Part shown: one piece after another, positions 1 through 64,000 of the stretch | Position numbering within the stretch: the first letter of the stretch is position 1 | Layout of the letters: the number at the start of each line of letters is the position of its first letter | Origin: Spiribacter sp. 2438 | GTDB lineage: Bacteria > Pseudomonadota > Gammaproteobacteria > Nitrococcales > Nitrococcaceae | NCBI RefSeq assembly: GCF_009676705.1 | Contig: NZ_CP046046.1 | Span: 1,488,001 to 1,552,000 of the forward strand | Reading direction: 5' to 3' | DNA length: 64,000 bases | The notes under the pieces: generated by a model | The model's input: only the letters and a program-made list of their open reading frames with translations | The model's database searches: none | What the model was told of the DNA's origin: nothing | Made by a program: the position numbers and the translations under genes

Positions 1-35
1 ACCGTGAACAGTCGCCCGAATGTGTTTCCCGACAT
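1..35 (-). CDS. aroC: Chorismate synthase, N-terminal fragment cut by the window edge
   Basis: The reverse complement of the first 35 bases begins with ATG and reads MSGNTFGRLFT, the conserved start of chorismate synthase, the enzyme making chorismate from EPSP in aromatic amino acid synthesis. Only about 11 codons lie in the window, on the minus strand. The fragment starts 4 bases after the prmB stop, and prmB followed by aroC is a common gammaproteobacterial order, which supports the call. Function rests on the N-terminus and context only. Confidence 0.8.
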   Translation of the reverse strand, partial: MSGNTFGRLFT

Positions 36-39
36 GGTT

Positions 40-978
40 TCAGTCCAGTTGGTTGACAGGTTCTTTGGCGGCCTCGGGGAAGGCCTGCCTGAGGGTGTCG
101 GCATCCACCACGAAGACGCCGGCACCGCCCCGATCCAGGTCCACCCAGATCACCGGCAGATCCGGAAACGCCCGCTCGAAGGCGCTGGCACCGTGGCCGA
201 CCTCGGCAACCAGGATGCCGCCCTCGCCGAGACGCCGCGCCGCCTGGGGCAGCAGGCGACGCATGGTATCCATGCCGTCGGGGCCGGCGGCCAGCGCATC
301 GCGGGGTTCATGACGGAACTCCGGCGGCAGCGACGCCATGGCCTGGGCGTCTACATACGGGGGATTGCTGACGATCAGATCAATGGCCGGCACCGCCGGC
401 AGCGCTTCCAGCAAATCCGATGGCTGGGCACAAACACGCTCCGAGACACCATGCGCCCGGGCATTATAGGCGGTCATGGAGACGGCCGAGGGATCAATGT
501 CGAGGGCATCCACCCGGGCCTCCGGAAACGCCAGGGCGCAGGCCACCGCGATGCAGCCGCTGCCGGTGCCGACATCCACGACCCGATGCACCCGGTCCGC
601 GTTCACCCAGGGTTGGAAACCCGACTCGATCAACTCGGCGAGGGGCGATCGAGGGATCAGCACACGTTCATCCACGCAGAACTCGAGGCCGCAGAACCAG
701 GCGCGGCCCAGAATGTAAGGCACCGGACGGCGGTTCTCGACACGATCCACCACCGCCACCGCCAGTGCCTGCCGCTCCTCGGGAGTCAGACGGCAGGCAA
801 AGTAGACGGCGTGCAGGTCCGGCGGCAGCCGGAGCACGCCCAGCACCAGGGCGGCGGCCTCGTCGATGGCGTTATCGGTGCCGTGGCCATAAAAAACTCC
901 GGCGGTTTCAAAACGCGTCGCCGCCCAGCGAATGGTGTCGCCGATGGTCAGCAGATCTTCGGGTATTGGCGCGGTCAT
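40..978 (-). CDS. prmB: Ribosomal protein L3 glutamine N5-methyltransferase
   Basis: This 312-residue S-adenosylmethionine-dependent methyltransferase would methylate a glutamine of ribosomal protein L3. An N-terminal helical substrate-binding region is followed by a Rossmann-fold domain with the SAM glycine motif DVGTGSGCIA near residue 138 and the catalytic NPPY motif near residue 206. The segment IPRSPLAELIE is typical of PrmB and separates it from the release-factor methyltransferase PrmC. It lies 4 bases upstream of aroC on the same strand and is divergent from the Sco-like gene, with a 62-base spacer. Length is normal for the family. Confidence 0.92.
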   Translation of the reverse strand: MTAPIPEDLLTIGDTIRWAATRFETAGVFYGHGTDNAIDEAAALVLGVLRLPPDLHAVYFACRLTPEERQALAVAVVDRVENRRPVPYILGRAWFCGLEFCVDERVLIPRSPLAELIESGFQPWVNADRVHRVVDVGTGSGCIAVACALAFPEARVDALDIDPSAVSMTAYNARAHGVSERVCAQPSDLLEALPAVPAIDLIVSNPPYVDAQAMASLPPEFRHEPRDALAAGPDGMDTMRRLLPQAARRLGEGGILVAEVGHGASAFERAFPDLPVIWVDLDRGGAGVFVVDADTLRQAFPEAAKEPVNQLD

Positions 979-1040
979 GGCGGGGATTCTAACAGCCCCT
1001 CGGGGGTATGACTGCGGCGGGGTGGTGGCATAATGGCTGC

Positions 1041-1715
1041 ATGGCAGACAGAACGCGTTTGATACTGGCTCTGGGGGCAGCGGTGACGGCAGCCGTTATC
1101 GCCGCAGGCTTGACCGTCATCGGCTCCGGATCCGGGCCCGGTGACTCCGCAGAGCCGCACCCGCCGGCTCGCATGTCCGATGCCGAACAGGTGGGTACGG
1201 TGCTGCCGGAACCCCGGCCGCTACCGGACGTGACCCTGGTGCGACCGAATGGCACTCCCTGGAATACCGCGGATCTGCAGGAGAACTGGCACTTCCTGTT
1301 CTTCGGCTTCACTCACTGCCCGGACGTCTGCCCCATGACCCTGGCCGATCTGGCGGGCGCCATTCGTGAGCTGCGCACCAGCGGCGAACCGGTGATTCCC
1401 GACGTGGTGCTGGTGTCCGTGGATCCCCAGCGGGATACCCCGGAGCGACTCGGGCAGTACGTAGGGCATTTCAGTGACGACTTTTTGGGGGTCACCGGAG
1501 ACCGGTCCGCCATTGATACGCTCACTGGCGCGCTGGGCATCTCCTACACGCTCCATGAGCCGGATGGAGACGGCCACTACGCCGTGGACCATACGGCGGC
1601 GATTCTGCTGATTGACCCCCAGGGGCGCCTGCGGGCCCTCTGGAACCCGCCCCATGGCCGACAGACCATCGCCGACGAGTTCCGGCAAATTCATCGTCAG
1701 TTCGGCACCGGTTGA
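1041..1715 (+). CDS. Sco1/SenC/PrrC-family copper chaperone, membrane-anchored
   Basis: The 224-residue protein has one N-terminal membrane anchor (residues about 5-26) and a periplasmic thioredoxin-like domain. The copper-binding CPDVC motif and a distal conserved histidine in VDHTAA are both present. Sco proteins deliver copper to the CuA site of cytochrome c oxidase or act as thiol reductases; which applies here cannot be told, as no oxidase genes are in the window. The start at 1041 (MADRTRL) is preferred over an upstream in-frame codon at 1008, which would add 11 unlikely residues. Its TGA stop overlaps the ATG of psd, indicating translational coupling. Confidence 0.88.
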   Translation: MADRTRLILALGAAVTAAVIAAGLTVIGSGSGPGDSAEPHPPARMSDAEQVGTVLPEPRPLPDVTLVRPNGTPWNTADLQENWHFLFFGFTHCPDVCPMTLADLAGAIRELRTSGEPVIPDVVLVSVDPQRDTPERLGQYVGHFSDDFLGVTGDRSAIDTLTGALGISYTLHEPDGDGHYAVDHTAAILLIDPQGRLRALWNPPHGRQTIADEFRQIHRQFGTG

Positions 1716-2629
1716 TGATTCTCGGGCGCCTACTGAGCCTGATCCTGTGGCTGCTGCCTCAGCACGGCATTTCGCGGTTCATCCACCGATTGGCCCGCTG
1801 GCGTTTCCGGCCCTGGAAGAACGCCCTGATTCGGGGTTTCAGCCGCCTCTACCAGGTGGATACCGGCGAGGCCGTCAACAGCGACCCCGCCAGCTATGAG
1901 CACTTCAACGCCTTCTTCACCCGGGCTCTGCAGCCGGGCATGCGACCGCTGGACAACACCCCCGGGGCCATCATCAGCCCGGTGGACGGTGCCATCAGCC
2001 AGATCGGTGCCATCACCGATGGCGAGGTGGTGCAGGCCAAGCGCCGGCGTTTCTCGGTTCGGGATCTGCTCGGGGGCGACCCCCGGATCGCCGAGCGTTT
2101 CGGCGCCGGGCATTTCGCCACGCTGTACCTGTCCCCGAAGGACTATCACCGGATTCACATGCCCTGTGACGGTCAGCTGGAGCGCATGATTCATGTGCCG
2201 GGCCGGCTGCTGGGCGTATCCGATCCGCTGGCGCGGCACGTCCGATCTCTGTTTGCGCGCAATGAACGGGTGGTCACGCTGTTTGAGGGTCCCCGGGGAC
2301 CCATGGCCATGGTGCTGGTGGGCGCCATCGGCGTCGGCAGTATCGAAACGGTGTGGAGTGGTGAGGTGACCCCGCCACGGGGACAGCGGATTCGGCAGTG
2401 GGACTACCGCCGGCGACGGATCCCGCTGTCGACCGGGGAGGAGATGGGCAGGTTCAACCTGGGCTCGACGGTCATTCTGCTTTTTGGCGAGCAGGCCGGG
2501 GTTCGGTGGTCCGAGGAACGGACAGCCGGCACGCCGATTCGACTGGGCGAGCGTCTTGGCGGGTTCGAGCCGCCATCGCCCGAGCGGTCAGGCCTCATCC
2601 CAGGGGAAAGCCATCACCGCGGCCAATGA
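1715..2629 (+). CDS. psd: Phosphatidylserine decarboxylase proenzyme
   Basis: Psd converts phosphatidylserine to phosphatidylethanolamine at the inner membrane. The 304-residue proenzyme has the expected catalytic triad: Asp in SPVDG, His in YHRIHMP, and the autocleavage serine in the LGST motif near residue 250, which becomes the pyruvoyl group of the alpha chain. ATG at 1715 overlaps the preceding stop and is chosen over a TTG at 1712. The 3' end runs 42 bases into the 3' end of the convergent epmA gene. The C-terminal tail after LGST is slightly longer than minimal and is encoded by this overlap. Confidence 0.93.
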   Translation: MILGRLLSLILWLLPQHGISRFIHRLARWRFRPWKNALIRGFSRLYQVDTGEAVNSDPASYEHFNAFFTRALQPGMRPLDNTPGAIISPVDGAISQIGAITDGEVVQAKRRRFSVRDLLGGDPRIAERFGAGHFATLYLSPKDYHRIHMPCDGQLERMIHVPGRLLGVSDPLARHVRSLFARNERVVTLFEGPRGPMAMVLVGAIGVGSIETVWSGEVTPPRGQRIRQWDYRRRRIPLSTGEEMGRFNLGSTVILLFGEQAGVRWSEERTAGTPIRLGERLGGFEPPSPERSGLIPGESHHRGQ

Positions 2630-3541
2630 ATCGGCCCCCTCGGCAAGCATGAACAGCCGATCGACCCCCAGAGCGACGCCGGCGCAGGCCGGCAGGCCCG
2701 CCTCCATCGCCGCCAGCAGTCGCTCGTCCATGGCCGGCTGCTCCGCACACCGCGCCGCCCTCGACTGCAGATCGGCCTGAAACCGCTGTCGTAACGCCGC
2801 CGGGTCCTGACACTCATGAAATCCGTTGGCCAGCTCCACCCCATCGCAGAACAGCTCGAAGCGTTCCGCGGTGTCCGGCTCTGCCGGGTCCAGTCGGGCG
2901 AGTACCGCCTGGCTGGCCGGGTATCCCGCCAGAAAACAACGCCGGGGCAGCCTGGGCACCACCACGGCATCCAGCAATAAATCCAGATGATCATCCCGGG
3001 TCAGATCAGCGGGAAGACCGCCGTCCACACAGCGGTTCACCGCACCCCGAAGGATCTCATCAGGGGCGCGAAGGGGATCCGGCAAGCCCGCTTCCAGAAA
3101 CGCGTCCCGGTAGCGTTTTCGGGCCGTCGGCGCCTCCCCCAGGATGAGATTGACCAATGCCTCCACCTCGTCCATCAGTCGATCGACCCCGAAGCCGAGC
3201 CGGTACCACTCCAGCAGGGTGAACTCCGGATTGTGAAGGCGGCCCACCTCGTCGGCGCGAAAAACCCTGGCGATTTGGTAGCAGTCCCCCAGCCCCGCCG
3301 CCAGCAGGCGTTTCATGGCATATTCCGGGGACGTCTGCAGCCAGCGGTGGGAATGGGCTTCGCGAAGACTGTGGACGTGGACATCGGTGACACCGGCGCT
3401 GGCCAGCGCCGGTGTTTCCACTTCCATGATCCGGCGATTGGCGAAAAAGCCTCGAATCGCGGCAAGCCGCTCGGCACGGCGGCGGAGCGCGTCAGGGGAG
3501 GCGCTGGGCCGCCATGACTTCTTCGGCGGGGCAGCCGTCAT
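2588..3541 (-). CDS. epmA: Elongation factor P (R)-beta-lysine ligase
   Basis: EpmA (PoxA/YjeA/GenX) is a lysyl-tRNA synthetase paralogue lacking the anticodon-binding domain. It attaches beta-lysine to Lys34 of EF-P. The 317-residue protein shows class II synthetase motifs: VETPAL near residue 42, FRADEVGRLHNPEFTLLEWY around residue 94 (motif 2), and GVALGVDRLFML near residue 292 (motif 3). Its size matches the truncated synthetase family. The neighbouring efp and epmB genes make the assignment firm. It lies 11 bases downstream of efp on the same strand, so the two are probably cotranscribed. Confidence 0.95.
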   Translation of the reverse strand: MTAAPPKKSWRPSASPDALRRRAERLAAIRGFFANRRIMEVETPALASAGVTDVHVHSLREAHSHRWLQTSPEYAMKRLLAAGLGDCYQIARVFRADEVGRLHNPEFTLLEWYRLGFGVDRLMDEVEALVNLILGEAPTARKRYRDAFLEAGLPDPLRAPDEILRGAVNRCVDGGLPADLTRDDHLDLLLDAVVVPRLPRRCFLAGYPASQAVLARLDPAEPDTAERFELFCDGVELANGFHECQDPAALRQRFQADLQSRAARCAEQPAMDERLLAAMEAGLPACAGVALGVDRLFMLAEGADSLAAVMAFPWDEA

Positions 3542-3552
3542 CGGGTCCGAAT

Positions 3553-4122
3553 TCAGTCCCTGGCCCGGGAGACATACTCGCCGCTGCGGGTGTCCACCTT
3601 GAGGAATTCCCCCTCCTGGATGAACAGTGGCACCTGAACCACCGCTCCGGTCTCCAGGGTTGCAGGCTTGCTGCCGCCGCTGCTGGTGTCACCTTTCAGG
3701 CCGGGGTCGGTCTGGGTCACCTGAAGCGTCACGTGGGGCGGCGGCTCCACGGACAGTGGCTCGCCGTTATAGAGGGTCACACTGCAGGTATCCTGCTCCT
3801 TGAGCCATTTCCCGGTATCGCCCACCACAGCCGCAGGCGCCGCATGCTGCTCAAAGGTGTCCGGGGCCATGAAGTGATAGAACTCGCCGTCGTTGTAGAG
3901 ATATTGCATCTCGGTTTCCATGACGTCCGCCGCTTCCACGCTTTCTCCGGACTTGAAGGTCCGATCGATGACCTTGCCAGTTTTCAGATTGCGAACCTTG
4001 ACGCGATTGAACGCCTGCCCTTTGCCGGGTTTGACGAATTCATTCTCGACGATGGTGTAGGGTTCGCCGTCGAGCATCAGCTTGAGACCCGACTTGAACT
4101 GGTTGGTGGTGTAAGTCGCCAT
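3553..4122 (-). CDS. efp: Elongation factor P
   Basis: EF-P relieves ribosome stalling at polyproline stretches. The protein has 189 residues starting [12 protein letters not shown], with a GGAG ribosome-binding site six bases upstream, so an in-frame upstream codon at 4203 is rejected. Lys34 is present in the loop VKPGKGQAF and is the residue modified by EpmA and EpmB. Three consecutive OB/KOW-like domains are consistent with the length. It is divergent from epmB across a 79-base spacer that should carry promoters for both directions. Confidence 0.96.
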
Positions 4123-4201
4123 GATTTCTCCATTACGCCCGTAGCCGCCCCCGGCGGCGTGAGTGGCGCAGATGCTAACGGAAAAACCCAAGGGATAGAA
4201 C

Positions 4202-5203
4202 ATGACTGCAGCGCCATGGCAGCGCGAACTTCAGGCCGCCATCCGGGATCCTGGCGAGTTGCTGACCCGACTTGACCTGGATCCGGCCCTTGAGGCGCCC
4301 GCCCGGGAGGCTGCCCGGCTGTTTCCACTGAGGGTGCCGGTGGCGTATCTGGACCGAATCCGCCCCGGCGATCCATCGGACCCCCTGCTGCGCCAGGTGC
4401 TGCCCATTGGCCTGGAAAGCACCCATAGCGATGGCTACACCGCGGATCCCGTGGGGGACGGATTGAGCCTTCACCACGGCGGCGTGATCCACAAATACCA
4501 TGGCCGCGCCCTGCTGGTGGCCACCGGCACCTGCGCGATCAACTGCCGTTACTGCTTCCGCCGGCATTTCCCCTACGCCGAGGCCAATGCCAGCGCCGCG
4601 GAGTGGCAACAGGCCGTGAACTACCTGTCGGCCGATCCCGGCATTCAGGAGGTCATCCTGAGCGGCGGCGACCCGCTCTCCCTCAATGATCGCCGGCTGC
4701 AGGGGCTCAGTGGCCAGCTGGATGCCATTCCCCACCTGCGTCGACTGCGCATCCACAGTCGGTTGCCGGTGGTGTTGCCAAGCCGGGTGGATGACGATTT
4801 GCTGGGATGGCTGCAGAACCAGCGGCTGACGCCGGTGCTGGTCATTCACGCCAACCACCCCAATGAGATCGATGAAGCCGTCGCCCGGGCCATGCAGGCG
4901 CTATCCCGTTGTGGCGTCCGGCTTTATAACCAGACGGTGCTCCTCAGGGGCGTCAACGACGACGCCAGCGTCCTGAAGGCCCTGAGCGAGCGACTGTTCG
5001 AAATCAACGTCCAGCCCTATTATCTGCACCTGCTGGATCGGGTGCAGGGAGCGGCGCATTTCGACCTGCCGGTGGATCGCGCCTGCGCGCTCATGCGGGA
5101 GTTGGCTGCCTCGTTGCCGGGTTATCTCCTGCCGACGCTGGTCCGCGAGGTCGCGGGTGCACCGTGGAAGGTGCCGATCCCCTGGGCCGGGCCGGCTGAC
5201 TGA
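4202..5203 (+). CDS. epmB: EF-P-specific lysine 2,3-aminomutase
   Basis: EpmB (YjeK) is a radical-SAM, PLP-dependent enzyme that converts (S)-alpha-lysine to (R)-beta-lysine, the substrate of EpmA. The 333-residue protein carries the cluster motif [15 protein letters not shown] around residues 112-126 and SGGDPLS near residue 159. It is shorter than clostridial lysine aminomutases, as expected for YjeK. It is divergent from efp, so the whole beta-lysylation pathway is in one 2.6-kb block. No gene resembling the hydroxylase EpmC is adjacent. Confidence 0.94.
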
Positions 5204-5232
5204 CGGGGCCCGGCCTGGCGGACGCCCGGTGG

Positions 5233-6117
5233 TCAGCGATTTCTCAGGGCGGCAATCCGCTCCTCGATGGGCGGGTGCGACATGAACCAGCGCTTGAAGC
5301 CACCACGGGCGATGCGGCCGGAGATCCCGAAGGCCTCCATCTGGTCCGGCAAGTCTTCCGCCGGCGGCGAGCCCGCCAGACGCGTGAGCGCCGCAATCAT
5401 CTTGTCACGGCCGGCCAGGTCCGCCGCACCGGCATCCGCCCGGAATTCACGCTGCCGGGAGAACCACATCACGATCACCGAGGCCAGCACCGCGAGGACA
5501 ATCTCGGCGACGATGGTCACGATCCAGAAACCGGGGCCGTGACCCCGCTCGTTCTTGAACACCACCCGGTCCACGAAGTGACCAATGACCCGGGCGAAGA
5601 AAATCACAAAGGTATTCACCACCCCCTGAATCAGGGTGAGCGTCACCATGTCGCCGTTCTGGATATGACACACCTCGTGGGCCAGCACCGCCTCGGCCTC
5701 ATCCCGGGTCATGGTTCGCAGCAGACCGGTGCTCACGGCGACCAGCCCGTTGTTGCGGCTCATTCCGGTGGCAAATGCGTTCACCTGGGGCGAGTCATAC
5801 ACCCCCACCTCTGGCATGCCGATGCCCGCCTGACGCGCCTGCCGGCGGACGGTGTCAATCAGCCACTGCTCACCCTCGTGGCTGGGCTGCTCAATGATTT
5901 TCACGCCCATGGACCGCTTCGCCATCCACTTGGAAATGGCGAGGGAGAGGAAGCTGCCGCCGAATCCGAACACCGCGGCGAAAATCAGCAGTGCCTGATA
6001 GTTGAGAGCGCCGCCGTCTTCCTCCAGCAAACGATCAACGCCCAGAAGACGCAGGACCGTTCCCAGCACAATGATGATGGCCAGGTTGGTCCCAAGGAAA
6101 AGCATGACCCGCTTCAT
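5233..6117 (-). CDS. htpX: Membrane zinc metalloprotease HtpX
   Basis: HtpX is an inner-membrane M48 metalloprotease that degrades misfolded membrane proteins. The 294-residue protein has two N-terminal membrane segments (about residues 5-22 and 38-58), the zinc motif HEVCH near residue 146 with a downstream glutamate in [10 protein letters not shown], and two further hydrophobic segments after the active site. It starts 4 bases after the parC stop on the same strand, so it may be read with parE-parC. In E. coli htpX is under the Cpx envelope-stress response; no such site was identified here. Confidence 0.94.
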
Positions 6118-6121
6118 CAGA

Positions 6122-8371
6122 TTAACCCTCAGTCAGAGCCAGTAACTCATCGACACGCTGGAATCCCCGGGGCAGTGCGCGGCCGCGCCGTCCCCGCTCT
6201 CCTTCATAGCCGCTCAGATCGTCTTTTTTCAAGGTCAAGTGGCGCTTGCCGGCCTGCACCACCAGCGGCTGACCGGCCTCGAGCACGCACAGGCCCACCA
6301 CTCGCTCGCTGCCGTCGCGCCGCCGGGCGGATGGAATATCAATCAGTTTGTTGCCCTTGCCTCGAGCCAGTTCAGGCAGCTGGGCCAGCGGAAACACCAG
6401 CAATCGCCCGGCACTGGTGGCCACCGCCACCTGCTCCGCCCCGGCGGGAACGGATACCGGCGGCAGGCTCCGGCTGTCACTGCCCAGGTTAAGCACCGCC
6501 TTGCCGGCTTTCTGCCGACTATGGAGATTGCCAAGGCGGGTCAGAAACCCGTAACCGCTGTCGCTGGCCAGCAGCAGGGCCTTGTCCGCGTCACCACAGA
6601 GCACATGAACAAACCGGGCTCCGTCCGGGGGTTGCAGGCGTCCCGTAAGCGGCTCGCCCTGCCCCCGGGCCGAGGGCAGCGTGTGGGCCGGCAGGCTGTA
6701 GCTGCGGCCCCGGTCGTCAAGAAACACCGCCAGCTGGTTGCTTCGACCCGGCGCCGCGTCACTGAATCCGTCACCGGAGCGGTAGGAGAGCCGTTCCGGG
6801 TCGACATCGTGTCCCTTGGCCGCCCGTGCCCACCCCTTGCGGGACAGCACCACGGTCACCGGCTCGCTGGGGACCAGATCGCTCTCGCTCAGGGCTCTGG
6901 AACTGTCCCGGGTGACCAGTGGCGAACGGCGATCATCGCCGTATTCTTCGGCGTCGGCCTTGAGCTCGGTCTGCATCAGACGCGTCATGCGCTGACGCGA
7001 CCCCAGGGTCCGGCTTAACTGATCTCTTTCCGTGCCCAGCTCATCCTGTTCGCCCCGGATTTTCATTTCCTCGAGCCGGGCCAGATGACGCAGACGCAAC
7101 TCCAGGATGGCCTCGGCCTGGGTCTCGGTGAGGCCGAAACGCTCCATGAGGGCAGCCCGCGGCTCCTCGGCTTCCCGAATGATGGCAATGACCTCATCAA
7201 TGTTGAGGTAGGCGATCAGCAGCCCTTCAAGGACGTGCAGTCGGGCCTCGACCTTGCCGAGCCTCCACTCCAGGCGCCGCCGCAATGTCTCGCGACGATA
7301 CTCCAGCCACTCCGACAGCAGTTCGCGCAGGTTGCGCACCCGCGGGCGTCCGTCCAGGCCGATCACGTTGAGATTGACCCGGTAGGTCTTCTCGAGGTCG
7401 GTGGTGGCGAACAGATGCGACATGACCTCATCCGCATCGACCCGACTGGAGCGCAGCGTAATCACCAGCCGGGTGGGATTTTCGTGATCCGACTCGTCCC
7501 GCAGGTCTTCCACCATGGGCAGCTTCTTGCTCTGCATCTGAGCCGCCACCTGCTCTAGAACCCGGCTACCGGAGACCTGAAACGGCAGCGCGGTGACGAT
7601 CACATCACGACCGTCACGCTCCCAGCAGGCCCGCAGACGCAACCCGCCGTGGCCGGTTTCGTAAATACGCCGGATGTCCTCGGGCGGGGTGATGACCTCC
7701 GCATGGGTGGGGAAATCCGGCCCCTGAACATGCTCGCAAAGCGCTGCCACATCGGCCTCGGGCTGCTCCAGCAGTCGAATACAGGCAGACACCACTTCGC
7801 GCAGATTGTGGGGCGGAATGTCGGTCGCCATGCCCACGGCAATCCCGGTGCCACCGTTCAACAGGACATTCGGTACCCGGGCCGGCAGGGTGACGGGCTC
7901 ATCCAGGCTGCCATCGAAATTCGGCTGCCATTCCACGGTGCCCTGCCCCAGCTCCTGCAGCAGCAGTCGGCTATACGGGGCCAGTCGGGCCTCGGTATAC
8001 CGCATGGCCGCAAATGACTTGGGATCGTCGGCGGATCCCCAGTTGCCCTGGCCGTCCACCAGGGGATAACGGTAGGAAAACGGTTGTGCCATGAGCACCA
8101 TGGCCTCGTAGCAGGCCGAGTCCCCATGGGGGTGATATTTGCCCAGCACGTCGCCCACGGTCCGAGCGGATTTTTTGTGCTTGGACGCCGCGGACAGACC
8201 CAGCTCGGACATGGCGTAGACAATGCGCCGTTGCACGGGCTTGAGGCCATCGCCGACGTGGGGCAACGCCCGGTCGAGAATGACGTACATCGAGTAGTCG
8301 AGATAGGCCTTCTCGGTAAACTCGTGCAGCGGGCGCTGTTCAAAGTCCCGATGGGCGCTCTGCTCACTCAT
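6122..8371 (-). CDS. parC: DNA topoisomerase IV subunit A
   Basis: ParC is the DNA-cleaving subunit of topoisomerase IV, which decatenates daughter chromosomes. The 749-residue protein shows the breakage-reunion domain with the catalytic tyrosine in [10 protein letters not shown] and the quinolone-determining segment [12 protein letters not shown], which keeps the wild-type Ser and Glu positions. A beta-pinwheel C-terminal domain begins near residue 490. The length fits ParC rather than GyrA. It lies 25 bases downstream of parE, so the two subunits form an operon. Confidence 0.95.
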
Positions 8372-8396
8372 GAGGGGGAGGTACTCCTGTCATCAA

Positions 8397-10289
8397 TCAA
8401 ACCAGAACCTCGGCGAGATCACCCTTGCGCTCCAGCCAGGCACGGCGCTGGGAAGCCGCACGCTTGCCCAGCAGCATCGCCATGAGCGCCTCGGTCTCGG
8501 CCGGGGCGTCAACGGTCAACTGAACCAGTCGCCGGGTGTCCGGCGCCATGGTGGTCTCCCGCAGCTGAAGGGGGTTCATCTCGCCCAGTCCCTTGAAACG
8601 GGTAGTGGCCACTTTGCCCTTGCGGTTCTCGGCGGCGATGCGATCGAGAATGCCCTGGCGCTCCTGCTCATCCAGCGCATACCAGGTCTCTTTGCCGACA
8701 TCGATGCGATACAGCGGCGGCATGGCCATGAACACGTGTCCCGCCGCCACCAGTGCCGGAAAATGTTTCAGGAAAAGCGCACAGAGCAATGTCGCGATGT
8801 GGGCACCGTCGGGATCGGCGTCTGCCAGCACGCAAACCTTGCCGTAGCGGAGTCCGGACAGGTCCGGCGAACCGGGCTCAATGCCCAGGGCGACGGCGAT
8901 GTCGTGGACCTCCTGGGAGGCCATCACCTCGGAGGGATCCACCTCCCAGGTGTTGAGGATTTTTCCCCGCAGCGGCATCACCGCCTGGAACTCCCGGTCC
9001 CGGGCCTGCTTGGCCGATCCCCCGGCGGAGTCTCCCTCCACCAGAAACAATTCGCCCCGGGCCGAATCCTGACTGCTGCAGTCCGCCAACTTGCCCGGTA
9101 GCGCCGGCCCCTGGGTCACCCGCTTTCGAGTGACCTTGCGGGCTGCCCGCAGACGACGCTGGGCGCTGGCAATCACCATTTCCACCAGTCGCTCTGCCTC
9201 GGTGGTGTGCTCGTTGAGCCAGAGGCTGAAGGCGTCCTTTACAACCCCGGAGACGAAGGTCGCGCATTCCCGGGACGACAGTCGCTCCTTGGTCTGGCCG
9301 GAGAACTGCGGCTCCTCGACCTTGATGGACAGCACGTAGGCCACCCGTTCCCAAACGTCCTCCGGAGCGATGCGCATGCCCCGGGGCATCAGACTGCGGA
9401 ACTCGCAGAACTCCCGCAGCGCCTCCGTCAATCCGGTCCGCAGGCCATTGACATGGGTCCCGCCCTGCAGGGTCGGTATCAGATTGACGTAGCTTTCCTG
9501 GACGGTCTCACCGCCATCCGGTAGCCAGGTCACGGCCCATTCCACCGCCTCGTGGAGCGCAGAAAAGTCGCCGGTAAAAACCGGATCCGGCAGGCGTTCC
9601 ACCTCGGCCAGTGCCGTGGACAGGTAATCCGCCAGGCCGTCTTCGTAGTACCAGATGGTCTCTTCGCCGGTTGACTCCTCCAGGAGCCGGACCGTGAGCC
9701 CGGGACAGAGTACGGCCTTGGCCCGCAACACGTGCCGCAGACGCGGCAGGGAAAACCTGGCGGAGTCAAAATAGCTGGCATCGGGCCAGAAATGCAGCGT
9801 GGTCCCGGTGTTGCGTTTGCCGACTTCCGCTACGGGCTCCAGATCCCGAACTTTTTCACCATTGGCGAAGGTCATGTGCCATTCGCGGCCATCCCGGCGA
9901 ATGGCCACCACCAGCCGGGTGGACAGCGCATTGACCACCGATACCCCGACGCCGTGAAGGCCGCCGGAGAACTGGTAACTCTCCCGGGAAAACTTGCCAC
10001 CGGCATGGAGCCGACCGAGGATGACCTCAACGCCGGGAATCCCCTCTTCGGGATGGATGTCGACGGGCATCCCGCGGCCATCATCACTGACCGACAACGA
10101 CCCATCCCGGTGGAGGGTGACGTCGATCCGCCGGCAATGTCCGGCCATGGCCTCGTCGACACTGTTGTCGATGACCTCCTGCGCCAGATGGTTGGGGCGA
10201 GTGGTATCCGTGTACATGCCGGGCCGGCGGCGGACCGGATCCAGTCCGGTGAGGACCTCAATGGCCGCGGAATCGTAGCGATCACTCAT
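8397..10289 (-). CDS. parE: DNA topoisomerase IV subunit B
   Basis: ParE is the ATPase subunit of topoisomerase IV. The 630-residue protein begins MSDRYDSAAIEVL; an in-frame upstream extension to 10526 is rejected because it runs through the divergent xseB gene. The GHKL ATPase domain (EVIDNSVDEA, SDDGRGMPVD, GGLHGVGVSVVNAL) is followed by the transducer and a TOPRIM domain with EGDSAGG near residue 415 and DADPDGAHI near residue 495. Length and sequence fit ParE rather than GyrB, since no DNA-binding insert is present. It is divergent from xseB. Confidence 0.95.
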   Translation of the reverse strand: MSDRYDSAAIEVLTGLDPVRRRPGMYTDTTRPNHLAQEVIDNSVDEAMAGHCRRIDVTLHRDGSLSVSDDGRGMPVDIHPEEGIPGVEVILGRLHAGGKFSRESYQFSGGLHGVGVSVVNALSTRLVVAIRRDGREWHMTFANGEKVRDLEPVAEVGKRNTGTTLHFWPDASYFDSARFSLPRLRHVLRAKAVLCPGLTVRLLEESTGEETIWYYEDGLADYLSTALAEVERLPDPVFTGDFSALHEAVEWAVTWLPDGGETVQESYVNLIPTLQGGTHVNGLRTGLTEALREFCEFRSLMPRGMRIAPEDVWERVAYVLSIKVEEPQFSGQTKERLSSRECATFVSGVVKDAFSLWLNEHTTEAERLVEMVIASAQRRLRAARKVTRKRVTQGPALPGKLADCSSQDSARGELFLVEGDSAGGSAKQARDREFQAVMPLRGKILNTWEVDPSEVMASQEVHDIAVALGIEPGSPDLSGLRYGKVCVLADADPDGAHIATLLCALFLKHFPALVAAGHVFMAMPPLYRIDVGKETWYALDEQERQGILDRIAAENRKGKVATTRFKGLGEMNPLQLRETTMAPDTRRLVQLTVDAPAETEALMAMLLGKRAASQRRAWLERKGDLAEVLV

Positions 10290-10401
10290 GATCGGGGCTG
10301 TGGCCTCCTGCTGACGGTCACGGTGAATAACCGCCGCAGTGTACCGCGCCCCGGGGGGGCCGGCGAGTGCGTCGTGCCGCCACCCGCGGTAAACTCCGGT
10401 C

Positions 10402-10662
10402 ATGAGCGAAAACACCGAAACACCCGATTTCGAGACCGCCCTCAAGACCCTTGAGACGCTGGTTGAGCAGATGGAGCGGGGCGAGTTGACCCTGGAGCAG
10501 TCCCTGCAGTGCTTCGAACAGGGCATACGTCTGACCCGGGAGTGTCAGACCGCGCTCGCTGACGCCGAGCAGCGCGTCGAGATCCTGCTGGAAAAGACAC
10601 CCGACGGTGACACACGCCCCCTTGATGAAGGCATGGATGACCCCGCTTCAACAGACGTTTGA
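10402..10662 (+). CDS. xseB: Exodeoxyribonuclease VII small subunit
   Basis: XseB is the small helical subunit of exonuclease VII, a single-strand DNA exonuclease in which several XseB chains coat the large subunit XseA. The 86-residue protein has the family core FETALKTLETLVEQMERGEL, followed by EQSLQCFEQG, and is acidic at the C-terminus. It overlaps the start of ispA by 26 bases, the usual xseB-ispA pairing. In many relatives dxs follows; here ispA is the last gene and faces typA. Confidence 0.93.
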   Translation: MSENTETPDFETALKTLETLVEQMERGELTLEQSLQCFEQGIRLTRECQTALADAEQRVEILLEKTPDGDTRPLDEGMDDPASTDV

Positions 10663-11524
10663 CCTCTGTCGCGCGCGCGTCGAAAACGCGCTGGACGCCG
10701 TGCTGCCGGATCCGGCGCTCCTGCCCCGGCGCCTGCATGAGGCGATGCGCTATGCGGTGCTGGGACCGGGCAAGCGGCTGCGACCGCTTCTCGTGTATCA
10801 GGGCGGCCAGGTGTTTGGCATTAACGATGAGCGCCTGGATCCACCGGCCTGTGCCGTGGAGCTGATTCACGCCTACTCCCTGGTGCACGATGATCTGCCG
10901 GCCATGGATGACGATGACCTCCGCCGGGGTCGGCCCACGTGTCACCGCGCTTACGACGAGGCCACCGCCATTCTGGTGGGGGACGCGCTACAGACGCTGG
11001 CCTTCCGGCTGATCGCGGCCGCCGAGACACCGGAGCCGCAGCAGCGGCTGGCCATGATCGAGACACTGGCCGCCGCCTGCGGGTCTCGGGGCATGGCGGG
11101 CGGCCAGGCCATGGACCTGGCCGCGGCAGGGCAGCGCATCAACGTGGCCGAACTCGAGGATATGCACATCCACAAGACTGGCGCTCTGATACTTGCCAGC
11201 CTGCGCCTGGGGGCGCTCTGCGCTACCCACACCGAGCGGGCTTCACTGGCTTCGCTGGAGCGTTACGGGCGCTGCATCGGACTCGCATTTCAGGTGCAGG
11301 ACGACATTCTGGATGTCACCGGGACGTCAGCCCTCACCGGCAAATCCAGCGGCGCCGATGCACGGCGGGAAAAGTCCACCTACCCCGGGCTGATGGGGCT
11401 CGCGGAAGCCCGGCGGTTCGCCACCGAACTTCGGGACGAGGCCGTGGAGTCACTAGCCCCCTTTGGTGACCGGGCCGATACCCTGCGAGCCCTCGCCGAC
11501 TACATCGTCGAGCGGGACCACTAG
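10637..11524 (+). CDS. ispA: Farnesyl diphosphate synthase
   Basis: IspA condenses DMAPP and GPP with IPP to make farnesyl diphosphate, the precursor of the long-chain prenyl diphosphates made by IspB and UppS. The two aspartate-rich motifs are DDLPAMDDDD near residue 88 and DDILD near residue 221. The start at 10637 (MTPLQQTF) gives 295 residues and has AAGG five bases upstream; alternatives at 10607 (GTG) and 10625 (ATG) remain possible. It overlaps xseB and ends 11 bases from the convergent typA stop. Confidence 0.92.
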   Translation: MTPLQQTFDLCRARVENALDAVLPDPALLPRRLHEAMRYAVLGPGKRLRPLLVYQGGQVFGINDERLDPPACAVELIHAYSLVHDDLPAMDDDDLRRGRPTCHRAYDEATAILVGDALQTLAFRLIAAAETPEPQQRLAMIETLAAACGSRGMAGGQAMDLAAAGQRINVAELEDMHIHKTGALILASLRLGALCATHTERASLASLERYGRCIGLAFQVQDDILDVTGTSALTGKSSGADARREKSTYPGLMGLAEARRFATELRDEAVESLAPFGDRADTLRALADYIVERDH

Positions 11525-11535
11525 CCAGCGCCGTT

Positions 11536-13377
11536 TCAGCCGCTGGCCTTGGCCGCCCGCTTGCGCTGGTGTTCCAGAAGAAACTTCTTGCGGATGCGGA
11601 TGGCACCGGGAGTCACCTCCACCAGTTCATCATCATCGATGAACTCCAGCGCCTGCTCGAGGGTGAGACGCTGTGGGGGCGTCAGAATGATGTTTTCATC
11701 GGATCCGGCCGCCCGCACGTTGGTCAGCTGTTTTGCCTTCATGGGATTGACCACCAGATCATTGTCGCGGCTGTGCAGTCCGATCACCATGCCTTCGTAG
11801 ACTTCCTCGCCGGGGCTGATGAAGAGCTTGCCACGGTCCTGGAGATTGAACAGCGCATAGGCCAGTGCCTTGCCGTTGGCCATTGCCACCAGCACGCCGT
11901 TAACCCGCTGCCCGTAGTCGGTCCGCTTGACCGGTCCGTAGTGATCAAACACATGGAACATCAACCCCGTGCCTGAGGTGGCGGTCAGAAATTCGGTGCG
12001 GAAGCCGATCAACCCCCGGGCCGGAATGATGTAATCGAGGCGAACCCGGCCGCGGCCGTCGGGCAGCATGTCGGTGAGCTCACCGCCGCGCTCGCCGAGG
12101 CGCTGCATGACCGCACCCTGATAATCCTCTTCGACATCGACGGTAAGCTGCTCGAAGGGCTCCTCCAGCTGTCCGTTTTGCTCACGGGTGATCACTTCCG
12201 GACGGGAGACACCTAGCTCGTAGCCTTCGCGGCGCATGTTCTCGATGAGAATGCCCAGGTGGAGTTCCCCGCGCCCGGACACCCGGAACCGCTCCGGGTC
12301 CTCCGTGTCCTCGACCCGCAGCGCGACATTGTGCTCCAGCTCCCGCATCAGGCGGTCCCGCAACTGCCGGGACGTCACGTATTTGCCCTCCCGACCCACG
12401 AATGGCGAGGTATTGACCTGAAAGGTCATGGACACGGTGGGCTCATCCACGGTCAGCGCAGGCAGGGCCTCCACGTCCGCCGGATCACACAGCGTGTCGG
12501 AAATATTGATGCCATCGATGCCGGTGAACGCAATAATGTCACCGGCGCTGGCCTCCGGGACTTCCACCCGTTCCAGGCCGAGGAAGCCCAGCACCTGGAG
12601 CATGCGAACCGAACGCCGGTTACCATCGCGATCAACGCAGACCAGGGCCTGGCCACTGCTGACCCGACCACGCTCGATGCGGCCTATCCCGATGACCCCG
12701 ACATAGCTGTTGTAGTCCAGCGAAATCACCTGCATCCGAAACGGCCGATCGGCCTCCACCTCCGGGGGCGGCACGCTGTCCCGAATCAGCTCGAAAAGCG
12801 GCGTCATGTCGCCGCCGCGAACCTCGGAGTCCACCCCGGCATAACCGTTCAGGGCGGAGGCGTAAATCACGGGAAAGTCCAGCTGGGCGTCACTGGCGCC
12901 CAGGTTGTCGAACAGGTCGAAGGTCTTATCCACCACCCAGTCCGGGCGGGCGCCGTCCCGGTCCACCTTGTTGACCACGACGATGGGCTTGAGGCCACGG
13001 GCCAGTGCCTTCTGGGTCACAAAGCGGGTCTGCGGCATGGGGCCGTCCACGGCATCCACCAGCAGCAGCACCGAGTCCACCATGGACAGCACCCGCTCCA
13101 CTTCGCCACCGAAGTCGGCGTGCCCCGGCGTGTCAACGATGTTCACCCGTAGATCCTGCCACTGAATGGCGGTGTTCTTGGACAGGATCGTAATTCCACG
13201 CTCGCGCTCGAGGTCGTTGGAATCCATTACCCGTTCCTGGGCGTCACCCCGGGATTCCAGTGTGCCGGACTGCTGCAGGAGCTGATCCACCAGAGTGGTC
13301 TTGCCGTGGTCCACATGGGCGATGATGGCGATGTTGCGCAGGTTGCGAACATCCTGGGAATGGGAACTGCTAGTCAT
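11536..13377 (-). CDS. typA: Ribosome-associated translational GTPase TypA/BipA
   Basis: TypA (BipA) is an EF-G-like GTPase that assists 50S assembly and translation under stress or cold. The 613-residue protein has G1 AHVDHGKTT near residue 19, G3 [12 protein letters not shown] near residue 76 and G4 NKVD near residue 130, then domain II, domain III and the BipA-specific C-terminal domain. [10 protein letters not shown] at 13377 is preferred over an in-frame extension to 13452. A -10-like TACAAT lies about 85 bases upstream, and the leader contains a 6-bp hairpin at 13416-13432. Confidence 0.95.
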
Positions 13378-13415
13378 TGGGTTCGCTCGCGAATCGATGA
13401 CGGCCACGGGTCTCA

Positions 13416-13432
13416 CCGGTCGAGATGACCGG
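13416..13432 (-). other. Small hairpin in the typA leader
   Basis: CCGGTC and GACCGG are separated by five bases, giving a 6-bp GC-rich stem between the likely typA promoter and its start codon. No T-run follows. It may only reflect base composition; no role can be assigned. Confidence 0.3.
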
Positions 13433-13506
13433 CACCAGGCCGAACAGGGCAAACCGGGGATTGTACAGACTGCGGCGCAACATGGGTGATCCCGGAGTCG
13501 CCGGCA

Positions 13507-14967
13507 TCAACGCCGGCCCATGACCCAGGCCACCAGCACCAGCAGCGGAAAGATCTCCAGCCGCCCAAGCAGCATCAGCAGGCTCAGCACCAGCGCGGCG
13601 GCGGAATCCAGGCCCGGCCCCGCGAGACCGGTGGAAAGCCCCGAGTTAAAGAGGGCCGAAGCGGTGTCGAAGAACACATGGGCGAGCCGCGTGTCCTCGG
13701 GAAGCCAATGCAGCAGGGTGAAGACCCCCAGCAGCCAGAGCAGCATGAAAATACCCACCAGACGAGCTGCGATTCGCCCCAGATTCGCCACCTCATCCGG
13801 CGGCAGACGCTGGCCATCATGCTGAACGGTGACCATTTCATGGGGCGTTGCTCTCAGGGAGCGCAACTGGGACAGCAGATCCTTGAGCAACAGACCCACT
13901 CGAAGCAGCTTGACGCCACCGCCGGTGGACCCGGTCATGCCGCCCATGAGCACCGCCAGCAGGACCAGGAGCAGGGCCGCATCGGACCAACGTGAAAGAT
14001 CCGCGGCGGCAAAGCCGGTGGTGGTAATCGCAGACACCCAGACAAAGACCGTGTCGACCAGGCCACCCACCTCCAGGGGCAGGCCTCGCTCCAGCCACAA
14101 CGCCACGGCACCGCCCGCCGTGATCCAGACCATAAGGCGCAGCTCGGTCAGCTGCCAGAGACGCGACAGCGGCACCCGCTCGACAATCAGGCGGTAGTGG
14201 ACCAGAAAACTGATCGCCCCGGCGATCATGATCGGAATGTAGACGATCTTGACCGGCACCGAAGCACTCATGACGCTATCGTCAGTGATGGTGAATCCGC
14301 CGGTGGCGATGGCTGTCATGCCGTGGTTGACGGCCCTCCAGACCGGCTCCCCGGCCAGCCATAGCAGGCCGATCGCAACCAGCGTATAGCCCACGTAGAT
14401 CAGCCAGATGGCCCGAACCGTGGATTTCACGGTGGGCAGAATTTTCTCTTCTCGGGCCTCGGAGAAATACAGATTCAGCGCACCGCGCTCCGCCGGCAGG
14501 ATCGCCAGCAACAGAAGAATCACTCCGATCCCCCCGACCCACTGACTGAAACTCCGCCACCACTGCAGGTGCATCGGGAGCTCCGAGGGGTGCGCGATGA
14601 TGGTCAGGCCCGTGGACGTGAACCCGGAGACCGACTCGAAGATCGCCTGCGCGGGGCTCTGGAATGAGTTCAGCGTCGCGAGATTCGGACCGAACAGGGC
14701 GGCCAGCCAGAATGGCAAAGCACCCACCAGCGCGATCAGGGCCCAGCTGATGGCGGCGATCAGCATGGACTGATAACGCCGGAATGGACCCACCCCCCGG
14801 GTGGTCCAGATCAGTGCCTGGCCCGATCCCAGCGCCGCCAGCGCGGTCAGCAGCAGCCCGGGCAGCGCCCACGCCTCTCCCGAGAGCCAGGCCACCGGCA
14901 CCGACAGCAACGCCATCAGTCCCGGTACATGCAGGAGAAAGCCGACGCCGCGCAGGACTTCGCGCAC
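13507..14967 (-). CDS. trkH: Trk-type potassium uptake membrane protein
   Basis: TrkH forms the potassium translocation pathway, built from four M1-P-M2 repeats. The 486-residue protein is strongly hydrophobic and shows pore-loop segments such as VSGFTSTGLT near residue 115, ATGGFTITDD near residue 225, TTGFAAADLS near residue 325 and a final repeat near residue 445. It lies 3 bases downstream of the RCK regulatory gene at 14971, so the two are cotranscribed. Potassium uptake by Trk fits osmotic adaptation and matches the large cation/proton antiporter locus elsewhere in the window. Confidence 0.93.
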   Translation of the reverse strand: MREVLRGVGFLLHVPGLMALLSVPVAWLSGEAWALPGLLLTALAALGSGQALIWTTRGVGPFRRYQSMLIAAISWALIALVGALPFWLAALFGPNLATLNSFQSPAQAIFESVSGFTSTGLTIIAHPSELPMHLQWWRSFSQWVGGIGVILLLLAILPAERGALNLYFSEAREEKILPTVKSTVRAIWLIYVGYTLVAIGLLWLAGEPVWRAVNHGMTAIATGGFTITDDSVMSASVPVKIVYIPIMIAGAISFLVHYRLIVERVPLSRLWQLTELRLMVWITAGGAVALWLERGLPLEVGGLVDTVFVWVSAITTTGFAAADLSRWSDAALLLVLLAVLMGGMTGSTGGGVKLLRVGLLLKDLLSQLRSLRATPHEMVTVQHDGQRLPPDEVANLGRIAARLVGIFMLLWLLGVFTLLHWLPEDTRLAHVFFDTASALFNSGLSTGLAGPGLDSAAALVLSLLMLLGRLEIFPLLVLVAWVMGRR

Positions 14968-14970
14968 GGC

Positions 14971-15651
14971 TCAGCCCTCGAGGTTATGTTCGCGGAAGAG
15001 TCGTCGCCGGCGACCGTGCAGGCGCTCTGGTGCAAACAGAATGACGCCGTCGCCGGCGGCGAGGGTGTCTTTGGGAGCCAGTTCCCGGGTCTCGCCGTCG
15101 CGTACCCGGGCGATCATCTTCAGGCCGTCGGCCAGCAGGTCACTCTTCGTCAGTTCGGCGGCGTTCATGCCAATCAGGGGAGAGGCCTCGCCCAGGGTCA
15201 GCTCGATGATCTGCTGGCCGCCGCTCAGGGTGGTGACGTCGCGGGTCTCCGGAAGCAGGGTGATGTCCAGAAGGTGCTGGGCAACCAGGCGCTCCGGGTC
15301 GGCCAGTACCCGCACTCCCAGCCGTCGGAACAGCGCCACGTGGGCCTCCCGATTGACTGTGCTGGTCAGCGTCCCGATCCCCGCTTCCTGGCCCAGCAGC
15401 ATGGCCATGATGTTGGTGGAGTCATCGTCGGTGGTGGCGATCAGTGCTTCGGCACGGTCCAGCTGACTTTCCTGAGCGAACCCCTCGTCGCCCACGTCCA
15501 TGGCAAGAACCCGGGCATCAAAACGCTGGGCACAGGTTTCCGCCAGCTGCGGGTCCGACTCCACCACCACCACGTCATTACTGCCTGTGGCCAGCGCTCG
15601 CTCCACCAGACTGGTACCGACCGTGCCGGCGCCGATGATCACAATCAGCAT
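14971..15651 (-). CDS. trkA: TrkA-like potassium channel regulator with a single RCK unit
   Basis: This cytoplasmic regulator binds nucleotide and gates TrkH. The 226-residue protein has one Rossmann (RCK-N) domain beginning IVIIGAGTVGTSL, followed by one RCK-C domain (residues about 135-220, with SPLIGMNAAEL). E. coli TrkA has two such units in tandem (about 458 residues), so this is a half-length, KtrA-like form that would need to assemble as an octameric ring. It is followed within 3 bases by trkH, supporting the functional pairing. Confidence 0.88.
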   Translation of the reverse strand: MLIVIIGAGTVGTSLVERALATGSNDVVVVESDPQLAETCAQRFDARVLAMDVGDEGFAQESQLDRAEALIATTDDDSTNIMAMLLGQEAGIGTLTSTVNREAHVALFRRLGVRVLADPERLVAQHLLDITLLPETRDVTTLSGGQQIIELTLGEASPLIGMNAAELTKSDLLADGLKMIARVRDGETRELAPKDTLAAGDGVILFAPERLHGRRRRLFREHNLEG

Positions 15652-15689
15652 GGATGGCCTCGCTGTGTTTGCTCAGGCGACGGTTGCCA

Positions 15690-16706
15690 TCATACGCACA
15701 GCGGCGGCTCCTGCATCGCGGCCGCTTGTTCGCGGAGGCTCAGGACATGCGCCTCCCAGTACCGGTGATCGCCAAACCAGGGGAAAGCCGCCGGAAAGGC
15801 CGGGTCGTCCCAGCGCCGCGCCAGCCAGGCGGCGTAGTGCATCATTCGCAGGGTGCGCAGCGCCTCCAGTAGCTGCAACTCCCGGGGGTCAAACTCGCAG
15901 AACTGTTCATAGCCGGTCAGCAGATCGGCCAGCTGGATGGTGCGTTCCGGGCGGTCACCGGCCAGCATCATCCACAGATCCTGAATGGCCGGCCCGGTAC
16001 GACAGTCATCCAGGTCCACCAGGTGAGGCCCGGCAGGCGTCCAGAGAATATTGCCCGGGTGGAAGTCGCCGTGCAGCCGGATTGGTGTCCATTCACCGGC
16101 GCGCTGGAACGCGGCCTCGATGTCCAGCAACAGATCGTCGGTGAGCGACCGGTAGGCCGGCTCCAGATGGTCCGGGATCCAGCCCTCCGCCAGCAGAAAA
16201 TCACGGCTGCCACGCCCCATCCACTCCGCATCAACCTGGGGGCGATGCTGGAATTGCCGGGCAGCGCCCACCGTGTGAAGGCGGCCCAGCAGACGCCCAA
16301 GCCACTCCAGAGTGTCCGGGTCGTCCAGTTCCGGCGCGTGACCGCCGCGACGGGGATACACGGCGAAGAAAAATCCCTGGTAAGCCCGGAGCGTCTCGTG
16401 ACCTGCCGCCAGCGGTGGGACCACCGGAATGTCGTGATCCGCCAGCTCGTGAGCGAAGGCATGCTCCTCCTGCAGCGCCTCGGCGGACCAGCGCCCCGGC
16501 CGATAAACCTTGAGGATCACAAAGTCGCCGTCATCGAGACCGATCTGGTAGACCCGGTTTTCGTAGCTATTCAGCGCCAGCAGCCGCCCGTCCGGCGCCA
16601 GGCCGGTGGATTCCACCATGTCCAGCAGCAGCCCCGGGTTCATGGCCGAAAACGGATGAACCGACGAGGCTGCCGGCGGCGCTTGATCCCGGTCGGGGTC
16701 AGTCAT
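15690..16706 (-). CDS. srkA: Stress response kinase A (RdoA/YihE family)
   Basis: SrkA is a cytoplasmic Ser/Thr kinase with an aminoglycoside-phosphotransferase-like fold; in E. coli it protects against stress-induced death. The 338-residue protein shows FVILKVYRPGRW (ATP-site lysine) near residue 63, the catalytic loop HGDFHPGNIL near residue 215 and the metal-binding LVDLDDC near residue 229. A variable 20-residue N-terminus precedes the conserved core; an internal Met at residue 22 is an alternative start. It overlaps the upstream rnm gene by 8 bases. Confidence 0.9.
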   Translation of the reverse strand: MTDPDRDQAPPAASSVHPFSAMNPGLLLDMVESTGLAPDGRLLALNSYENRVYQIGLDDGDFVILKVYRPGRWSAEALQEEHAFAHELADHDIPVVPPLAAGHETLRAYQGFFFAVYPRRGGHAPELDDPDTLEWLGRLLGRLHTVGAARQFQHRPQVDAEWMGRGSRDFLLAEGWIPDHLEPAYRSLTDDLLLDIEAAFQRAGEWTPIRLHGDFHPGNILWTPAGPHLVDLDDCRTGPAIQDLWMMLAGDRPERTIQLADLLTGYEQFCEFDPRELQLLEALRTLRMMHYAAWLARRWDDPAFPAAFPWFGDHRYWEAHVLSLREQAAAMQEPPLCV

Positions 16707-17547
16707 AACCGGCTCCCCAACGCCGCCAGATGGGTTTCAGGTCCGGCGGCACGGCGGGCAAACGTCCAATGGCAATCCAGGGAAAATCCGGATCATGGAA
16801 GTCCGAACCAATGGAAGCTTCCAGCCCGAATCGCTTCGCCAGCGCCGATGCCGCGGCAAGGTCGTCGCGGCCGCCACCGCCACTGGCCACTTCGATGGCA
16901 TCGCCGCCGGCCGTCACGAAGGCCTGAACTGCCGCCCGCAGGGCACCCCGGGAAAGCCGGTACCGGAGTGGATGGGCAAACACGGCGAGCCCGCCCGCCC
17001 GGTGAATCCAGCCGACCACTTCATCGATGGTCGCCCAGTCCACCGGGGCATAACCGGGCCGGCCGCGCTGCAGGTAGCGGTCGAACGCGTGGGGCATGTC
17101 GCGGGCATGGCCGGCTTCCACCAGAGCCCGGGCGAAGTGCGCGCGCCCAGGGACTCCCGCTGACGCCAGGGTGGCGACCCGGTCACGGATGTCGGCCATG
17201 CCGGCTCGGGCAAGCCGTTCGGCAATGCGATCCGCACGCTGCCGCCGCTCCCGCTGCTGACGGGCCACACCGGCGACCAGAACCGCCGCCGACGGATCCA
17301 GATCCAGTCCGACGATGTGAACCACCCCCCGGGCCCAGCGAGCGGAGAGCTCAATGCCCGCCCGACAGTCGATGCCCTCGACCCGAGCGGCGCCGGCGGC
17401 GGCGTCCAGCCCGTCCAGGGTGTCATGATCCGTCAGTGCCATGAGCTTGACACCGGCCTGGGCGGCGCGGGCAACCACGTCAGCCGGGGCCAGACGACCA
17501 TCGGAGGCGGTGCTGTGCAGGTGGAGATCGACGGGGCTTTGCCGCAT
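16699..17547 (-). CDS. rnm: PHP-domain 5'-3' exonuclease (RNase AM/YciV, TrpH family)
   Basis: The 282-residue protein has the polymerase-and-histidinol-phosphatase fold with metal ligands DLHLHSTASDG near residue 7, ALTDHDT near residue 37, FAHPLRY near residue 191 and a C-terminal SDFHDP near residue 254. The family includes E. coli RNase AM, which trims 5' ends of rRNA, and phosphoesterases acting on 3',5'-bisphosphates, so the exact substrate is inferred from similarity. It overlaps srkA and diverges from argD across an 89-base spacer. Confidence 0.88.
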   Translation of the reverse strand: MRQSPVDLHLHSTASDGRLAPADVVARAAQAGVKLMALTDHDTLDGLDAAAGAARVEGIDCRAGIELSARWARGVVHIVGLDLDPSAAVLVAGVARQQRERRQRADRIAERLARAGMADIRDRVATLASAGVPGRAHFARALVEAGHARDMPHAFDRYLQRGRPGYAPVDWATIDEVVGWIHRAGGLAVFAHPLRYRLSRGALRAAVQAFVTAGGDAIEVASGGGGRDDLAAASALAKRFGLEASIGSDFHDPDFPWIAIGRLPAVPPDLKPIWRRWGAGYD

Positions 17548-17557
17548 ATTGACTGTC

Positions 17558-17586
17558 TTGTGGCGCTTTGCCGCCCATCCTATACT
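17558..17586 (+). promoter_or_regulatory. Predicted argD promoter
   Basis: TTGTGG at 17558-17563 and TATACT at 17581-17586 are separated by 17 bases, a good sigma-70-type match. The predicted transcription start would fall near 17592, immediately before the hairpin at 17595-17613. Confidence 0.6.
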
Positions 17587-17594
17587 GAACCACT

Positions 17595-17623
17595 CGGCAG
17601 CCGCAGGCTGCCGTCTGTTTTTT
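17595..17623 (+). promoter_or_regulatory. Perfect hairpin with T-run in the argD leader
   Basis: CGGCAGCC (17595-17602), a GCA loop and GGCTGCCG (17606-17613) form a perfect 8-bp stem, followed by TCTGTTTTTT. This looks like an intrinsic terminator, but it starts only a few bases after the predicted transcription start and ends directly before the argD ribosome-binding site GGAGG. A 5' stem-loop stabilising the mRNA or controlling ribosome access is at least as likely as attenuation. Confidence 0.5.
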
Positions 17624-17636
17624 GGAGGTCCGCATC

Positions 17637-18833
17637 ATGTCATCGGCGCTGATGCCCACCTATGCCCGGCTGGACGTGGCCTTCCAGCGAGGTCAGGGCA
17701 GCTGGCTCGAAGATACCCGGGGACGCTGGTACCTGGATGCCCTGTCCGGGATTGCGGTCTGCGGTCTGGGCCATGCCCACCCGGCGGTGGCCAGAGCCGT
17801 GGCGGAGCAGGCCGAGACCCTGGTGCACACCTCGAATCTCTACCAGGTTCCTCACCAGACCACCCTGGGCGAGCGGTTATGCACGCTGTCCGGGCTTGAG
17901 CAGGTTTTCTTTGCCAACAGTGGCGCCGAAGCCAACGAAGCAGCCATCAAGCTGGCACGGCTTCATGGTCACCATCGCGGCATCGCTGACCCGGAAATTA
18001 TCGTCGCCGACAACGCCTTCCATGGCCGCACCCTGGGCGCCCTGGCGGCCACCGGCAACAAAAAGGCCCAGACCGGCTTCGGGCCGCTGCCCGCCGGCTT
18101 CCGCCGGGTTCCCTATGGCGACATGGACGCGGTGGAAGCCGCCGCCTCGCCGAAGACCGCCGCGGTATTTGTGGAGCCCATTCAGGGCGAAGGCGGCATT
18201 AACGTCCCACCCGCGGGCTACCTGACCGCGCTGCGGGAGTGTTGCGATCGCCACGGCTGGCTGCTGATGCTCGATGAGGTGCAGAGCGGGGTGGCCCGCA
18301 CGGGGCAGTGGTTTGCCTATCAGCACGAGGCGGTGCAGCCCGATGTGGTGACGCTGGCCAAGGCGCTGGCCAATGGCATACCGATTGGTGCCTGCCTGGC
18401 TGGGGGTCAGGCACGGGATGTGCTGGGCCCCGGCAGCCACGGCACCACCTTTGGCGGCAACCCCCTGTCTGCCCGGGCGGCACTGGCGGTGCTGGACACC
18501 ATTGAAGCGGAGGGTCTGGCGGCGCGGGCCGCGGCGCTGGGCGACCGGATCCGCGAGGGCCTTCGCGACGGCCTCAGCGACCACCCGCAGCTCATCGAAA
18601 TTCGCGGCAAGGGCCTGATGGTAGGGGTGGAAATGCGTGACCCCTGCGGCCAACTGGTAGCCCAGGCGCTTGAGGCCGGGCTGCTGATCAATGTCACCGC
18701 CGGCCGTGTCGTCCGGCTGCTGCCGCCGCTGATTCTCAGTGATGCCGAGGCCGACGAACTCGTCAGCCGGCTGTTGCCCCTCATTCAGCAACTCGCCCCG
18801 GCGCACCAGCCCTCGCAGGCTTCGTCCGCCTGA
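17637..18833 (+). CDS. argD: Acetylornithine aminotransferase
   Basis: ArgD is a class III PLP aminotransferase acting on N-acetylglutamate semialdehyde in arginine synthesis, and often also on succinyl-diaminopimelate in lysine synthesis. The 398-residue protein has [12 protein letters not shown] near residue 97, the PLP aspartate in MLDEVQSG near residue 213 and the Schiff-base lysine in [13 protein letters not shown] near residue 242. The start at 17637 is fixed by GGAGG eight bases upstream; an in-frame codon at 17622 is rejected. argF follows after 19 bases, and argJ at 54.9 kb supplies another step of the pathway. Confidence 0.94.
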
Positions 18834-18852
18834 GCACTGGAGACCCTCTGTG

Positions 18853-19752
18853 ATGACGCCCCGTCATTTTCTCACCCTTGACGATCTGACCAGCGAAGAA
18901 CTGGCCGGGCTGCTGCGCCGGGCCGCGGAGCTGCGGGAAGCCCACCATGCGGGGGCGCTCCACGAGCCGCTCCGGGGGCGAGTGCTGGGGATGATCTTCG
19001 AGAAGTCCTCCACCCGGACCCGGGTGTCCTTCGAGGCCGGCATGGCCCAGCTGGGTGGCAGCGCGATCTTTCTGTCGCCGCGTGACAGCCAGCTGGGCCG
19101 CGGTGAACCCATTGAGGACACCGCCCGGGTGCTCTCCGGGATGGTGGATGCGGTGATGATTCGCACCTTCGCCCACGACAATGTCCAGCGGTTTGCCAGC
19201 GCATCCGCAGTGCCGGTGATCAACGGCCTGACCGATGATCATCATCCCTGCCAGCTACTGGCGGATCTGCAGACCTGGCAGGCCCATGTCGGTGACCCCG
19301 GCGGACGCGTGGTGGCCTGGATGGGCGATGGCAACAACATGTGCCGATCCTGGATGCAGGCCGCCGAAAAAATGGGGTTCACGCTGCGAATCGGTTGCCC
19401 GGGGGACTATGCCCCCGAAGACATCAACGATTACCCCGCCAGTCGGCACTGCCATGACCCCGACGAGGCAGTGGCTGATGCGGATCTGGTGGTCACCGAT
19501 GTGTGGGCGAGCATGGGGATGGAGGACGAGACCAATGACCGCCTGCAGGCCTTTCTGGCCTATCAGGTGAACAGCGAGCTGATGGCAAAAGCCAGAACCG
19601 AGGCGCTGTTCATGCACTGCCTACCGGCCCATCGCGGCGAGGAAGTCAGCGCCGAAGTCATTGATGGGCCGCAGAGCGTCGTCTGGGAGGAGGCGGAGAA
19701 CCGTCTCCACGCCCAGAAAGCGCTGCTGGAATGGCTGATCCTCGGTCGCTGA
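18853..19752 (+). CDS. argF: Ornithine carbamoyltransferase
   Basis: ArgF makes citrulline from ornithine and carbamoyl phosphate. The 299-residue protein starts [12 protein letters not shown], with an in-frame GTG one codon upstream as an alternative. It has the carbamoyl-phosphate loop [12 protein letters not shown] near residue 50, HPCQLLAD near residue 130, DVWASMG near residue 216 and the ornithine-binding [12 protein letters not shown] near residue 256. These features separate it from aspartate carbamoyltransferase. It is adjacent to argD and faces phoU. Confidence 0.94.
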
Positions 19753-19781
19753 GCCCCGCTCGGTAGCGACGCCGGGGGCTC
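19751..19781. other. Inverted repeat between argF and phoU
   Basis: GAGCCCC (19751-19757) and GGGGCTC (19775-19781) form a 7-bp stem with a 17-base loop between the two convergent genes; the left arm overlaps the argF stop. No T-run follows on either strand, so it is not a canonical intrinsic terminator. Confidence 0.35.
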
Positions 19782-19793
19782 GGTGTAGTGCGA

Positions 19794-20516
19794 CTAGCGC
19801 CGGTCGCCGGTGGCTTCCGCCGCCATCTGCTCGAAGCTGACGTGGCGCACGTCCTTGCCGCGAACAAAATAAATGACGTACTCGCAGATATTGCGTGAGC
19901 GATCACCAATACGCTCCAACGACCGGGTGGCCCAGACAATATCCAGAACCGGAGGCACCGAGCGCGGGTTGTCCTCCAGATTCTTGACCAGCCGCCGAAT
20001 GATGGCGTCGTACTGGGCGTCCGCCTTGATGTCCTCCTGAGCCACCCGTACCGCCTGTTCAGCGTCCATGCGGGCGAATGCATCCAGCGCACCCCGCACC
20101 ATGCCCTTCACCTGCTCGCCCAGCGCCGCGATTTCCCCCATGGGGCTGCGCTGCCGGTCCTCTTCAAGCAGATGCAGCGCCATGCGTCCGACCCGCTCGG
20201 CCTCATCGCCAATGCGCTCGAGATCGGTGATGGTCTTGATGACCGCAACCACCAGCCGCAGGTCGCTGGCCGCTGGCTGACGACGGGCCAGAACACTGAT
20301 GCAGGCATCATCCAGTTCCACTTCCATGGCGTTGACCCGGTAGTCGGAGGTGACCACCTGCTCGCCCTTGGCCTGATCACCGCTTACCAGTGCCTCGAGG
20401 GCCGCCTCCAGCTGCTGTTCGACCAGTCCCCCCATGGTCATGACCTGGGTGATGATCTGCTCGAGATCCTCGTTGTACTGCTGAGAGATGTGCTGCGAGA
20501 AACCTTTCTTGTCCAT
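19794..20516 (-). CDS. phoU: Phosphate-specific transport system accessory protein PhoU
   Basis: PhoU is a cytoplasmic helical metal-binding protein that links the Pst transporter to PhoR and keeps the Pho regulon off when phosphate is plentiful. The 240-residue protein has two three-helix repeats, each with a conserved E/D-rich signature (LERIGDEAERV near residue 77 and LERIGDRSRNICEY near residue 204). MDKKGFSQH at 20516 is chosen over an upstream in-frame extension. It is the last gene of the pstC-pstA-pstB-phoU run. Confidence 0.95.
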   Translation of the reverse strand: MDKKGFSQHISQQYNEDLEQIITQVMTMGGLVEQQLEAALEALVSGDQAKGEQVVTSDYRVNAMEVELDDACISVLARRQPAASDLRLVVAVIKTITDLERIGDEAERVGRMALHLLEEDRQRSPMGEIAALGEQVKGMVRGALDAFARMDAEQAVRVAQEDIKADAQYDAIIRRLVKNLEDNPRSVPPVLDIVWATRSLERIGDRSRNICEYVIYFVRGKDVRHVSFEQMAAEATGDRR

Positions 20517-20538
20517 CGTTGCTTCCGCTCCTGCGGCT

Positions 20539-21300
20539 TCAGCCGAACCGGCCGGTGATGTAGTCCTCGGTGCGCTGCACCCGGGGATTGGTGAACAGCG
20601 TGTCCGTGTCATTGAACTCCACCACCTGCCCCATGTGGAAGAAGGCCGTGTACCCCGCGACCCGGGCCGCCTGCTGCAGATTGTGGGTCACGATCACGAT
20701 GGTGTAGTTGTCCTTCAGTTCGTGGATGAGTTCCTCCACGGTGGCGGTGGCCAGTGGATCCAGCGCCGACGCTGGCTCATCCATGAGAATCACCTCCGGG
20801 TTAACAGCAATCGCCCGGGCGATGCACAGGCGCTGCTGCTGACCACCGGAGAGCTCCGTTCCCGGGGTATCCAGCCGATCCGCCACCTCTTTCCATAGAC
20901 CGGCACGCTTCAGAGAAGATTCCACCAGATCGTCCAGCTCCGAGCGGGAGCGCGCGGTGCCGTGCAGGCGCGGGGCGTAGGCGATATTTTCGTAAATGCT
21001 TTTCGGAAACGGGTTGGGCTTCTGGAAAACCATGCCAACAAAGGTGCGCAGCTGCACCACGTCAACGCTGGAATCGTAAATGTCCTCTTCGTCCAGCGAG
21101 ACGCGTCCCTGCAGACGAACCTGCGGAATCAGGTCATTCATCCGATTCAGGCAACGCAGGAACGTGGACTTGCCACAGCCCGATGGCCCGATGAGCGCGG
21201 TGACTTCGCGGTCATACATGGAGAGGTTGACGTCATGCAGTGCCTGAGTCTGGCCGTACCAGAGGTTGAGATCCTCGGCCTGCATCTTCACCTGCGGCAT
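20539..21300 (-). CDS. pstB: Phosphate ABC transporter ATP-binding protein
   Basis: PstB is the ATPase of the high-affinity phosphate importer. The 253-residue protein shows Walker [10 protein letters not shown] near residue 37, the signature LSGGQQQR near residue 141 and Walker [13 protein letters not shown] near residue 161. Regions around them match PstB closely ([27 protein letters not shown]). It lies between pstA and phoU with spacers of about 20 bases. Confidence 0.96.
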
Positions 21301-21319
21301 GGTTTTACCCTGTTATTGA

Positions 21320-22489
21320 TTACCAGCGACGCTCGAAGCGCCGACGGAGCAGCACCGCCGTGGCATTGAGCGTCAGCAGAACGGCCAGCAACACCATGAT
21401 GCCGGCCCCGGTTCTTTCCTGGAATGCCTGACGGGGTTCGCTGGCCCAGGTAAAGATCTGGGCCGGCAACACGGTCGCGGCATCGAAAATACCCCCCGGT
21501 GCATCCGGGATGTAGGCGATCATGCCCACGATAATCAGCGGCGCCGTCTCGCCCATGGCCTGGGCCAGACCGATGATGGTACCGGTGAGTATGCCAGGCA
21601 GGGACAGGGGCAGCACATGGTCCCGCACCACCTGCCAGCGGGAGCATCCCATGGCGAATGCACCCAGCCGAATCGGATCCGGCACCGCCCGCAGGGCCGC
21701 CCGGGTGCTGATAATGATGATGGGCAGCGTCATTAACGCCAGGGTCAGCCCGCCCACCAGGGCGGAGGATCGAGGCACGCCGAAGGTGTTGATGAACACC
21801 GCCAGACCGAGCAACCCGAAAATGATGGACGGCACCGCCGCCAGATTGTTGATATTGACTTCTATGGCCTGGGTGAGCCGGTTGTCCGGGGCGAACTCTT
21901 CCAGATAGATCGCCGACATCACGCCGATGGGAAAGGCGATAGCCAGGGTCACCATCAGCACCAGCAACGAGCCCACCACCGCGGACAGAATACCGGCCAT
22001 TTCCGGCAGCTTGGAGTCGCCGGAGGTGAAGAAAATCCAATTGAAGGAAGACCGGATGACCCCCTCATCCCGCAGTGACTCCACCCGTGCTGCCAGGTCA
22101 TCGGCGAGGGTTTCGTTGCCCTTGAAGTACTGGTCAATGCGGCTGTAGACCGGCACCCAGGTCTCCCGGGTGGTACCGGCCAGCTCCGGGTTGTTGCGCA
22201 TCTCCAGCGGGATGCTGCGCACCGCCCCGCGGGACACCACATCGCGCAGATCCTCATCGATGGCGAACTGCCCGATGCGCTCGGCCCGCTCGTTGTAATC
22301 CAGCGTGACCCGAATTTCGTGCTGCCAGAAGGCGGTATAGCCCTGGCCGATGATATCGGCGAAGAAGCCGATGATGATGCCGAATGCCACTAGCAGGGCC
22401 GTAATGGAATAGGCCTTGAATCGCGCCTCGCGCCGATAGCGGGCCTTAATTCGGGGGTCATTGGCAGACCCGGTCAGTCGTCGCTGCAT
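21320..22489 (-). CDS. pstA: Phosphate ABC transporter permease PstA
   Basis: PstA and PstC form the membrane channel of the phosphate importer. The 389-residue protein has an N-terminal membrane segment (about 27-46), a periplasmic region typical of the extended PstA form (residues about 50-160) and a C-terminal permease domain with five to six membrane segments. The coupling loop GAFAMGCSRWQVVRDHVLP lies near residue 290. The extended N-terminus makes it longer than E. coli PstA (296 residues), a known variant. Confidence 0.93.
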   Translation of the reverse strand: MQRRLTGSANDPRIKARYRREARFKAYSITALLVAFGIIIGFFADIIGQGYTAFWQHEIRVTLDYNERAERIGQFAIDEDLRDVVSRGAVRSIPLEMRNNPELAGTTRETWVPVYSRIDQYFKGNETLADDLAARVESLRDEGVIRSSFNWIFFTSGDSKLPEMAGILSAVVGSLLVLMVTLAIAFPIGVMSAIYLEEFAPDNRLTQAIEVNINNLAAVPSIIFGLLGLAVFINTFGVPRSSALVGGLTLALMTLPIIIISTRAALRAVPDPIRLGAFAMGCSRWQVVRDHVLPLSLPGILTGTIIGLAQAMGETAPLIIVGMIAYIPDAPGGIFDAATVLPAQIFTWASEPRQAFQERTGAGIMVLLAVLLTLNATAVLLRRRFERRW

Positions 22490-22502
22490 GGTCGCATCCC
22501 CC

Positions 22503-23750
22503 CTAGTCGTACTTCTGCTTGAAGCGGCGCACCAGGTAGGTGGACACCAGGTTGAGCATCAACGTGACGATAAAGAGCACCAGGCCCAGCGCGAAGGCCG
22601 CCAGCGTCATGGGGCTGTCGAACGCCTGGTCGCCGGTGAGGGAATAAACGATGTTCACCGTGACCGTGGTCATGTCTTCCAGCGGATTCCAGGTGAGATT
22701 GGGCCGCACCCCAGCGGCCATGACCACGATCATGGTCTCGCCCAGGGCCCGGGACACCCCCAGCAGAAAGGCCGAAATGATACCCGGGAGTGCCGCCGGC
22801 AGAATCACCTGCTTGATGGTCTCGGAGTGGGTGGTCCCGAGGGCATAGGCTCCCTCTCGAAGACTCTGGGGAATGCTGTTGATGACGTCGTCCGAGAGCG
22901 AGGATATGAACGGAATGATCATGATCCCCATGACAATGCCCGGGGACAGGATGTTGCTGTAGGAGGCATCCAGGCCGAAAAAATTGGCGGCATTGACCAC
23001 CAGCGGCGTTACCGTCACCGCGGCGAAGAAACCGTAAACCACCGTGGGGATGCCCGCGAGAATTTCCAGAACCGGCTTGGCAAAGCTGCGCTGCCGGCGG
23101 CTGGCATATTCGGACATGAAAATCGCGGAGAGCAGGCCAATGGGCAGTGCCGTGGCCATGGCGATGGCGGTCACCATGAAGGTACCGGCGAACAGCGGCA
23201 CGGAGCCAAAGAAGGATCCGCCCTCCTCGACCTCGTCGCCACGCCCGGCCGCTTCAAGGAAGGTGTCGCCGGGCGACCAGACCGTTCCGGTGACGAACTC
23301 CCAGACGCTGACGGCGCGGAAAAAGCGCATCGCTTCGAACAGCACGGACAGCACGATGGAGATGGTGGTCACGATGGAAATCAGCGCCGCGCTTAGCAGC
23401 AGCAGCCTGATCACCGTGTCCAGCGCGTTGCGCGCCCGGACTTCCGGGCGAACGGCCCGCAGGCCGTAGGCCAGACCTAGCAGGGCCACCGCCACCGACA
23501 CCACCAGCACCAGCTCCCGGGCCGGGGCGATGAGGCCGGTAACGCTGAGAAGGGCCGCCAGCAACGCCACGCCCAGTGCCGGCAGGCCCATCCAGACCAC
23601 GGAATACCAGCCGTACTGCTGGGGCCGGGAATGCATGCGGACGCCGGATGCGATGGTGTTCACCGCCTTGCCGCGCCCGAGGCGATAGGCCAGCAGGCCA
23701 AGTGGCGCCAGCACCGCCATCAGCAGCAGAGTCGTCGTCCCGATGCCCAA
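22503..23750 (-). CDS. pstC: Phosphate ABC transporter permease PstC
   Basis: This is the partner permease of PstA. The 415-residue protein has several N-terminal hydrophobic segments (to about residue 100) before the usual PstC permease core. Conserved segments include FMSEYASRRQRS near residue 203 and the loop LREGAYALGTTHSETIKQVI near residue 296. The start is TTG at 23750 with a weak GGGA upstream; the open frame continues about 45 codons further without an ATG, GTG or TTG. A 327-base leader region with Pho boxes precedes it. It is longer than E. coli PstC. Confidence 0.9.
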   Translation of the reverse strand: MGIGTTTLLLMAVLAPLGLLAYRLGRGKAVNTIASGVRMHSRPQQYGWYSVVWMGLPALGVALLAALLSVTGLIAPARELVLVVSVAVALLGLAYGLRAVRPEVRARNALDTVIRLLLLSAALISIVTTISIVLSVLFEAMRFFRAVSVWEFVTGTVWSPGDTFLEAAGRGDEVEEGGSFFGSVPLFAGTFMVTAIAMATALPIGLLSAIFMSEYASRRQRSFAKPVLEILAGIPTVVYGFFAAVTVTPLVVNAANFFGLDASYSNILSPGIVMGIMIIPFISSLSDDVINSIPQSLREGAYALGTTHSETIKQVILPAALPGIISAFLLGVSRALGETMIVVMAAGVRPNLTWNPLEDMTTVTVNIVYSLTGDQAFDSPMTLAAFALGLVLFIVTLMLNLVSTYLVRRFKQKYD

Positions 23751-24077
23751 TTGGCTATCCCGTATCGCCGAGGAAAATACACGGGTAGGCCACGCCCAAT
23801 CCGGACACGACCACCACGGCGCCGAATACTCACTCAGACGATCGGGTCTTGCAACTCATGATTGCCTCAAGTCCCTCATGAGACCCGGGCAATGCCGGCA
23901 ATGCTCCGCCGTTTTCAGGGAAAGAGTCGCGGGTCAGGACTCCTTTTTGTCAGTGCCCCGGGGCTCGCCGGCGTTGACGATGGCCTCCATCTCGCTCAAG
24001 TCGATGTGACGGCGATGTGACAATTTCGTGACAGTCGAAAAGTGCCGGCGGGTCGCCCGCCGAATCGGTGGCCGGTC
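23751..24077 (-). other. Gene-free region upstream of pstC
   Basis: No supportable gene lies in these 327 bases. They hold the triple Pho-box repeat at 24006-24034 and then about 255 bases of apparent leader before the pstC start. Very short open frames (about 9-20 codons) occur in it on the minus strand, but none has family features. No clear -10 hexamer was found downstream of the Pho boxes. Confidence 0.6.
24006..24034 (-). promoter_or_regulatory. Triple Pho-box repeat upstream of pstC
   Basis: Read on the minus strand, three heptamers CTGTCAC, TTGTCAC and CCGTCAC recur every 11 bases with 4-base spacers. This is the period and sequence of the PhoB-binding direct repeat, giving two overlapping Pho boxes. 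The site lies about 255 bases upstream of the pstC start and just past the stop codon of the FKBP gene, so it should drive pstC-pstA-pstB-phoU. Confidence 0.8.
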
Positions 24078-24626
24078 TCAGAGACCCGGCACTGGCTGTT
24101 CCCAGGCCTCGCGCTCTACCGGCTGCTGGGGCTCAACGATGGCTCGCAGCTGCAGTTCGAATACCAGGGTCTCCTCGGGGCCAATCTGGCCGCCCCCCGA
24201 GGTTCCATAAGCCAGGTCCGGCGGGATGACCAACCGCACCTCACTACCCACGGGAAGGGCGTTCAGGACCTGCTGCCATCCCGGGATGGTGCGATCCACG
24301 GGCACCGTCGCCGGCTCAGGGTCGCGCCGGGAGCTGTCGAACTCCCGTCCGTCCACGTGCCAGCCCCGGTAATGGACCTGCACCCAGCTGGACTCCCCGG
24401 GAATCTCCCCCGCCCCCTCACGGAGCATTTCCACCTGCAGGCCATTGTCGAAGGTCACGACACCGGACCGTTGACCATTGCTGGCGCGGTAAGCGGATCC
24501 CGCCTCGGCATTGATACGGGCCAGCAGGATCCGGTCCTCGATTTGCTCGGGAGTCAGGCCACAGGATCGGGCACCGACAAAGATCAGCACCAGGGCCAGC
24601 AAACTGAAAATAATGAGTCGATGCAT
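24078..24626 (-). CDS. FKBP-type peptidyl-prolyl cis-trans isomerase, exported or membrane-anchored
   Basis: The 182-residue protein begins with a hydrophobic segment (residues 3-18) ending GARSC, which could be a signal or anchor; the cysteine context is a poor lipobox. An FKBP domain (residues about 55-165) has VQVHYRGWHVDGREFDSS, PGWQQVLNALPVGSEVRLVIP and LAYGTSGGGQIGPEETLVFELQL, keeping most of the active-site pattern. It would act in periplasmic protein folding. The start at 24626 is preferred over 24659. It follows the Sel1 gene by 11 bases and lies between pstS and pstC, so it is probably phosphate-regulated. Its client is unknown. Confidence 0.85.
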   Translation of the reverse strand: MHRLIIFSLLALVLIFVGARSCGLTPEQIEDRILLARINAEAGSAYRASNGQRSGVVTFDNGLQVEMLREGAGEIPGESSWVQVHYRGWHVDGREFDSSRRDPEPATVPVDRTIPGWQQVLNALPVGSEVRLVIPPDLAYGTSGGGQIGPEETLVFELQLRAIVEPQQPVEREAWEQPVPGL

Positions 24627-24637
24627 GAAGGCGTGAT

Positions 24638-25474
24638 TCAGGGACGACCGAGGGCCCATTCCACGGCGAGACGCCGCGCGGCCGCCCGATCCTCGTCATC
24701 CAGGTTTTCATCCAGCCGCCGCCGCAGTTGTTCACCGAGCGGATCCCCTTCCGCTGCGGCGAGATTGGCCCACTTGGCGGCCAGAACCGGATCAGCGTCC
24801 ACGCCCTGTCCCTGCTGATACATGAACGCCAGCCAGCCCTGCATCTGCCCATGGCCATGGTCGGCGCCAATGCGGGCATAGCGGGCCGCCTCCTGATCAT
24901 CCACCGGATGATCACCGATGCCTTCCATGTAGAGCCGCGTCAGGAAATAGGCCGCCATGATCTGGCCCTCATCGAGGGCTTCTTCCAGCAGGCCTTTCGC
25001 CTGGAAAACCCGATGGGGCGCGCGGCCGCCGAGGGCATCGGAGATCAGCACCGAGGCCCAGGCGGTCTTGGCCGGGGTGTGCTGGGCATCAATGGCGTGA
25101 CCGAACCAGTGCTCGGCCCGTTCGCGATCCCGGTCCACTCCGTCCCCGGCCAGATACATCCAGGCCACCTTGAGCGCAAATGCATCGGCGCCCGCCATCG
25201 CCGCGCGGCTGTACCAGTGTGCTGCCCGCTCGCCATCCCGGGGTACACCATGGCCCTGCTCGTGGATCCAGCCCAGGTGAGTCATGGCGGTGGCGGATCC
25301 GGCTTCCGCGGCCCGCCGGAAAGCCTGGCGCGCCCCCGTCCAGTCCGGTGGATCCTGTGAGAGCAGCGCGTGCGCCCTGGTCTCCGCCGCCTCGGGTGGG
25401 CCGTCCATCGCCGGGGCCGCGGCAGCGGTGCCGACCAGCAACAACAGGCAGACGGTGAGAGAGCGCAACCGCAT
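24638..25474 (-). CDS. Secreted Sel1-repeat (TPR-like) protein inside the pst locus
   Basis: The 278-residue protein has a clear signal peptide (MRLRSLTVCLLLLVGTAAAA, cleavage near residue 20) and about five Sel1-like repeats, seen as GSATAMTHLGWIHEQGHGV, GADAFALKVAWMYLAGDGV, GQIMAAYFLTRLYMEGIG and GHGQMQGWLAFMYQQGQGV. Such repeats form helical solenoids that bind partner proteins. Start 25474 has GGAGG upstream; an in-frame start at 25528 is rejected. A Pho box lies about 75 bases upstream. The FKBP gene follows after 11 bases. The partner and biological role are unknown. Confidence 0.82.
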   Translation of the reverse strand: MRLRSLTVCLLLLVGTAAAAPAMDGPPEAAETRAHALLSQDPPDWTGARQAFRRAAEAGSATAMTHLGWIHEQGHGVPRDGERAAHWYSRAAMAGADAFALKVAWMYLAGDGVDRDRERAEHWFGHAIDAQHTPAKTAWASVLISDALGGRAPHRVFQAKGLLEEALDEGQIMAAYFLTRLYMEGIGDHPVDDQEAARYARIGADHGHGQMQGWLAFMYQQGQGVDADPVLAAKWANLAAAEGDPLGEQLRRRLDENLDDEDRAAARRLAVEWALGRP

Positions 25475-25549
25475 GGTGCCCACCTCCAGTGGCATTCGTG
25501 ACAGAGCGGGACGACCCAGGACCATCACGCATCACTACACACCATGCGT

Positions 25550-25567
25550 GTTACAGATTTTTGACAG
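25550..25567 (-). promoter_or_regulatory. Pho box upstream of the Sel1-FKBP pair
   Basis: The minus strand reads CTGTCAAAAATCTGTAAC, two heptamers 11 bases apart, matching the PhoB-binding consensus with one clear deviation in the second half. It begins 9 bases after the pstS stop codon and lies about 75 bases upstream of the Sel1-repeat start, so it points to separate phosphate control of that gene pair. Confidence 0.82.
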
Positions 25568-25575
25568 CGGGCCGG

Positions 25576-26589
25576 TTACTCCAGGTCAGAGCGGCTCACG
25601 GTTACCCGGTCTTCCACCCGCTGACGCCACTCCATTCGCTGCTCTGCCGGCATGGGGATCAGACCTTCGTCCACCAGCAGACCCCCCTCACCGATCATCA
25701 GCTCATCCATGAATAGATCCAGAAACTCATCCAGCCCAGTGACCGCTGCCTCATGGGCCGCCTTGATGTAGAGCCACATGGAGCGGGACACCGGATACTC
25801 GCCGCTGGAAATGCTCTCGACGGTGGGCACGGCGCCATCAATGGTCGCACCGGCAATGGTGTCGCGGTTTTCCTCGAGAAAGCTGAAGCCGAAGATGCCC
25901 ACCGCTTCCCGGTTCTGCCGAATCCGCTGAACGATCAGGTTGTCGTTTTCTCCGGAGTCGACATAGGGGCCATCAGCCCGGATTCGGCTGTAGGGCCGCG
26001 GATAACCCAGGCTTTCACTGACGGCTTCCATGACCAGCTCCTCGAACGCATCGCGGGTGCCGGAGGTGGAAGGCGGACCCAGCACCTCGATACGGCGCTC
26101 CGGCAGCGCATCGTCAATCTGATTCCAATGGGTATAGGGGTTATCAACCAGCTCGCCTCCCCGGGGCACCTGCGCGGCCACGGCCAGGGTCAGTTGTTCC
26201 CGGGTCAGGGCGAGGGGTTCGTTGTCGATGCTTTGAGCCACCACAATGCCATCGGCGCCAATCTGCGCTTCGACAATATCGTTGACGCCATTGTCCTGGC
26301 AGCGATCAAACTCACTGGTTTTCATGCGGCGGGAGGCGTTGTTGATGTCCGGTGTGTTCAGCCCGACGCCGTCGCAGAACAGGCGCATGCCACCGCCGGA
26401 CCCGGTGGCTTCGACCACCGGCGTGCGAAGGCCGGTGATGGCACCAAACTCCTCCGCCACGTAACTGGTAAACGGAAAGACGGTGCTTGATCCGACAATC
26501 CGTAGCTGCTCTCGCTCGGACGCCGCAGCCGTCGAAGCCAGGGCCAGTCCGGTCACCATCGCCACAGTGATCATCTTCCAATGGGACAT
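25576..26589 (-). CDS. pstS: Periplasmic phosphate-binding protein
   Basis: PstS captures phosphate and delivers it to PstC/PstA. The 337-residue protein has a signal peptide (MSHWKMITVAMVTGLALA, cleavage near ASTAAA-SE) and begins its mature part LRIVGSSTVFPF, the conserved phosphate-loop serine/threonine region. ATGSGGGMRLFCDG near residue 62 and PSTSGTRDAFEEL near residue 173 complete the binding site. Start 26589 has AGGAG upstream; the in-frame extension to 26718 overlaps phoR and is rejected. It follows phoR by 83 bases. I could not find a Pho box directly in front of it. Confidence 0.94.
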   Translation of the reverse strand: MSHWKMITVAMVTGLALASTAAASEREQLRIVGSSTVFPFTSYVAEEFGAITGLRTPVVEATGSGGGMRLFCDGVGLNTPDINNASRRMKTSEFDRCQDNGVNDIVEAQIGADGIVVAQSIDNEPLALTREQLTLAVAAQVPRGGELVDNPYTHWNQIDDALPERRIEVLGPPSTSGTRDAFEELVMEAVSESLGYPRPYSRIRADGPYVDSGENDNLIVQRIRQNREAVGIFGFSFLEENRDTIAGATIDGAVPTVESISSGEYPVSRSMWLYIKAAHEAAVTGLDEFLDLFMDELMIGEGGLLVDEGLIPMPAEQRMEWRQRVEDRVTVSRSDLE

Positions 26590-26672
26590 TAACGACTCCT
26601 CGTGGTGCTGTCTGAAAACACCGCACAGGATAGCGTGAAAATCGGGCAATGACTTGACCGGAAAACCAGCGG

Positions 26673-28007
26673 TCAGGACACCCGAGTTGCGATGGTGCGG
26701 CCGTCTGCGCCGGCACAACCTCGAACCGGCTCCGGGAAACGGCAGCAGAACCGGCTACCCTCCCCCGGGCTGCTTTCGATATCGAGAGTCGCGCCGTGGC
26801 GGGAGAGGGCATGCTTGACGATGGCGAGGCCCAGGCCGGTGCCTGCGGCGCGCCCCGAGCCCCCCGGATCCACCCGGTAGAATCGCTCCGTAAGTCTTGG
26901 CAGGTGCTGCGGGGGAATGCCCCGACCGGTGTCAGTGACCGCCAGGCAGGCCTCGCTGCCCTCCTGATGCCAGTCGACGGTGATTCGCCCGCCAGGCTCG
27001 GTGTATTTGACAGCGTTGGTGAGCAAATTGGACAAGGCGCTGCGGATTTCATCGGCATCGCCACGAACGGTGAGGTCCGGGTCCACCGCCGTGCTGAGCT
27101 CATGCTGATCACTGCTGAAGCGCCTGGCCTCCTCAACGGCCGACTCAACAATCGACGGCATGTCCACGGCCATGGCTTCCACCGCCGGAGCCTCTGTCTC
27201 CAGGCGGGACAGCAGCAGCAGATCATCCACCAGCAAGCTCATGCGCTCGATCTGCTCTTCCATCAGCGTCAGGGATCGGCCGAGTGGCTTGTCGTCACCC
27301 ACCTCGTGATCGGCGATCTGCTCGGTCATGCCCCGCAGCACGGTCAGGGGTGTCCGGAATTCGTGGGAAATATTGGCCACGAAGTCCTGGCGCATGGTTT
27401 CCAGCCGGTGCACCTGGGTCACGTCACGGGCGAGCAGCAGTTGCTGGTCAAGACCGTAGGGCACCACGCGGATTTCCAGCATGCGCCGGGCGTTGCGCGG
27501 CGCCGGAATTTTCACCGCCTCGTTCCAGTCGGCCCGATTCAGGTAACCGGTGAACTCCGGGTGCCGGATCAGGTTGGCAATTCGCACCCCCTGATCCCGG
27601 GGCCAGTCGAGGGCCAGATAGTGGGTGGCCACCCGGTTCCACCACTGGATGGCACCGTTGCCATCCAGGACCACGGTGCCGTCGGGCATGGCGTTGGCGC
27701 TCTCCCGGAAGCGTTGCAACAGGCCGCTGAGACGGTGACGGCGGTGTCGCTGACGCTGCTGACGGCGCACCATGATGTCGAACACCTCGCCCCACAGGCC
27801 GGTGGCCTTCGGCGGGCTGGTTCGCCGACTACGCCGCAGCCACGATTCCAGGCGGTAGAGTTGATAGCCGTGGAATCCCAGTGCCCCCAGAGCCGCCATC
27901 AGCAGCACCAGCAGCGGCTGGCCGACAAGGAGACCCATCAGGACGACCACGGTGGTGCCAGCCACGAAGCGAGCGATGGCCGCCGGCCATGGGCTGCTGC
28001 TCAGCAT
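26673..28007 (-). CDS. phoR: Phosphate regulon sensor histidine kinase PhoR
   Basis: PhoR phosphorylates PhoB under phosphate limitation. The 444-residue protein has an N-terminal hydrophobic hairpin (residues about 10-45), a basic linker, a PAS domain (about 100-205, with ESANAMPDGTVVLDGNGAI), a HisKA domain with the phosphoacceptor histidine in FVANISHEFRTPL near residue 217, and an HATPase domain with N box LLTNAVKYTEPGG, G1 DTGRGIPP and G2 GTGLGLAIVKHAL. It starts 12 bases after the stop of the repaired phoB frame. The domain order matches E. coli PhoR. Confidence 0.93.
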   Translation of the reverse strand: MLSSSPWPAAIARFVAGTTVVVLMGLLVGQPLLVLLMAALGALGFHGYQLYRLESWLRRSRRTSPPKATGLWGEVFDIMVRRQQRQRHRRHRLSGLLQRFRESANAMPDGTVVLDGNGAIQWWNRVATHYLALDWPRDQGVRIANLIRHPEFTGYLNRADWNEAVKIPAPRNARRMLEIRVVPYGLDQQLLLARDVTQVHRLETMRQDFVANISHEFRTPLTVLRGMTEQIADHEVGDDKPLGRSLTLMEEQIERMSLLVDDLLLLSRLETEAPAVEAMAVDMPSIVESAVEEARRFSSDQHELSTAVDPDLTVRGDADEIRSALSNLLTNAVKYTEPGGRITVDWHQEGSEACLAVTDTGRGIPPQHLPRLTERFYRVDPGGSGRAAGTGLGLAIVKHALSRHGATLDIESSPGEGSRFCCRFPEPVRGCAGADGRTIATRVS

Positions 28008-28019
28008 TCGAGGCCCGGG

Positions 28020-28704
28020 TCAGTCCCCCGACATGCGATACCCCGCGCCACGCACCGTTTCGACCAGGTCGTCGTGACCGGTTGGCGCCAGGCTGCTGCG
28101 CAAACGGCGGATGTGCACATCGACAGTTCGCTCCTCGACGTAGACGTTGGCTCCCCAGGACATTATCGAGTAATTGGGCACGATTGAACACGCGCTCGGG
28201 ATGGGTCATCAGGAAATGCAACAGCCGATATTCCGTTGGTCCAAGGGTTACCGCGCGGCCTTTGGCGGTCACCCGGTGGCTGGCCGGGTCCAGTCGCAGG
28301 CCGCGAATCTCCACCGGCTGATCATCCGCCGCCGGCTGAGCGCGCCGCAGAACGGCATTAATCCGCGCCACCAGCTCCCGGGGCGAGAAGGGCTTGGCCA
28401 CGTAGTCATCCGCCCCCACATCGAGCCCCCGAACCCGATCCGCCTCCTCGCCCCGTGCCGTCAGCGTGATGATCGGCAGGTCCCGGGTTTCCCGACCCCG
28501 CTTCAGGCGGCGGGCAAAATCAATGCCGCTCTCGCCGGGCAGCATCCAGTCCAGCACCACGAGATCCGGCAGGCTCAGGCTCAGCGCGGCACCCGCGTCC
28601 TCGGCCGACTCCGCATGCCGAACCCGATGTCCAGCCCTCTCCAGAGCCAGCGCCACCATCTCGCGGATGGCCGGTTCATCTTCTACCAGCAGAATGCTCG
28701 GCAT
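28020..28704 (-). pseudogene. phoB: Phosphate response regulator PhoB, disrupted by a one-base insertion
   Basis: The receiver domain is intact: MPSILLVEDEPAIREM, phosphoacceptor Asp52 in VVLDWMLPG, and AKPFSPREL. The winged-helix output domain starts normally ([17 protein letters not shown]), but after DNV near residue 182 the frame is lost. Skipping one base at 28158/28159 restores [20 protein letters not shown] and [15 protein letters not shown], the standard PhoB recognition helix and wing, with a stop at 28020 and 227 residues in total. As written, the frame runs to 27829 with an unrelated tail overlapping phoR. Start 28704 is preferred over 28710 by its ribosome-binding site. A sequencing error is possible. 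Confidence 0.88.
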
Positions 28705-28734
28705 TGGCATCCCCCTTTCGCATGCCCGGGTCGG

Positions 28735-28740
28735 ATGGTA
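28735..28740 (-). promoter_or_regulatory. Predicted -10 element of the phoB promoter
   Basis: TACCAT on the minus strand lies 11 bases downstream of the Pho box at 28752-28769, the normal spacing for a PhoB-activated promoter in which the Pho box replaces the -35 element. Confidence 0.5.
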
Positions 28741-28751
28741 CTGAGGCTTTT

Positions 28752-28769
28752 GTTACAGCTCCATGACAG
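28752..28769 (-). promoter_or_regulatory. Pho box upstream of phoB
   Basis: The minus strand reads CTGTCATGGAGCTGTAAC: two heptamers 11 bases apart, close to the PhoB consensus. It lies 47 bases upstream of the phoB start, fitting phoB-phoR autoregulation. It is in the 111-base spacer shared with the divergent mrpE gene. Confidence 0.85.
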
Positions 28770-28815
28770 CGCCGGGCGCTGGCGGGGGTGCCCGGAGATT
28801 GGTACATTTCGCCGC

Positions 28816-29295
28816 ATGCGTTATTTCGTCTCCCTGGCTCTTCTGCTGGCGCTTTTATGGCTGGGCCTGTCGGGGGTTTACAAACCTCTGTTGCTCATCC
28901 TTGGCGCCGCGTCCGTGGCACTGGTGGTCTGGCTTACTGAGCGCATGGAGGTGCTGGGGGCGGAACATGACCCGGGGACCCTGTCCTGGCGACTGGGGGC
29001 CTACTGGATCTGGCTCGTCTGGCAAGTGGTGCTTGCCAACATCGCGGTGGCCCGGGCGGTCCTCGATCCCCGCCGCATCCGCCCGCGGATGATTTCGGCC
29101 CCGGCCAATCAGCGTACACGGGTCGGCCAGGTGACCTACGGCAACTCCATCACCCTCACCCCCGGTACCGTCACCACCCGTCTGGACAGTGATTCCCGAC
29201 AGCTCGAAATCCATGCGCTCATCCCGGAGGCGGTGGCGGACATCGAGGGCGGAGAAATGGGGCGTCGGGTGCAGTGGCTGGAGGGCAAGCCATGA
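28816..29295 (+). CDS. mrpE: Mrp-type Na+/H+ antiporter subunit E
   Basis: MrpE (MnhE/PhaE) is a small membrane subunit of the multisubunit cation/proton antiporter. The 159-residue protein has two or three N-terminal hydrophobic segments (residues about 3-40 and 60-80) and the conserved cytoplasmic part TLTPGTVTTRLDSDSRQLEIHAL. It is the first gene of a ten-gene operon. No good ribosome-binding site is seen in front of the ATG, but TACATT lies 7 bases upstream of it, so a leaderless transcript is possible. Its stop overlaps the start of mrpF (ATGA). Confidence 0.92.
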   Translation: MRYFVSLALLLALLWLGLSGVYKPLLLILGAASVALVVWLTERMEVLGAEHDPGTLSWRLGAYWIWLVWQVVLANIAVARAVLDPRRIRPRMISAPANQRTRVGQVTYGNSITLTPGTVTTRLDSDSRQLEIHALIPEAVADIEGGEMGRRVQWLEGKP

Positions 29296-29582
29296 TGGAC
29301 GCGGTGCTGCTGGCCACCATTCTGGCCATTTTCACCACCATGGCGCTGGCGCTCTGGCGGGCGATCGCCGGCCCATCGGTGTACGACACTATTGTCGGGG
29401 TCAACGTGTTCGGCACCAAAACCGTCCTGCTGATTGCGCTGATCACCTATTTCGGCGGCAACGACGATCTGATCGATGTCGCCATCGTCTACGCACTCAT
29501 CAACTTCCTGGCGGTCATCGCGGTGCTCAAACTGGTCCGCCACCGGGATCTGGCGGCGGCACCGGAGAAGGCCGATGACTGA
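29292..29582 (+). CDS. mrpF: Mrp-type Na+/H+ antiporter subunit F
   Basis: The 96-residue protein has three membrane segments and the family core RAIAGPSVYDTIVGVNVFGTK (near residue 22) with DLIDVAIVYALINFLAV. MrpF is required for antiporter complex assembly. The ATG at 29292 overlaps the mrpE stop, and the gene overlaps mrpG by 8 bases, so translation is coupled. Confidence 0.92.
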   Translation: MMDAVLLATILAIFTTMALALWRAIAGPSVYDTIVGVNVFGTKTVLLIALITYFGGNDDLIDVAIVYALINFLAVIAVLKLVRHRDLAAAPEKADD

Positions 29583-29919
29583 GGGAGTCATCGACATCCT
29601 GTCAGCCCTCATGCTGCTGACCGGCAGCGCCTTCGCCGTGATCGGCGGCATCGGGATCATGCGGTTCCCCGATGTTTACACACGGCTGCATGCCGGCGGC
29701 ATCACCGATACGCTGGCGCCGTTGCTGATCGTCGGCGGACTGGTGCTTCAGTCCGGATTCAGTCTGTTGTCCTTCAAGCTCCTGCTCATTCTGCTGTTCC
29801 TGCTATTTACAACGCCCACGGCGTCTCATGCCACGGCCCGGGCAGCCATGGCAGCGGGCTGGCGGCCACTGGGTAAGAACAGTAAAAAGACGGACGGGGA
29901 GGAATCATCGAACACCTAG
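29575..29919 (+). CDS. mrpG: Mrp-type Na+/H+ antiporter subunit G
   Basis: The 114-residue protein has three membrane segments and the MrpG signature GIMRFPDVYTRLHAGGITDT near residue 26. The charged C-terminal tail is hydrophilic. It overlaps mrpF by 8 bases. The following DUF4040 gene starts within about 10 bases, or overlaps it if a non-ATG start is used. Confidence 0.92.
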   Translation: MTEGVIDILSALMLLTGSAFAVIGGIGIMRFPDVYTRLHAGGITDTLAPLLIVGGLVLQSGFSLLSFKLLLILLFLLFTTPTASHATARAAMAAGWRPLGKNSKKTDGEESSNT

Positions 29920-29927
29920 TCGACATT

Positions 29928-30458
29928 GTGCTGCTGCTGCTGTTGATGGTGGTGGGCCTGGGCGTGGTGCTGACCCGGGATCTCCTCAAGGCCACCATGC
30001 TCTTTGCCATCTACTCGCTGACCATCGCGGGGCTGTTTGCGGCACTGGATGCGGGCGATGTGGCGCTGACCGAGGCCGCCGTTGGTGCCGGCATCAGCAC
30101 CATCCTGATCCTCGCCGTGCTGGCACTGGTGCCGCGCCACGAAAAGCGTCGCGGCGGCCATAACCTGGCGGCGCTGTTTACCGTGCTGGTCACCGGGGCG
30201 GCACTTGTCTACGCCTCGCTGGACCTGCCGGAGTTCGGGGCAGCGGACAACCCGGTCCATCAGCATGTGGGTCCGTATTACATCGAGCAGACCTACTCGG
30301 ACATGGGCATTCCGAATCTGGTGGCCGCGGTGCTCGCCGGGTACCGCTCCATTGACACCATGGGCGAAGCGGTGGTGATTCTGACTGCCGGGATCGCGGT
30401 TTATGCCCTGCTCTCGGTGCCGCCGCGCCGCCGTCGAAAGAAGGGACCCCCGGCATGA
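29928..30458 (+). CDS. MrpA C-terminal-type subunit (DUF4040/MbhD-MbhE-like), encoded separately
   Basis: The 176-residue protein corresponds to the C-terminal part of MrpA rather than a complete subunit. It has a MbhD/DUF4040 unit (LLKATMLFAIYSLTIAGLFA, residues about 18-67) and an MbhE-like unit (residues about 80-165, HVGPYYIEQTYSDMGIPNLVAAVLAGYRS). The start is uncertain: GTG at 29928 is conventional, but the frame extends upstream as IIEHLVDIV behind a strong GGGGAGG at 29896-29902, which suggests a rare ATC or ATT start at 29907 or 29925. Its stop overlaps mrpB by 4 bases. Confidence 0.85.
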   Translation: MLLLLLMVVGLGVVLTRDLLKATMLFAIYSLTIAGLFAALDAGDVALTEAAVGAGISTILILAVLALVPRHEKRRGGHNLAALFTVLVTGAALVYASLDLPEFGAADNPVHQHVGPYYIEQTYSDMGIPNLVAAVLAGYRSIDTMGEAVVILTAGIAVYALLSVPPRRRRKKGPPA

Positions 30459-30940
30459 AAGACAACCCGATACTGGTGGTCGTCGCCCGGTTCCTTATCC
30501 CACTGGTGATGCTGTTTGGCCTGTATGTGCAGTTCCATGGCGAGTACTCGCCGGGCGGTGGCTTTCAGGCCGGCGTCATTTTTTCGGCGGGCTGGATTCT
30601 TTTTGTATTCGTCTACGGACTGGAAACCGGTCTGCGCATCATCCCGCCCGGCGTCATCTACACCCTGGCTTCACTGGGCGTGCTGCTCTACTGCTTCATC
30701 GGCCTGCTCGGCGTGATCCTGGGTGGTCGTTTCCTGGATTTCTACCCGCTCCTGGAATCCCCCCACGCTGCCCAGCAGGCGGGCATCATTCTGGTGGAGT
30801 TTGGCGTCGGAGTGACGGTGGCCACAGTGGTCATGCTGTTCTTCCTGATGTTCGCCCGCCGGCGCGGTGAGGAAATTGCCGGCGGCCTGGACCCGGACGC
30901 CGAGGACGAGCCGCAGCCGGACGAGGACGACTGGCGATGA
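30455..30940 (+). CDS. mrpB: Mrp-type Na+/H+ antiporter subunit B
   Basis: The 161-residue protein has four membrane segments and the MnhB signature YVQFHGEYSPGGGFQAGVI near residue 24. The C-terminus is strongly acidic (DPDAEDEPQPDEDDW). It starts at an ATGA overlap with the preceding gene and ends in an ATGA overlap with mrpC. Confidence 0.92.
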   Translation: MKDNPILVVVARFLIPLVMLFGLYVQFHGEYSPGGGFQAGVIFSAGWILFVFVYGLETGLRIIPPGVIYTLASLGVLLYCFIGLLGVILGGRFLDFYPLLESPHAAQQAGIILVEFGVGVTVATVVMLFFLMFARRRGEEIAGGLDPDAEDEPQPDEDDWR

Positions 30941-31296
30941 CGGTGCTCAGCTTCTTCAATTACTGGGCGGTGATTGTGCTGATGATGATCGGCTATTACT
31001 GCATGATCGTGCGCGGCAACATGATAAAGAAAATCATCGGCCTGGGCATTTTCCAGACGTCCGCCTTCATTCTGTTCATCTCCGCGGGCAAGGTGATCGG
31101 GGGGTCGACCCCCATCCTGCGAGAAGGCGTCGACATCCATGCCAACCCGCTGCCTCATGTCATCATCCTCACCGCCATCGTGGTGGGCGTGGCCACCACG
31201 GCAGTGGGACTGGCCTTGACGGTACGCATCCGCGAGGCCTACGGCAGCATCGATGATGACGCCATTGACGCCGTTGAAGAGGGCGACGGCGAATGA
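30937..31296 (+). CDS. mrpC: Mrp-type Na+/H+ antiporter subunit C (NuoK-like)
   Basis: The 119-residue protein has three membrane segments, as in NuoK of complex I, with the family pattern KIIGLGIFQTSAFILFI and NPLPHVIILTAIVVGVATTA. The short acidic tail and the ATGA overlaps on both sides fit its place in the operon. Confidence 0.92.
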   Translation: MTVLSFFNYWAVIVLMMIGYYCMIVRGNMIKKIIGLGIFQTSAFILFISAGKVIGGSTPILREGVDIHANPLPHVIILTAIVVGVATTAVGLALTVRIREAYGSIDDDAIDAVEEGDGE

Positions 31297-32780
31297 CGCT
31301 ACCCGCCACGGACCTGATGCCCTTCATCGTCCTGGTGCCGCTGATCGCCGGGCCGATATGTGCTTTGCTGCCGGGGCGCCAGTGGCCCTGGCTGATCGCC
31401 ACCCTCAGCACCGCCGCCGCGCTGGTGCTATCCGCCATCACGCTGGCGGCAGTCTTCGATGGCAGCACGCTGCGCTATCCCTTTGGCAACTGGATGCCGC
31501 CCATTGGCATCGAATATCGAGTGGATGCCGCCAGCGCCTTCGTGGCCCTGCTGATCACCGGCGTCTCGACGGTGCTTCTGCCGTGGGCCAAGGTGCTGGT
31601 GGATGACGAGGTGCCGGAGCGTCAGAGCGCTTTTTATGCCCTGTTCCTGATCGCCATGGCCGGTCTGCTGGGGATCACCCTAAGCGGCGATATCTTCAAC
31701 GTCTTCGTGTTCCTGGAAATTTCTTCCCTCGCCACTTACGCCCTGATCGCCCACGGCCGGGATCGACGCGCACTGCTGGCCGCGTTCCGCTACCTCATCA
31801 TGGGGACGGTGGGCGCGACCTTCCTGTTGATTGGCATTGCCTTCATCTACATTCTGACCGGCTCACTGAACATGGCGGATCTCGGTGATCGCCTGGTGAA
31901 CCATCAGGACTCCCGGGCCCTGCAGGTGGCCCTCGGCTTTATCGTGGTGGGATTTTCCATCAAGCTGGCGCTGTTTCCCCTGCACCACTGGCTGCCCAAT
32001 GCCTACACCTACGCGCCGTCCCTGATCAGCGCGTTCCTGGCGGCCACCGCCACCAAGGTGGCGCTCTACGTGATGCTTCGGTTCGTCTTCGATGTCTTCG
32101 GCGCCGACTACAGCTTCCTGGCCCTGCCCCTGAGTGCCGGCTTCATGGCCCTCGCCATCGGCGGCATGCTGATGGGCTCCTGGCTGGCCATCCTGCAGAG
32201 CAACCTGAAGCGCATGCTGGCGTACTCGTCGGTGGCCCAGGTGGGATACATGGTGCTCGGCGTCAGCCTGGTGACCCTGACCGGATTGACGGCGTCGTTT
32301 CTGCATCTGTTCAACCACGGGCTGATGAAAGCCACCCTGTTCGCCAGCGTCGGACTGATCATCTGGCGGTGCGGCAGCGTCCAGATTCAGGACCTGCGGG
32401 GTATCGGGCGGCAGATGCCCTGGACGTTGACGGCGTTCGCCCTGGGCGGCGTCAGCCTGGTTGGCATTCCGCCCACCGCCGGCTTCATCAGCAAGTTCTA
32501 CCTCATCAGTGCGGCGGTGGAAGCCGGTCAGGTCTGGCTGGTGGTGCTGATCCTGATCACCTCGCTCATGGCAATCGTCTACATCGCCCGCATTGTGGAA
32601 GTGGCATGGCTCCAGCCCCGGCCTGAGGACGCGCCGACGGTGAAAGAAGCGCCCTGGTCGTTACTGGTGCCGGTGTGGATCATGGTGGCCGCGAATTTCT
32701 GGTTCGGCATTGATACCCGACTGACCGTCGGCGCCTCGACAGTGGCTGCCGAAGCGCTGAGTGGGGGGCTCCTGCCGTGA
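31293..32780 (+). CDS. mrpD: Mrp-type antiporter subunit D (NuoM/N-like proton channel)
   Basis: The 495-residue protein has about 14 membrane segments. It carries the channel residues typical of antiporter-like subunits: a glutamate in FVFLEISSLATYALIAHG near residue 140 and a lysine in SIKLALFPLHHWLPNAY near residue 223, plus the second-half segment HLFNHGLMKATLFAS near residue 337. It is predicted to conduct protons in exchange for sodium or potassium as part of the complex. It is joined by 4-base overlaps to mrpC and to the next subunit. Confidence 0.93.
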   Translation: MTLPATDLMPFIVLVPLIAGPICALLPGRQWPWLIATLSTAAALVLSAITLAAVFDGSTLRYPFGNWMPPIGIEYRVDAASAFVALLITGVSTVLLPWAKVLVDDEVPERQSAFYALFLIAMAGLLGITLSGDIFNVFVFLEISSLATYALIAHGRDRRALLAAFRYLIMGTVGATFLLIGIAFIYILTGSLNMADLGDRLVNHQDSRALQVALGFIVVGFSIKLALFPLHHWLPNAYTYAPSLISAFLAATATKVALYVMLRFVFDVFGADYSFLALPLSAGFMALAIGGMLMGSWLAILQSNLKRMLAYSSVAQVGYMVLGVSLVTLTGLTASFLHLFNHGLMKATLFASVGLIIWRCGSVQIQDLRGIGRQMPWTLTAFALGGVSLVGIPPTAGFISKFYLISAAVEAGQVWLVVLILITSLMAIVYIARIVEVAWLQPRPEDAPTVKEAPWSLLVPVWIMVAANFWFGIDTRLTVGASTVAAEALSGGLLP

Positions 32781-34231
32781 CCCCGTTTGCCGCCGTTCTC
32801 ATTCCGTTCATTGGCGCCGTCCTGATTTCGCTGGCCGCTCGTCGCCCCCTGCTTCGGGATGCCATCTGCTTTCTGGTCCCGATCCCGCTGTTTCTGACGG
32901 TGGTCACTCTGGCCTTCCGGCATTTGTCAGATGGCGAGGTCATCACCCAGCGCCTCATTGAACTGGTCCCGGGTCTGGAAATCACACTGGCCATCCAGCC
33001 GCTGGGCCTGGGTTTTGCCCTGCTGGCCTCGACGCTCTATATCGTCGCCACGCCTTATGCGCTGGGTTACATGAAAGCCGGCGGATACCAGAATCTCGCG
33101 CGCTTCATGGCCTGTTATGCCATCGCGCTGGGCGCGGCCATGGGGATCGCGTTTTCCGAGAACCTGCTGACCCTCTATCTTTTCTACGAAATTCTTTCGG
33201 TTTCCACCTATCCGCTGGTCGCTCACACCGGCACCGACAAGGCCAAGAGCGGGGCCCGGACTTATATCGCGCTGCTGCTGGTCACCAGCGTGGGCTTCAT
33301 GCTGCCGGCGATGATCTGGATATGGCACGCCACCGGCACCTTGAGCTTTACCAGCGGAGGCATCCTGGCGGGCCAGGTCTCTCCACTGGCTGGCGCGGTC
33401 CTGCTGGTTGTCCTGCTCTACGGCATCGGCAAGGCAGCGCTCATGCCCTTCCATCGCTGGCTGCCATCGGCCATGGTCGCGCCAACGCCGGTGTCGGCCC
33501 TGCTGCATGCCGTGGCGGTGGTGAAAGCTGGCGTGTTCAGCGTACTGACCGTGGTGCTGTACATCTTCGGGCTGGACTATCTGCGGGAACTGGTAACCCA
33601 ACCGGCGATGCTCTACATCGCGGTATTCACCATGCTGGCCGCCTCGCTTGTGGCCATGCATCAGGACAACCTCAAGGCCCGGCTGGCGTATTCCACGGTC
33701 AGTCAGCTGGCCTATATCGTCACCGGGGCGCTGCTGGCGACCCAGCTGGCTGCCATCGGCGGCGGCCTGCACATGTTCATGCACGGCTTTGGCAAAATCA
33801 CGCTGTTTTTCTGCGCCGGGGCCATTTACGTGGCCAGCGGCATCAACACCGTCAGCGGCATGGACGGCCTGGGACGCCGCATGCCGCTCACCATGCTGGC
33901 GTTTTTCATCGGCGCCCTGTGCGTCATCGGCCTGCCGCCCACCGGCGGCTTCTGGAGCAAATGGTACCTGGTCAGCGGTGCCTGGGAGGCTGGCTATAAC
34001 CTGGTGGTGGGCGCATTCATTCTCAGCACCCTGCTCAATGTGGCCTATCTGATGCCGCCGGTGATGCGCGCATTCCTGCGGCCACCCCCCGATGACGACC
34101 CGGTTCGATATCAGTACGCCGAGGCACCGGCGCTGTGTCTGGTGCCGTTGTTGATCACGGCGGTGGGCACCCTCGCCCTCTTCATCGTGGCAGGACCCGC
34201 CTTCGAGATGCTGGCGAGGGGTGTGCCTTGA
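32777..34231 (+). CDS. NuoL/MrpA N-terminal-type antiporter subunit
   Basis: The 484-residue polytopic protein has the channel glutamate in LFYEILSVSTYPLVAH near residue 136, the lysine in IGKAALMPFHRWLPSAM near residue 215 and the MrpA-like segment APTPVSALLHAVAVVKAG just after it. It ends after the 14-segment core and lacks the MrpA C-terminal domains, which are encoded at 29928. Together these two genes appear to replace a single MrpA. It overlaps mrpD by 4 bases. Annotation pipelines would probably name it a subunit D. Confidence 0.88.
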   Translation: MTPFAAVLIPFIGAVLISLAARRPLLRDAICFLVPIPLFLTVVTLAFRHLSDGEVITQRLIELVPGLEITLAIQPLGLGFALLASTLYIVATPYALGYMKAGGYQNLARFMACYAIALGAAMGIAFSENLLTLYLFYEILSVSTYPLVAHTGTDKAKSGARTYIALLLVTSVGFMLPAMIWIWHATGTLSFTSGGILAGQVSPLAGAVLLVVLLYGIGKAALMPFHRWLPSAMVAPTPVSALLHAVAVVKAGVFSVLTVVLYIFGLDYLRELVTQPAMLYIAVFTMLAASLVAMHQDNLKARLAYSTVSQLAYIVTGALLATQLAAIGGGLHMFMHGFGKITLFFCAGAIYVASGINTVSGMDGLGRRMPLTMLAFFIGALCVIGLPPTGGFWSKWYLVSGAWEAGYNLVVGAFILSTLLNVAYLMPPVMRAFLRPPPDDDPVRYQYAEAPALCLVPLLITAVGTLALFIVAGPAFEMLARGVP

Positions 34232-34250
34232 TGACAGGGAGGATGCCTGG

Positions 34251-34526
34251 ATGAGCGCTGTCAACCTCACATCCCGCCTGCTGGAGGCCCTGGTTCGACG
34301 AGCGCGGCTGCTGCGCTGGCTGATGCTGGCCCTCATGGCGATTGTGGTGCTGATCGATGTCCTGGTCCCGGCGGCTTACACCCGGTTCCCCTGGGACGGG
34401 ATTCCGGGATTCACCGCGGTTTATGCGTTCATCGGCGCCCTGGTATTGATCGGACTCTACAAGGCCATTGGCTTCGGACTGGTTTACCGCTCGCCGGACT
34501 ACTACGGGACGTCTGACGATGAGTGA
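34251..34526 (+). CDS. Small membrane protein of unknown function in the antiporter operon
   Basis: The 91-residue protein has two predicted membrane segments (residues about 22-41 and 54-75), a basic N-terminus (RRARLLRW) and a C-terminal YRSPDYYGTSDDE tail. I do not recognise the family. Start 34251 is chosen because GGAGG lies eight bases upstream; a GTG at 34221 is less likely. It starts 19 bases after one NuoL-like gene and overlaps the next by 8 bases, so it is almost certainly a co-translated accessory subunit. Confidence 0.75.
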   Translation: MSAVNLTSRLLEALVRRARLLRWLMLALMAIVVLIDVLVPAAYTRFPWDGIPGFTAVYAFIGALVLIGLYKAIGFGLVYRSPDYYGTSDDE

Positions 34527-36204
34527 GTGGCTGCATCCGGCATTATGGCTCGGCCTGGGGGCGCTGCCACTGGCGCTGCTCCGGGGCCGCCTCCGCCAGC
34601 TCTGGCAATTGGCCCTGCCCCTGCTGGTGTTGCTCATGGTGGCCAACCTCGAGACCGGGACCCAGGTGACGGTACCGCTGGGCCCCCTGGAATTGATGCC
34701 GCTCCGCGTGGACAGCCTGAGCCTGGCATTCGCCTGGATATTTGCCTTGATTCTTTTCCTCGGCAACGTCTTCGCATTGCGGGTGGACGACCCGGCCCAG
34801 CATGTGGCCGCCATGCTCTACGGCGCGGCGGGCATTGGCACCGTTCTCGCCGGCGATCTGATTACCCTGTATGTCTTCTGGGAGATCATGATGATCGCCT
34901 CGGTATGGCTCATCTGGCGGAGTCGGCGCCAGGCGGCCTACCACGCCGGCATGCGATACCTGATCGTTCACGCCCTGGGCGGCATGTTCCTGCTGGTCGG
35001 CATAATCGCCTACTGGCAGGCCAGCGGCAGCATCACCTTCGACGCCGTCAGTACCGGCCACATCGCTTTCTGGCTGATCCTGGCGGGGGTGCTCGTCAAT
35101 GCGGCGGCGCCGCCACTTCATGCCTGGCTACCGGACGCCTACCCCGAAGCCACGGTCACCGGCATTGTGTTCCTCAGCGCGTTTACCACCAAGGCGGCGG
35201 TTTACGTTCTCGCCCGGGGCTTCCCTGGCGAGGAAATGCTAGTCTGGCTGGGCGTATTCATGATCCTCTACGGGGTCACCTACGCGTTTCTGGTCAATGA
35301 CATTCGGCGGTTGCTGGCCTATCACGTCATGAGCCAGGTGGGCTACATGGTGGCAGCGGTTGGCCTCGGCAGTGCCTTGGCCATTGCCGGCGCCGCCGCC
35401 CATGCGGCCACCAACATCATCAACAAGTCAGTGCTGCTGATGGGCGCGGGCGCGGTTCTGAAGATGACCGGCACCAGCAAGCTCACCGAGCTCGGTGGTC
35501 TGTACCGCAGCATGCCCATCACCTTCCTGCTCTACATGGTGGGCGGGCTGTCCATCTCCGCATTCCCACTGCTGAGCGGGTTCGTCAGCAAGACCATGAT
35601 TTTGGAGGCGGCCGCGGTTGAGGGACGCGGCGCCATCTTCCTGCTGATGACCCTGGCCGGCGTGGGCACATTCATGAGCACCACCCTCAAACTCCCCTAC
35701 TACACCTTCCTGGGCCCGGACTCGGGACTGCGCCCCGCCGAGGCGCCGCTGAACATGCGGATGGCCATGGGCCTGACCGCGCTGGTGTCACTGCTGATTG
35801 GCGTCATGCCACTCACCTTCCAGGCCCTCATGCCGTTTGCGGTGGAGTACAACCCCTACACCATCACCCACCTGCTCAAGGAAACGCAGCTGCTGCTCTT
35901 CACCGGGCTGGCGTTCTTCCTGCTGGTGGGGCTGCTGGGCGGCAAGAACAAACTGAGCCTGGATGTGGACTGGTTCTATCGGGTCGCCGGTCAGCGTCTC
36001 ATGATCGGGATCCGGGATCAGGTGCGTGCCTTGGATCAGCAGGCGCGCCAGCGCTTCATGCAGCGGATCCAGCGGCTGGGCACGTACACCATCGAGCTTC
36101 GCCAGAGCCGCTATGCGCTTCGCAGCTGGTCCACCGGCTCGATGATGCTCTGGACCGCCGTGGTCCTGGCGCTGCTGCTGGTTTTCGGCTTGGGACGAGC
36201 TTAG
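34519..36204 (+). CDS. Third NuoL/M-like antiporter subunit with C-terminal extension
   Basis: The 561-residue protein has the antiporter-subunit fold, with a glutamate in LYVFWEIMMIASVWLIW near residue 124, WLPDAYPEATVTGIVFLSAF near residue 207 and NIINKSVLLMGAG near residue 304. The lysine expected before the WLPDA motif is absent (NAAAPPLHAWLPDAY). After the core, residues about 475-561 form a charged amphipathic stretch (DQVRALDQQARQRFMQRI) and one last membrane segment, resembling the lateral helix of NuoL. It is the last gene of the operon and faces tRNA-Thr. Confidence 0.86.
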   Translation: MSEWLHPALWLGLGALPLALLRGRLRQLWQLALPLLVLLMVANLETGTQVTVPLGPLELMPLRVDSLSLAFAWIFALILFLGNVFALRVDDPAQHVAAMLYGAAGIGTVLAGDLITLYVFWEIMMIASVWLIWRSRRQAAYHAGMRYLIVHALGGMFLLVGIIAYWQASGSITFDAVSTGHIAFWLILAGVLVNAAAPPLHAWLPDAYPEATVTGIVFLSAFTTKAAVYVLARGFPGEEMLVWLGVFMILYGVTYAFLVNDIRRLLAYHVMSQVGYMVAAVGLGSALAIAGAAAHAATNIINKSVLLMGAGAVLKMTGTSKLTELGGLYRSMPITFLLYMVGGLSISAFPLLSGFVSKTMILEAAAVEGRGAIFLLMTLAGVGTFMSTTLKLPYYTFLGPDSGLRPAEAPLNMRMAMGLTALVSLLIGVMPLTFQALMPFAVEYNPYTITHLLKETQLLLFTGLAFFLLVGLLGGKNKLSLDVDWFYRVAGQRLMIGIRDQVRALDQQARQRFMQRIQRLGTYTIELRQSRYALRSWSTGSMMLWTAVVLALLLVFGLGRA

Positions 36205-36221
36205 CGAGGGGATGGAAAGGA

Positions 36222-36297
<76 letters not shown>

Positions 36298-36342
36298 TTT
36301 CCGCGCGGAATCTTAGCGGAGCCGGCAAAATCAGACAAGCGC

Positions 36343-36834
36343 TCAACCCCAGCAGCGGGTGGCCAAATCGGAGCCGTCCGGGGAGTCAGAATTCCCGCCG
36401 GAGGCAGCACGTCCACCGTCAAATCGATACACGAGAATCCGACATCGGCCTGATCCAGTGGAGCCCGTGTCAGACCGGCGGACGGCTCGGAGCTGCCAGT
36501 GAGGAGAGTCGGTGGAAGCCCGACCCCAGTCGGCCTTACCCACCACGCCAACCTCGAAGCGATACTGCCCGGCCAGCTGCCGGCGACAGTCCAGATCGGC
36601 CTCATCCGGCCTGAATCCCTCAAAGCCCCCCTGCCGGAGCCGGTATAGCTGCATTTCCGTGGCCAGGGACACCAGACAGGCGCCTGCTCCGACCCGCTCG
36701 GCATCCGCCAGTGGCCCACGATAGGCGGGCATCGCAACCATTACCAGAATGGCGACGATGGCCAGCACCACCATCAATTCCACCAGCGTAAAACCCGTTT
36801 CGTCCGAACACGATGATCTGGCCGTCGCACGCAT
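36343..36834 (-). CDS. Type IV minor pilin, PilE-like
   Basis: The 163-residue prepilin has a short basic leader ending in Gly and the class III cleavage site G/FTLVELMVVLAIVAIL near residue 14, with Glu5 of the mature chain present. The C-terminal region has paired cysteines and ends CW-G, as in PilE-type minor pilins. Start MRATARSS at 36834 is chosen over an in-frame extension to 36990. It is divergent from a FimT-like gene across 71 bases. In Pseudomonas the fimU-pilVWXY1Y2E cluster lies beside ispH, so this is probably a reduced version of it. Confidence 0.82.
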   Translation of the reverse strand: MRATARSSCSDETGFTLVELMVVLAIVAILVMVAMPAYRGPLADAERVGAGACLVSLATEMQLYRLRQGGFEGFRPDEADLDCRRQLAGQYRFEVGVVGKADWGRASTDSPHWQLRAVRRSDTGSTGSGRCRILVYRFDGGRAASGGNSDSPDGSDLATRCWG

Positions 36835-36905
36835 GTCCCCGAGCCTGCGCCACTGGTCAGTGCGCCGGAAGCAATGGCCGAGGAATGCGCTAGATTGCCG
36901 GATCG

Positions 36906-37427
36906 ATGGAGCAGAACGGCTACACCCTGATTGGCCTGATGGCCGCCATTGGCCTGGCTGCACTGGTGACCGGCCTGGGGATGCCGTCATTCCTGACGGC
37001 CTGGGACCGGCATGCCCTCACCCTGACCGCCGATCGACTGATGGCGGACATTGCCTATGCGCGACATGAGGCCATGCTTCGAGGCGAGCGGGTGGTCCTT
37101 GAGCCCCGGCAGGAGGAATGGCGGAGCGGTTGGCGAGTCCGCCTGGCGATGGACCCGCCCGGTGAGGGTCCCAATCTTCGCACCCAGCCACCGTTGCCCG
37201 ACCGACAGGCGCTGGAAACCAATGCGGGCATTGGCTCGCGGCTGACTTATCGACCGGATGGGCGTAGCGAGGGACCCGGTGGGGGCCTGCAGATGGGACG
37301 GTTTTTCCTCTGTCTCCATCAGGCTGGCACCGCCGGGCGGAGTATCGTGATCAGCTCCACCGGCCGTGCCCGGCTGAGTCGCGACCCGGCGGACCTGACC
37401 GGAAGCCGGTGCGCGCCTAATCCGTAA
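36906..37427 (+). CDS. FimT/FimU (GspH-like) minor pseudopilin
   Basis: The 173-residue protein has a very short leader (MEQNG) and a prepilin-like N-terminus [15 protein letters not shown], followed by the GspH/FimT pattern [25 protein letters not shown]-terminal SSTGRARL and one cysteine pair also fit the family. The residue at position 5 of the mature protein is Gly instead of the nearly invariant Glu. Its last 11 bases overlap the 3' end of convergent ispH. No PilV, PilW, PilX or PilY1 genes are adjacent. Confidence 0.8.
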
Positions 37428-38400
37428 CCGGCTGTATTTCACCCCGTTTCGGGATCGCGCGCATCAGGTCCCGGGGCATGGAAAACACCACATCCTCGGT
37501 ATGGCTGCCACTGAGATCGGGGCGTTTCGCCCCCCACTCCGCCAGTCGGTCAATGACATCCCGGACCAGCGACTCCGGCGCCGATGCCCCTGCCGTGACA
37601 CCAATTTTTTCCGCCGACTGGACCCACTCCGCACGAATTTCCGTGGCTTCATCGATCTGGTACGCCGACACCCCCATCCGCTGCGCCAGCTCGGTCAGCC
37701 GCAGGGTATTGGAGCTGTTGAAGGACCCCACCACCAGCACCACGTCCACCTGAGCCGCCAGTTCCCGCACCGCATCCTGACGATTCTGTGTGGCGTAGCA
37801 GATGTCATCCTTGCGGGGGCCTTCAATGGCCGGAAAACGCTCACGCAGCGCGTCCTTGACCGCCGCCGTATCATCCATGGAGAGCGTTGTCTGGCTGACG
37901 TAAGCGAGATTGCTTTCATCCCGGACTTCCAGATCCCTGGCATCTTCCGGCGTCTCGACCAGATAAATGCCGCCCTCGTGGGCCTGTTCCCCCACATACT
38001 GACCGAGCGTGCCATCCACTTCGGGGTGCCCGTCGTGACCGATCAGCACCACCTCGCGGCCCTGCCGCGCATGGCGTCGAACCTCCATGTGGACTTTGGT
38101 CACCAGCGGACAGGTGGCGTCGAACACGTGAAGGCCCCGCGCTACCGCTTCATCGCGGACCGCCTGAGAAACCCCGTGGGCAGAAAAGATCAGGGTCGAT
38201 CCGGCCGGCACGCCCTCCAGCTCCTCGACGAATATCGCCCCTTTCTGCCGTAACTCATCCACCACCGTGCGGTTGTGGACCACCTCGTGCCGGACGTAGA
38301 TGGGCCGACCAAACGCCTCCAGAGCCTGTTCGACAATGCTGATGGCCCGATCCACGCCGGCGCAGAAACCGCGGGGGTTCGCCAATTTTATTTCCTGCAT
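37417..38400 (-). CDS. ispH: 4-hydroxy-3-methylbut-2-enyl diphosphate reductase
   Basis: IspH (LytB) is the iron-sulfur enzyme of the last MEP-pathway step, producing IPP and DMAPP. The 327-residue protein has the three cluster cysteines in GFCAGVDRA near residue 12, [11 protein letters not shown] near residue 96 and [11 protein letters not shown] near residue 197, plus the catalytic glutamate region. It overlaps lspA by 13 bases. Its products feed IspA and IspB, also encoded in this window. Confidence 0.95.
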
Positions 38401-38873
38401 GTTCTCGACTCTCTGAACAGTCCGATGAGAAGTAGCACAACCCCTACCGTAATCGCTGAGTCGGCCACATTAAAAGTCGGCCAGTGCCATCCGGCCAGAT
38501 GCAGATCGATAAAATCGACCACGACACCCAGCATCAGGCGATCGACCAGGTTGCCCACAGCGCCCCCCAGCACGCCGGCGACGCCCAGGGCCTGCAGCCA
38601 GTCACTGCGGGGCAGTCCCCGCAGCCAAACCAGCAGATAGGCACTGATGGCAAGCGCCACGGCGACAAAGAACCAGCGCTGCCAGCCATCTCCGTCCGCC
38701 AGAAAACTGAACGCCGCCCCGGGGTTGAAAGCCAGTCGCAGATTCAAAAAGGGCAGCACCTCAACCGGCTCATAAGGCCGAAGCAGAGTCAGTGCCAGCC
38801 ACTTGGTCATCTGATCCAGGGCGACCAGCGCGGCGGCGATCAGCACACCGGGTTTGAAAGCCGAGGTCGCCAT
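38388..38873 (-). CDS. lspA: Lipoprotein signal peptidase
   Basis: LspA is the inner-membrane aspartyl protease that removes lipoprotein signal peptides. The 161-residue protein has four membrane segments and both catalytic aspartates in NLVDRLMLG near residue 114 and FNVADSAI near residue 136. [10 protein letters not shown] at 38873 is preferred over an in-frame extension that runs into ileS. It lies 7 bases after ileS and overlaps ispH; the FKBP-type gene found here in E. coli (fkpB) is missing. Confidence 0.94.
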
Positions 38874-38880
38874 GACGCGC

Positions 38881-41700
38881 TCAGGCAAATCGCCGATGCT
38901 CTCCGCTGCCGGAGACATTGCTGAGGCAGCGACCACACAGCCCGGGATACTCTGGATCCGCACCGACGTCGGCCTGCCGGTGCCAGCAGCGCTCACACTT
39001 GGGGTGAGGGCTCGCCTCCACCGAGAAGCGGAAGGGGGTTCCGTCATCCAGCTGCCCGGTCAGCGTCTCGCTGCCCGCGGCCTCCAGCGGATGCACCCGC
39101 GCCGCCGAGGTAATCAGCAGGAAACGCAGTTCCTCACCGAGAAGGCCCCAGCGCGTGGCCAGCGGTTCAGGGCAGAACAGATCCACTTCGGCCTCCAGGG
39201 TGGCTCCCAACACCTGCTCGTTTCGCAGGGCTTCAATCCGCTTGGCGACGATCTCCCGCAGCTGGAGGATGCTCTCCCAGAACGCATGATCCATGGGGCC
39301 CTCATCCAGCGGGAACAGGCCGTCATACCACTCTGCCTCGAATACGCTCGCCGCCCGCTCGCCGGGTAGATGCTCCCAGATCTCGTCGGCGGTGAAAGAA
39401 AGGGTCGGCATCAGCCAGCGCACCAGCGCCTCGGCGATGTGCCACATGGCCGTCTGGGCCGATCGCCGGGCAGTGCTGTCCGCCTGGGTCGTGTATTGCC
39501 GATCCTTGATAACGTCCAGATAGAAACCGCCCATGTCCAGGACGCAGAAATGGTGGACGCGCTGATGCAGCTGGTGAAAATCGAACCGATCACAATCGTC
39601 GATGACTGCCTGCTGAAGACGGTGGGCGCGGTCAATGGCCCAACGGTCCAGTGGCAACAGCTCGGAGGCGGGTAGCGCATTCACGGCGGGGTCGAAGCCC
39701 GCCATGTTGGCCAGCAGAAAGCGGGCGGTATTGCGCATTCGACGATAGGCGTCGGCGGCACGCTTGAGGATATCGTCCGATACGGCAATTTCGCCGGTGT
39801 AGTCCGACGAGGCGACCCAGAGCCTGAGAATGTCGGCGCCCAGCTGATTCATGACCGACTGGGGGGCAATGACGTTGCCCCGCGACTTGGACATCTTGCG
39901 GCCCTGCTCATCCACCGTGAAGCCGTGGGTGAGAACCGCCTGATAAGGCGGTGTGCCATTGATCATCATCGAGGTCAGCAGTGAGGACTGGAACCAGCCC
40001 CGATACTGGTCGCTGCCTTCGAGGTAGAGGTCCGCTGGCCAATCCAGATCATCGCGACCCCGGAGAACGGTTTCATGGGTGGTGCCGGAATCGAACCAGA
40101 CATCGAGAATGTCATTGACCTTCTCGTACTGATCGGCCTCCTCGCCCAACAGGTCTTCGGCGTCGAGCTCGAACCAGGCATCGATGCCGTCCTTTTCCAT
40201 GCGCTGGGCCACGGCCTCGATCAGCCGATCGGTCTCTGGATGGGGTTCGCCGGTGTTCCGATCCACAAACAGGGCAATGGGCACCCCCCAGTTGCGCTGG
40301 CGGGAAATGCACCACTCCGGGCGATTGCGCACCATGGCGGCCATGCGCTCCTCGCCCCAGGACGGCACCCAGTCGACATCGTCCAGAGCGGCCAGGGTCT
40401 TTTCCCGCACATCGCCTGCCTCGAGATTCAGGAACCACTGGGGTGTGGCTCGAAAGAGGATGGGTGTCTTGTGCCGCCAGCAATGGGGATAACTGTGCCG
40501 GTAGGGCTCGTGGTGCAGCAGCGCACCGACCTCGTCGAGACGCTGGACGATGTCCCGGTTGGCATCAAAGGCAAACTGCCCCTGAAAATCGCCCTCCACG
40601 AATCGACCGGCGCCGTCCAGCGGGTTATCCAGGGGCAGTTGATAGCGCTGACCGACCACGAAGTCGTCCACCCCGTGATCCGGCGCGGTGTGGACGCAGC
40701 CGGTGCCAGCCTCGGTGGTCACGTGGTCACCCAGGATCACCGGCACCTGTCGCGGCAGCCAGGGGTGCTGGAGACTCAGACCCTCGAGATCACGGCCGCG
40801 ACAGCGCCCCACGATGCCGTAGTGTTCGATGCCGCATCGCTGGAGCGCCGTTTCATGCAAGTCATCCGCGATCAGCAACAACTCCTGCTCGTGCTCGACG
40901 GACACCAGGACGTAGTCGAAATCCGGATGCAGAACCACCGCCTGGTTGGCGGGCAGGGTCCAGGGCGTGGTGGTCCAGATCACCACCGAGACCGGCAGAT
41001 CATCCGCCTCCACCGCTGAGCCGCAGCGGCGGGCGAATCCCGCCGCATCCACCGCGCGGAAACGCACGTCCACCGCCGGCGAGGTGTGCTCCTCGTATTC
41101 GACTTCGGCCTCGGCCAGCGCCGAGCCGCAGTCGGTGCACCAGTGGACGGGCTTGAAGCCGCGTTTGAGGTGGCCCTTGCGAACAATGGTGCCCAGCGCC
41201 CGGAGGATATTGGCCTCGGTGCCCGGCGCCATGGTGAGGTACGGCGAATCCCAGTCGCCCAGCACCCCCAGGCGCTGAAAGTCCTCGCTCTGTCCGGCGA
41301 CCTGCTCGCTGGCGAAGGCGCGACAGGCATCCCGAAATGCCCGGGGGGTGACCGCCTCACCAGCCTTGCCAATGTCCTGCTCCACCTTGTGCTCGATGGG
41401 AAGCCCGTGACAGTCCCAACCCGGCACATACACCGCGTCATAGCCATCCAGGCTGCGGCTTTTGACGATCATGTCCTTGAGGATCTTGTTGACCGCATGG
41501 CCGATATGAATATCGCCATTGGCGTACGGGGGGCCATCATGCAGCACCCAGCGCTGACGTCCGGCCCGGGACTCGCGCAGTCGCTGATAGACCCCTTGTT
41601 CGCGCCATTTCGCCAACCGCTTGGGCTCGCTTTTCGCCAGGCCGGCGCGCATCGGAAAAGCGGTTCGGGGCAGATTGAGGGTGTCCTTGTAATCGCTCAC
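38881..41700 (-). CDS. ileS: Isoleucyl-tRNA synthetase
   Basis: The 939-residue class I synthetase has the HIGH-type motif [11 protein letters not shown] near residue 60, an editing domain, the KMSKS loop KMSKSRGNV near residue 603 and a C-terminal zinc finger with CERCWHR and CGRC. Length equals the bacterial type (E. coli 938). The start is GTG at 41700 (reading [16 protein letters not shown]), since no suitable ATG is present and longer frames run into ribF. It is followed by lspA and preceded by ribF with a 4-base spacer. Confidence 0.95.
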
Positions 41701-41704
41701 GGGG

Positions 41705-42661
41705 TCATCCTGCTCTGTCGGGAATTGTATAACCTTGGGTCCGAAACCAGTGCCTGGCAGACGCCACATCGGCGGCAATCTGCTCGGAGAGCGCGTCCAG
41801 GCCCCTGAAATCCGTCTCGGGGCGCTGCCATTCCAGGAGCTCCACCGAGATGGTCCGGCCGTAAATGTCACCGCTGAAATCCAGCAGGTAAGTCTCCAGC
41901 AGGGTCTCAACCCCATTCACGGTCGGACGGGTGCCCAGACTGGCAACTCCGGGCCAGGGCTGATCGGCCAACCCATGAACCAGCACGTTGAATATGCCCC
42001 GCATGGGAGGGGGCTGATGGCCGAACCGCAGATTGGCCGTGGGCCAGCCCAGCTGGCGCCCCAGCGCCTGCCCACGCACCACCCGGCCGGAAATGGACAG
42101 GCGCCGTCCGAGCAGCGCTTCGGTCATCGCCATGTCACCCGCGGCCAGGGACCGGCGGACCCGACTGCTGCTTACCCGCTCACCTTCATGACTGATGGTG
42201 GGCATGCGCTGTAACTCGAAACCGTGATGGCGAGCGGCTTCCTCAAGCATGCCGTAGTCTCCCCGGCGTCGGTGGCCGAACCGGAAATCGTCACCGACCA
42301 TCAGGAAGCGCGCGCCGATTCCATCCACAATGAGGCCCTGGATGAAGTCTTCCGCCGACTGGGCCGCCAGTCGGGCATCGAAACGAAGGCACAGGGTCCG
42401 ATCCACCCCCAGGGAGGCCAGCACCTGCAGCTTGTCCCGCAGTCGGGTGATGCGCCCGGGCGCGTTGTCCGGTGCAAAGAACTCCCGCGGTTGGGGCTCG
42501 AAGATCACCACGGTGGTGGGCAGACCCAGCCGCTGGCCTGCCGCCTGCAACGTTTCAATGACCGAGCGATGGCCGCGATGGATGCCATCGAAGTTGCCGA
42601 TGGTCGCCACGCTGGGACGATGTCTCGCCTTCAGATTGTGCGCGCCCCTCACGAGCTCCAT
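41705..42661 (-). CDS. ribF: Bifunctional riboflavin kinase/FAD synthetase
   Basis: RibF phosphorylates riboflavin to FMN and adenylates FMN to FAD. The 318-residue protein has an N-terminal nucleotidyltransferase domain ([17 protein letters not shown] near residue 20, SSSRVRRSL near residue 162) and a C-terminal kinase domain (GWPTANLRF near residue 206, [11 protein letters not shown] near residue 260). It sits between murJ and ileS, the common order in gammaproteobacteria, and probably belongs to the same transcription unit. Confidence 0.94.
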
Positions 42662-42718
42662 GGGCTGCTCCGTCGCAGTCTGACCAAAAGCCGCCAGTAT
42701 ACGGTAGCGGGATCCCGT

Positions 42719-44272
42719 TCAGCCACGCGGGACCGCCGGCTCGATAAACTGCCGCGGCCGCCGTCCCCGAAGCCACAACACAAAGAAGTAAACCGCTGCT
42801 CCCGCCAGGATGAGGGCAGCCAGCGAGCCCGCCCGGCCGAATACCCCCTGATCAAGCCAGAAATCGGACTGGCTGGCCGGCCAGTAGAGCACGGCCCCCA
42901 TGGCCAGCGCGGCCAGGCCGGAATCCCGCAGCAGGGCCGGCCAGCCCGGACAGGGCCGATAAACGCCGGCCTTTCGCAGCCCCCGGAACAGCAGGGCGGC
43001 GTTCACCCACGCCGCCAGGCCGGTGGCCGCCGCGAGCCCGGCATGAGCCACTCCCGTGCCGAACAGCGTCACCACCAGGGTAATGCTGAGTATCATATTG
43101 ACGCCCATGGCGATGAGGGCGCAGCGCACGGGCCCACGGGTTTCCTGCCGCGAGAAGTACCCGGGCACCAGAACCTTGACCAGCACGAAGCCCATCAAGC
43201 CCATGCCATACGCCATGAGGCTCCAGCGGGCGGCGGCAACGTCTGCGGGGGAAAACTGGCCGTACTGGAAAAGTGTGGTGAGTAACGGCCCAGCCAGCAC
43301 CACCAGCCCCACGGTGGCCGGCAGAATCATCAGCAACGTGATACGAAGGGCCCAGTCCAGCGTGGCATTGAAACGCTCCGGGGCCTGCGTCGAATATTCC
43401 CCGGAAAGCCTTGGCAGAATCACCGTGGCCAGCGCCATGCCAAACACCCCCAGCGGAAACTCCATCAGACGATCGGACCAGTAAAGCCAGCTGATGGAGC
43501 CGGCGATCAGAAAGGACGCCAGGATGGTGTCAAGCAACAGATTGATTTGCTGAACCGAGGTACTGAAGACCGTCGGCCCCATCAACCGGAGAATGCGCCG
43601 GACACCGGGGTGCTGCCAGTCCGGTCGTGGCCAGGCCAGCAACCCCCGCCGCCACAGGAACGGCAGCTGCAGGGCGAGCTGAAGGAAGCCGGCCACCGGC
43701 ACCGCCAGCGCCAGCGCCAGGACGCCATTGGCGAACTGCGGCGCCAGCCAGATGGCCGCCGCGATCAGGCAGAGATTCAATAACACCGGTGCGAAAGCCG
43801 GCGGACCGAAACTCTCGTAGGTGTTCAGCACCGCGGCAGCGGCGGCGGTGAGCGCAATGAGCAAAAGGTAAGGGAAAGTCAGGCGCAGCATGTCGCTGGC
43901 CAGTGCCAGCTGCTCGGCGTCGCCGGCAAAGCCCGGGGCGAACACCCGGACCAGCCCCGGAGAACCCAGAACCGCCAGGATGGTGATGGCCAGCAGCACC
44001 AGGGCCAGGCAACCCGTGGCCCGGGCAAACAACTGTCGAACCGCTTCGTCGCCGCCGGCCTGGCGCTCAGCGGCCAGCACCGGCACGAATGCCTGCTGAA
44101 AAGCCCCCTCGGCAAACAGCCGACGGAAGAAGTTGGGAATTTTAAAAGCGACAAAGAAGGCATCGGTCGCCGCGGACGGCCCGAAGACGACTCCCAGGAC
44201 GATGTCCCGAACCAGCCCCAGCACCCGGGAAAACAGCGTCCAGCCGCCAAATGTCGTTATTGACCGCAGCAT
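42719..44272 (-). CDS. murJ: Lipid II flippase MurJ
   Basis: MurJ moves lipid II across the inner membrane for peptidoglycan synthesis. The 517-residue protein has about 14 membrane segments and the conserved N-terminal pattern TLFSRVLGLVRDIVLGVVFG, with ATDAFFVAFKIPNFFRRLFAEGAFQQAFVPV, near residues 13-67, containing the essential arginines. It is divergent from rpsT across 130 bases and precedes ribF on the minus strand. Confidence 0.95.
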   Translation of the reverse strand: MLRSITTFGGWTLFSRVLGLVRDIVLGVVFGPSAATDAFFVAFKIPNFFRRLFAEGAFQQAFVPVLAAERQAGGDEAVRQLFARATGCLALVLLAITILAVLGSPGLVRVFAPGFAGDAEQLALASDMLRLTFPYLLLIALTAAAAAVLNTYESFGPPAFAPVLLNLCLIAAAIWLAPQFANGVLALALAVPVAGFLQLALQLPFLWRRGLLAWPRPDWQHPGVRRILRLMGPTVFSTSVQQINLLLDTILASFLIAGSISWLYWSDRLMEFPLGVFGMALATVILPRLSGEYSTQAPERFNATLDWALRITLLMILPATVGLVVLAGPLLTTLFQYGQFSPADVAAARWSLMAYGMGLMGFVLVKVLVPGYFSRQETRGPVRCALIAMGVNMILSITLVVTLFGTGVAHAGLAAATGLAAWVNAALLFRGLRKAGVYRPCPGWPALLRDSGLAALAMGAVLYWPASQSDFWLDQGVFGRAGSLAALILAGAAVYFFVLWLRGRRPRQFIEPAVPRG

Positions 44273-44329
44273 GCCTCGGCCCCAGCGCCCCTTTTCACCC
44301 TCTCGGACCGGTGCCCGGGCCGATCCCAG

Positions 44330-44358
44330 TTGACATTTCGTCGACGGATTCGCATATT
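44330..44358 (+). promoter_or_regulatory. Predicted rpsT promoter
   Basis: A perfect TTGACA at 44330-44335 is followed after 17 bases by CATATT at 44353-44358. The transcript would start near 44365, about 38 bases upstream of the TTG start codon of rpsT. Confidence 0.65.
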
Positions 44359-44402
44359 ACCGCTCTTTTCTCCCGGACACAGATTTCAACAGGAGCAGCC
44401 CG

Positions 44403-44666
44403 TTGGCCAATATCGCCTCTGCCAGAAAACGCGCCCGTCAGGCCGAAATCCGGCGCCGTCACAATCAGGCCCGTCGCTCGATGATGCGCACCAAACTCAA
44501 AGAGGTGACCGTTGCCATCGCCAAGGGCGATCGGGCCGCCGCCGAGGCCGCGTACGCCGAGGCCGTTCCGGTGCTCGATCGGATGGCGACTCGCGGTGTG
44601 ATTCACCGCAACAAAGCCGCTCGCCACAAGAGCCGGCTGGCGCAGCAGATCAAGGGTCTGGCCTGA
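44403..44666 (+). CDS. rpsT: 30S ribosomal protein S20
   Basis: The 87-residue basic protein starts [20 protein letters not shown], the S20 signature, and binds 16S rRNA early in assembly. The start codon is TTG at 44403 with AGGAG seven bases upstream. E. coli rpsT also uses UUG, where the weak start is linked to autogenous control, so the same may hold here. It is transcribed alone, divergent from murJ and convergent with proB. Confidence 0.96.
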
Positions 44667-44686
44667 GGCCGTCATCCTGGACGGCC
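44667..44686. other. Inverted repeat between rpsT and proB
   Basis: GGCCGTC (44667-44673) and GACGGCC (44680-44686) form a perfect 7-bp stem with a 6-base loop directly after the rpsT stop. No T-run follows on either strand, so an intrinsic terminator is not supported, although the position suits a transcript end. Confidence 0.4.
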
Positions 44687-44699
44687 CAGCGGTCGGCAC

Positions 44700-46918
<2,219 letters not shown>

Positions 46919-47179
46919 TCAGCCCGCCGGCTGCACACTCACCACACGGCGCTTGTGCGGGCCCTTGCGGCTGAACACCACCTGGCCATCCGTCTTGGCA
47001 AACAGTGTGTGGTCATTGCCGATACCCACATTGTCGCCGGCATGGAAATGGGTACCACGCTGGCGCACCAGAATGTTGCCCGCAATGACGGCCTGGCCGC
47101 CGAAGCGCTTCACACCCAGACGCTTGGATTGCGAGTCGCGACCGTTGCGCGTGCTGCCGCCTGCCTTTTTATGTGCCAT
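46919..47179 (-). CDS. rpmA: 50S ribosomal protein L27
   Basis: The 86-residue protein begins [20 protein letters not shown], the conserved L27 N-terminus, which reaches towards the peptidyl-transferase centre. The rest ([20 protein letters not shown]) is also typical. No N-terminal cleavage extension, as in Firmicutes, is present. It follows rplU by 24 bases. Confidence 0.97.
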
Positions 47180-47203
47180 CGATCTGTCTCCGCTTTGGAC
47201 GTC

Positions 47204-47518
47204 TTAGCCGGCCTGGATGCCGGTGATTCGAACTTCGGTGTAATGCTGACGGTGGCCATAGTGCCGCTCATAGTCCTTGCGGCGCTTGAACTTCACCACC
47301 TCGATTTTACGGGCACGGGCCTGGTCAACCACTTCGGCGGACACCCGGCCGCCGTCCACCCGGGGCGTTCCGACTCGAATGTCGTCGCCGTCAGCGACCA
47401 GCAGAACCTCGTCAAAGGAAACCGTGTCGCCGGTCTCGGCGTTCAGCTTTTCGACCCGCAGCACGTCCCCCTCGGCGACTCGATACTGTTTGCCACCCGA
47501 CTTGATTACCGCGTACAT
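47204..47518 (-). CDS. rplU: 50S ribosomal protein L21
   Basis: The 104-residue protein has the L21 pattern [20 protein letters not shown] and a C-terminal [21 protein letters not shown], and binds 23S rRNA. It is the first gene of rplU-rpmA-obg-proB and is divergent from ispB, the usual gammaproteobacterial arrangement. A strong promoter is predicted at 47553-47581. Confidence 0.97.
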
Positions 47519-47552
47519 CGAAAACTCCAGGACAGTGATTCAAAGCCGCGAA

Positions 47553-47581
47553 AGGATAGCGGTGGACTCGCCCCGGGTCAA
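47553..47581 (-). promoter_or_regulatory. Predicted rplU promoter
   Basis: The minus strand has TTGACC (47576-47581) and TATCCT (47553-47558) separated by 17 bases. This places the transcript start about 25-30 bases upstream of the rplU ATG. Confidence 0.65.
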
Positions 47582-47627
47582 GCCACCAGCACCGCCGTGA
47601 GCCCCGTTGAAACGGGCTTTTGAGTGC

Positions 47628-47656
47628 TTGACACCCCCTACCCCCCTTTCTAGCAT
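47628..47656 (+). promoter_or_regulatory. Predicted ispB promoter
   Basis: A perfect TTGACA at 47628-47633 is followed after 17 bases by TAGCAT at 47651-47656. The transcript would start about 27 bases upstream of the ispB ATG. It is back to back with the rplU promoter. Confidence 0.65.
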
Positions 47657-47689
47657 GCCGGACTCCAACCACCCTCAGGGTCTAGTCAC

Positions 47690-48667
47690 ATGCAAATCGC
47701 CCGGATCCGTGATCGAGTCGGCGGCGACATGGCCGCAGTCGATCACATCGTGCAGAACCGACTGCGCTCCGACGTGGCCCTGATCAATCAGCTGGGCAGC
47801 TACATTATCGGCGGTGGCGGCAAGCGGCTGCGGCCGATGGTAACGGTTCTGATGGCACGGGCCATGGACCGGGAGCTGGCCGGCGATCGCCACGCTTTAC
47901 TCGCGGCGACAGTGGAACTCATCCATACCGCCACCCTGCTGCATGATGACGTCGTCGACGAATCGGTGGTGCGTCGCGGGCGGGAAACGGCCAATCACCT
48001 GTGGGGCAACGAGGCCAGTGTCCTGGTCGGCGACTTCCTGTACACCCGGGCTTTCGAAATGATGGTGGAACTGGACGACATGGCCACCATGGCGGTGTTC
48101 TCCCGAACCACCAACCGCATCGCCGAAGGCGAAGTGATGCAACTGATGCATGTCCATGACCCGGAGGTCACCGAGGCCCGCTACCGGGAAGTGATCTACC
48201 GCAAGACCGCGGTACTGTTCGAGGCTGGCTGTCAGCTCGCCGCCATGCTCGTAACCCCGGGCAATCGGGATTTGGTGGCCGCCGCTGCCGACTACGGGCG
48301 TCACCTGGGCACCGCATTCCAGCTGGCGGATGATGTCCTGGACTACGAAGGGGACGCCGACACCATCGGCAAGAATCTGGGTGATGACCTGGCAGAGGGC
48401 AAGCCGACGCTGCCCCTGATCCACGGCATCGAGCATGCGGATCCGGATCGGGCGGAACGGCTCCGGGAGGCCATTCGCAAAGGTGATCGGGGCGCCATGG
48501 AAACGGTCCGTGAAGCAATTGCGCACACCGGGTCGATTGCCTATACTCGCGACCTTGCCAAACAGGAAGCCGGGCTGGCTGAAAAGGCGTTAGAAGCGCT
48601 TCCTTCCAGCGACTTCCGTGAGGCCCTCGGTGAGCTGGCCCGCTTCTCGGTGGGACGCAATTACTGA
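47690..48667 (+). CDS. ispB: Octaprenyl diphosphate synthase (long-chain trans-prenyltransferase)
   Basis: IspB extends farnesyl diphosphate to the side chain of ubiquinone. The 325-residue protein has the two aspartate-rich motifs LLHDDVVDES near residue 83 and LADDVLDYEGD near residue 212, and GGGGKRLRPM near residue 41. Two small residues near the first motif allow long products; the exact chain length cannot be read from sequence. It is divergent from rplU, and tRNA-Pro follows 9 bases after its stop. Confidence 0.92.
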   Translation: MQIARIRDRVGGDMAAVDHIVQNRLRSDVALINQLGSYIIGGGGKRLRPMVTVLMARAMDRELAGDRHALLAATVELIHTATLLHDDVVDESVVRRGRETANHLWGNEASVLVGDFLYTRAFEMMVELDDMATMAVFSRTTNRIAEGEVMQLMHVHDPEVTEARYREVIYRKTAVLFEAGCQLAAMLVTPGNRDLVAAAADYGRHLGTAFQLADDVLDYEGDADTIGKNLGDDLAEGKPTLPLIHGIEHADPDRAERLREAIRKGDRGAMETVREAIAHTGSIAYTRDLAKQEAGLAEKALEALPSSDFREALGELARFSVGRNY

Positions 48668-48676
48668 GGCATCCAT

Positions 48677-48753
48677 CGGGGTGTAGCTCAGCTTGGTAGA
48701 GCACTGTCTTCGGGAGGCAGGAGTCGCTGGTTCGAATCCAGTCACCCCGACCA
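48677..48753 (+). tRNA. tRNA-Pro (anticodon CGG)
   Basis: The 77-base gene folds as a cloverleaf: acceptor CGGGGTG/CACCCCG, D arm GCTC/GAGC, anticodon stem CTGTC/GGCAG with loop TTCGGGA (anticodon CGG), T stem GCTGG/CCAGT and encoded ACCA end. It reads CCG codons, which are common in a high-GC genome. Confidence 0.97.
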
Positions 48754-48773
48754 TCAATTTTCCGCTCCATTGC

Positions 48774-48796
48774 CAACCCGTTAACGGACAGGGTTG
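48774..48796 (+). other. Weak inverted repeat between tRNA-Pro and pilB
   Basis: CAACCC (48774-48779) and GGGTTG (48791-48796) form a 6-bp stem with an 11-base loop, 20 bases after the tRNA. Without a T-run it is not a clear terminator; it may help end the tRNA transcript before pilB. Confidence 0.25.
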
Positions 48797-48845
48797 ATGG
48801 CGTCTGCTGGAATCAGGTCTTTCGCAGGCCACAGCGGAATGCACC

Positions 48846-50399
48846 ATGTCCCGGGTCCCCACGCGTCCCGCACTATCCCGTGAACTGATCGCCGAAGGGC
48901 TGATCACCGCTGAAAGCATGGATGATGCCCAGCAGGCCGCCCGCGCCGCCGGCATCCCGTTGATGCAGCACCTGCTGGACAGCGGCCTGATCCCTGCGGC
49001 CGAGCTGGCCGAGGTGGCGGCCGGCGTGTTCGACATGCCGCTGGTCCCGGCCGATGCGCTGCACCCCCGCCCCGAATTTATCCACCAGCTCGAACCGGAG
49101 CTGCTGCGTCGCCACCGGGCGCTTCCGCTGGATCAACACAATGGCTATCTGCGGGTAGCGGTTTCCGACCCGGCCAATATTCAGGCGCTGGACGAAATCC
49201 GGTTCCACACCGGATTACCGACGATAGCGGTTCTGGCCGAAGATGACGCGCTGGGGGACCGGATCAACCAGATGCTGGGTCCCATGGATCAGGATCTGGG
49301 GGACGATCGGGCGATGGAAGTCCGCGACAGCGAGCCGCGTCTGGCGTCGGACACACCGGTGGTCCGCTACGTCAATCGGCTCATGCTGCGAGCCGTCCGG
49401 GAAGGCGCTTCGGATATCCATATCGAGCCTTTCGAGCACAGCTGCCGGATCCGCTTCCGTCAGGACGGTCAGCTGCACGAGGTGGCCACTCCCAACGCTG
49501 CCATGGCTTCCCGGCTGAGCTCCCGCCTGAAGGTCATGGCGCGCCTCGACATCGCCGAAAAAAGGCTGCCGCAGGATGGCCGGCTGAGGCTCGCGACCTC
49601 CGGAAACGGTCCAGTGGACTTCCGCCTCAGTGTCTGCCCGACCCTTCACGGTGAAAAGCTGGTGCTGCGCCTTCTCAACTCCGCCACCGGCCAGCTGGCG
49701 ATCACCGACATCGGGCTCAGTCAGGCCCAGCTGCATCAGTACCGTCGGGCCCTCCATGCCGCCCACGGCATGATTCTGGTCACCGGGCCCACCGGCTCGG
49801 GCAAGACGGTGACCCTGTACAGCGGCTTGCGGGAGCTCAATGATCCCACCCGCAATATTCTCAGTGTCGAGGATCCGGTAGAGATCAACCTCCCCGGCGT
49901 GAACCAGGTGTCCATCAATCCCCGAATCGGGCTCGATTTCGCCCAGGTTCTTCGCAGTTTTCTCCGGCAGGATCCCGATATCATCATGGTCGGCGAAATC
50001 CGTGACCGGGAAACCGCGGAAATCGCCATCAAGGCCGCCCAGACCGGCCATCTGGTGCTTTCCACCCTGCATACCAACGACGCCGCGGGGGCGGTCACGC
50101 GTCTGATCAACATGGGTATCCCGCCCTGGAGCATCGCGGCTTCCATTAACCTCATCATCGCTCAGCGGCTGGTACGCCGATGCGGCGATCAGGGCGGCTC
50201 GGGTCGAATTGGCATTCATGAATGCCTGCCAGTGGACGGTGACATCGCCACCGCCATCAATGATGGGGAGACGGCGACAGCGATCAACCGGCTGGCCCGG
50301 GCGCGGGGACTGCCGGACCTGCGCCAGTCTGCTCAGGAAAAAGTTCGGCAGGGGCTGGTATCCGCCACCGAGGTGGAGCGAGCCCTGGGGTCGTCATGA
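48846..50399 (+). CDS. pilB: Type IV pilus assembly ATPase PilB, lacking the zinc-binding cysteine region
   Basis: PilB is the hexameric ATPase driving pilus extension. The 517-residue protein has an N-terminal GspE-like domain, Walker A GPTGSGKTVTLYS near residue 316, the Asp box and SVEDPVEINLPGVNQ, Walker B DPDIIMVGEIRD near residue 378 and the His box LSTLHTNDA near residue 402. After AQRLVRR the sequence goes straight to CGDQGGSGRIGIHE, so the usual tetracysteine zinc segment of about 30-40 residues is missing and the protein is shorter than typical PilB. It overlaps pilC by 4 bases. Confidence 0.9.
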   Translation: MSRVPTRPALSRELIAEGLITAESMDDAQQAARAAGIPLMQHLLDSGLIPAAELAEVAAGVFDMPLVPADALHPRPEFIHQLEPELLRRHRALPLDQHNGYLRVAVSDPANIQALDEIRFHTGLPTIAVLAEDDALGDRINQMLGPMDQDLGDDRAMEVRDSEPRLASDTPVVRYVNRLMLRAVREGASDIHIEPFEHSCRIRFRQDGQLHEVATPNAAMASRLSSRLKVMARLDIAEKRLPQDGRLRLATSGNGPVDFRLSVCPTLHGEKLVLRLLNSATGQLAITDIGLSQAQLHQYRRALHAAHGMILVTGPTGSGKTVTLYSGLRELNDPTRNILSVEDPVEINLPGVNQVSINPRIGLDFAQVLRSFLRQDPDIIMVGEIRDRETAEIAIKAAQTGHLVLSTLHTNDAAGAVTRLINMGIPPWSIAASINLIIAQRLVRRCGDQGGSGRIGIHECLPVDGDIATAINDGETATAINRLARARGLPDLRQSAQEKVRQGLVSATEVERALGSS

Positions 50400-51607
50400 C
50401 CGTGAAGGCCTGGCGATGGCAGGGCACCGATGCCGACGGGCGTCACCGGCGTGGCGTCACACCAAGCCCGGATTGCCGTTCCCTGCGGCTGCATTTGCGC
50501 CGACGGGGCATCGCGCTGGAGAACGCCAGCCCACTGCCGGAGTGGGCGGAGTGGCTCCTCAGATCGCGAACACCGGGAGTCAAATCCGGCCAGCTGGCCG
50601 GATTTTTAAGGCGCCTGTCAGTGCTGGTGGCGTCCGGCATTCCGATGGTTCAGGCGCTGGAGATGAGCGGTCGGGAAATGCGGGGATCACTCCTGACGGT
50701 CATCGGGACGGTTCGGGATGATGTGGCCACCGGACGTTCCCTGGCCGAGGCCATGACGGATCATCCCGGTGTCTTCGACACACTGCTCTGTAGCCTGATT
50801 CGGGCCGGAGAACAGGCCAGTGCCCTGGACCGCCTGCTGCCACGAATTGCCGACCATCGTGAGCGCGGAGAACGGGTTCGCCAGAAGCTCCGCCGGGCCA
50901 TGATGCATCCGCTACTGGTCCTTGGCATCGCGGCCACCGTGGCGTTGATGCTGCTGGGCTTCGTCATGCCGCGATTCGAGTCCATGTTTCGGGATTTCGG
51001 TGCCGAATTGCCCGCGCTCACTCAGATGCTTATCCGTGCCTCGGACTGGCTCCGTGGCGGAGGCTGGCTCCTGGCGGCGATCCTGGGCGCCGGCATGGCG
51101 ACGGCATCAACCGTCGCCATGCGGCTCCCCCGTCTGCGTCGGACCCGGGATCAGATCATCCTTCGACTCCCGGTGGCGGGTCCGTTGATTCGCCGGGTCA
51201 TGGAAGCAAGATTCGCCGGGCTGCTCGCTCTCATGAACGAGGCGGGCATGCCCCTGGCGGATGCACTGGCATCGCTTGCCGATTCCATGGGCAACCGGAT
51301 CTATGAGCAGGCGGTGGTGGATATCGCCGTTTCCCTCGACGACGGACGGAACCTTGAGGCCTCCATCGCCGGCACCGGGCAGTTTTCCGAGACCCTGACC
51401 CAGATGGTCGCGGTTGGGGAGGAAACCGGTCAGCTGGCGGCAATGCTCAACCGGGTGGCTACCTTGACCGAAGAATCGGTCAATCGGGATCTGGATGGAT
51501 TGAGCGCCCTGGTCGAGCCGGTGCTCATGACCCTTCTTGGGCTGATCATCGGTGGACTGGTGCTCGCCATTTACCTGCCCGTGTTCCAGTTAGGGGCGGC
51601 GATATGA
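50396..51607 (+). CDS. pilC: Type IV pilus inner-membrane platform protein PilC
   Basis: The 403-residue polytopic protein has two GspF domains (residues about 68-190 and 268-395) and three membrane segments (about 175-198, 220-240 and 375-398). The motif FLRRLSVLVASGIPMVQALE near residue 70 and VAVGEETGQL near residue 338 are typical. PilC links the PilB motor to pilin. It is translationally coupled to both pilB and pilD by ATGA overlaps. Confidence 0.92.
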   Translation: MTVKAWRWQGTDADGRHRRGVTPSPDCRSLRLHLRRRGIALENASPLPEWAEWLLRSRTPGVKSGQLAGFLRRLSVLVASGIPMVQALEMSGREMRGSLLTVIGTVRDDVATGRSLAEAMTDHPGVFDTLLCSLIRAGEQASALDRLLPRIADHRERGERVRQKLRRAMMHPLLVLGIAATVALMLLGFVMPRFESMFRDFGAELPALTQMLIRASDWLRGGGWLLAAILGAGMATASTVAMRLPRLRRTRDQIILRLPVAGPLIRRVMEARFAGLLALMNEAGMPLADALASLADSMGNRIYEQAVVDIAVSLDDGRNLEASIAGTGQFSETLTQMVAVGEETGQLAAMLNRVATLTEESVNRDLDGLSALVEPVLMTLLGLIIGGLVLAIYLPVFQLGAAI

Positions 51608-52320
51608 TCGGCGGCTCCGGACTCCCGGCGGGTTTGGAACCAATCCTTGGCGGGTTGCTCCTGGGCCTCCTGACAGGTCCCATCATGGCCTTAGCCGTAC
51701 AACGCATCCCGGCGTGGATGGAGTGGCAGTTTGCAGGAGCCACTGGTTCGTCCCCGCTTTCGGGGTCCGCCGGCAGATGTCGGCATGCCATCGTCATTTC
51801 AGGCCTCAGCGGCGTGCTCATGAGCCTGGTCCTTTGGCGGTTTGGCTGGGGCGTTACCGGCGCCTCGGCCGCCCTGCTGACCGCCTGGCTGATCACGCTG
51901 GCCATCATCGACCAGGACACCCACCTTCTCCCGGACTGCCTGACGCTGAGCGGTCTGTGGGGAGGCCTCCTGCTCGCCGCCGTCGTGCCCCTGCATGACC
52001 CGGTCACAGCGATTCTGGGAGCCACCTGCGGCTACCTGCTGCTGCGCGTCCCGGCGGCTGCATACGAATCGCTGACCGGGCAGTCCGGGATGGGCCATGG
52101 CGATTTCAAGCTATTGGCGATGATCGGCGCGTGGCTCGGACCAACGCCACTGCTGACCGTGATCACCATGGCCTCCATCGGCGGTGCCCTGTGGGCCGGA
52201 GCAAAGGCGCTGAGAGGCCGTGGGGCGGTGGGCACGCCCCTGGCCTTCGGGCCCTGGCTCGCCAGTGCTGCCTGGATCACGTTAATGTGGAATCCGCATC
52301 TGCTGGATCCAGCGTTATAG
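51604..52320 (+). CDS. pilD: Short prepilin peptidase PilD without the N-terminal cysteine/methylase segment
   Basis: PilD cleaves prepilin leaders and normally N-methylates the new N-terminus. The 238-residue protein retains both catalytic aspartate motifs, IDQDTHLLPD near residue 103 and GMGHGDFKLLAMIGAWLG near residue 163, within several membrane segments. The N-terminal cytoplasmic loop, which normally carries two CxxC pairs and is linked to methylation, is replaced by a short linker (GATGSSPLSGSAGRC). Family proteins are usually about 290 residues. It follows pilC by overlap and precedes coaE. Confidence 0.88.
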   Translation: MIGGSGLPAGLEPILGGLLLGLLTGPIMALAVQRIPAWMEWQFAGATGSSPLSGSAGRCRHAIVISGLSGVLMSLVLWRFGWGVTGASAALLTAWLITLAIIDQDTHLLPDCLTLSGLWGGLLLAAVVPLHDPVTAILGATCGYLLLRVPAAAYESLTGQSGMGHGDFKLLAMIGAWLGPTPLLTVITMASIGGALWAGAKALRGRGAVGTPLAFGPWLASAAWITLMWNPHLLDPAL

Positions 52321-52333
52321 ACCGGAACTCTCA

Positions 52334-52960
52334 ATGCCCGGAGACAATTCACGCCCCCGGCTGGTAGTCGGCCTCACCGGCGGCATTGCCAGCGGCAAGA
52401 CGGCGGTCAGCGATCGCTTCGCCCAGAAGGGCGTGACGGTGGTCGACACCGACCAACTCGCCCGGGAGATCGTCGAACCGGATACGGCGGGATTCGAAGC
52501 CATCAGAGCCCGCTTCGGTCCGTCAGTGGTCAGAGCCGACGGCCGACTGGACCGGCAGGCCCTCCGCGACCGGGTTTTCAGCGCACCTGAAGAGCGCGCG
52601 GCCCTCGAGGCCATCACGCACCCTCTGATTCGGGATCGGGTCCGGACCTGCGTTGCATCGGCAGCGTCCGCCTACGCGGTGGTCGTGGTTCCACTGCTGG
52701 TGGAGGCGGGTTGGGACAAGGATGTGGACCGGGTGCTGGTGGTGGATGTACCGGAATCCCTGCAGCGATCGCGCCTCATGGAGCGGGATGATGTGGATGA
52801 AACCGGCGCGCGGCGCATGATTGCGGCGCAGACGCCACGGGCGCGGCGACTGGAGGCCGCCGACGACGTGATCAGGAACACCAGCGACCTCGGCGCGCTG
52901 GACGAGGCAGTCCAGCGCCTTCATGAAAAGTACCAGCAGCTGGCACAACAGCACGGGTGA
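52334..52960 (+). CDS. coaE: Dephospho-CoA kinase
   Basis: CoaE phosphorylates the 3'-hydroxyl of dephospho-CoA, the last step of coenzyme A synthesis. The 208-residue P-loop kinase has VVGLTGGIASGKT near residue 12, the DTDQLAREIV segment near residue 38 and the lid region around RSRLMERDD near residue 146. Its place between pilD and zapD/yacG is the conserved gammaproteobacterial order. Confidence 0.94.
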   Translation: MPGDNSRPRLVVGLTGGIASGKTAVSDRFAQKGVTVVDTDQLAREIVEPDTAGFEAIRARFGPSVVRADGRLDRQALRDRVFSAPEERAALEAITHPLIRDRVRTCVASAASAYAVVVVPLLVEAGWDKDVDRVLVVDVPESLQRSRLMERDDVDETGARRMIAAQTPRARRLEAADDVIRNTSDLGALDEAVQRLHEKYQQLAQQHG

Positions 52961-53017
52961 TTGCCGCGCGTCTCGCCGTCATGGACAATATGGCATTGAT
53001 TTTCCTTGGGAGAATGG

Positions 53018-53806
53018 ATGAGCGCAGAGCCATCACCCGCTTCGGTCATCACGTACGAGTACCCGCTCAATGAGCGTATTCGCACGTTCCTGCGACTGGA
53101 ATTCCTGTTCAAGCAGCTGGCCTTCGGAGCTCAGGGGGACAGCCCCTGGCATACCCGGGCGGCGGTGGACGCACTTCTGGATATCAAGGCCCTGCTCTCC
53201 CGAAGCGATGTAAGGTCCGAACTGCAGAAAGAACTGGGCCGGATGCAGACCAACCTCGAAAAGCTTCAATCCATGGCCGGGGTCGACAAGGATCGGCTGG
53301 CGCCCCTGCTCAACGAGGTAGCCGGGGTCAGCCAGCATCTGCGGGAGGCGCCAACGGGTTTTCCGCCGGTCATCCGGGACAATGAATTTCTCCTCGCCAT
53401 CGAGCAGCGGGCCGGCGTGCTCGGCGGAACCTGTGCCTTCGATCTGCCGGGTTTCCATTTATGGCTGGAATCTCCCGCAGACGAACGACGCCAGCTACTG
53501 CGGGAGTGGCAGGAGGCCTTCGCCCTGACCAGGAATGGCACCGCCCTGGTGCTCAGGCTGCTTCGGGGCAGCGCGGACCCGACACCGGAAATGGCTTTAG
53601 CGGGCGGTTATCAGACAGTCCTCGATCACGACAATCCCTACCAGATGCTCCGCGTTATCCTGCCCGCCGGGACAGCGTGGTATCCCGAGATCAGCGGCAG
53701 CCGACATTATTGCAACGTCCGTTTCCTTCACCAGCCAGAGAAAGGCGAGCGTCCTCAGCAGGTAACGAGCGATGTATCCTTCACCCTCGAGCGCTGCGTC
53801 ATCTGA
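53018..53806 (+). CDS. zapD: Cell division protein ZapD
   Basis: ZapD crosslinks FtsZ filaments and binds the FtsZ C-terminal tail. The 262-residue protein has the DUF1342 pattern [18 protein letters not shown] near residue 12, an alpha-helical domain and a C-terminal beta domain ([25 protein letters not shown]). Start 53018 is chosen for the GGGAG in front of it over an in-frame start at 53006. FtsZ itself is encoded 7 kb away. It is followed by yacG after 7 bases. Confidence 0.93.
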
Positions 53807-53813
53807 ATCCACC

Positions 53814-53999
53814 ATGACCGTATCCTGTCCGAACTGCGGAGCCGAGGTCCCCTGGACGGACGCATCCGAATATCGGCCGTTCTGCTCGAAACGCTGCCGT
53901 CTCATCGACCTTGGGCAGTGGTTTGAGGAAAGCCACCGCATACCCGGGGAGCCCGTCGACCTGGAGTCTCCCGATGAGACGGAGCGGGATCAGGACTGA
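53814..53999 (+). CDS. yacG: DNA gyrase inhibitor YacG (zinc-binding)
   Basis: The 61-residue protein has a four-cysteine zinc site, [10 protein letters not shown] near residue 5 and [14 protein letters not shown] near residue 24, and an acidic tail. E. coli YacG binds GyrB and inhibits gyrase. ATG at 53814 is used; the frame opens earlier inside zapD. Its 3' end overlaps the convergent Nudix/ThiE-like gene by 10 bases. Confidence 0.93.
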
Positions 54000-54934
54000 T
54001 CCCAAAGGCCACTGATTGCGGCGATGCCCTGGCCACCATGCTCGCGGGCGACCTCCGCATCACCCACACGCATGCCACCCAGCGCGTAAACCGGCAGAGT
54101 CGCCTCCGCCACCAATGTCGCAAAACGTGGCCATCCCAGCGGCTCGGCATGGGGATGGCTGGCGGTGGGGGCCACCGGGCTCAGAACGGCAAAATCCAGG
54201 TTGAGTGTGGCGGCTCGGGCGAGCTCCTGATCGTTGTGGCAGGAAGCCGCCACCCACCGGTCCGCCGGCAGCGGTCGCTGGGTAATCCGGCCCAGTTGAT
54301 GACTCGGCAGATGGAGTCCATCTGCTCCAATGTGTTCGGCAAGCGCCGGATCGCCATTGATCAAAAGCCAGGCGCCGGCACGCCGGCAGCGGTTCAGGGC
54401 CTCTGCTGCCAACGCAGATCGACCCTTCCTGGCTGGCCGGACACGGAACTGGACCAGCCGATGGCCCCGCGCCAGCACACGGTCCAGCGCCGCCAGCCAT
54501 CCTTTCTCGTCGCCGGCATCCGGGCTGATGACATAGTGGGCCGGCAAGCGTAGCGCGGCGATGATCGGTCGGTTGGCGGCCGGGAAGTCGGTCGCATTCA
54601 GATGCGCCGGCAGCACCCAGCTCAGTGGCTGCCCCTCGAGTCCCGTGGCATGACCGCGGTAGCGGGTAACCCGGCGAACCTCCAGTACCACCTGTCTGTC
54701 CGGGTAGCTCCAGGGGATGGAAATGAGCGGCTCCGAGTCGACAGCCTCGATGCCCAGTTCCTCACGAAGCTCGCGTGCCAGAGCGTTTTCCGTGGTCTCC
54801 GCCGGCTCGATCTTGCCCCCGGGGAACTCCCACAACCCCCCCTGATGGAGGTGAGCATGTCGGCGAGTGATCAGCACCCGACCCGCCGGGTCCTGGACCA
54901 CACCCACCGCAACCCGCAGTGGCTCAGAGGCCAT
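53990..54934 (-). CDS. Nudix hydrolase fused to a ThiE/TenI-like domain
   Basis: The 314-residue protein joins a MutT-type Nudix domain (residues 1-130) to a TIM-barrel domain related to thiamine-phosphate synthase/TenI (about 135-310). The Nudix box [20 protein letters not shown], followed by ELGIE, is intact, so hydrolysis of oxidised dNTPs such as 8-oxo-dGTP is likely. In the second domain, [21 protein letters not shown] and YALGGM match the family, but the usual QxRxK and IND residues are altered ([18 protein letters not shown]), so thiamine-phosphate synthesis is doubtful. This fusion is known in gammaproteobacteria. It follows argJ by 5 bases. Confidence 0.88.
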
Positions 54935-54939
54935 GACCG

Positions 54940-56154
54940 TCAGCTGCGGTAGTCGGCATTAATCCGGATGTATTCGTAGGATAGATCGCAGGTCCAGACG
55001 GTGGCCTGGTGGTCGCCCCGGCCGAGGGCAATATCCAGGGTGAACGACTCCTGCGCCATGCGCCTGGCGGCCTCGGCCTCGTCATAATGCGGACTCACGC
55101 AGCCGCCCTCGGCGATGGCAACGTCGTCGATGCCGATGGCAACCGCCTCCACCGCAAGGTCCGCTATTCCGGATCGGCCCACCGCTGCCAGAATCCGCCC
55201 CCAGTTGGGGTCGCCGGCAAAAAGGGCGGTCTTGACCAGCGGCGATTCAGCCACCGTAAATGCCGTTCTCTCGGCTTCAGCGACGCTGGCCGCTTCCCGA
55301 ACCCGCACACTGACCACCCGCGTGGCGCCCTCCCCGTCAGCAACAATCTCCCGGGCCAGCTCCTGGCAGAGGAGGGTCAGGGCCTCGCGAAAACGAGTCA
55401 GATCCGTGTCCTCGGGATCCAGCTGGACGCCGCTCTCGCCGGTGGCCATCAACACGCAGGCATCATTGGTGGAGGTGTCGCCATCCACGGTGATGCGGTT
55501 GAAGCTCTCGGCGACGGCCAGCCGCAGGAGCCGCCGCAAAAGGTCATCGGGAATGTCGGCATCGGTGGCGACAAACGCGAGCATGGTCGCCATGTCCGGG
55601 CGAATCATCCCCGACCCCTTGGCAATGCCCGTTAGCGTCACCGTGCCGCCGTCCAGAGCCAGAAACCGGCTTCGGCCCTTGGGGCGGGTGTCGGTGGTGC
55701 GAATGGCATCGGCCGCCTCCGCCCAGCCGTCCGCCGTCATGGCTTGAAGCAGATCCGGCAGCGCCGCATCGATGCGATCCGCCGGCAGGGGCTCACCGAT
55801 GACTCCGGTGGAGAACGGAATCACCTGCTCGGCACGGCAGCCGGCCAGAGTGGCCAGCGCCTGGCAGTTGGAGCGGGCCGCTGACTCGCCGCCGGCACCG
55901 GTGCCCGCATTGGCATTGCCGGTGTTGATCAGCAGGTATCGCGGTGCTCCGGCCGCAAGATGTGCTTCGGCAATGCGAACCGGCGCCGCCCGAAACAGGT
56001 TGCGGGTAAACGTGGCGGCTACCCGGGTCGCCTCGCCGAGCTCCAGCACCACCAGATCCCGCTCCCCGGTCCGACGAATCCCGGCCTCACCGGAGGCCAG
56101 TCGAACCCCGGCCACCGGATGAAGCGGCGGCAGGGGCGAGTCACCAACGGCCAT
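54940..56154 (-). CDS. argJ: Bifunctional ornithine acetyltransferase/N-acetylglutamate synthase
   Basis: ArgJ recycles the acetyl group from acetylornithine to glutamate in arginine synthesis. The 404-residue proenzyme has the self-cleavage site KGSGMIRPDMATMLAF near residue 185, where the threonine becomes the catalytic N-terminus of the beta chain, and the glycine-rich INTGNANAGTG near residue 80. Start 56154 is used rather than an in-frame extension into secA. It works with argD and argF at 17.6-19.8 kb. It lies between secA and the Nudix fusion, as in Pseudomonas. Confidence 0.94.
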   Translation of the reverse strand: MAVGDSPLPPLHPVAGVRLASGEAGIRRTGERDLVVLELGEATRVAATFTRNLFRAAPVRIAEAHLAAGAPRYLLINTGNANAGTGAGGESAARSNCQALATLAGCRAEQVIPFSTGVIGEPLPADRIDAALPDLLQAMTADGWAEAADAIRTTDTRPKGRSRFLALDGGTVTLTGIAKGSGMIRPDMATMLAFVATDADIPDDLLRRLLRLAVAESFNRITVDGDTSTNDACVLMATGESGVQLDPEDTDLTRFREALTLLCQELAREIVADGEGATRVVSVRVREAASVAEAERTAFTVAESPLVKTALFAGDPNWGRILAAVGRSGIADLAVEAVAIGIDDVAIAEGGCVSPHYDEAEAARRMAQESFTLDIALGRGDHQATVWTCDLSYEYIRINADYRS

Positions 56155-56168
56155 GGCTGAGTCGCCCG

Positions 56169-58910
<2,742 letters not shown>

Positions 58911-58927
58911 GAGAGGTCCGATTGGCG

Positions 58928-58956
58928 TTGTAATGTGAATGACCCGGTACTATAGC
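58928..58956 (+). promoter_or_regulatory. Predicted dciA promoter overlapping the secA -10 element
   Basis: TTGTAA (58928-58933) and TATAGC (58951-58956) are spaced 17 bases apart on the plus strand. The complementary strand has TATAGT at 58949-58954 pointing to secA, so the two -10 elements overlap face to face. Confidence 0.45.
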
Positions 58957-58985
58957 GCATCGCTGAAAGGAAAATCAGGACAGCC

Positions 58986-59435
58986 ATGGGAACGAAACAG
59001 CGACGCGGACCGGTGCCATTGCGCCAGGTCATGAAGCGCCAGCGGGGTGATCTGGCCTCGCTGCAGCGTCGAACCCGGCTACTGGAGGACGCCACGGCGG
59101 AGCTTGGACGGAGCCTGCCGGCCCGTATGGCCGGCCATTGGCAGGTGGCCGCGCTGACCAGGGCGGCGCTGGTCATCTCGGTGGAGAGCCCGGTCTGGGC
59201 GACGGTCCTCCGCGGCCACCAGCGCGACCTGTTGAATGCGGCGGCGTCGCTTCTGGGCTCGCGGCCGGCGCAATTACAGATTCGGGTGGCGGCGGCCCGC
59301 CAGACCCGGCACCGCTCGGCCGGCCACCGCCTCAGCCCGGACTCGGCCAGAATTTTGGAAGAGACCGCAGGCGCCATCGATCACCCGGCACTGGCAGACG
59401 CGCTGCGCCGTCTTGCCCGGCACCGGGCTAAGTGA
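58986..59435 (+). CDS. dciA: DciA-family DnaB helicase operator (DUF721)
   Basis: DciA binds the replicative helicase DnaB and helps load it in the many bacteria lacking phage-derived DnaC or DnaI. The 149-residue basic protein has the DUF721 pattern in its middle (residues about 30-100: LLEDATAELGRSLPARMAGHW and LVISVESPVWATVLRGHQRDLL), predicted to form a KH-like fold, and a flexible C-terminal part. It is monocistronic, between secA (divergent) and lpxC (convergent, 9 bases away), a location typical of gammaproteobacterial DciA. Confidence 0.88.
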   Translation: MGTKQRRGPVPLRQVMKRQRGDLASLQRRTRLLEDATAELGRSLPARMAGHWQVAALTRAALVISVESPVWATVLRGHQRDLLNAAASLLGSRPAQLQIRVAAARQTRHRSAGHRLSPDSARILEETAGAIDHPALADALRRLARHRAK

Positions 59436-59444
59436 TCGCGCCGG

Positions 59445-60359
59445 TCAGGCGACGGGTATCGGCTGGTCGTAGGCGATTGGCACCTCGTCTTCCGACTCGA
59501 AGGTGACCTCTTCCCAGGCGTCGCTCTGCTGCAATAGCGTCCGAAGCAGCCGATTGTTCATCTCGTGGCCGGACTTGTACCCATGGAAGGCGCCGATCAG
59601 GCTGCGATTCAGCTGGTACAGGTCACCGATGGCATCCAGCACTTTGTGCTTGGCAAATTCGTCCTGATAGCGGAGGCCGTCCTCGTTCAGCACGCGGTAG
59701 TCGTCCACCACGATGGCGTTGTCGAGGCTGCCACCCAGGGCCAGGTTGTTCTGCCGAAGCTGCTCGATATCACGCATGAAGCCGAAGGTCCGCGCCCGGC
59801 TGACTTCCTTGACGAATGAGGTGGAGGAAAAATCCACCTCGGCGGTCCGTGAATCGCTTTTGAACACGGGGTGATCGAAGTCCAGGGTGTAGCTCACCTT
59901 GAACCCGTCATAGGGTTCGAAGCTGACACACTTGCCGTCCGGATCCTCGATGTGCAGGGGACGGGTGATCCGCACGAATCGCTTGGGGGCATCCTGCTCC
60001 TGGGTGCCGGCTGATCGGATCAGAAAGACAAATGGACCGGCACTGCCGTCCATGATGGGGACTTCCTGCGCGGACAGATCGACATAGGCGTTATCGATCC
60101 CCAGGCCCGCCATGGCCGACAGCAGATGCTCGACGGTGGACACCCGAACGCCATTCTTGACCAGGCAGGTGGACAGCACCGTATCCCCGACATTTTCGGG
60201 ATGAGCGGCAATTTCCACGATCGGGTCGAGATCGATTCGGCAGAATCGGATGCCGGTGTTGGGTGGGGCCGGTCTGAGTGTCAGAAAGACCTTTTCACCC
60301 GTATGCAGCCCAACACCGGTTGCCCGAATGCTGTTCTTCAGCGTGCGTTGTCGAATCAT
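59445..60359 (-). CDS. lpxC: UDP-3-O-acyl-N-acetylglucosamine deacetylase
   Basis: LpxC is the zinc amidase of the committed step of lipid A synthesis. The 304-residue protein has zinc ligands in [11 protein letters not shown] near residue 79 and [19 protein letters not shown] around residues 264-282, and the catalytic region [11 protein letters not shown]. It begins [21 protein letters not shown], the family N-terminus. It follows ftsZ by 82 bases, the standard end of the division/cell wall cluster, and shows that the organism makes lipopolysaccharide. Confidence 0.95.
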
Positions 60360-60441
60360 CGTGTTACCAACTCAACCGTTATGCCCCCAAAACTTCGCCG
60401 GGAGTTTAGCAGAATCCCCTTCATCGGGCTCTCGCCCTGAC

Positions 60442-61590
60442 TCAGTCCGCCTGACGTCGAAGGAATGCCGGAATATCCAGGTATTCCATGTCACTGTCCG
60501 GCTCGGCGGCACTCCCCTGCGCGGCGGCACGCCGGCGTGCAACGGCCGGCCGTTCCAGCGCCTCGTAGTCAACGTCTCCGCTGGCCTTGCGAGTCACCAG
60601 TCGAGGGGTCGGAGCCGGCTCGGCGCTGACACCGACGGGAGCAAGGCCCGTGGCGACCACGGTGACCCGCAGCTCACCCTCCAGCTCGGGATCGATCACG
60701 GTGCCGACAACCACCGTGGCATCCTCGGACGCGAACTCCTTGACCGCTTGACCGACTTCATCGAATTCCCCGATGGAGAGGTCCAGGCCCGCCGTGACAT
60801 TCACAAGAATGCCGTGGGCTCCCGCGATGTTGGCGTCTTCGAGCAGCGGGCAGGCGATGGCGCGCTGTGCCGCTTCCCGGGCCCGATTGTCACCGGCTGC
60901 TTCCCCGGATCCCATCACCGCCATGCCCATCTCGGACATCACGGTGCGCACATCCGCGAAGTCGACATTAATCAGGCCCGGTCGGGTGATCAGCTCGGCA
61001 ATGCCCTTGACCGCGCCCAGCAGGACATCATTGGCCGACTTGAATGCATTCAGCAGTGTCAGTTCCTTGCCAAGCACCGAGAGCAACTTCTCGTTGGGGA
61101 TGGTGATCAAAGAGTCGACTTCACGCTCGAGCTCCCGAATCCCCTCTTCGGCCACGCTCATGCGCTTCTTGCCTTCGAAAGGAAACGGTTTAGTGACCAC
61201 GGCCACGGTCAGGATGCCCATTTCCCTGGCGATCTGGGCCACCACCGGTGCCGCACCGGTGCCGGTACCACCCCCCATGCCGGCGGTAATGAATACCATG
61301 TCGGCACCCTCGAGCACCTCGGCAATTCGCTCGCGGTCATCCTCGGCCGCTTCCCGGCCCACCGTCGGGTTGGCGCCAGCGCCCAGTCCCTTGGTGATCT
61401 CCTGTCCCAGTTGCAACGGGGTTCGTGCCGCACTGTTCTTAAGTGCCTGGGCGTCGGTATTGGCGCAGATGAAGTCCACGCCATCCACGTCAGCGGCCAC
61501 CATGTGCTGCACGGCGTTGCCGCCGCCACCACCGACTCCGACCACCTTGATCACCGCGTTCTGATTAAAAGAGTCCATAAGCTCAAACAT
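60442..61590 (-). CDS. ftsZ: Cell division GTPase FtsZ
   Basis: FtsZ polymerises into the division ring. The 382-residue tubulin homologue has VGVGGGGGNAVQHM near residue 17, the GTP motif GGGTGTGAAPVVA near residue 104, the T7 loop NVDFADVRTVM near residue 207, a short linker and the conserved C-terminal peptide LDIPAFLRRQAD that binds FtsA, ZipA and ZapD. It follows ftsA by 21 bases with a good ribosome-binding site. Confidence 0.97.
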   Translation of the reverse strand: MFELMDSFNQNAVIKVVGVGGGGGNAVQHMVAADVDGVDFICANTDAQALKNSAARTPLQLGQEITKGLGAGANPTVGREAAEDDRERIAEVLEGADMVFITAGMGGGTGTGAAPVVAQIAREMGILTVAVVTKPFPFEGKKRMSVAEEGIRELEREVDSLITIPNEKLLSVLGKELTLLNAFKSANDVLLGAVKGIAELITRPGLINVDFADVRTVMSEMGMAVMGSGEAAGDNRAREAAQRAIACPLLEDANIAGAHGILVNVTAGLDLSIGEFDEVGQAVKEFASEDATVVVGTVIDPELEGELRVTVVATGLAPVGVSAEPAPTPRLVTRKASGDVDYEALERPAVARRRAAAQGSAAEPDSDMEYLDIPAFLRRQAD

Positions 61591-61611
61591 CGCTCGCCCT
61601 CCTGTGACGCA

Positions 61612-62850
61612 TCAAAAATTACCCTTGAACCAGTCCCGCATCCGGTTCAGAACCGCGCCGAAGCCCCGCGCGGAAGTCGTGAACGACGGATGACGGTCAC
61701 CACGATGGCGATGGCCGCAATGCAGCAGCCCCACCCCCGTGGCGTAGATCGGATTCCGGACGACATCGGTCAGCCCGGTCATGTGCTGTGGCAGGCCGAG
61801 TCGTACCGGGGTATGGAATACCTCCTCGGCCAACTCCACGGCGCCTTCCATCTTCGAGCTGCCGCCGGTGAGCACCATGCCGGCGGCAATGAGGTCCTCG
61901 AAACCACTGCGGCGGAGTTCCGCCTGCACCAGTGACATCAGCTCCTCGTAGCGAGGCTCCACCACTTCTGCCAGGGTCTGGCGAGCAAGACGCCGCGGCG
62001 GCCGGTCACCCACCGAGGGCACCTCGATGGTTTCTTCGGTGCTCGCCAATTGAGAGAGCGCGCAGGCATAGCGCATCTTGATCTCGTCGGCGTGCTGGGT
62101 GGGCGTGCGCAAAGCCACGGCGATGTCGTTGGTCACCTGATCGCCGGCAATGGGAATCACCGCGGTATGGCGGATGGCGCCATCGGTGAACACGGCGATA
62201 TCTGTGGTACCGCCTCCAATGTCCACCAGGCAGACACCCAGCTCTTTTTCGTCATCGGTGAGCACGGCATAACTGGAGGCAAGCTGCTCCAGAATGATGT
62301 CGTCCACCTCCAGGCCGCAGCGGCGGATGCATTTGACAATGTTCTGTGCCGCGCTCACCGCCCCGGTGACCATGTGCACCTTGGCCTCCAGCCGAACGCC
62401 GGACATCCCCACCGGCTCCCGTACGCCTTCCTGGTTGTCGATGATGTATTCCTGGGGAAGGGTGTGCAGGATCTCCTGGTCTGCCGGAATGGCCACAGCG
62501 CGGGCGGCGTCCAGCACCCGGTCGACGTCGCTTTGAGTGACTTCCTTTTCCTTGATGGCGACGATGCCATGGGAATTGAGCGACCGGACGTGGCTGCCGG
62601 CGATACCCACGTAAACCGAGTGAATCTCGCAGCCGGCCATGAGCTCCGCTTCTTCCACCGCCCGCTGAATGGACTGGACGGTGGACTCGATATTGACCAC
62701 GACACCCTTCTTCAATCCGCGGGAAGGATGGGATCCCAGGCCGATCACCTCCACGTCGCCATCGGCCTGCATTTCGCCGACGATGGCCACCACCTTGGAG
62801 GTGCCGATATCGAGGCCCACCAGCAGATTGCGTTCCTGTTTGCGCGTCAT
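61612..62850 (-). CDS. ftsA: Cell division protein FtsA
   Basis: FtsA is the actin-like ATPase that tethers FtsZ to the membrane. The 412-residue protein has phosphate-1 LLVGLDIGTSKVVAIV near residue 8, phosphate-2 LVDIGGGTTDIAVF near residue 205, TGGSSKMEG near residue 336 and a C-terminal amphipathic helix (GAVLNRMRDWFKGNF) for membrane binding. MTRKQERN at 62850 is preferred over 62865. It starts 4 bases after the ftsQ stop. Confidence 0.96.
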   Translation of the reverse strand: MTRKQERNLLVGLDIGTSKVVAIVGEMQADGDVEVIGLGSHPSRGLKKGVVVNIESTVQSIQRAVEEAELMAGCEIHSVYVGIAGSHVRSLNSHGIVAIKEKEVTQSDVDRVLDAARAVAIPADQEILHTLPQEYIIDNQEGVREPVGMSGVRLEAKVHMVTGAVSAAQNIVKCIRRCGLEVDDIILEQLASSYAVLTDDEKELGVCLVDIGGGTTDIAVFTDGAIRHTAVIPIAGDQVTNDIAVALRTPTQHADEIKMRYACALSQLASTEETIEVPSVGDRPPRRLARQTLAEVVEPRYEELMSLVQAELRRSGFEDLIAAGMVLTGGSSKMEGAVELAEEVFHTPVRLGLPQHMTGLTDVVRNPIYATGVGLLHCGHRHRGDRHPSFTTSARGFGAVLNRMRDWFKGNF

Positions 62851-62854
62851 CGTC

Positions 62855-63565
62855 TCAGTCCTCATCCTGCGTCCAACGCAGGGAAAATCCGTTGGGATAG
62901 CGCAGGTCGATCACGGCGATCCGTTGATCCTGCGCCGGTGTGATTCGGGGCCAGGCCCTGATCAGTCGCTCGATCCGCGACTGGGTATCCTCGCGGCCCA
63001 GGCGGATCAGGCCACCGTCGGCCAGCTCCACGGTCCAGGCTCGGCGTTCGTCCAGATCCAGGCCAATGGGCTCCAGCCCCAGTGGCGTTAGAGCCAGGCG
63101 CAATGCCTGGTACTGCTCGAGCACTCGCGCCGCACTGCCAGGCGGGCCGGTCAGAGAAGGCAGACCATCCGGCAGAGTCCGCGGCTGAAAAACGCGAGCC
63201 TTCGCATTCATCAGGGCCACCTCGCCCCAGCGGGCCACCGGCTGCTGCTCGCGGATGGTGATGCGAACCGTGTCCGGCCAGACCCGACGGACCGTTGCCG
63301 TATCTACCCAGGGGAGGGCCTCCACCCCGCGGCGTAAAGCGGCAACGTCCACCCCCAGCAGCCCCCCCTGAAGATGCGCGGAAACCGCCTCCCGAAGCTC
63401 CGCCTCGCTGAGCCGCTCCAGGTCGCCATCGAAACGTACTGTCTCCAGCGGCAGCACGGCGGTCTCCGACCCGTGGTCGAGCGCCCACATGCCGCCCCAG
63501 GCCAGTGTCGCCAGTGCGACCAGTCCCATCAGCCACCGTCCCAACTGGCGCCATCGCAGCATCAC
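62855..63565 (-). CDS. ftsQ: Cell division protein FtsQ
   Basis: FtsQ is a bitopic divisome protein linking FtsB/FtsL to early components. The 236-residue protein has a short cytoplasmic N-terminus, one membrane segment (about residues 10-29), a POTRA domain (about 38-108, with VSAHLQGGLLGVDVAAL and PWVDTATVRRVWPDTVRI) and a beta domain. The ATG at 63565 overlaps the ddl stop by 4 bases. The position in ddl-ftsQ-ftsA-ftsZ is conserved. Confidence 0.94.
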   Translation of the reverse strand: MMLRWRQLGRWLMGLVALATLAWGGMWALDHGSETAVLPLETVRFDGDLERLSEAELREAVSAHLQGGLLGVDVAALRRGVEALPWVDTATVRRVWPDTVRITIREQQPVARWGEVALMNAKARVFQPRTLPDGLPSLTGPPGSAARVLEQYQALRLALTPLGLEPIGLDLDERRAWTVELADGGLIRLGREDTQSRIERLIRAWPRITPAQDQRIAVIDLRYPNGFSLRWTQDED

Positions 63566-64000
63566 CGATCGTCACCATGCCTCCAGCTCGTCAGCAAAAT
63601 CCGCCAGACCAGCGCTTTCATATCCAGGCCGGCGGCCAGCGCTGCCGCCGGCACCAGCGAGTGATCCGTCATTCCCGGGATCGTGTTGACCTCCAGTAGC
63701 CAGAACCGCCCGGCCTGGTCAGCCATGACATCCACTCGACCCCAACCGGAAGCGCCAATGGCCCGAAAAGCTTCAACGGCCAGCTCCGCCAGCTGATGCT
63801 CGGTGCTTTCCCCGAGTCCGCAGGGAATCACCATGCGGGTGGCTTCGGAGCGATACTTGGCGTCGAAATCGTAGAAGTCCGTGGCCACCTCAATGCGGAT
63901 CGCCGGCAATGCCTCGTCCCCCAGCACGGCAACGGTGTATTCGGCGCCGCGAACGCAGCGCTCCACCAGCACGGCATCGCCGAAGGTCTTGGCCTCATCC
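63562..64000 (-). CDS. ddl: D-alanine--D-alanine ligase, C-terminal part (cut by the window edge)
   Basis: The frame is open to the window edge and covers about 146 C-terminal residues of the ATP-grasp ligase that makes the D-Ala-D-Ala dipeptide for peptidoglycan. Visible features are VLVERCVRGAEYTVAVLG, GWGRVDVMAD, the metal-binding segment FWLLEVNTIPGMTDHSLVP, and a short C-terminal helix. An internal ATG-type start at 63972 is rejected because similarity continues upstream (DEAKTFGDA). Position before ftsQ indicates the DdlB type. Confidence 0.93.
   Translation of the reverse strand, partial: DEAKTFGDAVLVERCVRGAEYTVAVLGDEALPAIRIEVATDFYDFDAKYRSEATRMVIPCGLGESTEHQLAELAVEAFRAIGASGWGRVDVMADQAGRFWLLEVNTIPGMTDHSLVPAAALAAGLDMKALVWRILLTSWRHGDDR

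Follow-up and report, generated by a model that had tools for sequence, protein, structure and literature searches.

The stretch of Spiribacter sp. 2438 DNA analysed here (64,000 nucleotides, referred to as the window) carries on its minus strand the series phoB, phoR, pstS, a Sel1-repeat gene, an FKBP gene, pstC, pstA, pstB and phoU (Table 1). A sequence-only reading of this DNA had placed the Sel1 and FKBP genes between pstS and pstC on the same strand, and both the gene calls and the Pfam matches bear this out. The range 24638–25567 given in that reading takes in the Sel1 gene and its Pho box, but the FKBP gene lies outside it. The two genes are closely spaced, with the FKBP start codon only 11 bases past the Sel1 stop codon. 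Translation of Sel1 likely begins at the ATG at 25474, which is preceded by GGAGG, rather than at the GTG at 25528. The core genes and their order, phoB-phoR-pstS-pstC-pstA-pstB-phoU, are those of the canonical phoBR and pstSCAB-phoU arrangement and are the same in the window and its congeners; the window differs by two additional genes and two Pho boxes between pstS and pstC. Adjoining phoB, the plus strand (28763–32780) holds genes that resemble multisubunit Na+/H+ antiporter subunits of the mrp/mnh type, as judged from the translations alone.

Table 1. Features of the pho–pst locus in the window (positions are those of the window)
Feature	Coordinates	Strand	Details
Pho box 5′ of phoB	28752..28769	-	CTGTCATGGAGCTGTAAC; graded-consensus scan
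phoR	26673..28007	-	PF11808 PhoR E=7e-23; without periplasmic sensor domain
pstS (upstream neighbour of Sel1)	25576..26589	-	PF12849 E=4e-40
Pho box of Sel1-FKBP	25550..25567	-	CTGTCAAAAATCTGTAAC; 2 mismatches of 18; p=0.002 vs shuffled upstream sequence
-10-like hexamer TGTAGT	25534..25539	-	exactly 10 bases past Pho box 25550-25567
Sel1-repeat protein gene	24638..25474	-	278 aa, Sec-type signal peptide, coordinates with stop; PF08238 E=8e-26
FKBP-type PPIase gene	24078..24626	-	182 aa; ATG 24626, stop 24078; PF00254 E=6e-20
Second Pho box, between FKBP and pstC	24017..24034	-	CTGTCACGAAATTGTCAC; 3 mismatches; further half site follows
pstC (downstream neighbour of FKBP)	22503..23750	-	TTG start; TIGR02138 290.7 bits vs cut-off 196

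The Pho boxes were located with a consensus that we wrote ourselves from the E. coli Pho box, and all of them are sequence predictions. The box ahead of the pair and the second Pho region before pstC, both named in the sequence-only reading, are the only matches with at most three mismatches in the 64 kb, where 0.11 would be expected by chance; two such matches were reached in 3 of 100 shuffles. A graded consensus ranks the Sel1 box first, the box before pstC second and the phoB box third in the window. The 10-base gap between the Sel1 box and the TGTAGT hexamer matches that of classical Pho promoters. The phoR–pstS gap (26590–26672) shows a Pho box score of 2.8, compared with 10.6–16.4 in congeners and family relatives; because this site is weak, the phoB promoter may now be needed for pstS expression.

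The Sel1 protein belongs to the Sel1-like repeat family, with a PF08238 score of 90 bits against a gathering threshold of 30.7. Its AlphaFold2 model (pLDDT 93.7) is a solenoid of 14 helices, and the nearest folds in the PDB are LpnE, HcpC and c5321 with Z values of 20–23. The LpnE, HcpC and c5321/EsiB solenoids, described in pathogens and in other settings, have the fold in common with it; no common function is implied. Residues ∼138–150 (ASVLIADAxGG) form a highly conserved, family-specific segment that departs from the usual Sel1 repeat. The BamJ, AlgK, MerG and MotX models were also compared, and all fell below their cut-offs.

The partner is an FKBP-type PPIase by its PF00254 score (71.8 bits against 21.1). 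Its model (pLDDT 84.5) consists of an N-terminal helix (residues 2–22) and an FKBP domain, so the protein is predicted to have a single N-terminal membrane anchor and a periplasmic PPIase domain. Cys22 was considered as a lipoprotein site and rejected, since no lipobox is present there and the residue varies among orthologues. The pocket residues Tyr86, Ile114, Trp117, Tyr140 and Phe156, which were aligned to Mip, are invariant among 20 orthologues, and all 20 aligned sequences end in a VPxL tail, which is VPGL in the window. Of FkpA, Mip and FklB, the first two are the nearest in sequence to the FKBP domain, which keeps the aromatic pocket; the dimerizing N-domain is cut to the membrane helix and one more helix, and the VPGL tail is conserved. 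The FKBP_N score of 18.1 is below the cut-off of 22, and a full dimerization domain is lacking. The protein also scores below the NCBIfam cut-offs of the FkpA/FklB models NF008150 (103 against 215) and NF008602 (105.8 against 198). No curated family model fits either the Sel1 protein or the FKBP at its cut-off.

The conservation of the pair was surveyed by scanning named genomes with a Sel1 profile and then analysing the gene neighbourhoods. Beyond the family of the window, the pair proved widespread. Within the Sel1 clade, 20 loci have FKBP directly after Sel1; they come from Thioalkalivibrio, Thiocapsa imhoffii, other Chromatiaceae and Ectothiorhodospiraceae-like genomes, one record labelled Competibacteraceae and other Gammaproteobacteria. 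The sequence-only reading would have fallen had the pair shown no association with pst in related genomes; the association held, since phoBR and/or pst adjoin this conserved gene pair in 18 of the 20 loci. As for the two exceptions, one sequence ends ∼150 bases past FKBP (L131) and the other shows no pho gene (L127). The usual order is phoB-phoR-Sel1-FKBP-pstS-pstC-pstA-pstB-phoU, and the highest identities to the window copies are 67% for Sel1 and 72% for FKBP. Additional genomes also carry it, among them single-contig ones (G440 and G448) with the same arrangement, so the pair is not an artefact of metagenome binning. We regard a conserved Pho-linked cassette as very well founded. The proposal of a two-gene envelope module thus stands as far as the Pho boxes and the company of phoBR/pst are concerned, but only in this genome does the pair lie between pstS and pstC; in the others it precedes pstS, often immediately after phoR. 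A full-text search of the open-access literature found no paper describing the Sel1–FKBP pair, only incidental matches, an absence that is not proof. The protein families themselves are known, but a pair of this kind under Pho control, and its insertion inside pst, seem not to have been described before.

Two variations on the locus were seen in the survey. Thioalkalivibrio-type loci carry a third gene, weakly similar to DUF6544, in the space separating FKBP from pstS (L115, 3486–4427; L116, 9386–10279). This gene is absent from the window, where a search of the 330-base FKBP–pstC gap for its remnant gave no convincing match. One genome of 2.0 Mb retains, between phoR and FKBP-pstS, a Sel1 gene of reduced length (176 aa; L240 of G158, 2053–2583).

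The two genes also occur apart. Order-mates of the window have Sel1 alone and mostly away from pst, except that it lies just past phoU in G026 and ∼2 kb from pstC in G031. In Ectothiorhodospira spp., Sel1 is divergent from phoB with no adjoining FKBP. The same FKBP family is found in Ectothiorhodospira-family genomes by a short-chain dehydrogenase gene, away from pho and with a VPGL-type tail in most cases (L236–L238, L242–L247). Thus, the two genes need not function as an obligatory pair. Many high-quality genomes of a Thioalkalivibrio-like genus (g208) have neither gene, so pst works without the pair, and this patchy presence marks the cassette as accessory. A second Sel1 paralogue clade in Thioalkalivibrio (L140–L147) is unlinked and has no Pho boxes; with neither a Pho box nor pho linkage, it was ruled out as part of the system.

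Pho boxes were then scored over the 300 bases upstream of Sel1 in these genomes against dinucleotide shuffles. Among the pair loci without phoR just upstream, a box is present in nine of 11 at p < 0.05 and in eight of 11 at p < 0.01. The distant Sel1-only loci, most of which are unlinked to pst, carry one in eight of nine cases (p < 0.05). When Sel1 directly follows phoR, the fraction falls to 3/10, as expected for a read-through operon, and it is 1/5 for Ectothiorhodospira Sel1. The controls gave 0/7 for the paralogue clade and 4/36, with low scores, for unrelated Sel1 genes. Many positive loci also show a TA-rich −10 hexamer ∼10 bases past the box. Because the loci are mutually related, the combined p-values should be read with caution. 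Since most of the Sel1-only loci are away from pst, the box is not a mere by-product of linkage, and Pho control of Sel1 is independently supported. These predicted promoters suggest that phosphate starvation turns on the Sel1–FKBP cassette.

In 13 other genomes of the genus, the FKBP of the pair is absent and no full-length Sel1 orthologue was found. The inspected congeners and family members with the same pst type have adjacent pstS and pstC with a short gap, mostly within phoBR-pstSCAB-phoU, and no Pho box was found between these genes in the inspected congeners of that type; the pair is thus an insertion in this species. In a tree of 45 Sel1 proteins, the window copy falls in an 18-row clade (99/97) of pair-type sequences from Thioalkalivibrio, Chromatiaceae and their allies, and not with its order-mates. 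The FKBP of the window likewise falls near Thioalkalivibrio in its own tree, with weaker support. Many of these donor-type loci have a Pho box immediately past FKBP and before pstS, which is the counterpart of the second box in the window. The window repeats their series of elements, Pho box-Sel1-FKBP-Pho box, but before pstC. Both absence from congeners and nesting in a foreign clade are therefore seen, and acquisition of the whole cassette is the most economical explanation; by phylogeny and gene order, the species probably gained it horizontally. The base composition and GC content of the window cassette were uninformative and showed no sign of transfer. In a congener (L090 of G002, 5194–9008), a pstSCAB of foreign type (identities of 40% for pstC, 31% for pstS and 56% for pstB) lies between vertical phoBR and phoU, which indicates that the pst segment is prone to replacement.

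We considered what such a pair might do. ExoR of Rhizobiales is a periplasmic Sel1 protein that restrains the kinase ExoS (PMC4550343), and it offers a precedent for a Sel1 protein that regulates Pho signalling from the periplasm, acting either on PhoR directly or on PstSCAB. The likeness is that of a secreted Sel1-only protein of similar size with a genetic tie to a two-component system (ExoS-ChvI for ExoR), and in many genomes the secreted Sel1 protein is encoded directly 3′ of phoR. However, the score against the ExoR family model NF045484 is only 28.2 bits, far under the cut-off of 450, and the Sel1 gene is an apparent PhoB target, which its Pho boxes place among the outputs of the regulon. 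Many relatives, moreover, signal without Sel1. PhoR itself, in the window and in the donor-type loci, begins with a two-helix hairpin whose loop has a few residues, and so offers no periplasmic sensor domain to bind. Direct or ExoR-like control of PhoR, which the sequence-only reading had allowed for, is thus unlikely, and we consider a signalling module as a whole improbable.

The pair could also have a general role in envelope stress that was recruited to the Pho regulon, helping cells through the changes in the envelope that phosphate starvation brings (lipid replacement, salt or alkali stress); it would then need no special Pst client. Such a role would suit the Sel1-only copies, which carry Pho boxes yet are mostly unlinked to pst, and the related FKBP copies outside pho loci, as well as the many hosts that are named halophiles, alkaliphiles or soda-lake bins. 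That the pair is so strongly and so often linked to phoBR/pst speaks against this explanation, to which we give a minor share of our belief. It could also be that the genes moved along with pst by transfer as neutral passengers and have no role in phosphate physiology. Patchy presence and absence from the 13 congeners would be expected of a passenger, but Pho boxes conserved in independent and unlinked loci would not, nor would the conserved pair order, FKBP pocket and tail; this explanation is already disfavoured and seems very improbable to us. The export, the Pho boxes and the conservation by pst point to an envelope function that is needed while Pst and phosphatases are produced in large amounts, and the combination of an isomerase with a protein-binding solenoid most readily suggests a folding or assembly aid. 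We put this role forward tentatively, as somewhat short of an even chance.

The gene content, conservation, linkage, Pho boxes and predicted folds are computational observations, and the model that follows is inferred from them. During phosphate starvation, PhoB would bind the box at 25550–25567 and drive sel1-fkbp. The second box would re-prime pstCAB-phoU, restoring PhoB control to the genes downstream of the insertion. The Sel1 protein would be exported to the periplasm, where its 14-helix solenoid could bind partner proteins, while the FKBP would be held in the inner membrane, its putatively active prolyl isomerase domain and its conserved C-terminal tail both facing the periplasm. Acting jointly, perhaps in physical contact, the two proteins would most likely aid the folding or assembly of exported phosphate-starvation proteins; candidate clients are PstS/PstC or secreted phosphatases. 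In this full form, a PhoB-controlled Pho box-sel1-fkbp-Pho box envelope cassette that was acquired, inserted between pstS and pstC and serves as a folding or assembly aid, the model seems to us evenly poised between right and wrong. A more far-reaching version is a transferable, self-regulated cassette with a PhoB promoter at each end, encoding a phosphate-specific Sel1–PPIase machine dedicated to assembling the phosphate transporter or Pho exoenzymes in the periplasm; we regard it as speculative and on the doubtful side.

If true, such a cassette can enter the pst operon while the downstream genes remain under PhoB control. The Pst–Pho system is the textbook nutrient-sensing circuit, for which we know of no factor dedicated to folding or assembly. 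A secreted Sel1 protein that has Pho boxes in several gammaproteobacterial families, often together with a membrane-tethered isomerase, would be a concrete and deletable candidate for such an assembly factor. It would also provide a hint of function for Sel1 proteins, many of which have no assigned role, and an example of a regulated cassette inserted inside pst.
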